Source: Spiroplasma endosymbiont of Asaphidion curtum (GTDB taxonomy: Bacteria; Bacillota_I; Bacilli_A; Mycoplasmatales; Nriv7). Taken from it: DNA of 64,000 bases. The notes under the pieces are model-generated. The model searched no databases and was not told where the DNA came from. It saw only the letters and a list, made by a program, of their open reading frames with translations. Below, in pieces: positions 1 to 64,000 of this stretch (the first letter of the stretch is position 1; every line of letters begins with the position of its first letter). The position numbers and the translations under genes are program-made. Location of the stretch: the NCBI RefSeq assembly GCF_964031085.1, contig NZ_OZ035001.1:248001-312000 (forward strand). The letters run 5' to 3'.

Positions 1-700
1 ACAAAATAACAACACAACTAGTTAGAAATAAAAGAGAAGATAATAAAATTTATGATTTTGAAATCAAAAATTTACAAAAAGTGAAATTTCATTTCTCGCC
101 AAGCAAAAATTACCTTACACAAGTTCAAATAAATAAAATAGATAATAACAATCTAAATGAAAAATTACCAGAATTAAGATATTTAAACAACCTTAGTTTC
201 AAATTTACACAAGAATTACAAAATAATCAGAGTAAACAAAATAAGATTAGACAACTAATAACTACACACGGACAAGAAATAACAGAGATAAATGGGTTCA
301 AATTCTGAGTAATTAATAAAAAAATAACAATCAAAGCACAAGGCACAAATTTAACTAATTTCAAAGAATCAGTTATTAATAACATATGAGATTACACATT
401 AAATAGTACAAATGATTTTGAAATTGAAACTAAAAAAGAAAGTACCGATATTGAATTTCCGACAACAACAACTAATTTTGATGGCAACCATAAATACAGT
501 GATATTATTGATAATCTTGACTATTTAATGATTCATCGTGGTGATTTTGACAAATTTAATTATTCTTATCTTTATTGACACCAGTATTTAATTTCATTGA
601 CACCTTAGAAAAAGGTTACTATAAAGAATTCACCATTAAAAATCACGGCTTTAAAAACGAAAGTTATTTTTATCACAAAACATCGACAGATTTAAACAAT
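1..700 (+). pseudogene. Plectrovirus structural protein, N-terminal fragment (ORF1/P58-like)
   Basis: The reading frame is already open at base 3, so the gene starts upstream of the window. It continues past UGA(Trp) at 306-308, through N-x-x-F-E-I-E-T-K-K-E-S, to about base 575. There a one-base shift is needed to reach the continuation L-L-T-P-V-F-N-F-I-D-T-L-E-K-G-Y, which is open to the IS-B insertion at 701. The second half of the same protein resumes at 2869. By position, size and the hydrophobic C-terminus seen after 3600 this resembles the large ORF1 structural protein of SpV1-type Spiroplasma plectroviruses; that match is from recall, not a search. Both the frameshift and the insertion make it nonfunctional. 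Confidence 0.6.
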
Positions 701-780
701 AGACTTCTTGCATTACTTATTTATTAAACAAAATTCCTATAAAATATATTTAAAATAGAAATTATAAGGAATTTAAGATT

Positions 781-1648
781 ATGAAATTTGATAAATTTAA
801 TTTTATTAATGATAAAGAATTATTACGATTAACTGGAATAAAGCAAAGTACTTTTAATAAAATGTTAAATATTTTAAAAGAAGCTGAGTTAAAAAAGTTT
901 AAAAGAGGTGGTAAAAATAATAAATTATCATTAGAAAATAGATTATTGATGACTTTATCATATTGACGAGAATATCGTACTTATTTTCATCTTGGTAAAA
1001 GTTTTGATATTAGTGAAGCTAGTTGTTATCGAAATATCAAGTGAATTGAAGATATTTTAATCAAACATCCTGATTTTCAACAACTTGCTGGTAAAAAAGC
1101 ATTAATAAATGATTATTTTAATGATAAAACAATTATTATTGATGCTACAGAAACACCCATTCAACGCCCAAAAAAAGACAAAAACAATCTTATTCAGGAA
1201 AAAAGAAAAAACACACTATTAAAACACAAGTAATTATTGAAAAAGAAAGCAAAATAATTATTGCAACAAATTTTTCTCTCGGTAAAAAGCATGATTTTTG
1301 TTTATTTAAAGAATCAAAAATCCCAATTTTAAAAAATACTAAATTAATAGTTGATAATGGTTATCAAGGAATACAAAAAATTCATAGTAATGTTCTAATA
1401 CCTAAGAAAAAAACAAAGAAAAACCCTTTAAATAAAGAACAAAAACATAATAATAAATTAATTTCAAAAATGAGAATTATTATTGAAAATATTTTTGCTA
1501 TTCTTAAAAAATTTAAAATTATTACTGAAAAATATCGTAATCGTAGAAAACGATTTAGTTTAAGATTTAATTTAATTGCTTCAATTTATAATTTGCAATT
1601 ATGCTGAATTATACTTGTAAGTGCAAGTAAATAAAATTGCAAAAAATC
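781..1648 (+). pseudogene. IS-B transposase, C-terminus altered by IS30
   Basis: This IS5-type DDE transposase is encoded in two overlapping frames. Frame 0 runs M-K-F-D-K-F-N-F-I-N to about 1170, giving the first catalytic Asp in I-I-I-D-A-T-E-T-P. It then meets CCC followed by seven A (1168-1175), where a -1 slip continues into R-Q-K-Q-S-Y-S-G-K-K-K-K, the second Asp (L-I-V-D-N-G-Y-Q-G) and the Glu region (R-I-I-I-E-N-I-F-A). IS30 copy 1 starts at 1603, inside the stop codon, so the tail is extended by foreign residues to the UAA near 1630. The protein may still fold, but this copy lacks an uninterrupted right end. Confidence 0.75.
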
Positions 1649-2683
1649 TTATATAAAAATTTCATGATGCTAAGTTTATTTTAGAAAAAACAAAGCAAGG
1701 AGTTTTTATATGGGTTACAAACATCTTGGCATATATGAAAGAATTTATATTGAGAATCAATTGAAGTTTAAAGTAAAAATTAGTGAAATAGCTAAAAATC
1801 TTAATCGAAGTATTAGTACTATTATTCGAGAAGTCAATAGAAATAAAGATAGTAATCATTATTTTTCATTAATTGCACAAAATAAAGCAGAAAACAGAAA
1901 ACAATCACATGTTTATTTTCATAAGTTTAAAAATAGAGAATTAGTAAAATATGTACAACAAAAATTACTATTAGGTTGATCGCCTGAACAAATTTATGGC
2001 AGAATTAAAAATTTTCATAAAGAATGAATTATTAGTTTTAAAACAATTTACAATTGAATTTATTCTGGATTACTTGAAAAAGTTACTAATAAAAATTTAA
2101 GAAGAAAAGGTAAGAAACGAAAATCTCAAGAAAATCGCGGTAAATTTAATGGTAAATCAATTAAAGAACGAAATATTAATGTTAATAATCGTATAACTGT
2201 TGGTCATTGAGAAGGTGATACTGTAGTATCATCACGAGGTAAAAGTAAATCATGTTTAATAACTTTAGTTGAAAGAACATCAAGATTTACTTTAGCAATG
2301 TTAGTTGAAAATAGAACTACTAAAGTTGTTAACGAAAACATTAGCCATTATTTATCAATTCTTCCAAATAATCTTGTTAAGACTATAACATTTGATAGGG
2401 GTAAAGAATTTTCTAATTGACAACAACTTGAAAAAATTTAAATGTGAAAATTTATTTTGCTAATGCGTATTCGCCTTGACAAAGAGGTACTAATGAAAAT
2501 ACTAATGGTTTGATTAGAGAAAAATTTCCTAAAAAATTTAATTTTTCAAATAGTACTAAAAATGCAGTTCATAAATTTATATTGTCTTTAAACCAAAGAC
2601 CAAGAAAAATACTAAATTATCTTTCACCAATCGAATATTTGGTTAGAAAAATAATTTAGTTGCACTTAACTTTACAATTTGGC
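1603..2683 (+). mobile_element. IS30-family element, copy 1
   Basis: The ends are GCTGAATTATACTTG and, inverted, GCCAAATTGTAAAG, which are imperfect terminal inverted repeats. It is inserted in IS-B with TAT duplicated. At 1081 bp it is one base shorter than the other copies because an A is missing in the poly-A run near 2432. Confidence 0.9.
1710..2659 (+). pseudogene. IS30 transposase, frameshifted copy
   Basis: The ORF begins M-G-Y-K-H-L-G-I-Y-E-R with an N-terminal helix-turn-helix (I-S-E-I-A-K-N-L-N-R-S-I-S-T-I) as in IS30 transposases. The DDE core includes G-H-W-E-G-D and T-F-D-R-G-K-E-F. Near 2432 the run after Q-Q-L-E-K has six A instead of the seven in all other copies, so translation stops at once and the catalytic Glu segment (G-T-N-E-N-T-N-G-L) is lost from the frame. 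This copy should be inactive on its own. Confidence 0.85.
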
Positions 2684-2868
2684 TATAGATAACATAAAAT
2701 ATTTATTTAAAATTAAATTTAAATAATAAAATAATTTTTTGTTGTGTCAAAATTTACACATTTAATAAAATCCATAAGTATTAACCTAATAAAAGTTAGA
2801 AATTACTATATAGTATTTTTTATTTACAAATAATTTGTAATTATTTTAATAAGTAATGCAAGAAGTCT

Positions 2869-3972
2869 ATTAATGAAAATATCCTTAAAATCAAGGCATT
2901 TAACAAAACCCTAATTGCTGGAAACAATTATTTACAATTATTACACGGTGAAAAGGAAATCTGAAAATATGATACTGCAAATGCTAACGATTATTATCTA
3001 ATTAAGTATCTTTTTGGAACCTTAAATTATCTTAATGTTAAATTTAGTTTTTTGAGATACGACTCTGAATTAAAAAATGACATTTACCTTTATTTTAAAA
3101 ACAATATTCCTAGTATTAACAGTAATAATTATAAAAATACTTTTGATGAAATTTACGAAATTCTTGGGAATTTCTTTGCCAGTTTATTTTATGCTACTTT
3201 TGATATGGACGAGAAAACTTATACCGAAATTGATTTTAAAGGTCTAGAAAACTATAATAAGGATTATTTTATTCAAATCGGTTTCTTTTATCGCTCATTA
3301 ATTACCTTTTATCCTAAAAAATATTTAATCAATGTTACTGGTAATTCGGAATTATTACTAAGAAGTTATTTCTTTACTTTTGATAAAAAAACGCACCAAG
3401 AGAATTATAATGCCTTTAAAAATAAAAATAGTATCTACCAAATTGACTTCAATGTGCTTAAATCTTACGATAATAAACTTATTACCATACTATCTGAACC
3501 AATAAATAGCAAAATTAATTATCTCAATACCGACATTGATATTCGTTATGGTATTAACATTTTTACCTTAACATTTCCACTTTATCATAAAGGAAACAAC
3601 TCTAACTACAGTTTTAAAATCTACGACTTTAATGTCTTAAATTCTACAGCCTTTATCCCTGACGGTTCAACCAACTCAGAATGAGACGACTTAATTCCGC
3701 CACCAAATTGCAAATATTCAGGGCGATGAATACCCACATTTAATGATATTGGATGTGCCATTCAAAATGCTGGTATCAAAATGCTAAACTGAATGCTTAC
3801 AGCTTCACAAGTCATTACGATTTTACGACCATTAGCGATTATTGCAAAAGCAACAGTTAACTTTTCAACTGCCATTTTTCCAGTTTTTAAAACAGTGCCA
3901 GCCTTTTACTATACCTTTCAATTTTTAATCGGTTTTGCCATTTTTCTAATGATTTTAAGAATTTTTGTATAA
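2869..3972 (+). pseudogene. Plectrovirus structural protein, C-terminal fragment (ORF1/P58-like)
   Basis: This continues the gene broken at 701. The frame is open from 2869 through N-E-N-I-L-K-I-K-A-F-N-K-T-L-I-A-G to UAA at 3970-3972, with UGA read as Trp at 3682, 3727 and elsewhere. The last 80 residues contain two hydrophobic stretches (A-S-Q-V-I-T-I-L-R-P-L-A-I-I-A and F-Q-F-L-I-G-F-A-I-F-L-M-I-L-R-I), typical of a filamentous-phage membrane or minor coat protein. The fragment keeps normal-looking coding sequence, so the insertion is recent. Confidence 0.6.
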
Positions 3973-3973
3973 T

Positions 3974-4117
3974 AGACTTGGTACATAACTATAACATTTT
4001 GCACCTACCAAACTATAAAATTCATTTTCGTCTTTGTATTTATCTAACATTTGTGCTTCATCTAGAAAATAATATTATCAAAATAGTAGATAAAATTAAA
4101 GGTTATGTACCAAGTCT
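3974..4117. repeat. 144-bp MITE derived from IS-A (copy 1)
   Basis: It begins AGACTTGGTACATAACTATA and ends GGTTATGTACCAAGTCT, which are the two ends of IS-A. The interior matches only the 5' non-coding end of IS-A, so it looks like an internal-deletion derivative without transposase. The same 144-bp unit occurs at 11490-11633 and 43204-43347, and truncated at 38202-38304. Confidence 0.85.
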
Positions 4118-4223
4118 TATATAAAATGTAAAGATTTCTTTACAAGAAAGATGGTTTTTCATTATGACAATACCCTTAAATAACTAAACAACTTTTTCAT
4201 TTTTTCTATTTTAACAAAATAAG

Positions 4224-4256
4224 AAACCAGTAATTAAAATTACTGGTTTGAATATT
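4224..4256 (+). terminator. Rho-independent terminator downstream of the phage gene
   Basis: AAACCAGTAATT pairs with AATTACTGGTTT and is followed by a T-rich tract. It lies about 100 bp after the MITE that follows the phage gene, so it probably ended the phage transcript before the MITE came in. Confidence 0.65.
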
Positions 4257-4288
4257 TTTCTTGTTTCTACAAAAGATTAAACTTATTC

Positions 4289-4351
4289 TTATTGTACTGT
4301 ACTTGTTCCAATTAAAGTGATTAAACCTAAAATGTTTAATATTTTTTTCGT
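4289..4351 (-). pseudogene. Lipoprotein signal-peptide remnant
   Basis: Read on the minus strand this gives K-K-I-L-N-I-L-G-L-I-T-L-I-G-T-S-T then a stop. That is a typical Spiroplasma lipoprotein leader, but its first codon is ACG where ATG would be expected and no cysteine follows. It is a scrap with no coding value. Confidence 0.45.
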
Positions 4352-4354
4352 TTT

Positions 4355-4473
4355 TTAATTATCTTTTGTAGATAAAATAGAAATATCATATATTTTTTCT
4401 TTTTCGTCACTACTAAATTCTATATTTTTGTCTTTCATATCATAATATTTTTTACTATATTGACCTCAATTAT
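4355..4473 (-). pseudogene. Unrecognised protein C-terminal scrap
   Basis: A minus-strand frame from the edge of the IS-B relic reads W-G-Q-Y-S-K-K-Y-Y-D-M-K-D-K-N-I-E-F-S-S and ends with UAA at 4355. It is hydrophilic. It lies immediately upstream, on the minus strand, of the lipoprotein leader scrap, so the two may be remains of neighbouring genes. The family is not recognised. Confidence 0.35.
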
Positions 4474-4558
4474 TTCATAATCTTAAATTCCTTATAATTT
4501 CTATTTTAAATATATTTTATAGGAATTTTGTTTAATAAATAAGTAATACAAGAAGTCT
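4474..4558 (-). mobile_element. IS-B relic (terminal 85 bp)
   Basis: This matches the 5' end of IS-B from just past the transposase start codon to the terminal repeat, with one change (GTAATACAAGAAGTCT). The rest of the element is gone, which points to a deletion or recombination at this spot. Confidence 0.8.
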
Positions 4559-4559
4559 A

Positions 4560-4589
4560 TTGTGTAAAAATTCAATAATATGATAGAAT
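4560..4589 (+). promoter_or_regulatory. Putative phage-derived promoter
   Basis: TTGTGT, an 18-bp spacer, then TAGAAT at 4584-4589. It precedes an 11-codon frame (M-T-I-T-R-K-A-G-L-V) that IS-B interrupts at its end. The same segment occurs inverted at 38125-38201. Confidence 0.4.
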
Positions 4590-4637
4590 AGTAATGAATA
4601 AAAATGACAATAACAAGAAAGGCAGGGTTAGTTTAGT

Positions 4638-5721
4638 AGACTTCTTGCATTACTTATTAAAATAATTACAAATTATTTGTAAATAAAAAATACTATATAG
4701 TAATTTCTAACTTTTATTAGGTTAATACTTATGGATTTTATTAAATGTGTAAATTTTGACACAACAAAAAATTATTTTATTATTTAAATTTAATTTTAAA
4801 TAAATATTTTATGTTATCTATAATTGCAAATTATAAATTGAAGCAATTAAATTAAATCTTAAACTAAATCGTTTTCTACGATTACGATATTTTTCAGTAA
4901 TAATTTTAAATTTTTTAAGAATAGCAAAAATATTTTCAATAATAATTCTTATTTTTGAAATTAATTTATTATTATGTTTTTGTTCTTTATTTAAAGGGTT
5001 TTTCTTTGTTTTTTTCTTAGGTATTAGAACATTACTATGAATTTTTTGTATTCCTTGATAACCATTATCAACTATTAATTTAGTATTTTTTAAAATTGGG
5101 ATTTTTGATTCTTTAAATAAACAAAAATCATGCTTTTTACCGAGAGAAAAATTTGTTGCAATAATTATTTTGCTTTCTTTTTCAATAATTACTTGTGTTT
5201 TAATAGTGTGTTTTTTCTTTTTTCCTGAATAAGATTGTTTTTGTCTTTTTTTGGGCGTTGAATGGGTGTTTCTGTAGCATCAATAATAATTGTTTTATCA
5301 TTAAAATAATCATTTATTAATGCTTTTTTACCAGCAAGTTGTTGAAAATCAGGATGTTTGATTAAAATATCTTCAATTCACTTGATATTTCGATAACAAC
5401 TAGCTTCACTAATATCAAAACTTTTACCAAGATGAAAATAAGTACGATATTCTCGTCAATATGATAAAGTCATCAATAATCTATTTTCTAATGATAATTT
5501 ATTATTTTTACCACCTCTTTTAAACTTTTTTAACTCAGCTTCTTTTAAAATATTTAACATTTTATTAAAAGTACTTTGCTTTATTCCAGTTAATCGTAAT
5601 AATTCTTTATCATTAATAAAATTAAATTTATCAAATTTCATAATCTTAAATTCCTTATAATTTCTATTTTAAATATATTTTATAGGAATTTTGTTTAATA
5701 AATAAGTAATGCAAGAAGTCT
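4638..5721 (-). mobile_element. IS-B (IS5-type), intact 1084-bp copy
   Basis: Perfect terminal repeats AGACTTCTTGCATTACTTAT lie at both ends, flanked by a 3-bp AGT duplication (4635-4637 and 5722-5724). The uninterrupted target GTTTAGTAATTAAAT can be read at 38125-38145 (inverted), which confirms the boundaries. Confidence 0.95.
4818..5641 (-). CDS. IS-B transposase (two frames joined by -1 frameshift)
   Basis: This is an IS5-type DDE transposase of about 274 residues. Frame 0 runs from M-K-F-D-K-F-N-F to the first Asp (I-I-I-D-A-T-E-T-P). A run of seven A after CCC is followed by a -1 frame carrying V-D-N-G-Y-Q-G and the Glu motif with the Y-R-N-R-R-K-R-F signature. Without slippage the first frame ends about 26 codons later, at UAA, giving a short OrfA-like product. 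The same slippery run is conserved in six of eight copies here, which supports programmed frameshifting. The start follows an AAGGAA ribosome-binding site. Confidence 0.85.
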
Positions 5722-5771
5722 AGTAATTAAATAATATAATTAGCTGATTGTTTTACTTCTTCAAAGCAATA

Positions 5772-5789
5772 CCTAAGAAAACTAAACGC
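5772..5789 (+). other. Phage-chromosome boundary motif (copy 1)
   Basis: CCTAAGAAAACTAAACGC marks the end of homology with the inverted copy at 38058-38201. Chromosomal sequence upstream of rpsP begins a few bases later. Related motifs sit at 38058, 43055 and 48114. Confidence 0.5.
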
Positions 5790-5809
5790 GACCTGTTAAG
5801 TAAATTTAC

Positions 5810-5838
5810 TTGACATATATATATATTAACGATATTAT
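5810..5838 (+). promoter_or_regulatory. Promoter of the rpsP operon
   Basis: TTGACA at 5810-5815, a 17-bp spacer of TA repeats, and TATTAT at 5833-5838, all 62 bp before the rpsP start. It is a near-consensus sigma-70-type promoter driving the translation operon. Confidence 0.8.
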
Positions 5839-5900
5839 TAATTATGGTTTAAAAAGATAACTAAGCCAATAATATATAGTGAGAGGAGTACTTATATTCT

Positions 5901-6317
5901 ATGGTTAAATTAAGACTAAAAAGGATGGGGAAAAGTAAACAGCCTTTTTATCGTATTGTTGCTATTGATTCTCGTATTAAAAGAGATGGTGAATATATTG
6001 AATTAATTGGAACATATTATTCTTTAAATGATTCGTTAAAAATTAATAAAGAATTAGCTTTAAAGTGATTAACTGTTGGTGCTCAACCAACTGGAACAGT
6101 TCGTAGTTTATTTGCAAAAGAAAAAATTATGCAGGCATTTCATGAATTACGACAAAAAAATAAAGTAAAGAAACCAACGACAGAGAAAAAAATGATTAAA
6201 AAAGAAGTTTTAACTAAAGAAGTTAAAAACGAAGTAAATGATATTAAAAGTAGTAATTCTAAATCAACAGTTAAAGTTTCAAAAGAAGCAAAGGTTATTA
6301 AAAATTCGAAAGAATAA
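5901..6317 (+). CDS. rpsP: 30S ribosomal protein S16
   Basis: S16 is a small-subunit protein needed for 30S assembly. The first 80 residues match the family: [10 protein letters not shown], then [11 protein letters not shown], and G-T-Y near residue 36. The protein is 138 residues, longer than the usual 80-90. The extra C-terminal 55 residues are Lys/Glu/Ser-rich and low in complexity, a common extension in mollicutes. GAGAGGAG lies 12 bases before ATG. It is the first gene of the operon; khpA follows 13 bases after the stop. Confidence 0.97.
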
Positions 6318-6330
6318 ATGGAGTTAGCTA

Positions 6331-6582
6331 ATGATGAATTACATTAATATTGTTAAAATATTAATTAGTCCAATTGTTAAAGATATTAATAATATTCAAA
6401 TTAGAATGTTAAATGAAAATGATAATGAATTAGAAATTCTTATTATGACTAGTGATAGTGACTTGGCAAGATTAATCGGTAAAAAAGGATTAATTATTGA
6501 TTCGATTCGTCGTTTAGTTAATGTTAAGGCATCAAGAGAACAAAAAAGAATTAAAGTATCTTTAGAGGCTTTTAACGAATAA
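6331..6582 (+). CDS. khpA: KH-domain RNA-binding protein KhpA (YlqC)
   Basis: This is an 83-residue single KH domain protein. The GXXG RNA-binding loop is in L-I-G-K-K-G-L-I-I-D around residues 50-58. KhpA binds RNA, often with KhpB, and in Firmicutes is encoded between rpsP and rimM, exactly as here. Its stop codon UAA shares its last A with the ATG of rimM, so the two are probably translationally coupled. ATG-ATG at 6331 offers two adjacent starts; the first is taken. Confidence 0.9.
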   Translation: MMNYINIVKILISPIVKDINNIQIRMLNENDNELEILIMTSDSDLARLIGKKGLIIDSIRRLVNVKASREQKRIKVSLEAFNE

Positions 6583-7088
6583 TGAAGTTTGTTAAAATTG
6601 GTAAGGTTATTAATACCCATGCTTTAAAAGGCGAAGTAAAAATTAGATGCTTAATGCCTAAATATGAACGATTCTTTGATGTTAATCATGATATATATTT
6701 TTATGATTCTAATAGTTATACTTATGAAATATTAACGGTTGATAGTTCTAGAAGTCATAAAGGTGATCTTTTAGTTAAATTTAAAAATTATGATTATATT
6801 AACGACATTTTATTTTTAAAGACTCAAGATTTATTTCAACTTAGTAATAATTCTCATTTAGTAAATGATGATGAAGTTAAAAACTATATTGGATTACAAG
6901 TTATCAATGTTGATGATAATTCACTTATTGGTGAAGTAATTGATTACTTTATTACTAAAGCGCATGGTGTTTTTGTTATTCAAACAGTTGTTGGTAAACA
7001 AAAAATGTTGGCCGATGTTTCACAGTTTATTATAAATATTTTTTGAGAACAAAATGCTGTTTATGTTAAGTTAATTAATAATTGATAA
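6582..7088 (+). CDS. rimM: Ribosome maturation factor RimM
   Basis: RimM helps mature the 30S head by binding S19. The N-terminal domain begins K-I-G-K-V-I-N-T-H-A-L-K-G-E-V, the family's hallmark (G-K-I-x-x-x-H-G-x-x-G-E-V). The C-terminal PRC-barrel contains G-V-F-V-I-Q and K-Q-K-M-L-A-D-V. UGA is Trp at 7044 and 7083, giving 168 residues, the usual length. It overlaps khpA by one base and is followed 24 bases later by trmD with AAAGGAGG. Confidence 0.95.
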
Positions 7089-7112
7089 ATTCATAAAGGA
7101 GGCAAGAAATTA

Positions 7113-7847
7113 ATGACAACAATTCAAATTATCACTTTATTTCCTGAACTCTTTGTTAGTTTTATTAATACATCAATTATTAAGAATGCTGTTAAGAAAG
7201 AAAAAGTAAAGTTTAATATCATTAATCTTCGTGATTTTGCTATTGATAAGCATCAACAAGTTGATGATTATCAATATGGTGGTGGTAATGGGATGGTATT
7301 AATGGCACCGATTGTAGTTGCGGCAATAAATTATGCTCGTAAGCAAATCCCTAATAGTCAAGTGATTTTATTATCGCCACAAGGAAAAACATTTAAACAG
7401 CATATTGCTAGTGAAATGGCTAGTAGTAATAATTCATTAATTTTAGTTTGTGGTCATTATGAAGGATTTGATGAAAGAATTAAAGATTTTGTTGATATTG
7501 AAATATCCATTGGTGATTATGTACTTAGTGCTGGTGAAATTGCTAGTATGGTTATAAGTGATGCTGTTATTCGCTTATTACCAGGTGTTATTCAAGAATC
7601 GTCACATCAAAATGATTCATTTACTAGTAAGCATTTAGATTATCCTGTATTTACTAAACCATTAGTTTTTAATGATCAACAAGTTCCTGATGTCTTATTA
7701 TCAGGTCATCATAAAAATATTGATATTTGAAGAAAACAACAAGCTTTTTATAATACATATAAAAAGCGACCAGATTTAATTGATTTAAATCAATTAACAC
7801 CACAAGAACAAATTTGAATTGCTGAATTAAAAAAAGATAAAAAATAA
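7113..7847 (+). CDS. trmD: tRNA (guanine-N1)-methyltransferase TrmD
   Basis: TrmD methylates G37 of tRNAs, using S-adenosylmethionine bound in a SPOUT trefoil knot, and protects against +1 frameshifting. Visible motifs are Y-Q-Y-G-G-G-N-G-M-V near residue 50, L-L-S-P-Q-G-K-T-F, G-H-Y-E-G-F-D-E-R-I and S-I-G-D-Y-V-L-S-A-G-E, which form the knot and active site. UGA at 7728 is Trp; the protein ends at 7847 (244 residues, normal length). AAAGGAGG is 11 bases before ATG. Confidence 0.97.
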
Positions 7848-7871
7848 ATAATAATGAAGGGAGCAATTGTT

Positions 7872-8252
7872 ATGAATATGCAATTAGATCGACAAATTAC
7901 TGAACAACAACTTCGTACTGATATTCCAAAATTTAAATCTGGCAATACAGTAAGTGTTGCTGTTGAAATTAATGAAGGTAACAAAAAAAGAACACAAGTT
8001 TTTACTGGTTTAGTTTTAAAACGTCAAGGGTCAGGTATTAGTTCTAGTTTTACCGTAAGAAAACTTACTGGTAGTATTAGCGTTGAAAGAACTTTCCCTT
8101 TACATTCACCATTAATAAGTAAGATTGAAGTTTTAAAAATTGGTCGTGTTAGAAGAGCGAGATTATACTATATGCGTGATCGTATTGGTAAAGCTGCAAA
8201 AATTAAAGAAGTAGTTAGTTTTAATAAGAAAAAAAATAAGGCAGAATATTAA
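7872..8252 (+). CDS. rplS: 50S ribosomal protein L19
   Basis: L19 lies at the 30S-50S interface. The sequence contains F-K-S-G-N-T-V-S-V, T-Q-V-F-T-G-L-V-L, S-F-T-V-R-K and V-E-R-T-F-P-L-H-S-P, all typical of L19. An in-frame ATG at 7854 exists, but the AAGGGAG stretch right after it fits a ribosome-binding site for ATG at 7872, so the 126-residue start is preferred. It ends right before a hairpin terminator, though rbgA follows closely. Confidence 0.95.
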   Translation: MNMQLDRQITEQQLRTDIPKFKSGNTVSVAVEINEGNKKRTQVFTGLVLKRQGSGISSSFTVRKLTGSISVERTFPLHSPLISKIEVLKIGRVRRARLYYMRDRIGKAAKIKEVVSFNKKKNKAEY

Positions 8253-8280
8253 TAAAGGTAGAATTTTACCTTTATTTTTC
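8253..8280 (+). terminator. Terminator/attenuator between rplS and rbgA
   Basis: AAAGGTA pairs with TACCTTT, followed by ATTTTTC. It is short and may only partly stop transcription, since rbgA has no obvious promoter of its own. Confidence 0.55.
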
Positions 8281-8298
8281 AATTAAGGAGACATATTA

Positions 8299-9171
8299 AT
8301 GGAAAAGTTAAATATTAATTGATTTCCAGGTCATATGGCAAGAGCTATTCGCTTGATGAAAGAAAAATTAGCATTAGTTGATTTAGTGATTGAACTTCGT
8401 GATGCTAGAGCTGTTAACTCTAGTATTAATCCGATTATTCAAGAGTTGTTTAAAAATAAACCACGAATTATTATTTTGAATAAGAAAGATTTAAGTGATA
8501 AGAAAGTAAATCAAGAATGAATGTCATTTTTAAAAAAAGACCCGTTAGTTAAAGTAGTATTAACTAATTTATTAGTTGATCAACCCAAAAATGAAATTAT
8601 TTTGTTAATTAATGAATTATTGAATGATAAAATTAATCATCAAAAATCTCGTGGGATACCAAATTGACAAATTAAGGTGATGATTATTGGGATTCCTAAT
8701 GTCGGCAAATCACGGTTAATTAATAATTTAGTTAAAAGAAAAGTAAGTAATGTTGCCAATCAACCAGGAGTTACGAGAGGGATTCAATGAGTTAAGTTAG
8801 CACAAAATATTCATTTATTAGATACTCCGGGAATTTTATGACCTAAACTTGATGATCCACTAGTGGCGATGCATTTGTCATTAATTGGAGCTATTAAAGA
8901 GCAATTATTACCATTTATTGATATTAGTTACTATGCGTTTAATTTTTTAGCAAAGCATTATCCTCATATTTTAAAGGAATATTATGCGCTTATTATTGAG
9001 TTAAAACAAGATATGGAAACTAAAGAAATGGATTGTTATTTTTTACAAATGGCTAAAGCAAATAATGTATTAGGTTCTTCTGAACAACAAATTATTCAAA
9101 TGATGACAAATTTTTATTATGCTTTTACAAAAGGAACAATTAAAAATATTTCTTGAGAAAAACCAAAATAA
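8299..9171 (+). CDS. rbgA: Ribosome biogenesis GTPase RbgA (YlqF)
   Basis: RbgA is a circularly permuted GTPase for late 50S assembly. The permuted motif order is clear: G4 N-K-K-D near residue 64 comes before G1 G-I-P-N-V-G-K-S near 131, then G3 D-T-P-G. The start N-W(UGA)-F-P-G-H-M-A-R-A is the family signature. UGA is also Trp in P-N-W-Q, I-Q-W-V and I-L-W-P. The protein is 290 residues. AAGGAG precedes ATG by 10 bases. rnhB would be expected next, and a remnant starts 3 bases later. Confidence 0.96.
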
Positions 9172-9173
9172 TA

Positions 9174-9237
9174 ATGGGGGCGTATGAAAATAAATATTGA
9201 CATTATAATTTTGTTCTTGGTTTGCATCCGCTATTTT
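9174..9237 (+). pseudogene. rnhB: RNase HII N-terminal remnant
   Basis: ATG at 9174 gives M-G-A-Y-E-N-K-Y-W(UGA)-H-Y-N-F-V-L-G-L and then H-P-L-F-stop. The V-L-G-L stretch is where RNase HII has its V-x-G-x-D-E-x-G-R-G active-site segment, but here the sequence breaks off before the catalytic Asp-Glu. The usual order in mollicutes and Firmicutes is rbgA-rnhB-dprA-topA, and dprA and topA do follow at 16.6 kb. The assignment rests on this context and a short similarity, so it is moderate. Confidence 0.5.
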
Positions 9238-9268
9238 AATTTTTAAAGATTAAAAAGAAAGTAAATTA

Positions 9269-9513
9269 GGGCGTATAACAAAGAGGTAGGGAAATAAGAA
9301 AAAGACGATAATTATCGTCTTTTTTGTTCTTTTGTAAAAAAAATATGCACTTCGTATAAATATTGGAGATTGGTTTATATTATGTGTGTAAGGTAACCAT
9401 TTTAGACCAGTAAGAATACTCCTTCCTCTTAACAATAATTTTTAAAAGGAGGTAGGTATTTTAATTAATAAAATTAAACCAACTTTATTTCCCTACCTCT
9501 TTGTTATACGCCC
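9269..9513. repeat. 245-bp MITE with 29-bp terminal inverted repeats
   Basis: GGGCGTATAACAAAGAGGTA (first 20 of 29 matching bases) opens the element, and its exact inverse closes it at 9485-9513. The direct repeat AGTAAATTA flanks both ends (9260-9268 and 9514-9522), a 9-bp target duplication. No transposase is encoded. A strong hairpin terminator (9301-9325) lies inside. It differs from IS-A, IS-B and IS30, so its partner transposase is not in this window. Confidence 0.85.
9301..9325 (+). terminator. Terminator inside the 245-bp MITE
   Basis: AAAGACGATAATTATCGTCT is a perfect palindromic stem followed by a T run. It would stop transcription entering from rbgA. Confidence 0.75.
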
Positions 9514-9820
9514 AGTAAATTAAGAGAAAAACTTAATAAAGATGTTCATTCATTAATTAAAAATGTGAAAAAATTCATTAGACTTGGTACATAACTATAA
9601 CTAGCTTAATTCAAAATTATATATTTCTGAAATTAAGTTAAATCGTAATCCAAATCTTCTAATCTTATTGCGATAACGATAAACTAGTATTTTAAATCTT
9701 TTTAATCTAGCAAAAACATGTTCAATGGCAATTCTGACTTTACTTAAAAAGCTATTATATTCCTTTTTATCTGGATTTAAAGGATTATTTTTACTCTTTT
9801 TAATTGGCAATAATGTATTT

Positions 9821-10902
9821 GCCAAATTGTAAAGTTAAGTGCAACTAAATTATTTTTCTAACCAAATATTCGATTGGTGAAAGATAATTTAGTATTTTTC
9901 TTGGTCTTTGGTTTAAAGACAATATAAATTTATGAACTGCATTTTTAGTAGTATTTGAAAAATTAAATTTTTTAGGAAATTTTTCTCTAATTAAACCATT
10001 AGTATTTTCATTAGTACCTCTTTGTCAAGGCGAATACGCATTAGCAAAATAAATTTTCACATTTAAATTTTTTTCAAGTTGTTGTCAATTAGAAAATTCT
10101 TTACCCCTATCAAATGTTATAGTCTTAACAAGATTATTTGGAAGAATTGATAAATAATGGCTAATGTTTTCGTTAACAACTTTAGTAGTTCTATTTTCAA
10201 CTAACATTGCTAAAGTAAATCTTGATGTTCTTTCAACTAAAGTTATTAAACATGATTTACTTTTACCTCGTGATGATACTACAGTATCACCTTCTCAATG
10301 ACCAACAGTTATACGATTATTAACATTAATATTTCGTTCTTTAATTGATTTACCATTAAATTTACCGCGATTTTCTTGAGATTTTCGTTTCTTACCTTTT
10401 CTTCTTAAATTTTTATTAGTAACTTTTTCAAGTAATCCAGAATAAATTCAATTGTAAATTGTTTTAAAACTAATAATTCATTCTTTATGAAAATTTTTAA
10501 TTCTGCCATAAATTTGTTCAGGCGATCAACCTAATAGTAATTTTTGTTGTACATATTTTACTAATTCTCTATTTTTAAACTTATGAAAATAAACATGTGA
10601 TTGTTTTCTGTTTTCTGCTTTATTTTGTGCAATTAATGAAAAATAATGATTACTATCTTTATTTCTATTGACTTCTCGAATAATAGTACTAATACTTCGA
10701 TTAAGATTTTTAGCTATTTCACTAATTTTTACTTTAAACTTCAATTGATTCTCAATATAAATTCTTTCATATATGCCAAGATGTTTGTAACCCATATAAA
10801 AACTCCTTGCTTTGTTTTTTCTAAAATAAACTTAGCATCATGAAATTTTTATATGAGATTTTTTGCAATTTTATTTACTTGCACTTACAAGTATAATTCA
10901 GC
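9821..10902 (-). mobile_element. IS30-family element, copy 2
   Basis: 1082 bp, inserted in IS-A with the 4-bp duplication ATTT. The intact target TGTATTTTTATG can be read at 21321-21332. Confidence 0.95.
9845..10795 (-). CDS. IS30 transposase
   Basis: A 316-residue DDE transposase. The N-terminal helix-turn-helix is at residues 20-42 (V-K-I-S-E-I-A-K-N-L-N-R-S). The catalytic triad lies in G-H-W-E-G-D (about residue 166), F-D-R-G-K-E-F (about 226) and N-E-N-T-N-G-L-I-R-E (about 260). UGA is Trp in L-L-G-W-S-P-E-Q. GCAAGGAG precedes ATG. The seven-A run missing a base in copy 1 is intact here, so it looks functional. Confidence 0.93.
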
Positions 10903-11489
10903 ATTTTTATGAACATTTTGCAAACCTTGATATCCTAAATCAGCAATTAATTCTAATTTTGGATTTATAAGTGTATTTGATTTTAAAAATAACTTATAAT
11001 CATGAATACTGCCATAACAAAAATCTACTGAAATAATTTTATTGTTAAATAAATCAATAATTATTTGCGATTTTAATGAATGTTGCCTTTTCTTACCAGA
11101 AAATAATAATTTTAGTTTTTTTTAATTCTTTCAATTGGAATTTCTGTAGCATCAATTGCTAATAAATTATTATTAGTACCCTTATTTTCCAATAATATCT
11201 TTTTGCCAGGTATATGAAAGTGACTATTTTTTATTAGAGTATTTTCAACTCAAAAGATATTACGAATACAACTAACATGACTAATATTATATTTTTTTGC
11301 AATAATACGATATGTACTATATTCTTTTCAGTATTCTAAAGTCATAAGTAATCTTTGCTCTATTGATAATTTATTTGGTCTACCACCAATTTGTTTTTGT
11401 TTAGCTTCAGCTTCTTTTAAAATTTCTACCATTTTCATGAAAGTTTTATATTTTATGCCTATTAGACTATAAAATTCATTTTCGTCTTT

Positions 11490-11633
11490 AGACTTGGTAC
11501 ATAACTATAACATTTTGCATCTACCAAACTATAAAATTCACTTTCATCTTTATATTTATCTAATATTTGTGCTTCATCTAGAAAATAATATTATCAAAAT
11601 AGTAGATAAAATTAAAGGTTATGTACCAAGTCT
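11490..11633. repeat. 144-bp MITE derived from IS-A (copy 2)
   Basis: Inserted in the 5' non-coding part of IS-A itself; TTT is duplicated at the insertion point. It has the same ends and length as the copies at 3974 and 43204. Confidence 0.85.
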
Positions 11634-11887
11634 TTTGTATTTATCTAACATTTGTACTTCACCTAGGAAATAATATTATCAAAATAGTAGATAAAATTAA
11701 AGGTTATGTGCCAAGTCTATTTTAAAAATATTTGTTATGTGATAAAATTAATTTCCTAAATAAGAGTTTAGGTTGCTTTGCTATTAATAACCTTGTTGCT
11801 ACTGCTAATATTTTTTATTTTTATTTGTTTAACAATAATGCATATTTAATTTAATAAAATAACGAAAAAGAAAGGAACAATAGCAAA

Positions 11888-14317
11888 ATGAGAAAAAAAC
11901 TTGTAAGATTATTAGGAACAGTTGCAATAACAAGTAGTTGTATGCCAGCAGTTGTTGCTAATTATCCAATTCAAAAACAAAAAGAATTAAATAATTTAAT
12001 TCAAGAGCAAAAAGAAAAAAATAATCTAATACAAAAATATAATAGTTTATTAGATAAAAAAGATAATTCAAATTTGGAATTTATTAGTTCATATATTAAA
12101 AATAATGATTTTTATTTCTTGTATAAAAATATCGAAAATAATGAACTTTATCTTTATTCAAAAACAAATGAATCAGTGGAGCAGTTAAATAAAAGAACTT
12201 TTACTTTACCAAATGAATATAATTATTCATTAAATAATTTAATACGATTTTTAATCAATGAAAATGATATTTATTTTCTTTTAAATAATAGTATTTTTAG
12301 ATTTAATTTAAATGGTTCTTATATCAAAGATATTCATATAGGTGGTATTAAAAATTTTAATATTTCAAAAATTAAAACCAGCAAGGACAGTATTTATTTC
12401 TTATCAGGTGATAATATATTTAAGTATAATTTAAGAAATAGTAACAAAGATTATGCAGAAAATTTTTTTTCTGAAGAACAAATATTAGATTTTGATGTTA
12501 ATAATGAAAATGATGTTTATTTTGTTAGTCAGAAGAAAGATAAAAAATTTTCTTTTAATTTAAATATTTATTATCAAAGTCAGTTTCAACATTTTAACTT
12601 AGATTTTTTAAAACAAATTAATCAAAATTTAAATATAGAAGGAATTAAAATTGATAACAAAAGTAATATTTATCTTATTTCTTCAAAAGATTTTTTTAAT
12701 AAAGAATTGTATAAATTTTCTAATAATATAGTAAATAAAGATAACTGTGATAAATTTATCTTAAAACTAGGTTACTATGTTAAAAATATGTTTTTTGATA
12801 TTGAAAATAATATATATATTATATGTGAAGAGAAAATGTATTTTTTAAATGTAAATACAAAAGAATGAATTTTTCTTAAAAAAATAAAAAACAAATTAAG
12901 AAATATAAAAGAAGTTTTTTTTAGTAAAGAAAATATATATTTTGTTACTCAAAATAATATATATTATTTAGATTATAATAGTTTAAAAAACATGTTAATT
13001 ACAAAAAAACAATTAATTAAAGAAAAAAAAGATTTAGAAAATTCTTTTACAAAAGAATTAAAAGAAATTAATTTAAATTTACAAAATCTTTTAGAATCAA
13101 AATTTAAATTAAATAGTGAAATGTCAACAAAAAATATACTTTTTTTAATAAAAGAACAATTAAAATTAATAAAAGAAAATCTAGATAATAAAAATAAAGA
13201 AATAAATCAACTGGAAAGTAATTTAAACACACAATTAGATGAAAAACAACAAAAAATTGCGGAATTAACTAATGAAATAAATCAACTGGAAAGTAATCTA
13301 AACACACAATTAGATGAAAAACAACAAAAAATCGCGGAATTAGAAGTTGAATTAAAAACAGCAAAATTAGAAAAAAATAGTTTAAATGATACTTTAGAAA
13401 CTTTAAATAATGAAATTGAATTTTTATTAGATAATGATGTTAGTTCTTTTAAAAATATATCTTTAACAGAATTAAATGAAAATTTAAATCAATCTCTTTT
13501 TATGTTAAAGGTAAAAATTCAAAATATGGCGAAAGATTTAGATGATAAAAATAGACAAATAGCAGAATTAGAAAAAAATGAAGGTAAAAAAATAAATAAA
13601 CTAAATAATGAAATAAATTTATCAAAAGTTTTCATTACTTCCTTGCAAGACAAGTTGCGCAATAGTGAAAATAATGAAAAAATGATGGAAAATTTACAAA
13701 GAAATATAAATAATAGAAACAATAAAATAGCAGAACTAAAAAATGAACTAAATACAAAATTAGATGAAAAACAACAAAAAATCGCGGAATTAACTAATGA
13801 AATAAAAACATTACAAGAAAAGATCGAAATTGAAAATAATAAGGAAAATCAATTAAATATAGTAATATCTCAATTAGAAAAAAGTGTTGAAAATTTACAG
13901 AAGGATTTAGATGATAAAAATAGGGAAATAAATCAAGTAAAAAGTAGTTTAAATACAAAATTAGATGAAAAACAACAGAAAATAACGGAATTAACTGGTG
14001 AAATAGAATCCTTACAAGAAAAATTAGCAGTTACTCAAAATGATGAAAATACATTAAGCAAAAAAATAACAGAATTGGAATTGACAAATCAACAATTAAA
14101 CAAAAAAATAGCAGAAGTGGAATTGACAAATCACCAATTAAACGAAAAAATAGCAGAATTGGAATTAACAAATCAACAATTAAATAATTTTTTAAATAAA
14201 ATCAGTGAAGATCTTTTTAGTGAGCAAGAAATAAAAAAATTCAAAACTGATGATGAAAGAAATAAAGCAATATTAGGAAAAATAAAAAGTCTTTTATCTT
14301 TTAATGATGGTTATTAA
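11888..14317 (+). CDS. Secreted repeat-propeller protein with long C-terminal coiled coil
   Basis: An 809-residue protein of no family I can name. Residues 1-24 (M-R-K-K-L-V-R-L-L-G...V-V-A) form a signal peptide. Residues about 60-360 hold repeats of the form N-D-I-Y-F-L/N-N-I-Y-I-I, like blades of a beta-propeller. From about residue 370 to 780 it is a coiled coil with L-D-E-K-Q-Q-K-I-A-E-L present four times and a 14-residue unit E-L-T-N-Q-Q-L-N-K-K-I-A-E-x three times. UGA is Trp at 12866. AGAAAGGAAC precedes ATG. The 3' end overlaps the next gene by 14 bases, so the two are coupled. The likely place is the cell surface, possibly adhesion or scaffold; the function is inference. Confidence 0.8.
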
Positions 14318-15377
14318 AAACTTTAAAAAATTATTATATATTTTAAGTTTAGTTATTTTATTAATAATTGTCTTCATTAGTTTAATTTTAATGTTCTATA
14401 AAAATAATAATGATTTTAATAAAATAGACAAATTTCCAGTTTTAGCAAAAACAGAATGAGTTACTTATAATAATACAAATATTATTATTTCTCGTAATTT
14501 AATTAATAAGGAATTTAAAACAAAGGTATTTTTTTTAGATTTAAATAAACAGGAAATGACAAAAATTTCTTGAATAGAAAATAAACATATAACCTCACAT
14601 TTAGTACAAAATAATGATGTTTATTTTGGAACGAATAATGGTATGTATATTTTGAAACAAGGTGAAATAACACCATCTATATTAAAACAAACAGATTTTT
14701 ATATAAATGCAATTTCTGCGTTTGATAATAATGTTTATATTGGAACAGATAATGGATTATATAAATTAGACAATAATTTGAAAATTACTCAATTAAATGA
14801 TATTGGGGTTGATTTAATATATATTAAAAATGATGATGCTTTCTTTTTAAAATCTCGCGATAATTTATCGTTATTAAAACCAAATTTAAAATTAAATGAA
14901 GAAATAAAAAAAATAAAAATAGTAAATAAACATTTAATTACTAATTTTAAAACCGCTAATTTATATTTTGGAACAAAGGAAGGGGCTTATGTTCTTAAAA
15001 ATGATAAAATAGAAAAAATATTAGATAAAAAAAATATTAATGGTATTTATGAATATAAGAATAATATTTATTTTGCAACAGAAGAAGGTGCTTTTGTTTT
15101 AAAACACAATGAAATTAAAGTTAAACAAATTGATGGAACAAATAACTTGTTTATTAAGTATTTTGATTTTGATGAAAATAATATTTATTTTGGTACTAAA
15201 GATAGTGTTTATATTTTAAAACAAGGTTCAAACTTAGTTGAAAAGATAAATATACCATTATTAACTATTAATGATGAAATAAAAAAAATAAAAATAAATA
15301 AAGATAAATTATTTTTACTAATAAAAACAAAATTAAATAATAAAGTAATTTCAAAAATATTAATTTTTAATTTATAG
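14304..15377 (+). CDS. Membrane-anchored repeat-propeller protein
   Basis: 357 residues. One transmembrane segment near the N-terminus (residues 9-32, L-L-Y-I-L-S-L-V-I-L-L-I-I-V-F-I) has Lys residues on its N-terminal side, so the bulk should face outward. The rest carries repeats V-Y-F-G-T-x-N-G-M-Y-I-L-K-Q-G, I-Y-I-G-T-D-N-G-L-Y-K-L, L-Y-F-G-T-K-E-G-A-Y-V-L-K and I-Y-F-G-T-K-D-S-V-Y-I-L-K-Q-G, similar to two-component-regulator-type propeller blades. It starts inside the end of the upstream gene. UGA is Trp at 14458 and 14572. ATG at 14307 is an alternative start. A homologue lies at 24426. Confidence 0.8.
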
Positions 15378-15409
15378 TAATGATAAAATCAAGATAAAAT
15401 AAATATTTA

Positions 15410-15440
15410 AAATAGTACTTTAAAGTACTATTTTTTATTT
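15410..15440 (+). terminator. Terminator of the propeller operon
   Basis: AAATAGTACTTTAAAGTACTATTT forms a perfect stem followed by T residues, 33 bases after the second gene's stop. Confidence 0.8.
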
Positions 15441-15561
15441 TGTCAAAGTAGAAATAAATAATAAAAAAGTTACTGAGTTGTTTAGAAATATTTTTATTAT
15501 TCAATTGCTGGAATTTAGAGCGGAGATTATAGTAAAAAAGGAGAGATATCATATTATATAT

Positions 15562-16643
15562 GCCAAATTGTAAAGTTAAGTGCAACTAAATTATTTTTCT
15601 AACCAAATATTCGATTGGTGAAAGATAATTTAGTATTTTTCTTGGTCTTTGGTTTAAAGACAATATAAATTTATGAACTGCATTTTTAGTAGTATTTGAA
15701 AAATTAAATTTTTTAGGAAATTTTTCTCTAATTAAACCATTAGTATTTTCATTAGTACCTCTTTGTCAAGGCGAATACGCATTAGCAAAATAAATTTTCA
15801 CATTTAAATTTTTTTCAAGTTGTTGTCAATTAGAAAATTCTTTACCCCTATCAAATGTTATAGTCTTAACAAGATTATTTGGAAGAATTGATAAATAATG
15901 GCTAATGTTTTCGTTAATAACTTTAGTAGTTCTATTTTCAACTAACATTGCTAAAGTAAATCTTGATGTTCTTTCAACTAAAGTTATTAAACATGATTTA
16001 CTTTTACCTCGTGATGATACTACAGTATCACCTTCTCAATGACCAACAGTTATACGATTATTAACATTAATATTTCGTTCTTTAATTGATTTACCATTAA
16101 ATTTACCGCGATTTTCTTGAGATTTTCGTTTCTTACCTTTTCTTCTTAAATTTTTATTAGTAACTTTTTCAAGTAATCCAGAATAAATTCAATTGTAAAT
16201 TGTTTTAAAACTAATAATTCATTCTTTATGAAAATTTTTAATTCTGCCATAAATTTGTTCAGGCGATCAACCTAATAGTAATTTTTGTTGTACATATTTT
16301 ACTAATTCTCTATTTTTAAACTTATGAAAATAAACATGTGATTGTTTTCTGTTTTCTGCTTTATTTTGTGCAATTAATGAAAAATAATGATTACTATCTT
16401 TATTTCTATTGACTTCTCGAATAATAGTACTAATACTTCGATTAAGATTTTTAGCTATTTCACTAATTTTTACTTTAAACTTCAATTGATTCTCAATATA
16501 AATTCTTTCATATATGCCAAGATGTTTGTAACCCATATAAAAACTCCTTGCTTTGTTTTTTCTAAAATAAACTTAGCATCATGAAATTTTTATATGAGAT
16601 TTTTTGCAATTTTATTTACTTGCACTTACAAGTATAATTCAGC
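15562..16643 (-). mobile_element. IS30-family element, copy 3
   Basis: 1082 bp, flanked by a 4-bp ATAT duplication. Removing it joins 15561 to sequence that continues the dprA frame without a stop. Confidence 0.93.
15586..16536 (-). CDS. IS30 transposase
   Basis: 316 residues, the same protein as at 9845-10795 in every stretch compared. The seven-base run is intact, the helix-turn-helix and all three DDE motifs are present, and the start is ATG after CAAGGAG. Confidence 0.92.
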
Positions 16644-16644
16644 A

Positions 16645-17403
16645 TATGATAATAAAAATAAATATTTTGTTATCAATTACCATGGTAATTGAGATAAAGT
16701 ATATGAAGCATTGGATAAAAAGGAAAAAAATGCGTTGGAAGAATTACAAAACATTGAAGATAAAATTGCTTGTCAATATTTAACAATTTTAAGTTCACAA
16801 TATCCGGCTGGTTTAAAAACAATTTATAAACCACCGTTTGTAATTTTTTATGAAGGAAATATTGATTTATTAAAATATTCTCAAAAAATTATTGCTATTA
16901 TAGGTTCACATTATCCTAATGTTTATATTAAAAAAGTTGCTAAGGATATGGTTCAGCAATTAGTTAATCATCAAAAAATTTTAATAACTTCATTTAATGC
17001 TGGGGTTGAAATATTAGTTCATCAATTAATTAAAGAAAATAATATTTCTGGAAATAGTGTGGTTATTATTAATGATAGTAATAATTATGATGAAAATCAA
17101 AAAGAATTGGTTTCGTATCTTAAAAGATATCATTTAGTAATTAGTGAATATCCGCTTAATATGACAAGAGAAAATATTAGTCCAGTGGATAGTAATGTTC
17201 AAAGAATCTTATTAGGATTATCAAAAGCATTATTAGTATTACCGTTTGGTGATGAAAAAATTGTTCATTCATTAGTAGACATTGCTTTTAATGAAAATAA
17301 AGATGTTTTTGCGGTTCCTAATCAAATTTATGAGGATTTTGCTACTAATAATCTTATTAAAAATAATGCTAAATTAGTGCAAACTATTGATGATATTTTA
17401 TAA
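16645..17403 (+). pseudogene. dprA: DNA processing protein DprA, 5' end disrupted by IS30
   Basis: DprA loads RecA on incoming single-stranded DNA. The frame from 16645 reads V-I-N-Y-H-G-N-W(UGA)-D-K-V-Y-E-A-L, typical of the DprA start region, then a Rossmann-like core with I-A-I-I-G-S-H and G-L-S-K-A-L-L-V-L-P-F-G. The usual S-G-x-A-x-G-I-D is degraded to S-F-N-A-G-V-E. No in-frame ATG precedes; a TTG at 16711 could start a shorter form. Across the IS30, the frame is open back to 15427 (F-V-K-V-E-I-N-N-K-K). About 250 residues remain. It lies upstream of topA as usual. I call it disrupted, with a small chance that it is still translated. Confidence 0.75.
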
Positions 17404-17492
17404 ACTTGATAAAGTTTTTAAAATGTACTAAAATATTGCCGTATTTATAAAAATATTGAGAATCAAAAGATTATTTTAAGGAGTAAAATGTT

Positions 17493-19457
17493 ATGAGTAA
17501 AAATGTTGTTATTATGGAGTCGCCAACGAAAACTAAAGCGGTACAAAAATATCTTGGAGATGATTATACTGTTGTTTCTTCGGAAGGACATATTACCAAT
17601 TTAGCGAATAAGGGTGAATATTATTTAGGGATTGACTTAGAAACATTTACTCCATATTATCGAATTGAAACTAAGAAAAAGCCACTTGTTAAGAAGTTGC
17701 AAGGTTTAGTAAAAGATGCTGATAAAATTTTTCTAGCAACTGATCCCGATCGTGAAGGAGAAGCAATTTCATATCACTTAAATGAAGTTTTAAAAATTCA
17801 AAGTAAATCAGTTCGAGTGAGTTTTAATGAAATTACTAAAGATATTGTTATTGAAGCTTTTAAAGTACCAAGAGAGTTGGATATGAATTTAGTTCATTCA
17901 CAAGAAGCAAGAAGAATGATTGATCGGATGATTGGTTTTCGGTTAAGTAAGTTATTACAAAAGAAAATTCGTTCAAAATCAGCAGGAAGAGTTCAGTCAG
18001 TAGCTTTAAAACTTCTTGTTTTACGAGAAAAAGAACATCAAATTTTTATTCCTGAACAATACTGAACGATTGAAGCTTATTGGAAGAAACATATTTTAAA
18101 ATTAACAAAATATTTAAATAAAAATATTGAAATTAAAACTGAAGCAGATTCCCAAAATATTATTAATAATTTAAGTAGTAAATATAAAGTTATTGATATT
18201 CAAGAAAAACTTCGAATTAGACAAGCAAATAATCCTTATACTACTTCAACAATGTTACAAGATGGATCATCACGATTAAATTTTGCTGCTAATAAAACAT
18301 CTTTATTAGCACAACAATTATATGAAGGAATTGATATTGATGGATTATTAACAGGATTTATTACTTATCCAAGAACCGATTCAATTCGTTTAAGTGATAA
18401 ATTTGTTAGTGATACTTTTGCTTTTATTACAGAATCATTAGGAAAAGATTATTTAGGGCAAGAAAAAATTACTAAAAAGAAAAATAATGTTCAAGATGCG
18501 CATGAGGCAATTCGACCAACAGATATTTTAATGACTCCTGAGAAGGCAAAAAATTATTTAGGTAAAGAACAATTACGACTTTATAAACTAATTTATAATC
18601 GGGCGATGGCATCATTAATGGCACCAGCGAAAATTACTGGGAAAACTATTATTTTGGATAATAATGGTTATGAATTTCGGTTGACTGGACAAACAATCTT
18701 ATTTTTAGGATTTTTAAAATATTATCAGGATGATGAGGAAAATAATATTAGCATTAAATTACCAGTTTGAAAGATTGGTGATGTGGTAAATATTAAAGAT
18801 ATTAAGGCGTTGCAACATTGAACCAAACCAAAACCACGATATAGTGAAGCGCGATTAATTAAAACATTAGAAGAATTAGGAGTGGGGCGACCTAGTACTT
18901 ATGCTCCGATTATGAGAACTTTACGCGAACGAGGATATGTTTTATTTGAGAATAAGGCTTTAAAAGCTAGTGAAAAGGGAATTTTAACTAGTGATAAACT
19001 GCAAGAGTTTTTTCAAGATATTATTAGTGAATCTTATACTTCACAAGTAGAATCACAATTAGATTTAATTAGTCATGGTGAAAAAGATTATCAAGAACTA
19101 GTTGGTTCTTTTTGAGAAAAATTTGAACCTCGTGTTGAAGAAGCTTTTGAAAAAATGACAGAAGTTGAAATTGAAAAAACTGGTACTAAATGTCCACGAT
19201 GTGATAATGATTTAGTTTATCGTTTTGGAAAGTATGGTAAATTTATTGGTTGTTCAACATTTCCGAAATGTCGTTATATTTCATCACTAAATCCAGTTAA
19301 CTTAGGATTTTGTCCACAATGTATTGAAGGCGAAAAAGTTATTAAAGTTAATCGTCGTAATCAAAAATTTATTGCTTGTAGCAATTATCCTGAATGTGAT
19401 TTTGTAGAATCTTATGAACAATCCAAAGATGAAACAGAAAAAGCAAAATTAGAATAA
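17493..19457 (+). CDS. topA: DNA topoisomerase I
   Basis: A type IA topoisomerase that relaxes negative supercoils. The Toprim domain starts V-V-I-M-E-S-P-T-K-T-K-A and has D-P-D-R-E-G-E-A. The active-site Tyr is in F-I-T-Y-P-R-T-D-S (about residue 290). D-A-H-E-A-I-R-P-T and G-V-G-R-P-S-T-Y-A are further signatures. The C-terminus has two four-cysteine zinc ribbons (C-P-R-C...C...C and C-P-Q-C...C...C). UGA is Trp at 18061, 18768, 18819 and 19113. 654 residues, normal for Spiroplasma. TAAGGAG precedes ATG. Confidence 0.97.
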
Positions 19458-19514
19458 CTAACTTTTTCTGTTTTTAAAATTAAAAACGATATAATTATAT
19501 TTAGAGGTGATAAA

Positions 19515-20942
19515 ATGGAAAAAGGTGAAGCATTAATTAATGGTAAATTGCTTTCTTCTACAAATGTTATTGAAATTACGAGTCCAAACACATTAGAAGT
19601 AATTGGTAGTGTTCCTGCTCTTTCGTTAGAAAATATTAATGATGCGTTTTTGGCAGCTAAGAATGTCCAAAAGCAATGAGAAGAATTATTAATTAATGAA
19701 AGAATTAAATTTATTGAACAATGAAAGCAGTTAATTATTAAAAATACTGATGTGCTTGCTAATTTGATGGTTTTAGAAATTGCTAAAGGTAAAAAAGCAG
19801 CTATTTCTGAAATTAAACGCACAATTGAATATATTGATTTTACTGTTAATGAAGCATATCGTATTTATCCTGAATCATATACTGGTGATGCTTTTAATGT
19901 GAAAAATAAGTTGGCAATTTTTTCACGAGTTGCTAAAGGAGTTGTTTTAGCAATTTCACCTTTTAACTATCCTGTTAATTTATCATTAGCAAAAATAATT
20001 CCGGCATTAATTATGGGAAATACGGTGGTATTTAAACCATCTTCGCAAAGTTCTTTAACAGGATTGTTTTTAGCTAAGTTAGCATTTGATGCTAATTTTC
20101 CTGCTGGTGTTATTAATGCTGTTACTGGTAAGGGAAGTGTTATTGGTGATAGTTTAGTAACTCATCCGGCAATTGATGTTATTTCTTTTACTGGTTCTGA
20201 TGTTACAGGAAAACATATTACTAAGATTACTAACAAAGTGGATATTATTTTGGAATTAGGTGGTAAAGATCCAGCCATTGTTCTTGAAGACTGTGATCTA
20301 GCAATGACGGCTAAAAAAATTGTTAAAGGAGCATTTAATTATTCAGGTCAAAGATGTACTGCTATTAAAAGAGTTTTAGTTGATAATACGATTGCTGATG
20401 AATTGGTATCTTTAATTAAAGTTGAAACAGAAAAATTAACAGTTGGTAGCCCTAATGATAATGCTGATATTACCCCAATTATTGATATGAAAACAAGCGA
20501 TATTCTTCAAAAATTAGTGGATGAGGCGTTAGAAAAAAAGGCATCGTTAGTTTTAGGAAATATTAGAAAAAATAATTTGTGGTATCCAACAATTATTGAT
20601 AATGTTACTAAAGATATGGATATTGCTTGGATTGAACCTTTTGGACCGGTGTTGCCAATTATCAGAGTAACATCAATTGATGAAGTGATTACTCTTGCAA
20701 ATGGTTCTAAATATGGTTTACAAGCATCAATTTTTACTAATGATATTGATATGGCGATTAAAATTGCTAATCAATTAGATGTTGGTTCAATTAACATTAA
20801 TGATGCTCCCCAACGCGGACCAGATTATTTTCCTTTTTTAGGAGTTAAAGATTCAGGGATGGGTGTACAAGGAATTAGAGAAGCATTATTGTCAATGACC
20901 CGCCATAAAGGCATTGTTTTTAACTGAAAGATAGAAAAATAA
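19515..20942 (+). CDS. gapN: NADP-dependent glyceraldehyde-3-phosphate dehydrogenase (non-phosphorylating)
   Basis: An aldehyde dehydrogenase of 475 residues that oxidises glyceraldehyde 3-phosphate directly to 3-phosphoglycerate, yielding NADPH. Motifs are S-P-F-N-Y-P-V-N-L-S (cofactor site), F-T-G-S-D-V-T-G-K, E-L-G-G-K-D-P-A (general base Glu) and G-Q-R-C-T-A-I-K-R (nucleophile Cys with the Arg/Lys context seen in GapN). The C-terminal P-Q-R-G-P-D-Y-F-P-F also fits GapN. UGA is Trp at 19678 and 20925. In mollicutes lacking the oxidative pentose phosphate branch this enzyme is a main NADPH source. Confidence 0.9.
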
Positions 20943-20973
20943 TAATAAGAAATTTAATAATGATATTGTTTTT

Positions 20974-21001
20974 AAAGTTAAGTATTTACTTAACTTTTTT
21001 T
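20974..21001 (+). terminator. Terminator of gapN
   Basis: AAAGTTAAGT pairs with ACTTAACTTT, followed by seven T. Confidence 0.85.
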
Positions 21002-21501
21002 GGATTTTTAATTTATAAAAATTAGATAAAACGCTTGCTTATTGATAGCAAAATATTTCATAATTTAATAACAGATAGTTACATTAGACTTGGTACATAA
21101 CTATAACTAGCTTAATTCAAAATTATATATTCCTGAAATTAAGTTAAATCGTAATCCAAATCTTCTAATCTTATTGCGATAACGATAAACTAGTATTTTA
21201 AATCTTTTTAATCTAGCAAAAACATGTTCAATGGCAATTCTAACTTTACTTAAAAAGCTATTATATTCCTTTTTATCTGGATTTAAAGGATTATTTTTAC
21301 TCTTTTTAATTGGCAATAATGTATTTTTATGAACATTTTGCAAACCTTGATATCCTGAATCAGCAATTAATTCTAATTTTGGATTTGTAAGTGTATTTGA
21401 TTTTAAAAATAACTTATAATCATGGATACTGCCATAACAAAAATCTACTGAAATAATTTTATTGTTAAATAAATCAATAATTATTTGCGATTTTAATGAA
21501 T

Positions 21502-22585
21502 AGACTTCTTGCATTACTTATTAAAATAATTACAAATTATTTGTAAATAAAAAATACTATATAGTAATTTCTAACTTTTATTAGGTTAATACTTATGGAT
21601 TTTATTAAATGTGTAAATTTTGACACAACAAAAAATTATTTTATTATTTAAATTTAATTTTAAATAAATATTTTATGTTATCTATAATTGCAAATTATAA
21701 ATTGAAGCAATTAAATTAAATCTTAAACTAAATCGTTTTCTACGATTACGATATTTTTCAGTAATAATTTTAAATTTTTTAAGAATAGCAAAAATATTTT
21801 CAATAATAATTCTCATTTTTGAAATTAATTTATTATTATGTTTTTGTTCTTTATTTAAAGGGTTTTTCTTTGTTTTTTTCTTAGGTATTAGAACATTACT
21901 ATGAATTTTTTGTATTCCTTGATAACCATTATCAACTATTAATTTAGTATTTTTTAAAATTGGGATTTTTGATTCTTTAAATAAACAAAAATCATGCTTT
22001 TTACCGAGAGAAAAATTTGTTGCAATAATTATTTTGCTTTCTTTTTCAATAATTACTTGTGTTTTAATAGTGTGTTTTTTCTTTTTTCCTGAATAAGATT
22101 GTTTTTGTCTTTTTTTGGGCGTTGAATGGGTGTTTCTGTAGCATCAATAATAATTGTTTTATCATTAAAATAATCATTTATTAATGCTTTTTTACCAGCA
22201 AGTTGTTGAAAATCAGGATGTTTGATTAAAATATCTTCAATTCACTTGATATTTCGATAACAACTAGCTTCACTAATATCAAAACTTTTACCAAGATGAA
22301 AATAAGTACGATATTCTCGTCAATATGATAAAGTCATCAATAATCTATTTTCTAATGATAATTTATTATTTTTACCACCTCTTTTAAACTTTTTTAACTC
22401 AGCTTCTTTTAAAATATTTAACATTTTATTAAAAGTACTTTGCTTTATTCCAGTTAATCGTAATAATTCTTTATCATTAATAAAATTAAATTTATCAAAT
22501 TTCATAATCTTAAATTCCTTATAATTTCTATTTTAAATATATTTTATAGGAATTTTGTTTAATAAATAAGTAATGCAAGAAGTCT
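21502..22585 (-). mobile_element. IS-B (IS5-type), intact 1084-bp copy
   Basis: Perfect ends, AAT duplicated on both sides, inserted in IS-A. Confidence 0.95.
21682..22505 (-). CDS. IS-B transposase (-1 frameshift product)
   Basis: Same as the enzyme at 4818-5641: two frames joined at a seven-A run (near 22112), with D-D-E motifs in both parts. The copy is intact and its ends are perfect, so it could be mobile. Confidence 0.85.
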
Positions 22586-22902
22586 AATGTTGCCTTTTCT
22601 TACCAGAAAATAATAATTTTAGTTTTTTTAATTCTTTCAATTGGAATTTCTGTAACATCAATTGCTAATAAATTATTATTAGTACCCTTATTTTCCAATA
22701 ATATCTTTTTGCCAGGTATATGAAAGTGACTATTTTTTATTAGAGTATTTTCAACTCAAAAGATATTACGAATACAACTAACATGACTAATATTATATTT
22801 TTTTGCAATAATACGATATGTACTATATTCTTTTCAGTATTCTAAAGTCATAAGTAATCTTTGCTCTATTGATAATTTATTTGGTCTACCACCAATTTGT
22901 TT

Positions 22903-22915
22903 TTGTTATACGCCC
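22903..22915. repeat. MITE-tip scar in IS-A
   Basis: TTGTTATACGCCC equals the last 13 bases of the 245-bp MITE at 9269-9513. About 70 bp of IS-A expected here (compare 11391-11470) are absent. Confidence 0.6.
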
Positions 22916-23022
22916 CTATAAAATTCATTTTCGTCTTTGTATTTATCTAACATTTGTACTTCACCTAGGAAATAATATTATCAAAATAGTAGATAAAATT
23001 AAAGGTTATGTACCAAGTCTAA

Positions 23023-23142
23023 TATTTTAATAAATGATTTCAAAAATACAGATTTTGTCACAAATGATAGTAATTTAAAAAATAAAAAGTTTACTCTTCG
23101 AGGTGCTGAATGTGAAAAATGTGCTTCTAATGTAAATAATAT
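23023..23142 (+). pseudogene. Unrecognised protein fragment on the plus strand
   Basis: Directly after IS-A, the frame I-L-I-N-D-F-K-N-T-D-F-V-T-N-D then F-T-L-R-G-A-E-C-E-K-C-A-S-N-V-N-N looks like real coding sequence, with a C-x-x-C pair. It loses sense at about 23142, where the opposite-strand gene begins to make sense. It is probably one side of a recombination junction. The family is unknown. Confidence 0.35.
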
Positions 23143-24253
23143 CATCATTATATATATTAGAAATATTACCAACACCAACAGTAAAATCTTTATGTTTTAA
23201 AATATCATCTTTAATCATAAAATCTGATTTCTTAAAATGGTTTTCTAAAATCTTGTAAATTCCATCAAGATTATTAGGTTTACCATCTTTACTTGTTTCA
23301 TTATCTAGCAGTTTTGCAAAAATATCATTATTTACAAAAAATGTAATCTGATCCTTTTCTCATTTAATTTCATATTCTTTAAAGAAACCAAATACCATTT
23401 TAGTTATTTGTTCTAAATGAGCATTTAAAATTTTTGTTGGCAAAATCATCGTTACTGTTAATTTTTGATTATTTTTTTGTACCTTACCAGTCATTGGCAA
23501 ACCATAAATAGTTAATGGTACCAGTCTTAAATCATTAGTACTAAAAGTAAATAATTCATTCTTAGAAAAATCATAAACACTTGGATTTTTATTTACAAGA
23601 TAGTTAAAAAGTTCCTTGGGAGCTGATAAAATCCCTTGCTCATAAAATTTATTATATTCATCATTATTAAAATTATTAGTTAATGGTTCGCTTTTCATAC
23701 TTATTCAATCTAAGAAATCAGAATAAGAATTATACTTAATATCATTATCATCACTAGCTTTTTTAAAACGATCAGAAGAAGCAATAAGTTCCTTAAAACG
23801 ACTAAAAATTTTGTTATTATAATGAGACCAAATATTATATGTTGAAAAATCATTAGTAATTTTTGGATATTGATTATTATCTTCTCTAATTTCAATGCGT
23901 TCATATTCTGCTTTCAGCTGATCATATGTAACTTCACCAATTTTAACTTCCAAGTTAGCAATAATTTTCTTTGTTAATTCAAGATTATTAGTAATAATAT
24001 GACTTGCAATAAAGCTTTGATTTGTAGGACTATATTCTTTAAAACTAAAACTATATTCATAAACTATATCCAGTCTAATAGCATTATCTTTAGTTACATC
24101 TAGTCCTGCTAAATCAGCGACTTTATCTAAAGCAATTTTAAATACTGTAAACTTCGTATCATTAATAGAAAGTTTAAAAGGTGGCAATAACTTATAATAA
24201 TTACTATATTTTGTTTGTAATTCTGTAATATACCACAGACTTATGACAAGCAC
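23075..24253 (-). pseudogene. Large lipoprotein-like/surface protein gene, truncated at both ends
   Basis: A single minus-strand frame with UGA(Trp) at 23705 and 23357. It begins near M-L-V-I-S-L-W-Y-I-T-E-L-Q-T-K-Y without a signal peptide or ribosome site. It runs through D-V-T-K-D-N-A-I-R-L-D-I-V-Y-E-Y-S-F-S-F and G-E-V-T-Y-D-Q-L-K-A-E-Y-E-R, then to T-V-G-V-G-N-I-S-N-I-Y. Below about 23142 the frame is fused to the complement of an unrelated fragment. The composition (Asn, Lys, Asp, Tyr) is like Spiroplasma surface lipoproteins. The function is not recognised. Confidence 0.6.
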
Positions 24254-24425
24254 AAGAGGATTTTTAAAAAAAGGATGATAAATTATAAAATAAAGCAGGA
24301 ATTTCTTAAAAATAATTTATAATTAAATTCCAAGGCAATGAGACTGTAGATTAATTTTTGGAGAAAGAAAAAGGTATTATTAATTTTATTAATTAGTAAA
24401 AGTTCACGAAAGGAATTTGATTAAT

Positions 24426-25044
24426 ATGAAAAAACTTTTAGGGTTATTAGGAACAATAACAATAGCAGGAAGTGGAATGTTGGGTATTGTTGGCAATGCT
24501 CCAGCTCCAGCAAAAAATGAAATTAATTATCAAAAAGAAGATAAAATTTTTAAAAAAATAAATGGAGTTGATTTAGGTGGCAGTTTTAGAATTGCTAATA
24601 ATCAAAATATTTACTTTGGAACTAGTCATGGTGCATATGTTTTAAAGCGGGGTGAAACAACTGCAAATAAAATAGACGAAATTACATCAAAAGTCTATTC
24701 AATAATAGTTGATGGTAAAGATAATGTCTATTTTGGTACAGAAAATGGTGCATATATTTTAAAACAAAAAGAAACAATTGCAACTAAAATTAATGGTATT
24801 ACTGATAATCATCATATACATTTAATTGCGGTGGATAATAGCGATAATGTATATATTGGAACAAGAAAGAATGCTTTTATTTTGAAGCAAGGTACAATAA
24901 TTCCGAGTAAAATAAATGGAATAAATACAGATGATAATGAGAATTTAGCTCAAATTGTTATTGATTTTGATAATAATGTTTTTTTAGAACATATGTAATA
25001 AACAACACAAATAATAATTATCCTAATAATAGTCTTTATATTTT
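24426..25044 (+). pseudogene. Secreted repeat-propeller protein, frameshifted and cut by IS30
   Basis: It starts M-K-K-L-L-G-L-L-G-T-I-T-I-A-G-S-G-M-L, a signal peptide, after CGAAAGGAA. Four repeats follow: N-I-Y-F-G-T-S-H-G-A-Y-V-L-K-R-G, N-V-Y-F-G-T-E-N-G-A-Y-I-L-K-Q, N-V-Y-I-G-T-R-K-N-A-F-I-L-K-Q-G and D-F-D-N-N-V-F-L. The frame stops at 24999. A one-base shift continues into Y-V-I-N-N-T-N-N-N-Y-P-N-N-S-L-Y-I-L, the next blade, until IS30 at 25045. It is a paralogue of the proteins at 11888 and 14304. TTG at 24417 is a less likely start. Confidence 0.75.
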
Positions 25045-26126
25045 GCCAAATTGTAAAGTTAAGTGCAACTAAATTATTTTTCTAACCAAATATTCGATTG
25101 GTGAAAGATAATTTAGTATTTTTCTTGGTCTTTGGTTTAAAGACAATATAAATTTATGAACTGCATTTTTAGTAGTATTTGAAAAATTAAATTTTTTAGG
25201 AAATTTTTCTCTAATTAAACCATTAGTATTTTCATTAGTACCTCTTTGTCAAGGCGAATACGCATTAGCAAAATAAATTTTCACATTTAAATTTTTTTCA
25301 AGTTGTTGTCAATTAGAAAATTCTTTACCCCTATCAAATGTTATAGTCTTAACAAGATTATTTGGAAGAATTGATAAATAATGGCTAATGTTTTCGTTAA
25401 CAACTTTAGTAGTTCTATTTTCAACTAACATTGCTAAAGTAAATCTTGATGTTCTTTCAACTAAAGTTATTAAACATGATTTACTTTTACCTCGTGATGA
25501 TACTACAGTATCACCTTCTCAATGACCAACAGTTATACGATTATTAACATTAATATTTCGTTCTTTAATTGATTTACCATTAAATTTACCGCGATTTTCT
25601 TGAGATTTTCGTTTCTTACCTTTTCTTCTTAAATTTTTATTAGTAACTTTTTCAAGTAATCCAGAATAAATTCAATTGTAAATTGTTTTAAAACTAATAA
25701 TTCATTCTTTATGAAAATTTTTAATTCTGCCATAAATTTGTTCAGGCGATCAACCTAATAGTAATTTTTGTTGTACATATTTTACTAATTCTCTATTTTT
25801 AAACTTATGAAAATAAACATGTGATTGTTTTCTGTTTTCTGCTTTATTTTGTGCAATTAATGAAAAATAATGATTACTATTTTTATTTCTATTGACTTCT
25901 CGAATAATAGTACTAATACTTCGATTAAGATTTTTAGCTATTTCACTAATTTTTACTTTAAACTTCAATTGATTCTCAATATAAATTCTTTCATATATGC
26001 CAAGATGTTTGTAACCCATATAAAAACTCCTTGCTTTGTTTTTTCTAAAATAAACTTAGCATCATGAAATTTTTATATGAGATTTTTTGCAATTTTATTT
26101 ACTTGCACTTACAAGTATAATTCAGC
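25045..26126 (-). mobile_element. IS30-family element, copy 4
   Basis: 1082 bp with the 4-bp duplication TTTT. It truncates the propeller gene at 24426. Confidence 0.93.
25069..26019 (-). CDS. IS30 transposase (Asp-to-Asn variant)
   Basis: 316 residues, identical in kind to the other copies except N-R-N-K-N-S-N-H-Y in place of N-R-N-K-D-S-N-H-Y near residue 49. This position is outside the DDE triad, so activity is probably kept. Confidence 0.92.
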
Positions 26127-26174
26127 TTTTTTAAAAAAGATAGGATATAATTAAACGAAGGAGGTTTTTATATA

Positions 26175-27113
26175 ATGAGAAATTCTAATTTTGCATTTCG
26201 CCGTTTTTTTATAATTTTTGCTAATGTTTTTGTGTTTATTGGCGCGTTCTTTGTGTTAACAATGATTGCTTTTTATACAAATGCAACATTAAGAAATCAG
26301 ATTACGGAGTTAACAGCCTATGATAATAATTTTCGTATGGTAATTACTAGTGTTATAAATAAGGGTTATTTTCCAGTTATGGCATTAATTATTTATATGG
26401 GAGCAATGCAATTAATTTATAGTGCTTTAATTATTAAATGAGCAATATCACTTAATGATGAGCAATTTATTAAACATCGTTGATTAATTTTAGTTTATAG
26501 TTTTTTTAATATGACATTTTTTACTGGATTTATGTTACTTTCATTAAATCAAAAAAGAATTGAGACTGGTATTAAAGCGAAAAGAAAAATGGCATTACAT
26601 GAATCAAGCGTTTTTGCTTTATCAGGTGCGATGTTAATAATTTTTACTGTTGCTTTACTATTGACAAAAAATCTTAATAGTGAAATTGACAATATAAAAC
26701 AAACCTTTGTTATTACTTTAAGTATTGCTGGGGTATTCTTATTATTTGGGGTGATGGGTTTATTGTCAATTAGTAAATTAAAAAATGTTAATTTACCAGA
26801 TAGTAATTCCTTACAAAATGTGCCAGTAAAATCGTTTAATGATCAGTTTGCTAAGTTAATGATTGGTTTTAGTATTATTTTTATATTAGTTAAAATGCTT
26901 ATTGTTCTTGTAATTAATACTATTGGTTATTTAAGTCAAATGTTTAGTAGTGAAAACCGTGGATTCTTTAGTAATATTAGAGCAACGATAAATTTAATTT
27001 TTATGTATACTATTATTTATCAAGTATTTCAAGCATTACTTCAAAAAGATGATCAACCACTAGTAATTGATTTATCAAATATTGATACTAAAAGACAACA
27101 CCAACGGTTTTAG
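26175..27113 (+). CDS. Multi-pass membrane protein of unknown function
   Basis: 312 residues with about six hydrophobic segments (near residues 10-36, 63-88, 100-125, 140-160, 175-195, 235-260 and 275-295). Loops contain K-H-R-W(UGA)-L-I-L and K-R-I-E-T-G-I-K-A-K-R-K. It starts with a strong AAGGAGG 11 bases before ATG. No motif tells its substrate. The alkaline-phosphatase-like genes follow after a terminator, so it is probably a single transcript. IS30 copy 4 lies 48 bp upstream and may have replaced its native promoter. Confidence 0.8.
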
Positions 27114-27137
27114 TTAATTTATTATTTAATAATTTTC

Positions 27138-27177
27138 AAAACTTCTTCTTATTCTTAATTAAGAAGGAGTTTTTATT
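27138..27177 (+). terminator. Terminator after the membrane protein gene
   Basis: AAAACTTCTTCTT pairs (one G-T) with AAGAAGGAGTTTT, followed by TATT. Confidence 0.75.
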
Positions 27178-27265
27178 TAGGTGTGGTGTAATATTATTAA
27201 TTTTGAATTTTCTTTCATTTTTTTTGCGTTATAATAGCAAATAGATAGAAGGAAGGAGACTTTTA

Positions 27266-28096
27266 ATGCTTTATCAAAAAACTAAGAAGATTGTTAAACC
27301 ACGAACAAATATTATTTTAATAGTTCTTGCAGGGTTAACAACTAAAATTAATAGTTTAAAGCAAACATTACCAAAAGAAAATATGATTTATTTTCAACAA
27401 CATCGTGCCATTTTACCAACTTTACCACCATATAATATGGCTTCAATTTTAACAGGAGCGCCATTGGAATTTCATGGAGTTACTAATTGAGATAAAAATC
27501 GTTTGGTTACGGCAGTTTTGAATACTAAGTATAATATGTATCCAACAATTTTTTATACTATAAAAAAACAAAAGCCTGATTATAAATTAAGTGTAATTAC
27601 TAGTTTTGATATGATTGAAAATATGTTGGAAAAATTTTTGTTAGATGAGTTTATTGTTAAAGATACCATTAGTTATGTTGATATTAATATTAATGAACAT
27701 CAACTATTAACTATTTATGATGATGAAATGTATGATATTGGTATTAAACAAGGTTTCAATACTAATGAGTATGCTTCGCTATTGCAAGAAAAAGTTATTG
27801 CTATTAATGAAATGATTTTGAAAAATCCGCAATCAACAGTTATTATTACTTCAACATCTGGTGGATATCATCAAGGAGTTGAGAATCAAGGAGGATTAGA
27901 TACGCGTGAATTAGTTATTCCTTTAAATATAATTGATAGTCATTTACAAGGTAAAACTCATAAAATTGTTAGACCAACTAGTAATGTTGATATTGCATCA
28001 ATAATTGCTTATTTAATTGGGGTTGATTTAGTTCAAGCTTCAACTACTAATATTTATGAAGTTTTGCACAAGGTAGGAATAAAATATGTTGAATAA
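27266..28096 (+). CDS. Alkaline-phosphatase-superfamily protein lacking metal ligands (probable pseudoenzyme)
   Basis: 276 residues. The start N-I-I-L-I-V-L-A-G-L-T-T-K and later M-A-S-I-L-T-G-A-P-L-E-F-H-G-V-T-N-W(UGA) parallel the next gene's core (W-T-S-L-L-C-G-T-A-P-N-F-H-G-R-T-Q-W). The first metal Asp is Ala here, and the D-H-G-G segment is replaced by I-T-S-T-S-G-G-Y-H. So it keeps the fold but not the metal-binding set. It overlaps the next gene by 11 bases, suggesting coupled synthesis and perhaps a complex. GAAGGAGAC precedes ATG. Confidence 0.75.
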
Positions 28097-29030
28097 TATT
28101 AAGCATATTGTTATTTTTGGGTCTGATGCTTATGGATCATATTTGCTAGAAGATAATCCAGGAAGTACTTTTAAAATGTTAATGGAAAAAGGGGCATATT
28201 CGTTAAATAGTCGGAGTGTTGTTCCTATTATGTCTAGTGTTAACTGAACATCATTATTATGTGGTACTGCTCCTAATTTTCATGGTCGTACGCAATGAGA
28301 TTCTGAAACTGGTGATGCAAAAAGTGTTTATGATTATGTGAATAATAAAAATGTCCCTAGTATTTTTACATTATTTAAAAAACAAACTAATTTGAAAACA
28401 GCAGCTTTTTTTCGGTGATCGCAATTTCAATATATTTTAGATGTCAATTCATTAGATTATTGAAGTAATGTGATGGTTAAGGATGTTGATTCTTGAAAAG
28501 CAACTAAGAAAACTATTTGAATTAGTAGTAATGATAACATTAAACCTAATCAGATGATTATTGATGATTATTGTCAATATTTAATTGCTAAAAAACCAGA
28601 ATTATCTTTTGTTTATGTTAATGAACCAGATACTGTTGGACATAAGATTGGTCATCAAACAACAGAAATTAAAGCAATGGCGTTGCAAGTTGATTTGTGA
28701 GTTAAACAGGTTTTAGAAACGATTAGTCATATTCCAGAAATGAAAGATAATACATTATTTGTTTTTATTGCTGATCATGGTGGTAAAGGTCAAGGTGATG
28801 ATTGTCACGGTAATTTTAATGATTATGAGATTAAAGTACCAGTTTTCTTTTATGGTGCTGGTGTTAAAAATACAGGGCAATTTTTAGAACAAACTATTCA
28901 ATATGATATTACAGCCACATTGGCTTGATTAATGGAGTTGGATAGTCCTGATTATTCACAAGGAAGGGTTATTTATTCACCATTTATTAGTTATCAAGAA
29001 TATTATGAGGATGTGATATCGGAATGTTAA
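28086..29030 (+). CDS. Alkaline-phosphatase-superfamily phosphodiesterase/phosphatase
   Basis: 314 residues. Metal-binding and catalytic elements are H-I-V-I-F-G-S-D-A-Y-G (first Asp), V-N-W(UGA)-T-S-L-L-C-G-T (Thr or Ser nucleophile), V-N-E-P-D-T-V-G-H (Asp and His) and F-I-A-D-H-G-G-K-G-Q-G-D-D-C-H-G (Asp-His and final His). This is the type I phosphodiesterase/nucleotide pyrophosphatase pattern. The substrate is unknown. It shares a start/stop overlap with the pseudoenzyme upstream and a 7-base overlap with the small protein downstream. There is no signal peptide, so it is likely cytoplasmic. Confidence 0.8.
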
Positions 29031-29188
29031 TTATTGAACAAAAAGACTTAAATTTATTTCGAATTATGCATAATGATAAATGATTATATAAGGTTTTTTC
29101 TTTGCCAAAAGCATTGCAAATTGCTAAAGAATATCAAAAGAAAATTAATAAATCGCTAACAATTAAAATAATTTTACAAAATCAATAA
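29024..29188 (+). CDS. Small protein, unknown
   Basis: 54 residues beginning M-L-I-I-E-Q-K-D-L-N-L-F-R-I-M-H with one UGA(Trp), then K-V-F-S-L-P-K-A-L-Q-I-A-K-E-Y-Q-K-K. It overlaps the end of the phosphodiesterase gene and lies before a terminator, so it belongs to that operon. Not recognised. Confidence 0.6.
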
Positions 29189-29261
29189 TTAGTAAGCAAA
29201 TAGTATTAATAAATTATATATTTTGAAAGTAGCTGATTAAAAGCTCATAGAAAATTTTGGT

Positions 29262-29295
29262 AATAGTACTCTTTACTAAGAGTACTATTTTATTT
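29262..29295 (+). terminator. Terminator of the phosphodiesterase operon
   Basis: AATAGTACTC pairs with GAGTACTATT around a TTTACTAA loop, followed by TTATTT. Confidence 0.8.
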
Positions 29296-29342
29296 GCTTT
29301 TAATTAATTTATAATTAAAAATAAGATATTACTTTAATTTAT

Positions 29343-30424
29343 GCCAAATTGTAAAGTTAAGTGCAACTAAATTATTTTTCTAACCAAATATTCGATTGGT
29401 GAAAGATAATTTAGTATTTTTCTTGGTCTTTGGTTTAAAGACAATATAAATTTATGAACTGCATTTTTAGTAGTATTTGAAAAATTAAATTTTTTAGGAA
29501 ATTTTTCTCTAATTAAACCATTAGTATTTTCATTAGTACCTCTTTGTCAAGGCGAATACGCATTAGCAAAATAAATTTTCACATTTAAATTTTTTTCAAG
29601 TTGTTGTCAATTAGAAAATTCTTTACCCCTATCAAATGTTATAGTCTTAACAAGATTATTTGGAAGAATTGATAAATAATGGCTAATGTTTTCGTTAACA
29701 ACTTTAGTAGTTCTATTTTCAACTAACATTGCTAAAGTAAATCTTGATGTTCTTTCAACTAAAGTTATTAAACATGATTTACTTTTACCTCGTGATGATA
29801 CTACAGTATCACCTTCTCAATGACCAACAGTTATACGATTATTAACATTAATATTTCGTTCTTTAATTGATTTACCATTAAATTTACCGCGATTTTCTTG
29901 AGATTTTCGTTTCTTACCTTTTCTTCTTAAATTTTTATTAGTAACTTTTTCAAGTAATCCAGAATAAATTCAATTGTAAATTGTTTTAAAACTAATAATT
30001 CATTCTTTATGAAAATTTTTAATTCTGCCATAAATTTGTTCAGGCGATCAACCTAATAGTAATTTTTGTTGTACATATTTTACTAATTCTCTATTTTTAA
30101 ACTTATGAAAATAAACATGTGATTGTTTTCTGTTTTCTGCTTTATTTTGTGCAATTAATGAAAAATAATGATTACTATCTTTATTTCTATTGACTTCTCG
30201 AATAATAGTACTAATACTTCGATTAAGATTTTTAGCTATTTCACTAATTTTTACTTTAAACTTCAATTGATTCTCAATATAAATTCTTTCATATATGCCA
30301 AGATGTTTGTAACCCATATAAAAACTCCTTGCTTTGTTTTTTCTAAAATAAACTTAGCATCATGAAATTTTTATATGAGATTTTTTGCAATTTTATTTAC
30401 TTGCACTTACAAGTATAATTCAGC
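29343..30424 (-). mobile_element. IS30-family element, copy 5
   Basis: 1082 bp with the 4-bp duplication TTAT. It abuts IS-A at 30430. Confidence 0.94.
29367..30317 (-). CDS. IS30 transposase
   Basis: 316 residues, the same as at 9845-10795 in every stretch compared, with the seven-base run and DDE motifs intact. Confidence 0.92.
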
Positions 30425-30429
30425 TTATA

Positions 30430-31337
30430 AGACTTGGTACATAACCTTTAATTTTATCTACTATTTTGATAATATTATTTTCTAGATGAAGCACAAATAT
30501 TAGATAAATACAAAGACGAAAATGAATTTTATAGTCTAATAGGCATAAAATATAAAACTTTCATGAAAATGGTAGAAATTTTAAAAGAAGCTGAAGCTAA
30601 ACAAAAAAATGGTGGTAGACCAAATAAATTATCAATAGAGCAAAGATTATTTATGACTTTAGAATACTGAAAAGAATATAGTACATATCGTATTATTGCA
30701 AAAAATATAATATTAGTCATGTTAGTTGTATTCGTAATATCTTTTGAGTTGAAAATACTCTAATAAAAAATAGTCACTTTCATATACCTGGCAAAAAGAT
30801 ATTATTGGGAAATAAGGGTACTAAATAATAATAATAATTTATTAGCAATTGATGCTACAGAAATTCCAATTGAAAGAATTAAAAAAACTAAAATTATTAT
30901 TTTCTGGTAAGAAAAGGCAACATTCATTAAAATCGCAAATAATTATTGATTTATTTAACAATAAAATTATTTCAGTAGATTTTTGTTATGGCAGTATTCA
31001 TGATTATAAGTTATTTTTAAAATCAAATACACTTATAAATCCAAAATTAGAATTAATTGCTGATTCAGGATATCAAGGTTTGCAAAATGTTCATAAAAAT
31101 ACATTATTGCCAATTAAAAAGAGTAAAAATAATCCTTTAAATCCAGATAAAAAGGAATATAATAGCTTTTTAAGTAAAGTTAGAATTGCCATTGAACATG
31201 TTTTTGCTAGATTAAAAAGATTTAAAATACTAGTTTATCGTTATCGCAATAAGATTAGAAGATTTGGATTACGATTTAACTTAATTTCAGGAATATATAA
31301 TTTTGAATTAAGCTAGTTATAGTTATGTACCAAGTCT
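30430..31337 (+). mobile_element. IS-A (IS5-type), full length but degenerate
   Basis: About 908 bp between AGACTTGGTACATAAC and its inverse. This is the only IS-A here without an insertion. Confidence 0.9.
30504..31316 (+). pseudogene. IS-A transposase with several frameshifts
   Basis: An IS5-type DDE enzyme. The usual start ATG (in CAAATGTTAGAT) is ATA here. One A is missing near 30704 (six instead of seven). About 7 bases (AATAATA) are added near 30826. The frameshift run near 30889 has seven A instead of eight. The C-terminal half reads S-L-K-S-Q-I-I-I-D-L-F-N-N-K then D-S-G-Y-Q-G and R-I-A-I-E-H-V-F-A-R and ends F-E-L-S. It is inactive. Confidence 0.85.
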
Positions 31338-31379
31338 ATAGTAAAATTAATAGAGATTAACAATTAATAGGAGGAAAAT

Positions 31380-33074
31380 ATGGTGTATCAAAAAGAATAC
31401 CAAAAATGATTAAATAATAATGATTTAGAACCACAATTAAGAAAACAATTAATTGCAATGAATGAAAAAGAAATTATTGATGCTTTTAGTAATTCATTAA
31501 GTTTTGGCACAGCAGGAATTCGTGGGGTTATTGGTCCTGGCATTGCAAGAATGAATATTTATAATATTAGGAAAGCAACAATTGCTTTTATTCAATATTT
31601 ACAAAAACATTATGAAATGGATGAATTACAAAAAGGAATTGTTATTGCTCATGATAATCGTCATTATTCATTAGAATTTAGTCAAGAAGTAGCTAATATT
31701 TTTACTAGTTATAGTATTCCCGTATACTTATTTACTAATAATGATTTACGACCGACACCATTATTGTCATATAGTGTGAGAAAATTAAATGCTTTAGCTG
31801 GAGCCGTAATTACTGCTAGTCATAATCCACCAGAATATAATGGCTTTAAAATTTATGATGAAAATGGTTGTCAATTTTTACCAGTTGTTACTGATGAAGT
31901 TGGTAATAATATGGAAAATATTGCTATTGAGGATGTCTTTAAACTAATAAAACCAATCCAAAAACAATTAATAAAAACTGTTCCGATTTTTGTTGAAGAA
32001 GAATATATTAAAGATGTTAAAGCATTACAATTTTATCCTCATGAACAAAAGAATATTAAGATAGTTTTTTCTAATCAACATGGTACTAGTCGTGATTGAG
32101 TAATGAATGTTTTACAAAGTAGTAATTATGAAGTAATTCCTGTTAAAGAACAATGAGATTTTGATCCTAATTTTAGTAATACACCATCACCTAATCCTGA
32201 AGTTGCTGAATCTTTTACATTAGCTATTAAATATGCTAAAAAAAATAATGCTGACTTAATTATTATTAATGACCCTGATAGTGACAGAATTGGTATTGCA
32301 GTTTTACATCATAACGAGTATAGTTTATTAAATGGTAATGAAACAGCACCAATTTTGTTAGAATACTTATTGAGTCATTATCAACAGCAAAAAATTATGC
32401 CATCTAATCCAGTAATGTATAATACTTTTGTTACTGGTCATTTAAGTGATTTGGTAGCAAAATCTTATGGTTGTGAAGTTATTAAAACATTAACTGGTTT
32501 TAAATGAATTGGTAACGAAATGGCAAAAGAAAAGACACGGAATATAAATTTTGTTTTTGGTTTTGAAGAAGCATATGGTTATGTTGTTAAAGATTTAACT
32601 CGTGATAAAGATGGTATTGCTGCAGCAATGGTTGTTGCTGAGGCTTGCAATTATTATCGCCAACAAAATAAGTCATTGGTAGATGTTTTAGAAGATATTT
32701 ATCAAAAATATGGGTATTTTTACTTTAATACTGTTAATGTTGTTTTAAAAGGTACTAGTGGGCAAAAAGCGATTAAGACGATTTTAGCAAAGTTAAGAAA
32801 ATATTCAATTGTTAGTTTAAATAATATTAAATTAGAAAAAAAAGAAGATTATTTGCAAGGTTTATATAACATGCCACCCCAAGATTTATTAAAATTTTAT
32901 TTTAATGATGGTTCTTGATTGGCGATAAGAGCTAGTGGTACTGAACCAAAAATTAAATTTTATTTTGTTTGTGTTGATAAATCAGTAAAAGCAGCAAAAA
33001 TAAAAATGGAATTAATGTTTTCCGATTTAGAAAAAAATTATTTACATTTAAAGAAAGGGAAATTAGATGATTAA
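31380..33074 (+). CDS. Phosphoglucomutase/phosphomannomutase
   Basis: An alpha-D-phosphohexomutase of 564 residues interconverting hexose 1- and 6-phosphates. Domain signatures in order are F-G-T-A-G-I-R-G, the phosphoserine loop T-A-S-H-N-P-P-E-Y-N-G (about residue 147), the Mg loop D-P-D-S-D-R-I (about 298), the sugar loop G-F-E-E-A-Y-G-Y (about 394) and the phosphate loop R-A-S-G-T-E-P-K-I (about 522). UGA is Trp at 31407, 32097, 32154, 32505 and 32916. It has AGGAGG before ATG and overlaps yhaM by 8 bases. In other mollicutes this gene (also called manB, pgcA or deoB-like) serves glycolipid and nucleotide-sugar supply. Confidence 0.93.
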
Positions 33075-34014
33075 AGATTTAAAAGCAAATAGTAATGTTC
33101 TTGATAAATTCTTAGTTGAAAAAGTTAATCAAGGAACAGCAAGTAATGGAGCAACATATTTAACAGTAACTTTAAAAGATAAAACAGGACTTATTGAAGC
33201 CCGTTTATGAAATTCACAACGCGAAGATGTAATTAAATTACAAGCAGGAGTAATTGTTGAAATTAATGGTTTAGTTTCAGAATATCAAAGAAATTTACAA
33301 GTTAAAATTAATAATTATAAAATTATTCCTTTACAAGAAGCAGATCTTAATTTATTTGTTAAAAGTGCTCCAGTTAGTGAAAGTTTAATGTGGGAACAAA
33401 TTAATAAATTTATTGGAGAGATTAAAAATAATGTTTGAAAACAAATTGTTGAAGAAATTTTAAAGACGCAACAAGCTCGTTTTAAAATTTCTCAAGCAGC
33501 GGTTAGACATCATCATAATATTCATTCGGGATTAATGTGACATACACTAACAATGTTACAAACAGCAAAAGCAATTTGTGAAATTTATAATGATCGTAAA
33601 ATTAATAAAAGTTTATTATATGCGGGAATTATTTTACATGATATGGGAAAAACTAAGGAATTACAAGGCGATTTAACAGTTGAATATAGCTTGCAAGGTA
33701 AACTAGTAGGTCATATTTCAATTATGGCTGGTGAAATTGCTATCATTGGCGAGAAATTACAATTAGATATGCAACAAGTAGTTTTATTACAACATATGGT
33801 TTTAGCAAGTCACGGTAAAAATGAATATGGTTCTCCAGTTTTACCACAAATTATGGAAGCAGAAATTTTGCATCATATTGATAATTTAGATGCAAGAATT
33901 TATGCGATTGATAGTGGTTTAGAACAAATTGAAAATGAATCTTTTTCACAACGCATCGGAGGATTAGAAAATCGTAGTTTTTATCGTCACAATTATTTTG
34001 ACAATGAAAAGTAA
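33067..34014 (+). CDS. yhaM: 3'-5' exoribonuclease YhaM
   Basis: 315 residues. An N-terminal OB-fold (residues 1-90: A-T-Y-L-T-V-T-L-K-D-K-T-G, G-L-V-S-E-Y-Q) binds nucleic acid. An HD domain follows with H-H-H-N-I-H-S-G-L-M-W(UGA)-H-T and I-L-H-D-M-G-K, supplying the metal site, and later H-G and H-H-I-D-N-L-D-A-R. YhaM degrades RNA and single-stranded DNA from the 3' end. It starts inside the phosphoglucomutase gene and ends before a bidirectional terminator shared with hinT. Confidence 0.92.
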
Positions 34015-34023
34015 ATAGTTATT

Positions 34024-34060
34024 AAAAAAGAATTCCTAATAAATCTAGGAATTCTTTTTT
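34024..34060. terminator. Bidirectional terminator between yhaM and hinT
   Basis: AAAAAAGAATTCCTA pairs with TAGGAATTCTTTTTT. It serves the converging genes on both strands. Confidence 0.88.
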
Positions 34061-34475
34061 AATTAATCTTAAGTTTTTTTTGCAATGTTGTTAGTTTTTT
34101 ACTATCAACAACGATTTGATTTTTTGGTAATTGTAAACCACTGTTGGAAGAATATTTAGGGATAATATGTAAATGATAATGTTCAATAGTTTGTCCAACA
34201 AGAATACCATTATTAGAAATAAAATTAATTGCTGAAGTATTGAGTTGAATTTCAATTCGTTTAGCTACTTTTTTAGCAGTAATATTAACAAAAGAAATGA
34301 TTTCATCATTAGTATTAATAAAATTTGTACTATGAATTTTAGGAACTACTAGGGTATGTCCTTTGTCAACGGGCATAATGTCTAAAAAAGCAATTGTATG
34401 TTCATCTTCATAAATTATATAACTAGGAATTTGGTGCAAAATAATTTTGCAAAATAAACAAGATTGTTCATTCAT
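34059..34475 (-). CDS. hinT: HIT-family nucleotide hydrolase (HinT-like)
   Basis: 138 residues, the usual HIT size. The histidine triad is H-Y-H-L-H-I-I-P (about residue 98), the nucleophile being the middle His. The N-terminus C-L-F-C-K-I-I-L-H-Q-I-P-S and D-I-M-P-V-D-K-G-H-T-L-V-V-P-K are family features. The zinc pair C-x-x-C is present in the start, but the second zinc His pair is less clear. It likely hydrolyses adenosine phosphoramidates. AGGAGG precedes ATG. Confidence 0.93.
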   Translation of the reverse strand: MNEQSCLFCKIILHQIPSYIIYEDEHTIAFLDIMPVDKGHTLVVPKIHSTNFINTNDEIISFVNITAKKVAKRIEIQLNTSAINFISNNGILVGQTIEHYHLHIIPKYSSNSGLQLPKNQIVVDSKKLTTLQKKLKIN

Positions 34476-34495
34476 TTAATAGTCCTCCTTGTTTT

Positions 34496-34527
34496 AAAAA
34501 AGAGAACAGTTAACTGTTCTCTTTTTT
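34496..34527 (-). terminator. Terminator of the lipoprotein operon
   Basis: AAAAGAGAACAGTTAACTGTTCTCTTTT is a perfect palindrome; on the minus strand it follows the stop codon of the lipoprotein gene. The hinT promoter must lie in the remaining bases. Confidence 0.85.
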
Positions 34528-34533
34528 TGTAAA

Positions 34534-35994
34534 TTAATCATCTTCTTCATCTTGGAAATAAGTAGATAAATCTTCTCATATTTTTTTATTGTAAATATTT
34601 TTCTTAGTTACAATGTATTTTGTATATAAATATTGAGCAGCATTCTTTTTTAAATTATCATCTTTGGAAATTGTAAATAATAATTCATTAATTAATGATG
34701 CTTTTTTATTATTGGGAAGAGTTTGCATTCCAGTATTATTGCGTTCGCTATTTTTTTTAGTTCCAGTTTTATTAGTATTATTTTTTCACTCAAATTCTAT
34801 CCCTTTATCAATTTTATAACCTTTAAACAAATCAGTGACAAAAATTGGCAGGACATAAATTTTAGATACATAACGGCGGTCTTCAGTATAAAATTTATTT
34901 ATTTCAAAATTATTAGGAGTTTTAGTACTAGCAAAACCAACAATTTGTCTTTCTTTCACTTGCTCTTTATAAAAATCTTCCATTGTGTTATCACCATAAG
35001 GATTATTATCATTACCATAAGCAACAAAACCACGAAAACCGGCCATATTAAATATTGGATCAAAAATTGTTTTGACTTCATTATTATTAGGTTTAAATTT
35101 ATTTTTGAAATCAGTATCTGGAATTAACATAACATCATCGTTAGGTAAATTTGCTTCATTTTCCTTTTTAACTTTTACTTCTCAAACCATTTTTATTTTA
35201 CTATCTCAAACATTACCTGAATCAAATGTTTGTACACTTTTAGGAACAGTTCAACTTATTGGCAATGAATAATTACCATCTTTTTTTAATTCAAAAATCC
35301 GATCTTGTAATCAAGTCATTGTCATTAAATTATCAAGAATAGTAGGTTTAATTTGTGCATTATAGTAATCAGCAAATCGTTCACGGACTTTAACTTTATA
35401 ATTTATAGTTTCATTGTTGCCACTTGTGATTTCGGCTGTCATTAAGTCATCAATGCTTGGTTGAATTGTATTAGTATAGGCTTCATCTTTTTCTTCATCT
35501 CAAGTTCCTAAAATATGTCATTCGGCTGACTGCTTAATGTCGTATCCTTGTTTAGTAACTGTTGCTTCTAAGAAACTATTATTTAATCTTGCTTTTAAGT
35601 ATTCTTGATATAATTTATCACCTGCTATTTGGTTTCAAAGGTTATCAAATTGTTGCAAATAATCGGTAATTTCTGTCTCAGATAAGTTTTCAATTTTTTT
35701 GCCTCGCATTTTCGCATATATCGTAACAAATTCATTGCGAGCAATAATCTCTTTAATAGCATTAAAACCATATTCACTAATCTTACCTTTAAATTTATCA
35801 AATAGTGCTTTTCCAGTAATATTATTTTTATCGGTTATTTGTAATAATTTAATAAATTGTTCTTCTTGAGTTTTTTCAGATATATTAGTATCAATGCGGT
35901 CTTTAGATTTACTACAAGCAATAACAGTTACAATAGGAGATGAAGATATTAAAATTGTACTTGTGAAACTGACTAATTTCTTTAGTATTTGCAT
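34534..35994 (-). CDS. Lipoprotein, unknown function
   Basis: 486 residues. The leader M-Q-I-L-K-K-L-V-S-F-T-S...V-T-V-I-A-C is a lipoprotein signal with the acylated Cys at about residue 27. The mature part is Asn/Lys/Asp-rich and contains E-K-T-Q-E-E-Q-F-I-K-L-L, F-D-K-F-K-G-K-I-S-E and L-I-P-D-T-D-F-K-N-K-F-K. Many UGA Trp codons occur. It lies one base after the stop of the frameshifted lipoprotein upstream (35996), so both were one operon. It may be a surface antigen or a transport-associated lipoprotein. No family is recognised. Confidence 0.8.
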
Positions 35995-35995
35995 C

Positions 35996-37952
35996 TTAAT
36001 GTTTCTCCTTTTCTAATTTTAATCAATAGTTATTAATTTCTGTTGATGAATAAAGGTTCCCTTTCCCTTTAATAGTTCATAAGTTATCTTTATTATTCAT
36101 AAAGTTATCATTAATAATTGTATTAACATCAATTAATGCTCCAATAGTTTTATTTTTATTGAAAGGAATCTTATTAATGGCATCATTTTCATCATTTAGA
36201 TTTTTACTTAAAATATTAATTTTAGTTCCTAACAGTGAAGAACGAGAAGTTTTAAATATTTTACCTAAAATAGCAGTTCATTTATCTTGGTCAGATTCAA
36301 TATATTCTTTATATCATTCATTATTTGGTTTATCATCATCTCTTTCTAATCACGCCATCATATTTCAAAATCAAAATCATCAGTTTTCATTATTATCAAT
36401 ATTATTTTGGGAAAAATCAGTATAAGTTTTAATTTCATTCAAAGGATTAAAACCAGAACTTTCACTTTGAGGATTATCATCAACGCGTTTTTTAAATTCA
36501 TCAAATAAATATTGTAAATAGGGAGTTTTAGCAAGACGCATATTTACAGGTGAAGTTATTGCCGGATATTTGCCGTCACTTTCTTGATTTTCGCCAATAT
36601 CACCATCAGCATCATAACCTTTTCGTAACTTGTCATAACCATTAATTTTAATAAAACGCACTTCATTCGTATCAGCAATAAAAACAACTTTATCAGTACC
36701 AATTTTAATTTTTTTAAAAATAATATTTTTGTTGCTATCTTTTCGTTCATCATTTAAATCCTTTAAAAGGGCATCAAAGTTAGTTGGAATACTTCCACCA
36801 TCATTACCATCGTATGCTAAATCGTAAGTCGCTGCTTTAAACATTGGACTAAATTTATCATTAGAACTATCTAAAGTTAATAAATTAGGTAATTGACCAA
36901 AGGTTGTTTTGTTATTATCGCTATATAAACCAGCCAATTGCTCAAAAGATTTAGTTTTAGCATCATTTAAAAAATCATTAATATTTTTTAAATTCTTATT
37001 TTCATCAAAATCTTTTGTTTCAATACCATCTTCTAAACCATTTTTGTCTTTACCATCATATTTAAAATTAATTTGAGAAACTAATAACGGTTTTAAATTA
37101 AAGTATCATTGTTCAGCAATAAATTTTTGTTCTTTACTTAATTTATTTGATTGTTGAGCATCGGGGTTCATTATTACCTTATTGTTCTCATCAAATTTAA
37201 CAAGATTTTCTAGCTTGATAGCAAAAGTATTGAAAAGACTTTCAATTTTTTCTTTTAATTCATTATTATTATTAAGTTCATATGCTTTTCTTAACGCTCG
37301 GTTCCGAGTTTCGGTTTCGGTTTTACTACCATATCATAAATAAATGTTAAAATTATCACCATCGCTGTTGATTTTCTTTATTAAATCATTGGCAATTCTT
37401 TTAATTTGCTCCATACTATAGCGATCATAATCAATTTGAAAGTCATTAATAAATTTTTTTCGAAAAGTTTCATAAACATTATTGGGAGTAGAATTATCTA
37501 ATAATAAGTGATCTTTAAATCCTTCTGCACCGCCTCATTTTTTATATTCTTTAGCTTCTTCTTTGGTTTTATTATTTCCTCATTGTTTATGTAAAGTTCC
37601 TTCAATATAAGTATTTAAATTGGTCATCATATTATCGTAACTTTTTTTAAATATCGGATCATTTTTTTTGCTTTTAAGAACAGATAGTTGTAAGCGTTTA
37701 GTAAACTCAACAAATTGTTCTTTTTTAATTTCATTATTGTTAATGAAATTATTGAAAAGTTGATCAATTGTAATGCGATCTAATTTTCCTGAAAAATAAT
37801 CTAATCCTTTAAATTTTAATGTTGGAAGGTCAAGAAGTACTTGCGAACCATCATCACCAATAAATTCTCATTTATTGGAGCAAGCTGCTGATGTCAATAT
37901 TGGACTTATTGATAACACCAAAGCAAATGGAAAAACTATCTTTTTCTTCATT
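35996..37952 (-). pseudogene. Large lipoprotein, frameshift in signal peptide
   Basis: The gene starts M-K-K-K-I-V-F-P-F-A after AAGGAG, but CTTTTGG contains one T too many. With three T the leader would continue L-V-L-S-I-S-P-I-L-T-S-A-A-C, a perfect lipobox, and the frame would then stay open for about 650 residues to 35996, with many UGA(Trp). As written, translation from the ATG ends at UAA about 26 codons in. Main-frame TTG codons beside it could give a weak start. The mature part includes D-L-P-T-L-K-F-K-G-L-D-Y-F-S-G-K and L-Y-S-D-N-N-K-T-T-F-G. It is a recent mutation, phase variation or a sequencing error. Confidence 0.75.
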
Positions 37953-38052
37953 AATCTCAATCACTCCTTAAATATTAGTTTTCATAAAATATTTAATTTT
38001 ACAATACATATTATACACTATATAGTAAAAATGTAATTTCTAAAATACGGGT

Positions 38053-38201
38053 AGGTTGCGTTTAGTTTTCTTAGGTATTGCTTTGAAGAAGTAAAACAAT
38101 CAGCTAATTATATTATTTAATTACTAAACTAACCCTGCCTTTCTTGTTATTGTCATTTTTATTCTTTACTATTTTATCATATTATTGAATTTTTACACAA
38201 T
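38053..38201 (-). repeat. Phage-derived fragment, inverted copy of 4559-4637 plus 5722-5793
   Basis: This segment is the reverse complement of the sequence around the IS-B at 4638-5721, here without the IS. It holds the same promoter-like and short-leader region, and it begins with the boundary motif GCGTTTAGTTTTCTTAGG (38058-38075). At 38202 the next element starts at exactly the base where the IS-B relic ends at 4558. Confidence 0.75.
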
Positions 38202-38304
38202 AGACTTGGTACATAACTATAACATTTTGCACCTACCAAACTATAAAATTCATTTTCGTCTTTGTATTTATCTAACATTTGTACTTCACCTAGGAAATAA
38301 TATT
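38202..38304. repeat. 144-bp MITE derived from IS-A (copy 3, truncated)
   Basis: Starts AGACTTGGTACATAACTATA. After about 103 bp it is cut by the IS-B end at 38305, and the rest is missing. Confidence 0.75.
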
Positions 38305-38448
38305 AGACTTCTTGCATTACTTATTAAAATAATTACAAATTATTTGTAAATAAAAAATACTATATAGTAATTTCTAACTTTTATTAGGTTAATACTTATG
38401 GATTTTATTAAATGTGTAAATTTTGACACAACAAAAAATTATTTTATT
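38305..38448 (-). mobile_element. IS-B terminal fragment, cut by another IS-B
   Basis: The first 144 bp of IS-B (non-coding right end) up to ATTATTTTATT, where a second IS-B begins with the same sequence. The remaining part of the first copy is absent. Confidence 0.8.
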
Positions 38449-39531
38449 AGACTTCTTGCATTACTTATTAAAATAATTACAAATTATTTGTAAATAAAAA
38501 ATACTATATAGTAATTTCTAACTTTTATTAGGTTAATACTTATGGATTTTATTAAATGTGTAAATTTTGACACAACAAAAAATTATTTTATTATTTAAAT
38601 TTAATTTTAAATAAATATTTTATGTTATCTATAATTGCAAATTATAAATTGAAGCAATTAAATTAAATCTTAAACTAAATCGTTTTCTACGATTACGATA
38701 TTTTTCAGTAATAATTTTAAATTTTTTAAGAATAGCAAAAATATTTTCAATAATAATTCTCATTTTTGAAATTAATTTATTATTATGTTTTTGTTCTTTA
38801 TTTAAAGGGTTTTTCTTTGTTTTTTTCTTAGGTATTAGAACATTACTATGAATTTTTTGTATTCCTTGATAACCATTATCAACTATTAATTTAGTATTTT
38901 TTAAAATTGGGATTTTTGATTCTTTAAATAAACAAAAATCATGCTTTTTACCGAGAGAAAAATTTGTTGCAATAATTATTTTGCTTTCTTTTTCAATAAT
39001 TACTTGTGTTTTAATAGTGTGTTTTTTCTTTTTTCCTGAATAAGATTGTTTTTGTCTTTTTTGGGCGTTGAATGGGTGTTTCTGTAGCATCAATAATAAT
39101 TGTTTTATCATTAAAATAATCATTTATTAATGCTTTTTTACCAGCAAGTTGTTGAAAATCAGGATGTTTGATTAAAATATCTTCAATTCACTTGATATTT
39201 CGATAACAACTAGCTTCACTAATATCAAAACTTTTACCAAGATGAAAATAAGTACGATATTCTCGTCAATATGATAAAGTCATCAATAATCTATTTTCTA
39301 ATGATAATTTATTATTTTTACCACCTCTTTTAAACTTTTTTAACTCAGCTTCTTTTAAAATATTTAACATTTTATTAAAAGTACTTTGCTTTATTCCAGT
39401 TAATCGTAATAATTCTTTATCATTAATAAAATTAAATTTATCAAATTTCATAATCTTAAATTCCTTATAATTTCTATTTTAAATATATTTTATAGGAATT
39501 TTGTTTAATAAATAAGTAATGCAAGAAGTCT
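38449..39531 (-). mobile_element. IS-B, 1083-bp copy inserted in IS-B
   Basis: Complete ends. It is one base shorter than other copies because the slippery run has six instead of seven bases. Confidence 0.9.
38629..39451 (-). pseudogene. IS-B transposase with altered frameshift run
   Basis: The sequence is as at 4818-5641, but the run at about 39058 has six A (sense). The second half is then in the +1 frame relative to the first, so a -1 slip gives an early stop. The second half is open on its own as a 164-residue frame starting M-I-I-L-M-I-K-Q. It is probably inactive. Confidence 0.75.
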
Positions 39532-39540
39532 AATGTAAAA

Positions 39541-40816
39541 ACCATAGAAAACAAGCATTGATTAAGTTTATTTACAACTCATAAAAATATGTACACTAAC
39601 AAATGTGAACAATTAGCTAATGAATATGAAAAATTAGATGAATACTTATATAAATATCATTATCGGTTAAACCAAGGTTATAAAGTAGTTCATTTTGCAA
39701 CAAGAACAATTATTACAATTTTTGGTGAAGTTGTTTTTAAGCGACGCCGATATAAATATTGAAATCAAAAATCAGGTAAATTTGAATATGTATGTTTATT
39801 AGATAAAGAAATTGGTTTATTACCTAAACAACGCATTTATTTTGATGTCCAATTTAAAGTTTTAAGTCTTCTAGGTGATGGCAAGCGCTATCGTGATGTT
39901 TTAGATGCTCTAAATCATTGTTATATTTCAAAAGGTAGCATTTCAAATATTTTAAATAAATATGATATTGCCGAATATTTTCAACTAGCAGAAAAAGAAA
40001 CTAAAACTAGAATTGATGTCAAAAATAAGGACTTATATATTCAACTAGATGAGACATTTTTAGCGACATTAGATCAGAAAGTTAAACAAGACCAAAGAAT
40101 TCGTTTAGTTACTTTTCATACTGGACATAAAGAAAAAAATTATAAAAATGCTCGTAGAGCGTTAGAAAACAAACGAGGTCATTTTTTAATGTTAAAAATT
40201 GGTAAACAAATAAATACGATGGATTATCGTGATTTATTAATTAGAGAATTACAAAAACATTATTTGAATATTAATTATGACAAAATAATTGTTTGTGGCG
40301 ATGGCGCTACTTGAATTAGAAAAATTGCCAATAGTTTTGGTAATGTTAGATATATTTTAGATGGTTATCACGCTATTAAAAAATTAAAACAAACAGCATT
40401 TAATATTATTTTTGAAAATCGCAAAGTAACACTAAATAGTTGAATTAAATTATATAAGGATGGCAATCTATCAAGAATTAATCAAAACCATTCGTAATAT
40501 TGCTAAAAATGAATTAAATAAAGATATTAAAACAAATTTAAGGAAGGCAAGTAATTATTTCAGTAATAATAAGCACGGCATTCATCATCAAAATTTAGAA
40601 TGAAATATCGGTTGTAGCATTGAAAGTGATGTATCGCATTTAGTAAAACAACAATTAGGATATGGGGCAAAAATATATAATCATAAGAATTTAAATAATC
40701 TACTACATTTAAAAATGGCAAATTTAAACAAATTAAATGTATTACATTACATTAATGAAAATATTAATTCAGAAATAGAAATCAGAAAAGAAATATATAA
40801 AAATTCATTAAAATAA
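39541..40816 (+). pseudogene. ISLre2-family (UPF0236) transposase, truncated and frameshifted
   Basis: The frame N-V-K-T-I-E-N-K-H-W(UGA) begins at the edge of IS-B, so the N-terminus is lost. Conserved stretches are I-T-I-F-G-E-V-V-F-K-R-R-R-Y, L-G-D-G-K-R-Y-R-D-V, I-Q-L-D-E-T-F-L-A, I-I-V-C-G-D-G-A-T-W(UGA)-I and L-D-G-Y-H-A-I-K-K, which carry the Asp residues of the UPF0236/ISLre2 transposases. Near 40465 the frame is broken after L-Y-K-D-G, and the C-terminus continues one frame over (I-Y-Q-E-L-I-K-T-I-R-N) to UAA at 40816. No terminal repeats were found. Confidence 0.82.
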
Positions 40817-40823
40817 ATATAAT

Positions 40824-41751
40824 AGACTTCTTGCATTACTTATTTATTAAACAAAATTCCTATAAAATATATTTAAAATAGAAATTATAAGGAATTTAAG
40901 ATTATGAAATTTGATAAATTTAATTTTATTAATGATAAAGAATTATTACGATTAACTGGAATAAAGCAAAGTACTTTTAATAAAATGTTAAATATTTTAA
41001 AAGAAGCTGAGTTAAAAAAGTTTAAAAGAGGTGGTAAAAATAATAAATTATCATTAGAAAATAGATTATTGATGACTTTATCATATTGACGAGAATATCG
41101 TACTTATTTTCATCTTGGTAAAAGTTTTGATATTAGTGAAGCTAGTTGTTATCGAAATATCAAGTGAATTGAAGATATTTTAATCAAACATCCTGATTTT
41201 CAACAACTTGCTGGTAAAAAAGCATTAATAAATGATTATTTTAATGATAAAACAATTATTATTGATGCTACAGAAACACCCATTCAACGCCCAAAAAAAG
41301 ACAAAAACAATCTTATTCAGGAAAAAAGAAAAAACACACTATTAAAACACAAGTAATTATTGAAAAAGAAAGCAAAATAATTATTGCAACAAATTTTTCT
41401 CTCGGTAAAAAGCATGATTTTTGTTTATTTAAAGAATCAAAAATCCCAATTTTAAAAAATACTAAATTAATAGTTGATAATGGTTATCAAGGAATACAAA
41501 AAATTCATAGTAATGTTCTAATACCTAAGAAAAAAACAAAGAAAAACCCTTTAAATAAAGAACAAAAACATAATAATAAATTAATTTCAAAAATGAGAAT
41601 TATTATTGAAAATATTTTTGCTATTCTTAAAAAATTTAAAATTATTACTGAAAAATATCGTAATCGTAGAAAACGATTTAGTTTAAGATTTAATTTAATT
41701 GCTTCAATTTATAATTTGCAATTATAGATAACATAAAATATTTATTTAAAA
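40824..41751 (+). mobile_element. IS-B, right end replaced by IS30
   Basis: The left end is intact. After the transposase stop only ATAACATAAAATATTTATTT remains before IS30 copy 6 at 41752. The right terminal repeat is missing, and no target duplication flanks the IS30. Confidence 0.88.
40904..41727 (+). CDS. IS-B transposase (-1 frameshift product)
   Basis: Complete two-frame transposase with the seven-A run (near 41294), as at 4818-5641. It could act on other copies in trans although its own element has lost one end. Confidence 0.82.
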
Positions 41752-42833
41752 GCTGAATTATACTTGTAAGTGCAAGTAAATAAAATTGCAAAAAATCTCA
41801 TATAAAAATTTCATGATGCTAAGTTTATTTTAGAAAAAACAAAGCAAGGAGTTTTTATATGGGTTACAAACATCTTGGCATATATGAAAGAATTTATATT
41901 GAGAATCAATTGAAGTTTAAAGTAAAAATTAGTGAAATAGCTAAAAATCTTAATCGAAGTATTAGTACTATTATTCGAGAAGTCAATAGAAATAAAGATA
42001 GTAATCATTATTTTTCATTAATTGCACAAAATAAAGCAGAAAACAGAAAACAATCACATGTTTATTTTCATAAGTTTAAAAATAGAGAATTAGTAAAATA
42101 TGTACAACAAAAATTACTATTAGGTTGATCGCCTGAACAAATTTATGGCAGAATTAAAAATTTTCATAAAGAATGAATTATTAGTTTTAAAACAATTTAC
42201 AATTGAATTTATTCTGGATTACTTGAAAAAGTTACTAATAAAAATTTAAGAAGAAAAGGTAAGAAACGAAAATCTCAAGAAAATCGCGGTAAATTTAATG
42301 GTAAATCAATTAAAGAACGAAATATTAATGTTAATAATCGTATAACTGTTGGTCATTGAGAAGGTGATACTGTAGTATCATCACGAGGTAAAAGTAAATC
42401 ATGTTTAATAACTTTAGTTGAAAGAACATCAAGATTTACTTTAGCAATGTTAGTTGAAAATAGAACTACTAAAGTTGTTAACGAAAACATTAGCCATTAT
42501 TTATCAATTCTTCCAAATAATCTTGTTAAGACTATAACATTTGATAGGGGTAAAGAATTTTCTAATTGACAACAACTTGAAAAAAATTTAAATGTGAAAA
42601 TTTATTTTGCTAATGCGTATTCGCCTTGACAAAGAGGTACTAATGAAAATACTAATGGTTTAATTAGAGAAAAATTTCCTAAAAAATTTAATTTTTCAAA
42701 TACTACTAAAAATGCAGTTCATAAATTTATATTGTCTTTAAACCAAAGACCAAGAAAAATACTAAATTATCTTTCACCAATCGAATATTTGGTTAGAAAA
42801 ATAATTTACTTGCACTTACAAGTATAATTCAGC
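41752..42833 (+). mobile_element. IS30-family element, copy 6, with two identical ends
   Basis: The left end GCTGAATTATACTTGTAAGT is normal. The right end, instead of the usual TTTACAATTTGGC, is the inverse of the left (ATTTACTTGCACTTACAAGT then ATAATTCAGC). Flanks (AAAA and ATTG) do not match. The right end has been converted or recombined. Confidence 0.88.
41859..42827 (+). CDS. IS30 transposase with 6-residue C-terminal extension
   Basis: It has helix-turn-helix and DDE motifs as in the other copies. Because the right end is replaced, the normal UAG after L-V-R-K-I-I is UAC, and the protein continues Y-L-H-L-Q-V before UAA at 42825. 322 residues. The extension should not affect the catalytic core. 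Confidence 0.88.
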
Positions 42834-43090
42834 ATTGTAAAACGAAACAAATTGCTATAGCTAATAGGGTGTTATCTATTAACTGGTAAACTTCTTTTGG
42901 TTATGGCGACCACCCACAATTTATCGTGCTTTAATACATACCAACATTATTAATTCACTTGTATTTAATTTTCAAAGAACAAATTTTAACACCTTATAAA
43001 ATAAAAAGACAATCATTGTTGACTGTCCTTAATACTTATTCAAATCTTTACCCACCTAAGAAAACTTTATGCGCCCTACGGGTACTTTAT
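42834..43090 (-). repeat. Plectrovirus intergenic segment, inverted copy of 48114-48360
   Basis: About 255 bp matching the reverse complement of 48114-48360 with a few differences. It includes the hairpin AAAAAGACAATCATTGTTGA/CTGTCCTT (43003-43030) and the boundary motif CCTAAGAAAACTTTATGCG at 43055. It holds no gene. Confidence 0.8.
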
Positions 43091-43203
43091 GTTAAGGATA
43101 GCAATTATCGCCTAAATTAGGTAAAATATACTAGTAGTTAATTAAATAATAATTTCTTAAAGTTATTAAAAATTCTTATATCTAATATTTGTAGATATAT
43201 ATT

Positions 43204-43347
43204 AGACTTGGTACATAACTATAACATTTTGCACCTACCAAACTATAAAATTCACTTTCATCTTTATATTTATCTAATATTTGTGTTTCATCTAGAAAAT
43301 AATATTATCAAAATAGTAGATAAAATTGAGGGTTATGTACCAAGTCT
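43204..43347. repeat. 144-bp MITE derived from IS-A (copy 4)
   Basis: Same ends and length as the copies at 3974 and 11490, 54 bp upstream of sufS. It may have changed the sufS promoter region. Confidence 0.85.
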
Positions 43348-43401
43348 AATAATTAAATGAATTATTAAAATAGTTAAAGATAGAAAGGAAGAAATTAATT
43401 A

Positions 43402-44622
43402 ATGACAGATATAAAAAATATTAAGAAAGATTTTCCCTTTTTTCAGAAAAATAAAAATATTGTTTATTTAGATAATAGTGCTACTAGTTTAAAACCACAA
43501 TGTGTTATTGATAATATTATTAATTATTATTTAAAGTATTCTACTAATCCTCATAATACTGATTTTTTACTAGCGTATGATTGTAATGAGAATATTCAAA
43601 AAATTCGTAAACTAGTTGCTGAATTTATTAATGGTAAGGATAGTGAGATTATCTTTATTCCTTCAACTACTTTTGGATTAAATCAATTGGCATTAGGGTT
43701 AGAAGCATTAATTTCTAAGGATGATGAGATTTTATTAACAATGGCTGAACATAGTTCTAATTTATTACCTTGGTATCGTTTAGCAAAAACTAAACAAGCA
43801 AAGATTAAATATATTGGTTTGGAAGATTTAACAATTACTATTACTAATATTAAAAAATTATTAACACCGAAAACTAAAATTGTTAGTTTTGCAAATATAA
43901 GTAATGTTTTAGGAACTGTTAATAATACTAAAGCAATTTGTCAAGCAATTAAACAATATAATCCTAATATTATTGTTATTATTGATGGTGCCCAATCAGT
44001 TGGTCATATTAAAACTGATGTTCAAGATTGAGATATTGATTTTTTAGTATTTTCTGGTCATAAGATGTTAGGACCAACGGGTATTGCTATTTTATGAGGA
44101 AAAAATATAATGTTATCTAAATTAGCACCAATGTTATTAGGCGGTGGTAATAAGGCTACTATTAATGAGAACGGAACATATTCTTTACTACAAGGATATA
44201 TGAGTTTTGAATCAGGAACGCAAAATATTGCTGGTATTTTTGGTTTACAAGAAGCGATTAAGTATTTACAAAATATAGGTTTAGAAACAATTCATAATTA
44301 TATTACTAGTTTAAAAGATTATGCTGTTAATGAAATACGAAGGGAAAATTTAGATATAACAATTTATAATCCTAATGCTAAAAGTGGCATTTTAGTTTTT
44401 AATGTTAATAATGTTGCTGCCCATGATGTATCAGTTAATTTAGCTAATAACCATAATATTTGTCTTCGTAGTGGTGTTCATTGTGCTATTTTAATTGATC
44501 GTGTACTTGGTGTTAAAAGTTCATTAAGAGCTAGTTTTTATATTTATAATACTAAAGAAGATGTTGATAAATTAATTATCGCATTAAAAACAGGAGGTAA
44601 TTTCATTGATGATTTCTTATAA
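43402..44622 (+). CDS. sufS: Cysteine desulfurase SufS
   Basis: A PLP enzyme of 406 residues that removes sulfur from cysteine for Fe-S clusters and tRNA thiolation. Motifs are Y-L-D-N-S-A-T-S-L-K-P near the start, A-E-H-S-S-N-L-L-P-W, D-G-A-Q-S-V-G-H (PLP Asp), F-S-G-H-K-M-L-G-P-T-G (PLP Lys, about residue 222) and the catalytic Cys in L-R-S-G-V-H-C-A (about residue 361). This is a group II (SufS-type) enzyme. UGA is Trp at 44029 and 44095. sufU starts 14 bases before its end. Confidence 0.93.
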
Positions 44623-45022
44623 TGAATGAAGAAAGATAATTATTAATCATTATCAAAATCCTCAGTATCAAGGTTTTATTGAACATAACCAAGCAATTGA
44701 ACGATTGCAACCGAATTTAAGTTGTGCTGATCAGTTAAATTTACAGTTAGTAGTTATCAATGATGTTATTGTTTCAGCTCGTTTTATGGGTTATGCTTGT
44801 GCAATTGCAACTTCTAGTGCTGACTTGATTTGTCAAACCATTACTAATAAACCAAAACATCAAGCAATAGCAATTTTAAATAATTATTTGTTAATGATTA
44901 ATGTTAAAGATTATGATAGTGTTATTTTAGAAGACTTAATTGTATTTACTCATACTAAAAAGCAACCAAATCGTAAGCAGTGTTCATTATTAGCAAGTAC
45001 TGGTTTTTTAATGATGTTATAA
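44609..45022 (+). CDS. sufU: Fe-S scaffold/sulfur-transfer protein SufU
   Basis: 137 residues. SufU accepts sulfur from SufS. The three conserved Cys are present as L-S-C-A-D-Q-L, G-Y-A-C-A-I-A-T-S-S-A-D-L and R-K-Q-C-S-L-L. The first is usually C-G-D; here C-A-D, which keeps the Asp. N-terminus N-E-W(UGA)-R-K-I-I-I-N-H-Y-Q-N-P is typical. It overlaps sufS, with GGAGG inside the sufS end as its ribosome site. No sufB/C/D is nearby. Confidence 0.9.
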
Positions 45023-45045
45023 TAAATTATAAGGAGGTGCTTGCG

Positions 45046-45609
45046 ATGTTTGATAAACATTTATTACGAAAATCATCTTTAAAAGTAAGATTAGCAATGG
45101 CAAAAGGTGATAAAGAGCAATATGATCAGAAAATTATTAATTTTATTACTGATAATGACGATTTTCAAAAAGCAAAAATAATTGGATTATTTTCACCTAT
45201 TAGGGGAGAAATTAATGTTAATCCTTTAATTAGTTTTTGTTTTAATAATGACAAGATTGTTGGATTACCAAGAATGCAAGATGATAATTCTTTATTATTT
45301 TATCAAATTACTAGTTTTGATGATTTAGTAATTGATAATGATTACAATATTTTACAACCTAATTTGCAATGTAAAATGTTAATGACTTCGGAAATTAATA
45401 TTTGTTTCTTACCATTTTTAGCGTATGATGGTACCGGCGCTAGAGTTGGTTATGGGAAAGGATATTATGACCGAACTTTAGTAAATTTTAAAAATCCAAT
45501 TATTGGAATTGGTTATAGTTGACAAAAAACTATAGAAAAAATAACAGTTGATAAAAATGATGTTTTAATGCATCAAGTAATAACTGAAATTGGAATTGAA
45601 AGATTTTAA
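45046..45609 (+). CDS. fthC: 5-formyltetrahydrofolate cyclo-ligase
   Basis: 187 residues. It converts 5-formyl-THF to methenyl-THF with ATP. Motifs are the N-terminal L-R-K-S-S-L-K-V-R (basic, ATP), I-G-L-F-S-P-I-R-G-E-I-N, and C-terminal P-F-L-A-Y-D-G-T-G-A-R-V-G-Y-G-K-G-Y-Y-D-R, the family hallmark. UGA is Trp at 45520. AAGGAGGTG precedes ATG. It lies 23 bases after sufU, in the same operon; this pairing with sufSU is common in mollicutes. Confidence 0.93.
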
Positions 45610-45743
45610 TTTTTAAAGTATTTATATTTTTTATAAAAAGTAAATTTTTTGTAAATAAAAATGAATATTTATTTTTCTCAATGTTATAATTAAATATCAT
45701 GTGAATATATAAAAATATTTACTGAAATCAAAGGAGAGATTTT

Positions 45744-46145
45744 ATGTATAAAAAAGGTGACGTTGTTAGAGTAAAATGTACTGCTATTTTACCATGAGGT
45801 GTGTTTTATGTTGTTGAAAACTATGTTGATAGTGATGACATTACTTCTCCACAGCCAAAGTCAGAGGAGCTAGTAACTGGGTTGTGTCATATTAGTCAGT
45901 TTTCTGATGGATTTGTTAAAGATATTAATGAATTTGCAGAAGTTGATAAAATATATTTCTTACAAGTGTTAGGATATGATGCTGATAAAAGGCAACTAAG
46001 TTTAAGTCATAAAGCAATTGTTAAGGAAGAAGAAAATCGTGGGTCTGTTTTTATTAAAGAATCAGGAGCAGGATTTGAAGATTTATCTAATAACTTATCG
46101 GAATGAATTGTTAATAGTGAACAAACTGGTGAAAAAGGCAAATAA
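45744..46145 (+). CDS. S1-domain RNA-binding protein
   Basis: 133 residues. An S1 domain fills residues 1-85 (Y-K-K-G-D-V-V-R-V-K-C-T-A-I-L-P-W(UGA)-G-V-F, G-L-C-H-I-S-Q, L-S-L-S-H-K-A). The family includes YugI/CvfD, general stress RNA-binding proteins of Firmicutes. AAGGAGAG precedes ATG. It is 3 bases upstream of pgi, as in some mollicutes. Its own promoter may lie in 45610-45743, where AT-rich TTTTGT and TATAAT-like sequences occur. Confidence 0.85.
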
Positions 46146-46148
46146 TAT

Positions 46149-47431
46149 ATGGTTAAAACAAATATTAGTTATACACACTTAACAAATCAAGAACTTAATA
46201 AATATCAAGATAAAGTTCATTCAATTCATAAAACAATGATTACTGAAAGGAAAGGTCTTGGCAGTATTTTTTTAGGTTGAGTTGATTCAAAAAATTATAA
46301 TAAAACTGAATGAGAAGCAATGAAAACCATTGCTAAACGATTAATTCCTGAAATTAAAGTTTTGATTGTTATTGGAATTGGTGGTTCTTATTTAGGCGCT
46401 AAAGCAGCTATTGATATGATTAAAGGATTATATTCCCAAGATTCATTAGAAATAATATTTGTTGGTAATACATTATCATCAACATATACTAATCAAGTTT
46501 TAGAATATGTTAAAGATAAGGAATTTGCTATTAATGTAATGTTATTTCTAAATCGGGAAGTACAACCGAACCAGCGATTGCTTTTCGTCTTTTTAGAGAT
46601 TTATTAGAACAACAAAAAGGTAAAGCAATTGCTAAAACAAGGATTATTGCTACTACTGATGCTAAAAATGGAATTTTAAAAAATTTAGCTGATAAAGAAG
46701 GTTATGAAACTTTAGTTATTCCTGATGATATTGGTGGCAGATTTTCAGTATTAACGCCTGTTGGTATTTTTGTAATGGCAATGGCAGGAATTGATATTGA
46801 TAAGGTTATGCTGGGAGCTAATCAAGCACATATAGATTTAAATAATGATACCTTGGAAAACCAAGCATATAAATATGCTGTCGTGCGAACAATATTACAT
46901 CAAGAAAAGCAATATCCTTTAGAAATGCTAGTTAGTTATGAAAGTCAGATGTCTAGTTTGGCTGAATGATGAAAACAGTTATTTGGTGAATCAGAAGGAA
47001 AAGATAGTAAAGGAATTTTACCTGCTAGTGTTAATTTTTCTACTGATTTACATTCCTTAGGACAATTTATTCAAGAGGGAAGTAAAGTTTTATTTGAAAC
47101 AGTTTTACAAGTTAAAAAACCACCTTTAGATGTTAAAATTGCTACTAATAGTGATGATTTAGATCAATTAAATTATTTAACTAATTATTCTTTACATCAA
47201 ATTAATGCTTTAGCTTTAGAAGGAACAATTGATGCTCATAGTAATGAGGGGAAAGTTCCTAATATTGTTTTAGAGTTAGAAACAATGGATGAAATAATGT
47301 TTGGTTACTTAGTATACTTTTTCTTTAAAGCTTGTGTAATGAGTGCTTATTTACTAGAAGTTAATCCTTTTAATCAACCAGGTGTTGAAGTATATAAGAA
47401 AAAAATGTTTAAGTTATTAGGTAAGAGTTAA
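46149..47431 (+). pseudogene. pgi: Glucose-6-phosphate isomerase, one-base frameshift
   Basis: Pgi interconverts glucose 6-phosphate and fructose 6-phosphate. The N-terminal part reads V-I-G-I-G-G-S-Y-L-G-A-K-A-A (about residue 77). The expected [16 protein letters not shown] is encoded, but one base is missing near 46543, so the frame shifts just before it and ends at 46607. The rest is open in the second frame with catalytic signatures ([21 protein letters not shown]) to UAA at 47431, about 427 residues if repaired. UGA is Trp at 46278 and elsewhere. A central glycolytic gene should not be dead, so sequencing error or a very recent mutation is likely. Confidence 0.88.
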
Positions 47432-47512
47432 AATAATTAAAGGATTATTTAATTTTAAATAAGTAATACTTTAAATTGCTATATATATTTAGGATTTTTA
47501 AAGATAAAATAA

Positions 47513-47541
47513 TTGACAATGAGAATGTTTTTTTATATTAT
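47513..47541 (+). promoter_or_regulatory. tRNA cluster promoter
   Basis: TTGACA at 47513-47518, 17 bp, TATTAT at 47536-47541; the first tRNA starts 20 bases later. Confidence 0.85.
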
Positions 47542-47561
47542 TATAAAGTCCTAAATTAAAT

Positions 47562-47637
47562 GGGTTGTTAGCTCAGCTGGGAGAGCACTCGCCTTACAAG
47601 CGAGCGGTCGGCGGTTCAATCCCGTCACAACCCACCA
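47562..47637 (+). tRNA. tRNA-Val (anticodon TAC)
   Basis: The acceptor stem GGGTTGT/ACAACCC and CCA are encoded. The anticodon loop CTTACAA is in stem CTCGC/GCGAG, and the T-loop is GGTTCAATCC. Confidence 0.96.
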
Positions 47638-47641
47638 TTTT

Positions 47642-47717
47642 GCTGGCTTAGCTCAGCAGGCAGAGCAACCGCCTTGTAAGCGGTAGGTCGTAGGTTCAAT
47701 TCCTATAGCCAGCACCA
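47642..47717 (+). tRNA. tRNA-Thr (anticodon TGT)
   Basis: Acceptor GCTGGCT/AGCCAGC, encoded CCA, anticodon loop CTTGTAA in stem CCGC/GCGG. Confidence 0.96.
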
Positions 47718-47727
47718 TAAATTATTT

Positions 47728-47811
47728 GGAGGGATAGTGAAGTGGCTAAACACGGTTGGCTGTAAACCAACTCCTTTGGGTTCGGGGGTTCGAATCCCTC
47801 TCCCTCCACCA
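47728..47811 (+). tRNA. tRNA-Tyr (anticodon GTA)
   Basis: Acceptor GGAGGGA/TCCCTCC, encoded CCA, long variable arm (class II), anticodon loop CTGTAAA. Confidence 0.95.
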
Positions 47812-47817
47812 TAATGT

Positions 47818-47892
47818 TGGGGTGTAGCCAAGTGGTAAGGCAAAGGACTTTGACTCCTTGATGCGGTGGTTCAAATCCACCCTCCCCAGCCA
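47818..47892 (+). tRNA. tRNA-Gln (anticodon TTG)
   Basis: Acceptor TGGGGTG/CTCCCCA with one mismatch, discriminator G, encoded CCA. Anticodon loop CTTTGAC in stem AGGA/TCCT. Confidence 0.94.
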
Positions 47893-47902
47893 AATTTAAT
47901 AT

Positions 47903-47978
47903 GCTCCGTTAGCTCAGTTGGTAGAGCATCTGGCTTTTAACCAGAGGGTCGCAAGTTCGAGCCTTGCACGGGGTACCA
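47903..47978 (+). tRNA. tRNA-Lys (anticodon TTT)
   Basis: Acceptor GCTCCGT pairs with ACGGGGT through two G-T pairs. Encoded CCA, anticodon loop CTTTTAA. Confidence 0.95.
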
Positions 47979-47983
47979 TTAGT

Positions 47984-48072
47984 GCCTAAGTGGTGGAATT
48001 GGTAGACACGCTGGATTTAAGCTCCAGTAAATGTTAAAGTTTGTGTCGGTTCGAGTCCGACCTTAGGTACCA
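47984..48072 (+). tRNA. tRNA-Leu (anticodon TAA)
   Basis: Acceptor GCCTAAG/CTTAGGT, the Leu-type D-arm GTGGTGGAATTGGTAGACAC, anticodon loop TTTAAGC in stem CTGGA/TCCAG, long variable arm and encoded CCA. Confidence 0.95.
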
Positions 48073-48083
48073 TAAAAAAATTT

Positions 48084-48107
48084 AAAGCAGAATATTCTGC
48101 TTTTTTT
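48084..48107 (+). terminator. Terminator of the tRNA cluster
   Basis: AAAGCAGAATATTCTGCTTT is a perfect palindrome followed by T residues. Confidence 0.9.
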
Positions 48108-48113
48108 ATTGGA

Positions 48114-48618
48114 CGCATAAAGTTTTCTTAGGTGGGTAAAGATTTGAATAAGTATTTAAGACAGTCAGCAATGATTGTCTTTTTATTTTATGAGGTGTTA
48201 AAATTTTGTTCTTTGAAAATTAAATACAAGTGAATTAATAATGTTGGTATGTATTAAAGCACGATAAATTGTGGGTGGTCGCCATAACCGAAAGAAGTTT
48301 TACCAGTTGATAGATAACACCCTATTAGCTATAGCAATTTGTTTCATTTTGCAATAAAAAAATGAATGGGTGGATTTTCTAAAAATATACACGCTATTAA
48401 ATTAGTTCCAAGGGTAGGATGCGGATATTAAAGTGTAGAAATTTCTATATAGGGGTATGCTAAGTTTAAAATTATTAAAATCTTTATCTAATTAAAAAAC
48501 AAAATTTAATAACAAAGCTTGTTAAACACTTAAATCTGCGATATATAAGTGTTTAAAAAACTAAGTTAACTAACTTAGTTAATATAACTTAGTTTATCTA
48601 TAAGAAAGGTAACTTACT
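48114..48618 (+). other. Plectrovirus non-coding region with candidate origin palindromes
   Basis: It starts right after the tRNA terminator with the boundary motif CGCATAAAGTTTTCTTAGG. No gene is seen. A terminator-like hairpin lies at 48158-48186. Arms TAAACACTTA (48523) and TAAGTGTTTA (48546) form a stem with a 13-base loop. The palindrome AACTAAGTTA-AC-TAACTTAGTT lies at 48559-48580, and AACTTAGTTT is repeated at 48587. Such clustered palindromes fit a replication origin or packaging signal of a single-stranded DNA phage. The segment to 48360 is repeated inverted at 42834-43090. Confidence 0.6.
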
Positions 48619-48945
48619 ATGAAAAACATTGAAAACATTTTCTTAAATACTAAGAAATATCTTTTAAAAGAAACACAAAACGCAATGCTTATTAAAGCAC
48701 CAAAAATTCCGTGATTTAATGAACAAATCGGTATTTGGTTTCCAAAGCGATTTGTTTATAAAGGAAAATATGAAAATTCTATTTGCATCGGGATAATAAA
48801 AGATAATAAATATCAAGTAATTTCAATTAATCAAAAAGAAAATGAAACCAAATTAATTAAGGGACAAGAATTATTAAGCTTCTTCATTGCCGAAAAAGAA
48901 AACAACAAAAAAGATATAAATTATAACTATTTTAAAGGGGTTTAA
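48619..48945 (+). CDS. Plectrovirus small protein (possible ssDNA-binding)
   Basis: 108 residues: M-K-N-I-E-N-I-F-L-N-T-K-K-Y, then P-K-I-P-W(UGA)-F-N-E-Q-I-G-I-W-F-P-K-R-F, then I-C-I-G-I-I-K-D-N-K-Y-Q-V. AGAAAGG precedes ATG. A basic/aromatic mix with short beta-like strands suits a small nucleic-acid-binding phage protein, and its place just after the origin-like palindromes agrees. The family assignment is inference. Confidence 0.6.
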
Positions 48946-49027
48946 AAATGAATATTGCGATTGGATTAATAGATTTCTTGCATTACTTATTTATTAAACA
49001 AAATTCCTATAAAATATATTTAAAATA

Positions 49028-50109
49028 GCCAAATTGTAAAGTTAAGTGCAACTAAATTATTTTTCTAACCAAATATTCGATTGGTGAAAGATAATTTAGT
49101 ATTTTTCTTGGTCTTTGGTTTAAAGACAATATAAATTTATGAACTGCATTTTTAGTAGTATTTGAAAAATTAAATTTTTTAGGAAATTTTTCTCTAATTA
49201 AACCATTAGTATTTTCATTAGTACCTCTTTGTCAAGGCGAATACGCATTAGCAAAATAAATTTTCACATTTAAATTTTTTTCAAGTTGTTGTCAATTAGA
49301 AAATTCTTTACCCCTATCAAATGTTATAGTCTTAACAAGATTATTTGGAAGAATTGATAAATAATGGCTAATGTTTTCGTTAACAACTTTAGTAGTTCTA
49401 TTTTCAACTAACATTGCTAAAGTAAATCTTGATGTTCTTTCAACTAAAGTTATTAAACATGATTTACTTTTACCTCGTGATGATACTACAGTATCACCTT
49501 CTCAATGACCAACAGTTATACGATTATTAACATTAATATTTCGTTCTTTAATTGATTTACCATTAAATTTACCGCGATTTTCTTGAGATTTTCGTTTCTT
49601 ACCTTTTCTTCTTAAATTTTTATTAGTAACTTTTTCAAGTAATCCAGAATAAATTCAATTGTAAATTGTTTTAAAACTAATAATTCATTCTTTATGAAAA
49701 TTTTTAATTCTGCCATAAATTTGTTCAGGCGATCAACCTAATAGTAATTTTTGTTGTACATATTTTACTAATTCTCTATTTTTAAACTTATGAAAATAAA
49801 CATGTGATTGTTTTCTGTTTTCTGCTTTATTTTGTGCAATTAATGAAAAATAATGATTACTATCTTTATTTCTATTGACTTCTCGAATAATAGTACTAAT
49901 ACTTCGATTAAGATTTTTAGCTATTTCACTAATTTTTACTTTAAACTTCAATTGATTCTCAATATAAATTCTTTCATATATGCCAAGATGTTTGTAACCC
50001 ATATAAAAACTCCTTGCTTTGTTTTTTCTAAAATAAACTTAGCATCATGAAATTTTTATATGAGATTTTTTGCAATTTTATTTACTTGCACTTACAAGTA
50101 TAATTCAGC
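49028..50109 (-). mobile_element. IS30-family element, copy 7
   Basis: 1082 bp, 4-bp duplication AATA, inside the 5' leader of IS-B. Confidence 0.94.
49052..50002 (-). CDS. IS30 transposase
   Basis: 316 residues, the same as at 9845-10795 in every stretch compared, with an intact seven-base run and DDE motifs. Confidence 0.92.
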
Positions 50110-50136
50110 AATAGAAATTATAAGGAATTTAAGATT

Positions 50137-50959
50137 ATGAAATTTGATAAATTTAATTTTATTAATGATAAAGAATTATTACGATTAACTGGAATAAAGC
50201 AAAGTACTTTTAATAAAATGTTAAATATTTTAAAAGAAGCTGAGTTAAAAAAGTTTAAAAGAGGTGGTAAAAATAATAAATTATCATTAGAAAATAGATT
50301 ATTGATGACTTTATCATATTGACGAGAATATCGTACTTATTTTCATCTTGGTAAAAGTTTTGATATTAGTGAAGCTAGTTGTTATCGAAATATCAAGTGA
50401 ATTGAAGATATTTTAATCAAACATCCTGATTTTCAACAACTTGCTGGTAAAAAAGCATTAATAAATGATTATTTTAATGATAAAACAATTATTATTGATG
50501 CTACAGAAACACCCATTCAACGCCCAAAAAAGACAAAAACAATCTTATTCAGGAAAAAAGAAAAAACACACTATTAAAACACAAGTAATTATTGAAAAAG
50601 AAAGCAAAATAATTATTGCAACAAATTTTTCTCTCGGCAAAAAGCATGATTTTTGTTTATTTAAAGAATCAAAAATCCCAATTTTAAAAAATACTAAATT
50701 AATAGTTGATAATGGTTATCAAGGAATACAAAAAATTCATAGTAATGTTCTAATACCTAAGAAAAAAACAAAGAAAAACCCTTTAAATAAAGAACAAAAA
50801 CATAATAATAAATTAATTTCAAAAATGAGAATTATTATTGAAAATATTTTTGCTATTCTTAAAAAATTTAAAATTATTACTGAAAAATATCGTAATCGTA
50901 GAAAACGATTTAGTTTAAGATTTAATTTAATTGCTTCAATTTATAATTTGCAATTATAG
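50137..50959 (+). pseudogene. IS-B transposase with altered frameshift run
   Basis: The slippery run has six A (near 50526), as in the copy at 38629-39451, so a -1 slip no longer joins the halves. The IS30 insertion is between the left end and the start codon, but the AAGGAA ribosome site is retained. Confidence 0.75.
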
Positions 50960-51394
50960 ATAACATAAAATATTTATTTAAAATTAAATTTAAATAATAA
51001 AATAATTTTTTGTTGTGTCAAAATTTACACATTTAATAAAATCCATAAGTATTAACCTAATAAAAGTTAGAAATTACTATATAGTATTTTTTATTTACAA
51101 ATAATTTGTAATTATTTTAATAAGTAATGCAAGAAGTCTAATAACTTAATTCTGACAATGTTTCTTCCTTCAGTATTAATTGGATTTATTGGCGGTGTGC
51201 TATTAGTTTGAACAACAGCGACCATCTTTATTTATATCTTACAAAATTTCTTTAATTTAATAATTCCGTTCTCCTTAGTTTGATGAGTAATTTTAGTTAG
51301 TTTTGCTATTATTACAGTTATTTATTCATCAACATATATTATGACTACTTATCATTTAAAAAAACTTAATGTTCTGGAATTAATAAAAAACAGT

Positions 51395-52478
51395 AGACTT
51401 CTTGCATTACTTATTTATTAAACAAAATTCCTATAAAATATATTTAAAATAGAAATTATAAGGAATTTAAGATTATGAAATTTGATAAATTTAATTTTAT
51501 TAATGATAAAGAATTATTACGATTAACTGGAATAAAGCAAAGTACTTTTAATAAAATGTTAAATATTTTAAAAGAAGCTGAGTTAAAAAAGTTTAAAAGA
51601 GGTGGTAAAAATAATAAATTATCATTAGAAAATAGATTATTGATGACTTTATCATATTGACGAGAATATCGTACTTATTTTCATCTTGGTAAAAGTTTTG
51701 ATATTAGTGAAGCTAGTTGTTATCGAAATATCAAGTGAATTGAAGATATTTTAATCAAACATCCTGATTTTCAACAACTTGCTGGTAAAAAAGCATTAAT
51801 AAATGATTATTTTAATGATAAAACAATTATTATTGATGCTACAGAAACACCCATTCAACGCCCAAAAAAAGACAAAAACAATCTTATTCAGGAAAAAAGA
51901 AAAAACACACTATTAAAACACAAGTAATTATTGAAAAAGAAAGCAAAATAATTATTGCAACAAATTTTTCTCTCGGTAAAAAGCATGATTTTTGTTTATT
52001 TAAAGAATCAAAAATCCCAATTTTAAAAAATACTAAATTAATAGTTGATAATGGTTATCAAGGAATACAAAAAATTCATAGTAATGTTCTAATACCTAAG
52101 AAAAAAACAAAGAAAAACCCTTTAAATAAAGAACAAAAACATAATAATAAATTAATTTCAAAAATGAGAATTATTATTGAAAATATTTTTGCTATTCTTA
52201 AAAAATTTAAAATTATTACTGAAAAATATCGTAATCGTAGAAAACGATTTAGTTTAAGATTTAATTTAATTGCTTCAATTTATAATTTGCAATTATAGAT
52301 AACATAAAATATTTATTTAAAATTAAATTTAAATAATAAAATAATTTTTTGTTGTGTCAAAATTTACACATTTAATAAAATCCATAAGTATTAACCTAAT
52401 AAAAGTTAGAAATTACTATATAGTATTTTTTATTTACAAATAATTTGTAATTATTTTAATAAGTAATGCAAGAAGTCT
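51395..52478 (+). mobile_element. IS-B, intact 1084-bp copy
   Basis: Both ends perfect. Flanks AGT and AAT do not match, so the insertion site has changed since. Confidence 0.92.
51475..52298 (+). CDS. IS-B transposase (-1 frameshift product)
   Basis: Complete two-frame transposase with the seven-A run (near 51865), as at 4818-5641. Confidence 0.85.
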
Positions 52479-52697
52479 AATATTTATTATTATCAGCATC
52501 ATGCTATTGGCATATTTTGCTTATAAAATTTATGCCAAAATAAAAATGCGAATTAAATATAAAAATGCCATTAAAAATAATACTGGTAATTTCACGAAAG
52601 ACGAAAAAGTATTTATTGCCCGCTTTGAGGAATGAGTTAAAGCTCCTAATTCAAAAGAAAATAACGCGGATAAAAAATAATGTTTTGAAAAATTATC

Positions 52698-52841
52698 ATG
52701 GAATTCTTAGAACTGTTTATTCCGATAGAAAAAATGCCTGCACAAGTTGCGTTTATTGCCGGATTAATTATTATCATCACTTTTCTTTTCGCATTAATTT
52801 CAATTATGTATTTACCAATAAAAATGATTTTTGGGAGATAA
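52698..52841 (+). CDS. Plectrovirus small membrane protein
   Basis: 47 residues, M-E-F-L-E-L-F-I-P-I-E-K-M-P, then one transmembrane helix (V-A-F-I-A-G-L-I-I-I-I-T-F-L-F-A-L-I) and a short basic end. It is 3 bases from the next gene, in a tight phage operon. The role is unknown; the size fits minor coat or assembly proteins. Confidence 0.6.
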   Translation: MEFLELFIPIEKMPAQVAFIAGLIIIITFLFALISIMYLPIKMIFGR

Positions 52842-52844
52842 AAA

Positions 52845-53075
52845 ATGACAGTAAATTTAAAAGAATTTAATTGAGAACAAATTAAACAAACTTTCTGAGA
52901 TTTATTTATTCAAATTACAACTATTTCGGCTCATATTAGTGGTGGTAAAGAAATTGATTTAACCCAAAAAACACTTTGACTTTTAATAGCAAACATTGCT
53001 TTTTGATTCTTAACAGCGATTATGGTGTGATTTATGCTAATGCTACTTTGAAAAACCATATCAGTATTTAGATAG
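52845..53075 (+). CDS. Plectrovirus membrane protein
   Basis: 76 residues. An amphipathic N-terminus (N-L-K-E-F-N-W(UGA)-E-Q-I-K-Q-T-F-W) precedes one strong transmembrane segment (L-W-L-L-I-A-N-I-A-F-W-F-L-T-A-I-M-V-W-F). Five or more UGA Trp codons show it is expressed only with code 4. Confidence 0.65.
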
Positions 53076-53086
53076 AGGCAAAAGTA

Positions 53087-53221
53087 ATGTCGAGAAGTTA
53101 CATTGTGATGCATTCCCAAAGAAATTCAAAATTAATTAGGAAAAAATACAATCGTGTTAAGGTTAACCGTGGTTTTAACAAATTTAAGAAAAACTTTGAA
53201 TATAAATGATGAATGTTTTAA
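53087..53221 (+). CDS. Plectrovirus small basic protein
   Basis: 44 residues rich in Lys and Arg: M-S-R-S-Y-I-V-M-H-S-Q-R-N-S-K, then K-K-Y-N-R-V-K-V-N-R-G. It likely binds DNA, perhaps like the DNA-condensing or coat-interior proteins of filamentous phages. It ends UGA-UGA-Trp-Trp-M-F then UAA. Confidence 0.6.
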
Positions 53222-53240
53222 AGAGAAAGGAGGTGATTAT

Positions 53241-53483
53241 ATGATTGGAACTTTCTTAGTTGATGCACCAGCAGTAACAAAGATAACAGCTAGTGACGCG
53301 ATGACTAAATTGTGAAACGCAATTATAACAGCGTTTACTAAAATGTGAGAAATTATTGCTGTTAATATGCCACAAGTCGGTAACTTCTTTGCTGACTACT
53401 GAATCTTCATTTTCCCATTTATTTTGGCAATATTCTTTATTTGCTTTAAAATGTTTGAAAAATTACTTGGAGCGGTACGATAA
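53241..53483 (+). CDS. Plectrovirus major coat protein candidate
   Basis: 80 residues after the strongest ribosome site in the phage block (AAAGGAGGTGAT). M-I-G-T-F-L-V-D-A-P-A-V-T-K then an amphipathic helix (A-M-T-K-L-W-N-A-I-I-T-A-F-T-K-M-W) and a C-terminal transmembrane helix (W-I-F-I-F-P-F-I-L-A-I-F-F-I-C-F) with a basic end. This is the pattern of filamentous coat proteins. The role is inferred from this pattern and expression signal. Confidence 0.6.
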
Positions 53484-53507
53484 CAAAAAAATAAAGTGAG
53501 GTGCAAG

Positions 53508-54248
53508 ATGAAATTTTGCAAATGAATAATAGAAAAAAATAACCATTTTATTGAATTGAATCGCACCTCATTTTTAATTTTGTGACATTGGGGAGCAATT
53601 TGATACATTTACAACGGTTATTTTAAAAACATTGTAAGCTATTTATTTTTAGCGGGTTGTATTTTAATTTTCCTTTTTAAAATCGGTAATTTAACACAAA
53701 TTAACAAAGTTATTAATTTCTTAAAAAACTCACCATTAAATATTGTGATTGGTTCATTAGGAACTGGAAAAACCGCTTTTCTAGTATACGCATCAAAATT
53801 ATTAAAAAAGAAGAAATATCACATCGCATCAACCTTTCCATTACTAGAAACCCAAAAATTAAGCTTAGGGCATATGGGATTGTTAGACTTTGATTATCCG
53901 GTATTGCCAGACAAAACCTTACTTTTATGAGATGAAACCAACTTATTTTTAGAAGGAACTGATTGAGAAAAAAATAATATCAAAAACGAAGAAACCGGTA
54001 TTCAAGAATATTTCGCTCTGGCACGGCATTTTGGTCATATTATTCTCGCTAGCGGTCAAAGAGATAAACATATTTGAGTTAAAGTTCGTGATATTGCCAA
54101 TAATGTGATTGTGGGCATTCGTAAAAAACCAGTTAATATTTTTCGTCCCTACTTAAAAGTTATCTATGGGACCTTTACTAGCATTGAAGAATATGAACGC
54201 TGACGAAACACCTTAATTGATGCTAAAAATGCTGAATTATACTTGTAA
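53508..54248 (+). pseudogene. Plectrovirus Zot-like assembly ATPase, 3' end cut by IS30
   Basis: A membrane-anchored P-loop protein. Residues 22-70 hold hydrophobic segments (L-F-L-A-G-C-I-L-I-F-L-F-K-I). Walker A is G-S-L-G-T-G-K-T (about residue 81) and a Walker B-like L-L-L-W(UGA)-D-E-T-N lies about residue 142. H-F-G-H-I-I-L-A-S-G-Q-R fits the Zot/p1 family sensor region. These ATPases drive filamentous phage assembly. At 54231 IS30 begins and the frame ends A-E-L-Y-L-stop inside it, so the C-terminus is lost. Confidence 0.75.
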
Positions 54249-54337
54249 GTGCAAGTAAATAAAATTGCAAAAAATCTCATATAAAAATTTCATGATGCTA
54301 AGTTTATTTTAGAAAAAACAAAGCAAGGAGTTTTTAT

Positions 54338-54720
54338 ATGGGTTACAAACATCTTGGCATATATGAAAGAATTTATATTGAGAATCAATTGAAGTTTAAA
54401 GTAAAAATTAGTGAAATAGCTAAAAATCTTAATCGAAGTATTAGTACTATTATTCGAGAAGTCAATAGAAATAAAGATAGTAATCATTATTTTTCATTAA
54501 TTGCACAAAATAAAGCAGAAAACAGAAAACAATCACATGTTTATTTTCATAAGTTTAAAAATAGAGAATTAGTAAAATATGTACAACAAAAATTACTATT
54601 AGGTTGATCGCCTGAACAAATTTATGGCAGAATTAAAAATTTTCATAAAGAATGAATTATTAGTTTTAAAACAATTTACAATTGAATTTATTCTGGATTA
54701 CTTGAAAAAGTTACTAATAA
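54338..54720 (+). pseudogene. IS30 transposase, N-terminal fragment
   Basis: The first 127 codons or so of the transposase up to L-E-K-V-T-N-K-N; it then runs into the leader of the next piece. Confidence 0.85.
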
Positions 54721-54773
54721 AAATTTCATGATGCTAAGTTTATTTTAGAAAAAACAAAGCAAGGAGTTTTTAT

Positions 54774-55724
54774 ATGGGTTACAAACATCTTGGCATATAT
54801 GAAAGAATTTATATTGAGAATCAATTGAAGTTTAAAGTAAAAATTAGTGAAATAGCTAAAAATCTTAATCGAAGTATTAGTACTATTATTCGAGAAGTCA
54901 ATAGAAATAAAGATAGTAATCATTATTTTTCATTAATTGCACAAAATAAAGCAGAAAACAGAAAACAATCACATGTTTATTTTCATAAGTTTAAAAATAG
55001 AGAATTAGTAAAATATGTACAACAAAAATTACTATTAGGTTGATCGCCTGAACAAATTTATGGCAGAATTAAAAATTTTCATAAAGAATGAATTATTAGT
55101 TTTAAAACAATTTACAATTGAATTTATTCTGGATTACTTGAAAAAGTTACTAATAAAAATTTAAGAAGAAAAGGTAAGAAACGAAAATCTCAAGAAAATC
55201 GCGGTAAATTTAATGGTAAATCAATTAAAGAACGAAATATTAATGTTAATAATCGTATAACTGTTGGTCATTGAGAAGGTGATACTGTAGTATCATCACG
55301 AGGTAAAAGTAAATCATGTTTAATAACTTTAGTTGAAAGAACATCAAGATTTACTTTAGCAATGTTAGTTGAAAATAGAACTACTAAAGTTGTTAACAAA
55401 AACATTAGCCATTATTTATCAATTCTTCCAAATAATCTTGTTAAGACTATAACATTTGATAGGGGTAAAGAATTTTCTAATTGACAACAATTTGAAAAAA
55501 ATTTAAATGTGAAAATTTATTTTGCTAATGCGTATTCGCCTTGACAAAGAGGTACTAATGAAAATACTAATGGTTTAATTAGAGAAAAATTTCCTAAAAA
55601 ATTTAATTTTTCAAATACTACTAAAAATGCAGTTCATAAATTTATATTGTCTTTAAACCAAAGACCAAGAAAAATACTAAATTATCTTTCACCAATCGAA
55701 TATTTGGTTAGAAAAATAATTTAG
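54774..55724 (+). CDS. IS30 transposase, variant with two substitutions
   Basis: A full-length frame of 316 residues, with V-V-N-K-N-I (Glu to Lys) and Q-Q-F-E-K-N (Leu to Phe) compared with other copies. DDE motifs kept. The leader is that of the joined first fragment, so expression from its own upstream DNA is uncertain. Confidence 0.88.
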
Positions 55725-55751
55725 TTGCACTTAACTTTACAATTTGGCAAA

Positions 55752-55966
55752 TTATGAAAATAAACATGTGATTGTTTTCTGTTTTCTGCTTTATTTTGTG
55801 CAATTAATGAAAAATAATGATTACTATCTTTATTTCTATTGACTTCTCGAATAATAGTACTAATACTTCGATTAAGATTTTTAGCTATTTCACTAATTTT
55901 TACTTTAAACTTCAATTGATTCTCAATATAAATTCTTTCATATATGCCAAGATGTTTGTAACCCAT
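55752..55966 (-). pseudogene. IS30 transposase, inverted N-terminal fragment
   Basis: The first 73 residues or so of the transposase up to V-Y-F-H, then out into the right end of the neighbouring copy. Confidence 0.85.
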
Positions 55967-56157
55967 ATAAAAACTCCTTGCTTTGTTTTTTCTAAAATAA
56001 ACTTAGCATCATGAAATTTTTATATGAGATTTTTTGCAATTTTATTTACTTGCACTTACAAGTATAATTCAGCATTTTAATAATACAAAATATGGTATGA
56101 TGAAATCAATTAAGAGAAGCATAGTCTAATAACTGTGTGTGATTTACATTTTTAAAT

Positions 56158-56319
56158 AAAGTTAGAATTGCCATTGAACATGTTTTTGCTAGATTAAAAA
56201 GATTTAAAATACTAGTTTATCGTTATGGCAATAAGATTAGAAGATTTGGATTACGATTTAACTTAATTTCAGGAATATATAATTTTGAATTAAGCTAGTT
56301 ATAGTTATGTACCAAGTCT
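56158..56319 (+). mobile_element. IS-A terminal fragment
   Basis: The last 160 bp or so of IS-A (from K-V-R-I-A-I-E-H-V-F-A to the terminal repeat ending CAAGTCT). One base differs in Y-R-Y-R (GGC for CGC). The rest is missing. Confidence 0.85.
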
Positions 56320-56387
56320 AATGTTTAAAATTAGTGAATTTGTGTAATATGTGTGTATGAACCACACAAACACACCCTTATAATAGG

Positions 56388-56416
56388 TTGACAAAATATA
56401 CGGTATATTCTATACT
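56388..56416 (+). promoter_or_regulatory. glyS operon promoter
   Basis: TTGACA, a 17-bp spacer, TATACT at 56411-56416. The leader to glyS is about 140 bases; no T-box sequence was found in it. Confidence 0.8.
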
Positions 56417-56560
56417 TGCTTGGTGCATGTAGATATTGCTATTGCATATATAAAAATAAATAAAAATTTAATACAATTATTGTGAAGAACTCGGGTTTTA
56501 TTTAAGTAGTATTTGAATGAATAATGTCTTGGGTCTTTGTTTTTTTAGAGCGGGGTTACT

Positions 56561-57943
56561 ATGGCGGATATTAATAAGAGAATGGAATTGTTAGTTAATC
56601 ATTTGAAGGAGTATGGCTTTGTTTTTCAGGGTTCGCAAATTTATGGTGGGTTAAGTAATAGTTGGGATTATGGTCCGTTGGGAGCACAGTTGAAAAATCG
56701 TTTGCAACATTTGTGATGGGAACGGTTTGTGACGAAGCATCCTTTGAATGTTGGACTGGATAGTGTCATTATTATGAACAGTAGTGTTTGGAAGGCTTCG
56801 GGGCATCTTGATAATTTTTACGATTTATTTGTGGATTGTAAAAGTTGTATTAAGCGGTTTCGAGTGGATCATTTGTTAAACAATGTGACTGTTGATTTTC
56901 AAAAATTGCGTGCTGATGAATTGCAAGTCTTATTAAAAGAACATCAAGTTGTGTGCTCTAATTGTAAGAATAATAATTTTACAGCGGTTCGTTCATTTGA
57001 TTTGATGTTCAAAACTCAACAAGGGGTTTTAGCAAATGAACAAGGTGTTGTTTATTTACGGCCAGAAACAGCGCAAGGAATTTTTGTAAATTTCAAAAAT
57101 ATTCAACGAAGTTTAAGAAAGAAATTGCCCTTTGGGGTTGGCCAAATTGGAAAAGTTTTTCGTAATGAAATTACTCCGGGACACTTTATTTTTCGGACAA
57201 GAGAATTTGAGCAAATGGAATTGGAATTTTTTTTTAATCCTAATGATCAAACTGAGTGATTTGATTATTGATTAAGTTATTGTCAACAATTTTTACTAGA
57301 TATTGGTATTAAACAGGATAATTTTAGTTTAAATGAACACGAAGATAGTGTTTTAGCTCATTATGCGAAGCGAACTGTGGATATTGAATATAATTTTCCT
57401 TTTGGTAAGCAAGAGTTATGGGGTATTAGTAATCGTTCTTCTTTTGATTTAAAAACGCATAGTGAACATAGTGGTGAAGATTTAAGTTATTTAGATTCAG
57501 AATTAAATGCGAAGATATTCGCGAATGTTATTGAACCGTCAGTCGGTGTTGGCAGATTAATGTTGGCCATTTTAAATGATGCTTATGATGTTGAGATTTT
57601 GCCAGATAATAGTAAACGCACGATATTGCGATTAAATCACAATTTGGCTCCTTATTATATTGCTATTTTACCTTTAAGTAAGCAATTAAATGAAGAAGCG
57701 TATAAATTATATGAAGAGTTAGCTAATGATTTTTTAGCAACTTACGATGAGACGCAAAATATTGGGAAAAGATATCGTCGTCAAGATGCTATTGGAACGC
57801 CTTATTGTATTACAATTGATTTTAAAAGCTTAAAACGGTGAAGAAGAAGTGTAACGGTTCGTTTTCGTGACACGATGGTGCAAAAACGAGTAAAAGTTAG
57901 AAAATTAAGAAAATACCTTAAACACTTGCAAGAACAAAATTAA
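56561..57943 (+). CDS. glyS: Glycyl-tRNA synthetase (alpha2 class II)
   Basis: 460 residues, the homodimeric form. Motif 1 region [12 protein letters not shown]; motif 2 [21 protein letters not shown]; motif 3 [13 protein letters not shown] zinc-type C-x-x-C pair occurs twice (C-K-S-C and C-S-N-C). The anticodon-binding C-terminus ends [14 protein letters not shown] is Trp at 56714, 57257, 57269 and 57839. The start is the first ATG after CGGGGTT, a weak ribosome site. The 5' quarter is richer in G than neighbours. Confidence 0.95.
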
Positions 57944-57967
57944 AGTGTAAGGAGAAATAAAGCTAGT

Positions 57968-59779
57968 ATGGTTAATCCTAAAAAAATTTCTCTCATTAGA
58001 ACGAGAACTAATATTACTGAAATTATTGGTCAATATTTAAAATTGCAAAAAAAAGGTCGTAACTATTGAACAGTTTGTCCTTTTCACGAAGACAATGCGC
58101 CTTCAATGAGTGTTTCTCCTGAAAAACAAATTTATCGGTGTTTTTCTTGTCAAACTTCTGGGAATGTCTTTACCTTTTTGCAAAAATATAAAAAAATTTC
58201 GTTTTTAGAAGCTTTAAAAGAAGTAGCAGCACTTGTAAATATTGATTTACAAGAATTAGAGCAATGAACAAAAAATAAATATGATAATGAAACTTTGAAA
58301 ATATTTGCGATTAATGCTTTAGCTTGTGAATACTTTATGTATCATTTAGATGGAAAAATTGGTATTCAAGCAAAAAAATATTTAGAACAGCGAAATATTG
58401 ATAATAAATTAAGAGAACAATTTAGTATTGGATTAGCACCTAGCGAAGATGGACTAGTAGCATATTTACAACAAAAAGGTTATAAACCTAGTGAATTAGT
58501 TATTTCTGGTTTAGTTGTTTATCAAAATAATCATTTTAATGATTATTTTAGAAATAGGATTATGTTTCCGATTCGTGATATAGAACATAATATCATTGGT
58601 TTTTCGAGCCGTTCATATTTGGAAAATCAACAACCAAAATATATGAATACCTTAGAAACTAATATTTTTAAAAAAAATCAATTATTGTATAACTTAAGTT
58701 TTGCAAAAAATCATTTGCATCAAGATAAGTATTTATTAATTTGTGAAGGATTTATGGATATTATTTCTTTAAGCAAAATTGGTATTAACAATGCCATTGC
58801 TATTATGGGAACAAGTTTAAGTGCACAACATTGTTCAATATTAAAAAAGGTTACTAATGAAATTATTTTATTTTTGGATGGTGATGATGCTGGAATTATA
58901 GCTGCGTTTAAAATGATTAGTGAATTATGGTATCACAAATTTAATGTTAAAGTAGTAAACAATCCAACAACATTGGATCCTGATGATTTAATTAAAAAAG
59001 AAGGTGCAGTAGCAGTTCGTGCTTTAATTAAAAATAGTATTCATCCTTTAGACTTTGTTTTAAATTATTTTGAAAATAATTTAGATTTAAAAAAAATTGA
59101 TAATGTGACTGAACTTTTAAAAAAAGTTACTCCATTTTTTCAGTTATTACATAGTGCTGTTGAAGTAAACTTTTATTTAAATAAATTGGAAACATTAACT
59201 AATTTGAATAAAAAAATCCTTGAACAAACATTGTTTGCTGAGCAAACAATAGTAACTACTGATAAAATAAATCCTAAAAATGCTGGGGCTAATAAGAATT
59301 TATATTTAAATCCGATTGAAAAATCGGAAAATATTATTATATTTTCGTTACTTTATACAAAAGAAACATTAACTAATAGCGAATTAAATAATTTTTCCTT
59401 AATTGATCCCATTAAAAAAGTTTTATTATCAGAAATTATTAGTTGATATGATAAAAATCCGCAAGCAGTAAAAGTAAATTATGAAGATTTTCTAAAATCA
59501 TTTCAGCAAGAAGAAGTAAAAAAGTCGTTAGAAATGATTTATAACCTTTATAGTAAACAAGAATTTATTTATCGCCCTAGGTTAATTAATGATTGTCAAG
59601 AAACTATTTATAATTACTTAATTAAATTAGAAAAAGATAAATGAGCAAAAAAATGATTAGCAACTAATAATGTTAATGAAAAAATAGCAATTGGACAAAA
59701 AATTATTAGTTTGTCAAAAAAAATATTAAAACAGAAAAGAGTGGTCAATAGATGCAAAAAAGAATATTTAAAAAATTAA
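57968..59779 (+). CDS. dnaG: DNA primase
   Basis: 603 residues. The N-terminal zinc domain is C-P-F-H-E-D-N-A-P-S...C-F-S-C. The Toprim core has I-C-E-G-F-M-D-I-I (Glu) and F-L-D-G-D-D-A-G (Asp pair), with Y-M-N-T and G-F-S-S-R upstream. The C-terminal helicase-interacting part is present. UGA is Trp at 58067, 58265 and others. AAGGAGA precedes ATG by 12 bases. rpoD starts 28 bases before its end in another frame, the classic dnaG-rpoD macromolecular-synthesis overlap. Confidence 0.95.
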
Positions 59780-61110
59780 AAACTTTTGATGAGATTAAGT
59801 ATGAGTTATTAAAAAAGATTAAAAAGAATGATAATCATATTAGTCAAGAAGAGGTTTTAAAAGCATTTGAAATGTTAGATATTGAAGATGGACTCTTAGA
59901 ATCTTTTATTAATGAATTACAAAGTGATGGTATTATTTGAACCGATTTAGTTGATGAAATTGAAGATGAAGTTGATATTGATTTAGAACATTCTGATTTT
60001 GATGAATATGATGATGTTGTTAAAGAAAGCGCTATTTTTGATGAAGATAATGATATTGTTATTAACTTTAAAAATAATGGTCCAAGTATTTCTAATGAAA
60101 CTAAAATTCATGACATTATTAAAGCCTACTTTAATCGTTTAGGTTCAAGTAAAATTTTAACTAAAGAAGAAGAAGTAAAATATGCAAGAATGTTAGATTC
60201 ACCTGATCTTGAAATTAAACAATATGGACGAAATAAGTTAATTATTTCTAACTTAAAGTTAGTTGTTTCAGTAGCTAGAAGGCATACTAATCGTGGTTTA
60301 GATTTTTCAGATTTAATTGAAGAAGGAAATATTGGTTTAATGAAAGCAGTTGATCGTTTTGATTATCGTCGGGGATTTAAATTTTCTACTTATGCAACTT
60401 GATGAATTCGTCAAGCAATTACAAGAGCAATTGCTGATCAAGCAAGAACGATTAGAATACCGGTTCATATGGTGGAAACTATTAATAAATTAACAAGAAT
60501 TGAACGCCAATTAACTCAAGAATTAGGTCGTGAACCAACCCACAGTGAAGTTGCAGAAAAAATTGGTTTGGGAATGAGTCCTGAAAAAGTTCGTGAAATT
60601 AAACGATTATCAATGGAACCAGTTTCTTTAGAAAAACCAATTGGTGAAGAAGATGATACGCACTTTGCTGATTTTGTTGAAGATAAAGATATTTTTTCAC
60701 CAGATGATTATGCCGAACGAGAATCATTACGAGAACAATTAGATAAGGATTTTGAAGAAATCTTAAATAAACGCGAAGAAAAGGTTATTCGGATGCGTTT
60801 TGGATTATTACCAACTAAAGTTAGACCGCTAGTTGATTTAGCAGAAGAGGGAAGCGAAAAAGATGAATTAATTAGTGAAATAATGAATTTAGATTTTAAG
60901 TTTGATACTCCAATTGAAAAAGTAATTAATTTAAATGATTATGTTATTGATAAACATTTAATTAAGTATGATTCACCAAAAACATTAGAAGAAGTTGGTA
61001 GTGAATTTGGTGTTACCAGAGAAAGAATTCGGCAAATTGAAGCTAAAGCTTGTCGCAAACTAAGAAGTCCTTCAAAATCAAGAGTTTTGAAAGATTTTTA
61101 TAAAGGTTAA
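59752..61110 (+). CDS. rpoD: RNA polymerase primary sigma factor with insertion in region 4
   Basis: 452 residues. Region 2 has [22 protein letters not shown](UGA)-W(UGA)[12 protein letters not shown]; region 3 V-E-T-I-N-K-L; region 4.1 [12 protein letters not shown]; region 4.2 [21 protein letters not shown]. Between 4.1 and 4.2 about 57 extra residues ([10 protein letters not shown]...Y-D-S-P-K) replace the usual short linker (such as D-G-R-x-R). N-terminus is shorter and acidic. It recognises -35/-10 promoters such as those at 5810 and 47513. Confidence 0.95.
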
Positions 61111-61112
61111 TA

Positions 61113-61790
61113 ATGAAACTATCGCATCGTTTAACAACAATTGCTAATTTAGTTAAGCCGAATGATATTGTTGCTGATATTGCTTGTGACCACGGTTTAG
61201 TTGCTATTTATTTAGTAAAGAAAAAAGGAATGAATAATATTTTTGTTAGTGATATTAATCCTAAAGCGTTAGCTCAAGCTCAGAAAAATATTATTCAAAA
61301 TCAATTACAAAATAATATTTTTCCAATTTTAGGAGATGGCATTAAATGAATTAGTGCTAGTAATAACATTAATTGTGTTATTATTGTTGGATTAGGTGCC
61401 AAGACAATTGTTAATATTTTAACTAATGATTATAAATCAATTAATCGTTATATAATTCAAACAAATAATGAAATGTCTAAAATTCGTAAGTGAGTGCAAG
61501 ACCACAATTATTTTATTGAAGACGAATTATTAATTAAAGATAATAATTTTATTTATGAGATTATTGTTATTAATAAAACGCACGGTTGTTTAATTGTTAG
61601 TGATGAACAAATTATGTTTGGACTAAATTTAGAAAATAAATATGAGTTATTATTTAAGAAAATGTGAACCGATAAACTTTTTCATTATGAAAATATTATC
61701 AATAAATTAACCCTGAATCAAATTAATGCCACAATAAATTTACAAGTTTTGTTAATTAGAAATAAATTGCAAAAGCAAAAGGAGAAATAA
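61113..61790 (+). CDS. trmK: tRNA (adenine-N1)-methyltransferase TrmK
   Basis: 225 residues. TrmK methylates A22 of tRNAs. The SAM motif is V-A-D-I-A-C-D-H-G-L-V-A-I (residues 20-32), followed by F-V-S-D-I-N-P-K-A-L-A-Q-A; V-G-L-G-A-K-T-I is a later family motif (G-M-G-G in most, here G-L-G-A). UGA is Trp at 61347, 61491 and 61665. It follows rpoD by 2 bases, as in Firmicutes, and efp starts 2 bases after it. Confidence 0.9.
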
Positions 61791-61792
61791 AA

Positions 61793-62350
61793 ATGATTAA
61801 TGTTAATGATTTACGCAATGGCATGACTTTTAAACATAGTGGTAACTTATTTTTAGTTTTAGATACTGGTCGTGCTCAAGCTGGAAGAGGTCAAGCAAAT
61901 GTTAAAGCTAAAGTTAAAAATTTGCGAAGCAATGCAATTATTAATTTAACTTTTACTAGTGGGGATAAAGTTGAACGGGCGCATCTTGATAAACGCGTGA
62001 TGCAATATTTATATAGTGATGGCAATAACTTAATTTTTATGGATGATGAAAGTTATGAACAAGTTGAAATTAATAAAATAAAAATGGAATGAGAATTAAA
62101 GTTTTTAACTTCTAGTTTACCAGTTCAAGTATTACAATATGATAATGAAATTTTAACCATTTCGTTACCAGATAAAATAACTTTAAAAATTATTGAAGCT
62201 GAACAAGCAGTTAAAGGTGATAGTAGTTCTTCGCCAAGCAAAAGAGCAGTTGCTGAAACTGGATTAGCATTACAAGTACCATTATTTATTAATACTGATG
62301 ATTATATTGTTGTTTCCACAGTTGATGGTAAATATCAACAACGAGCCTAA
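61793..62350 (+). CDS. efp: Translation elongation factor P
   Basis: 185 residues, three beta-barrel domains. N-terminal M-I-N-V-N-D-L-R-N-G-M-T-F-K, the tip loop Q-A-G-R-G-Q-A-N-V-K-A-K, and C-terminal signatures G-D-S-S-S-S-P-S-K-R-A-V-A-E-T-G and Y-I-V-V-S-T-V-D-G-K-Y. EF-P relieves ribosome stalling at proline runs. UGA is Trp at 62090. The tip residue is Arg, not Lys, so the lysine modifications known from other bacteria are not expected here. AAAGGAGAA precedes ATG. Confidence 0.94.
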
Positions 62351-62375
62351 AATAACCTAAAAGGTTATTTTTTTT
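62351..62375 (+). terminator. Terminator of the glyS-efp cluster
   Basis: AATAACCT pairs with AGGTTATT, then eight T. Confidence 0.85.
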
Positions 62376-62414
62376 ATGTCATAATTATTACAAACATTAA
62401 AGGAGTTAATTAAA

Positions 62415-62513
62415 ATGAAAGTTGGATTTTTAGGTGCTGGTAATATGGGAAAAGCAATTATTGATGGGTTATTAAATACTAATGCTTTTATTAATGCTGA
62501 ATTATACTTGTAA
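62415..62513 (+). pseudogene. proC: Pyrroline-5-carboxylate reductase, truncated by IS30
   Basis: M-K-V-G-F-L-G-A-G-N-M-G-K-A-I-I-D-G-L is the NADP-binding start of ProC (G-x-G-N-M). After residue 27 IS30 (62496) begins, and the frame ends A-E-L-Y-L-stop inside it. AAAGGAG precedes ATG. The rest of the gene would have to lie beyond the window end. Confidence 0.8.
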
Positions 62514-62940
62514 GTGCAAGTAAATAAAATTGCAAAAAATCTCATATAAAAATTTCATGATGCTAAGTTTATTTTAGAAAAAACAAAGCAAGGAGTTTTT
62601 ATATGGGTTACAAACATCTTGGCATATATGAAAGAATTTATATTGAGAATCAATTGAAGTTTAAAGTAAAAATTAGTGAAATAGCTAAAAATCTTAATCG
62701 AAGTATTAGTACTATTATTCGAGAAGTCAATAGAAATAAAGATAGTAATCATTATTTTTCATTAATTGCACAAAATAAAGCAGAAAACAGAAAACAATCA
62801 CATGTTTATTTTCATAAGTTTAAAAATAGAGAATTAGTAAAATATGTACAACAAAAATTACTATTAGGTTGATCGCCTGAACAAATTTATGGCAGAATTA
62901 AAAATTTTCATAAAGAATGAATTATTAGTTTTAAAACAAT
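62496..62940 (+). mobile_element. IS30-family element, copy 9, left part
   Basis: The left end and first 445 bp or so, then IS-B begins at 62941. The right part, if present, lies beyond 64000. Confidence 0.9.
62603..62940 (+). pseudogene. IS30 transposase, interrupted by IS-B
   Basis: N-terminal part to K-E-W-I-I-S-F-K-T, where IS-B enters after AAAACAAT. Confidence 0.88.
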
Positions 62941-64000
62941 AGACTTCTTGCATTACTTATTTATTAAACAAAATTCCTATAAAATATATTTAAAATAGAA
63001 ATTATAAGGAATTTAAGATTATGAAATTTGATAAATTTAATTTTATTAATGATAAAGAATTATTACGATTAACTGGAATAAAGCAAAGTACTTTTAATAA
63101 AATGTTAAATATTTTAAAAGAAGCTGAGTTAAAAAAGTTTAAAAGAGGTGGTAAAAATAATAAATTATCATTAGAAAATAGATTATTGATGACTTTATCA
63201 TATTGACGAGAATATCGTACTTATTTTCATCTTGGTAAAAGTTTTGATATTAGTGAAGCTAGTTGTTATCGAAATATCAAGTGAATTGAAGATATTTTAA
63301 TCAAACATCCTGATTTTCAACAACTTGCTGGTAAAAAAGCATTAATAAATGATTATTTTAATGATAAAACAATTATTATTGATGCTACAGAAACACCCAT
63401 TCAACGCCCAAAAAAAGACAAAAACAATCTTATTCAGGAAAAAAGAAAAAACACACTATTAAAACACAAGTAATTATTGAAAAAGAAAGCAAAATAATTA
63501 TTGCAACAAATTTTTCTCTCGGTAAAAAGCATGATTTTTGTTTATTTAAAGAATCAAAAATCCCAATTTTAAAAAATACTAAATTAATAGTTGATAATGG
63601 TTATCAAGGAATACAAAAAATTCATAGTAATGTTCTAATACCTAAGAAAAAAACAAAGAAAAACCCTTTAAATAAAGAACAAAAACATAATAATAAATTA
63701 ATTTCAAAAATGAGAATTATTATTGAAAATATTTTTGCTATTCTTAAAAAATTTAAAATTATTACTGAAAAATATCGTAATCGTAGAAAACGATTTAGTT
63801 TAAGATTTAATTTAATTGCTTCAATTTATAATTTGCAATTATAGATAACATAAAATATTTATTTAAAATTAAATTTAAATAATAAAATAATTTTTTGTTG
63901 TGTCAAAATTTACACATTTAATAAAATCCATAAGTATTAACCTAATAAAAGTTAGAAATTACTATATAGTATTTTTTATTTACAAATAATTTGTAATTAT
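62941..64000 (+). mobile_element. IS-B, runs off the window
   Basis: The left end is intact; the right terminal repeat lies about 24 bases beyond the window. Confidence 0.93.
63021..63844 (+). CDS. IS-B transposase (-1 frameshift product)
   Basis: Complete two-frame transposase with the seven-A run (near 63411), as at 4818-5641. Confidence 0.85.

What the first reader, a model, noticed from the sequence alone, without database searches (positions are those of the whole stretch)
11888..15377. Two-gene surface operon: secreted propeller-plus-coiled-coil protein and membrane-anchored propeller partner
Two overlapping genes encode, first, an 809-residue secreted protein with propeller-like repeats and a 400-residue coiled coil built from repeated L-D-E-K-Q-Q-K-I-A-E-L units, and second, a 357-residue protein with one membrane anchor and Y-F-G-T-x-x-G-x-Y-x-L-K-x-G repeats. 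They share a terminator and sit inside a normally tight rbgA-rnhB-dprA locus. A shared repeat type with different anchoring suggests partners at the cell surface, perhaps adhesion or host contact. I know no named system like this.
Basis: partly seen in the sequence, partly recalled or inferred. Interest (0 to 1): 0.8.

Follow-up and report, generated by a model that had tools for sequence, protein, structure and literature searches.

The report
Divergent sarpin-type Spiroplasma surface gene pair
Two neighbouring genes of an insertion-sequence-rich Spiroplasma encode surface proteins built on the same propeller repeat as the known Spiroplasma citri insect-cell adhesins, one membrane-anchored and one secreted with a long rod, so they are an unusual branch of a known adhesin family rather than an unknown system.

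Summary
Under code 4, genes at 11888-14317 (809 aa) and 14304-15377 (357 aa) overlap by 14 nt and share a strong terminator hairpin. Gene 1 has a signal peptide, a predicted seven-bladed propeller and a long heptad coiled coil. Gene 2 has one N-terminal membrane anchor and a predicted eight-bladed propeller. The same pair, with the same overlap, occurs in two of the four other genomes held for this genus. In one of those gene 2 is broken.

'No named system' is wrong. Gene 2's repeats are sarpin repeats, those of the S. citri adhesins SARP1/ScARP: a profile built from ScARP3d and two Nesidiocoris-symbiont homologues hits gene 2 at E = 4e-33. In ScARP3d the repeat domain mediates entry into insect cells (PMC3485318). 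Gene 1's propeller is a very diverged relative. Neither gene has the other ScARP hallmarks, so neither is a ScARP.

The best reading is a chromosomal, clade-restricted adhesin pair facing the arthropod host. That gene 2 tethers gene 1 is only inferred, and the broken gene 2 in one relative argues that it is not obligatory. rnhB is not at this locus, and the IS30 copy downstream of the pair is a later insertion.

The parts
11766..11887 (+). Leader region conserved with the pair in both relatives; contains a Shine-Dalgarno-like AAAGGA just upstream of gene 1
   Evidence: nearly identical upstream of gene 1 in G001 and G004 apart from one 6-nt gap
11888..14317 (+). Gene 1: 809-aa exported protein; signal peptide about 1-24, helix 28-54, propeller about 63-362, coiled-coil rod 363-776, C-terminal helix 790-807
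   Evidence: orthologues of 947 aa (L048) and 841 aa (L049)
14304..15377 (+). Gene 2: 357-aa N-terminally anchored sarpin-repeat propeller (predicted eight blades), expected outside the cell by positive-inside charge
   Evidence: 355-aa orthologue in L048; pseudogene in L049
14304..14317 (+). 14-nt gene overlap (gene 2 in the +1 frame), same overlap in both relatives; compatible with translational coupling
15410..15441 (+). Shared intrinsic terminator: hairpin with T tract
   Evidence: z -4.6; conserved in G001
9845..10795 (-). IS30 family transposase, left of the pair (mobile background, not part of the system)
15586..16536 (-). IS30 family transposase inserted between the pair and dprA; the G001 junction lacks it
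16644..17403 (+). dprA remnant lacking its own 5' end; in G001 a dprA remnant borders the pair directly, without IS30

Best explanation
The pair is a chromosomal adhesin operon of one Spiroplasma clade, descended from the sarpin-repeat (beta-propeller) surface family whose best-studied members are the S. citri ScARP adhesins. Gene 2 is held in the membrane by an uncleaved N-terminal anchor and displays a predicted eight-bladed sarpin propeller outside. Gene 1 is exported through a cleaved signal peptide and forms a propeller head on a coiled-coil rod of about 414 residues, roughly 60 nm if fully extended. The propellers most likely bind arthropod host molecules. The rod would present its head away from the wall-less cell, and gene 2 may help hold the rod protein at the surface. 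Shown: gene order, export signals, repeats, coiled coil, family relationship, conservation. Inferred: host binding (from the tested ScARP3d repeat domain). Speculative: binding of gene 1 by gene 2.
For: A profile built from 16 ScARP3d and Nesidiocoris-symbiont sarpin repeats hits gene 2 at E = 3.8e-33 with five repeats, and not a shuffled copy (0.09) or two housekeeping proteins (0.98 and 0.8). Direct BLASTP to ScARP3d gives 30% identity, E = 2e-23. In the plasmid collection all 28 records hit are Spiroplasma, several annotated as adhesins. Published: the ScARP3d repeat domain is surface-exposed, makes beads enter leafhopper cells and reduces entry when added free (PMC3485318). Structure models and Foldseek support both propellers. 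The pair, its overlap and its leader are conserved in two other genomes. dN/dS is about 0.9-1.3 for gene 1's propeller and 0.3-0.5 for its rod, against 0.08-0.12 for rbgA and topA, which fits a host-facing head on a constrained rod.
Against: Gene 1's propeller scores only E = 0.011 with the sarpin profile, and its model confidence is modest (about 46-80 in the propeller, pTM 0.41). Neither protein has the ScARP conserved region, C-terminal anchor or plasmid setting. Gene 2 is a pseudogene in G004 while gene 1 is intact, so gene 2 is not essential to gene 1. No expression, localisation or binding data exist. The dN/dS contrast within gene 1 reaches significance in only one of two comparisons (p 0.12 and 0.008).
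Confidence: 0.62

Rival explanations
1. Gene 1 is a released effector rather than an adhesin: the propeller is a host-binding carrier and the coiled coil is an effector part. Gene 2 is an unrelated surface adhesin that happens to be co-transcribed.
For: Gene 1 has no membrane anchor. Sarpin-like propellers in related genomes carry very different C-terminal parts: a short helix, a spiralin domain with a membrane segment, or unassigned domains, as if the propeller were a shared front end. Gene 1 stays intact where gene 2 is broken.
Against: A pure coiled coil has no recognised effector domain. The overlapping gene order is conserved in all three genomes.
Confidence: 0.2
2. The two proteins form a structural surface layer or fibre (self-associating rods with propeller ends) that serves cell shape or cell-cell contact, not host binding.
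For: Long coiled coil of variable length: 809, 841 and 947 aa, with in-frame repeat gains of 28 and 134 residues.
Against: The nearest studied propellers are adhesins (PMC3485318). Elevated dN/dS in the head is unusual for a structural part. The pair is absent from G002 and G003, so it is dispensable for shape.
Confidence: 0.1
3. The pair is cargo of an IS30 composite transposon and has no lasting role.
For: IS30 copies in the same orientation lie on both sides. Synonymous divergence of gene 1 between own and G001 is less than half that of neighbouring genes (0.053 against 0.119, p = 0.0006), which suggests exchange between lineages.
Against: In G001 the pair borders dprA with no IS30 between, so the right-hand copy came later. 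Both frames are intact in own and G001.
Confidence: 0.05

Closest known systems
Spiroplasma citri adhesion-related proteins (SARP1/P89, ScARP2-5; sarpin repeats)
   Same: Repeat unit of about 39-42 residues with the NNIYFGTxxGxYxLKxG pattern (same Pfam Reg_prop blade in ScARP3d); surface type; N-terminal export signal; Spiroplasma
   Different: ScARPs are plasmid genes next to conjugation genes, with a 330-aa conserved region and a C-terminal membrane anchor. The pair is chromosomal, lacks both, and adds an N-terminal anchor (gene 2) or a coiled-coil rod (gene 1)
Other sarpin-like secreted proteins and lipoproteins of the same genome and genus (L051:8290-9891, L052:7544-8758, L053:6675-7757, L050:5247-7526)
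   Same: Same signal-peptide type and propeller repeats
   Different: No long coiled coil and no N-anchored propeller partner
Reg_prop sensor propellers (BT4663, BT4673)
   Same: Same propeller superfamily by sequence and fold
   Different: No histidine kinase or response regulator parts
Mycoplasma 'helix-rich protein' (TIGR04523)
   Same: Long charged coiled coil
   Different: Score 28.7 against a cutoff of 270; only generic coiled-coil likeness

Membership tests
Sarpin-repeat proteins (gene 2) | Tandem repeats of 39-42 residues of the sarpin type | tested here: met
   Profile from known sarpin repeats: E 3.8e-33, five repeats; BLASTP to ScARP3d 2e-23
Sarpin-repeat proteins (gene 1) | Tandem repeats of 39-42 residues of the sarpin type | tested here: inconclusive
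   E = 0.011, six weak repeats at 122-363; shuffled copy 15; profile-profile probability 98% against the family, partly from the signal peptide
ScARP adhesins | Cleavable N-terminal signal peptide | tested here: inconclusive
   Gene 1: yes by sequence (VVA-N at 22-25, same layout as paralogues; lipid attachment at Cys18 is not excluded). Gene 2: long uncleaved-type anchor. No signal-peptide predictor was available
ScARP adhesins | Central conserved region of about 330 aa | tested here: not met
   Gene 2 ends after the propeller; gene 1 is coiled coil there; no significant match outside the repeats
ScARP adhesins | C-terminal membrane helix with a basic tail | tested here: not met
   No C-terminal membrane-grade hydrophobic segment in either
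ScARP adhesins | Plasmid-borne next to conjugation genes | tested here: not met
   Chromosomal, next to dprA-topA; the ScARP setting is seen in L089 and L090
ScARP adhesins | Repeat domain binds insect cells and promotes entry | not testable with these tools
   Shown for ScARP3d only (PMC3485318)
Reg_prop two-component sensors | Kinase and receiver domains | tested here: not met
   None found

The most novel reading that the evidence does not exclude
A two-protein adhesin in which a membrane-anchored propeller captures a secreted propeller-on-a-rod of variable length, forming a long surface probe on a wall-less endosymbiont. This would be a way of building an adhesive stalk without a cell wall or a C-terminal anchor.
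Probability: 0.2. Interest if true: 0.6.

Novelty: new variant of a known kind. Interest (0 to 1): 0.38.

Why it matters
It ties an apparently unknown surface operon of a probably arthropod-associated Spiroplasma to an adhesin family with experimental support. Sarpin repeats match a propeller family in Pfam (Reg_prop), and the propeller model of gene 2 gives the ScARP repeat domain a testable fold. I found no paper in the held library that calls sarpin repeats a propeller, though NCBI already labels one S. citri plasmid homologue a propeller-domain protein. The paralogues also suggest that such propellers are reused as a common front end on different C-terminal parts in this genus.

Tried and rejected
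IS30 composite transposon: rejected because the G001 junction between the pair and dprA lacks IS30. A split single gene or programmed frameshift: unlikely, because gene 2's frame opens only six codons before its ATG and the product carries its own membrane anchor. Viral contigs: no relative in two scans. Plasmid search with the gene 1 propeller: nothing. The coiled coil has no second copy in the genome. PDB sequence search with gene 2: none. Rfam: none. The C-terminal part of L050:5247-7526 looked to me like an aerolysin-type pore former, but Pfam and the PDB sequences gave no support, so I do not claim it.

Full report
Observation. Both genes are present as described. Gene 1 spans 11888-14317 and encodes 809 residues; gene 2 spans 14304-15377 and encodes 357. 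They overlap by 14 nt. The terminator at about 15410-15441 folds far better than shuffles (z -4.6). The long minus-strand ORF at 12973-14244 is a shadow of the repetitive coding strand. rnhB is not in this locus; the only RNase HII gene found is at genome position 443671-444279. The neighbourhood is rplS-rbgA, then insertion-sequence remnants and IS30, the pair, a second IS30, a truncated dprA, and topA.

Anatomy of gene 1. The N-terminus MRKKLVRLLGTVAITSSCMPAVVA-NYP has the layout of the signal peptides of its secreted paralogues. Cys18 is conserved in three of three orthologues, so a lipoprotein cannot be excluded. AlphaFold on ten aligned sequences gives a helix at 28-54, about 28 strands at 63-362 and helices over 363-776, with moderate confidence. 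Foldseek places the strand region on propellers such as the seven-bladed clathrin terminal domain and Reg_prop sensors. The rest is a coiled coil: its hydrophobic pattern peaks at 3.5 residues (power 23.1; maximum of 200 shuffles 11.2). At 0.15 nm per residue (textbook value), 414 residues give about 60 nm if fully extended. Orthologues are 841 and 947 aa. The differences inside the rod are in-frame repeat gains of 28 residues (four heptads) and 134 residues (two units of 67).

Anatomy of gene 2. One strongly hydrophobic segment (about 10-31) follows a basic N-terminus, so the remainder should face outward (positive-inside rule). The model is an all-beta propeller (mean pLDDT 75, pTM 0.69). 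Its best PDB matches are the eight-bladed Fbw7 and Tako8.

What it belongs to. Pfam's Reg_prop blade just passes its cutoff in gene 2 and scores well in paralogues. In the plasmid collection gene 2 hits 28 records, all Spiroplasma, several annotated as adhesin or adhesion-related protein. Among them are pSci2 and pSci3 of S. citri. pSci2 carries ScARP3d (PMC2386487), whose sarpin repeat domain is surface-exposed, makes coated beads enter leafhopper cells and competes with entry (PMC3485318). A profile made from 16 sarpin repeats of ScARP3d and two Nesidiocoris-symbiont homologues scores gene 2 at 3.8e-33 and gene 1 at 0.011. Shuffled copies score 0.09 and 15, and two housekeeping proteins 0.98 and 0.8. 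BLASTP of gene 2 to ScARP3d gives 2e-23. Gene 2 is therefore a sarpin-repeat protein. Gene 1 is probably a far-diverged propeller of the same stock; a profile comparison gives 98% probability, but part of that comes from the signal peptide. Neither is a ScARP, since the conserved region, C-terminal anchor and plasmid context are all missing.

Distribution. Five genomes of the genus are held. The pair is in own, G001 and G004, and absent from G002 and G003. None of the 54 relatives outside the genus has gene 1, and only two have weak propeller matches to gene 2. In G001 the pair lies directly before dprA remnants with no IS30 between, while rbgA is elsewhere. In G004 a block matching own 11719-15409 sits in a different place, beside virus-like gene remnants. 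In G004 gene 2 is broken by in-frame stops and frame changes while gene 1 is open. G002 and G003 have rbgA followed by dprA fragments and topA without the pair.

Evolution. Within gene 1, dN/dS of the propeller is 0.92 and 1.3 and of the rod 0.40 and 0.33 (p 0.12 and 0.008). For rbgA and topA it is 0.12 and 0.08. This fits a fast-changing, host-facing head on a constrained rod, but the counts are small and relaxed constraint is not excluded. Between own and G001 the synonymous divergence of gene 1 (0.053) is less than half that of four housekeeping genes (0.119, p 0.0006). For G001 against G004 the figures are 0.062 and 0.163 (p 2e-6), and for own against G004 they do not differ. A sarpin-like lipoprotein elsewhere in the genome, with the same third-position composition, shows dS 0.186 between own and G001, against 0.055 and 0.053 for the pair. 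The simplest explanation is exchange of the pair between lineages, but this is an inference from few genomes.

How it most likely works. Shown: export and anchoring signals, propeller repeats, heptad rod, operon layout and conservation of the pair. Inferred from ScARP3d: the propellers bind arthropod host surfaces. Speculative: gene 2 holds gene 1 at the cell. The 14-nt overlap favours coupled synthesis of the two proteins, but loss of gene 2 in G004 argues against strict dependence. The main rival is that gene 1 is a released factor.

Novelty. The repeats, the adhesion role and the fold class are known or already annotated. New here, as far as the held library shows, are the two-gene layout, the propeller-on-rod architecture and its restriction to one clade. 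I score this as a new variant of a known kind with moderate interest.

Noticed in passing
window 24417-24998: A second sarpin-repeat gene (secreted type, Reg_prop E 1.6e-6) ends about 70 bases before an IS30 copy and appears cut short by it.
   Followed up: partly
L077:3863-5185: A 440-aa protein combines sarpin propeller repeats with a Pfam spiralin domain (E 4e-8) and a C-terminal membrane segment, joining two known Spiroplasma surface protein types in one gene.
   Followed up: partly
L050:5247-7526 and L075:4604-7687: Sarpin-like propellers fused to C-terminal domains that resemble each other in part and match nothing in Pfam; the L050 domain also matches no PDB sequence.
   Followed up: partly
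L050:7526-8020 and L076:5429-7183: The same unassigned domain of about 110 aa is a separate secreted protein in one place and the C-terminus of a sarpin propeller protein in the other, which suggests domain shuffling.
   Followed up: no
L074:17348-18517: A sarpin lipoprotein contains several identical adjacent repeats, pointing to recent repeat expansion.
   Followed up: no
window 46149-47431: The glucose-6-phosphate isomerase gene appears split into two frames, possibly a pseudogene or a sequencing error.
   Followed up: no
window 16644-17403: dprA lacks its start here and is fragmented or not found in the four other genomes, suggesting loss of this DNA-uptake gene across the group.
   Followed up: partly
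window 53496-54248 and 3052-3972: Fragments resembling filamentous-virus (plectrovirus-type) assembly genes lie among IS elements.
   Followed up: no
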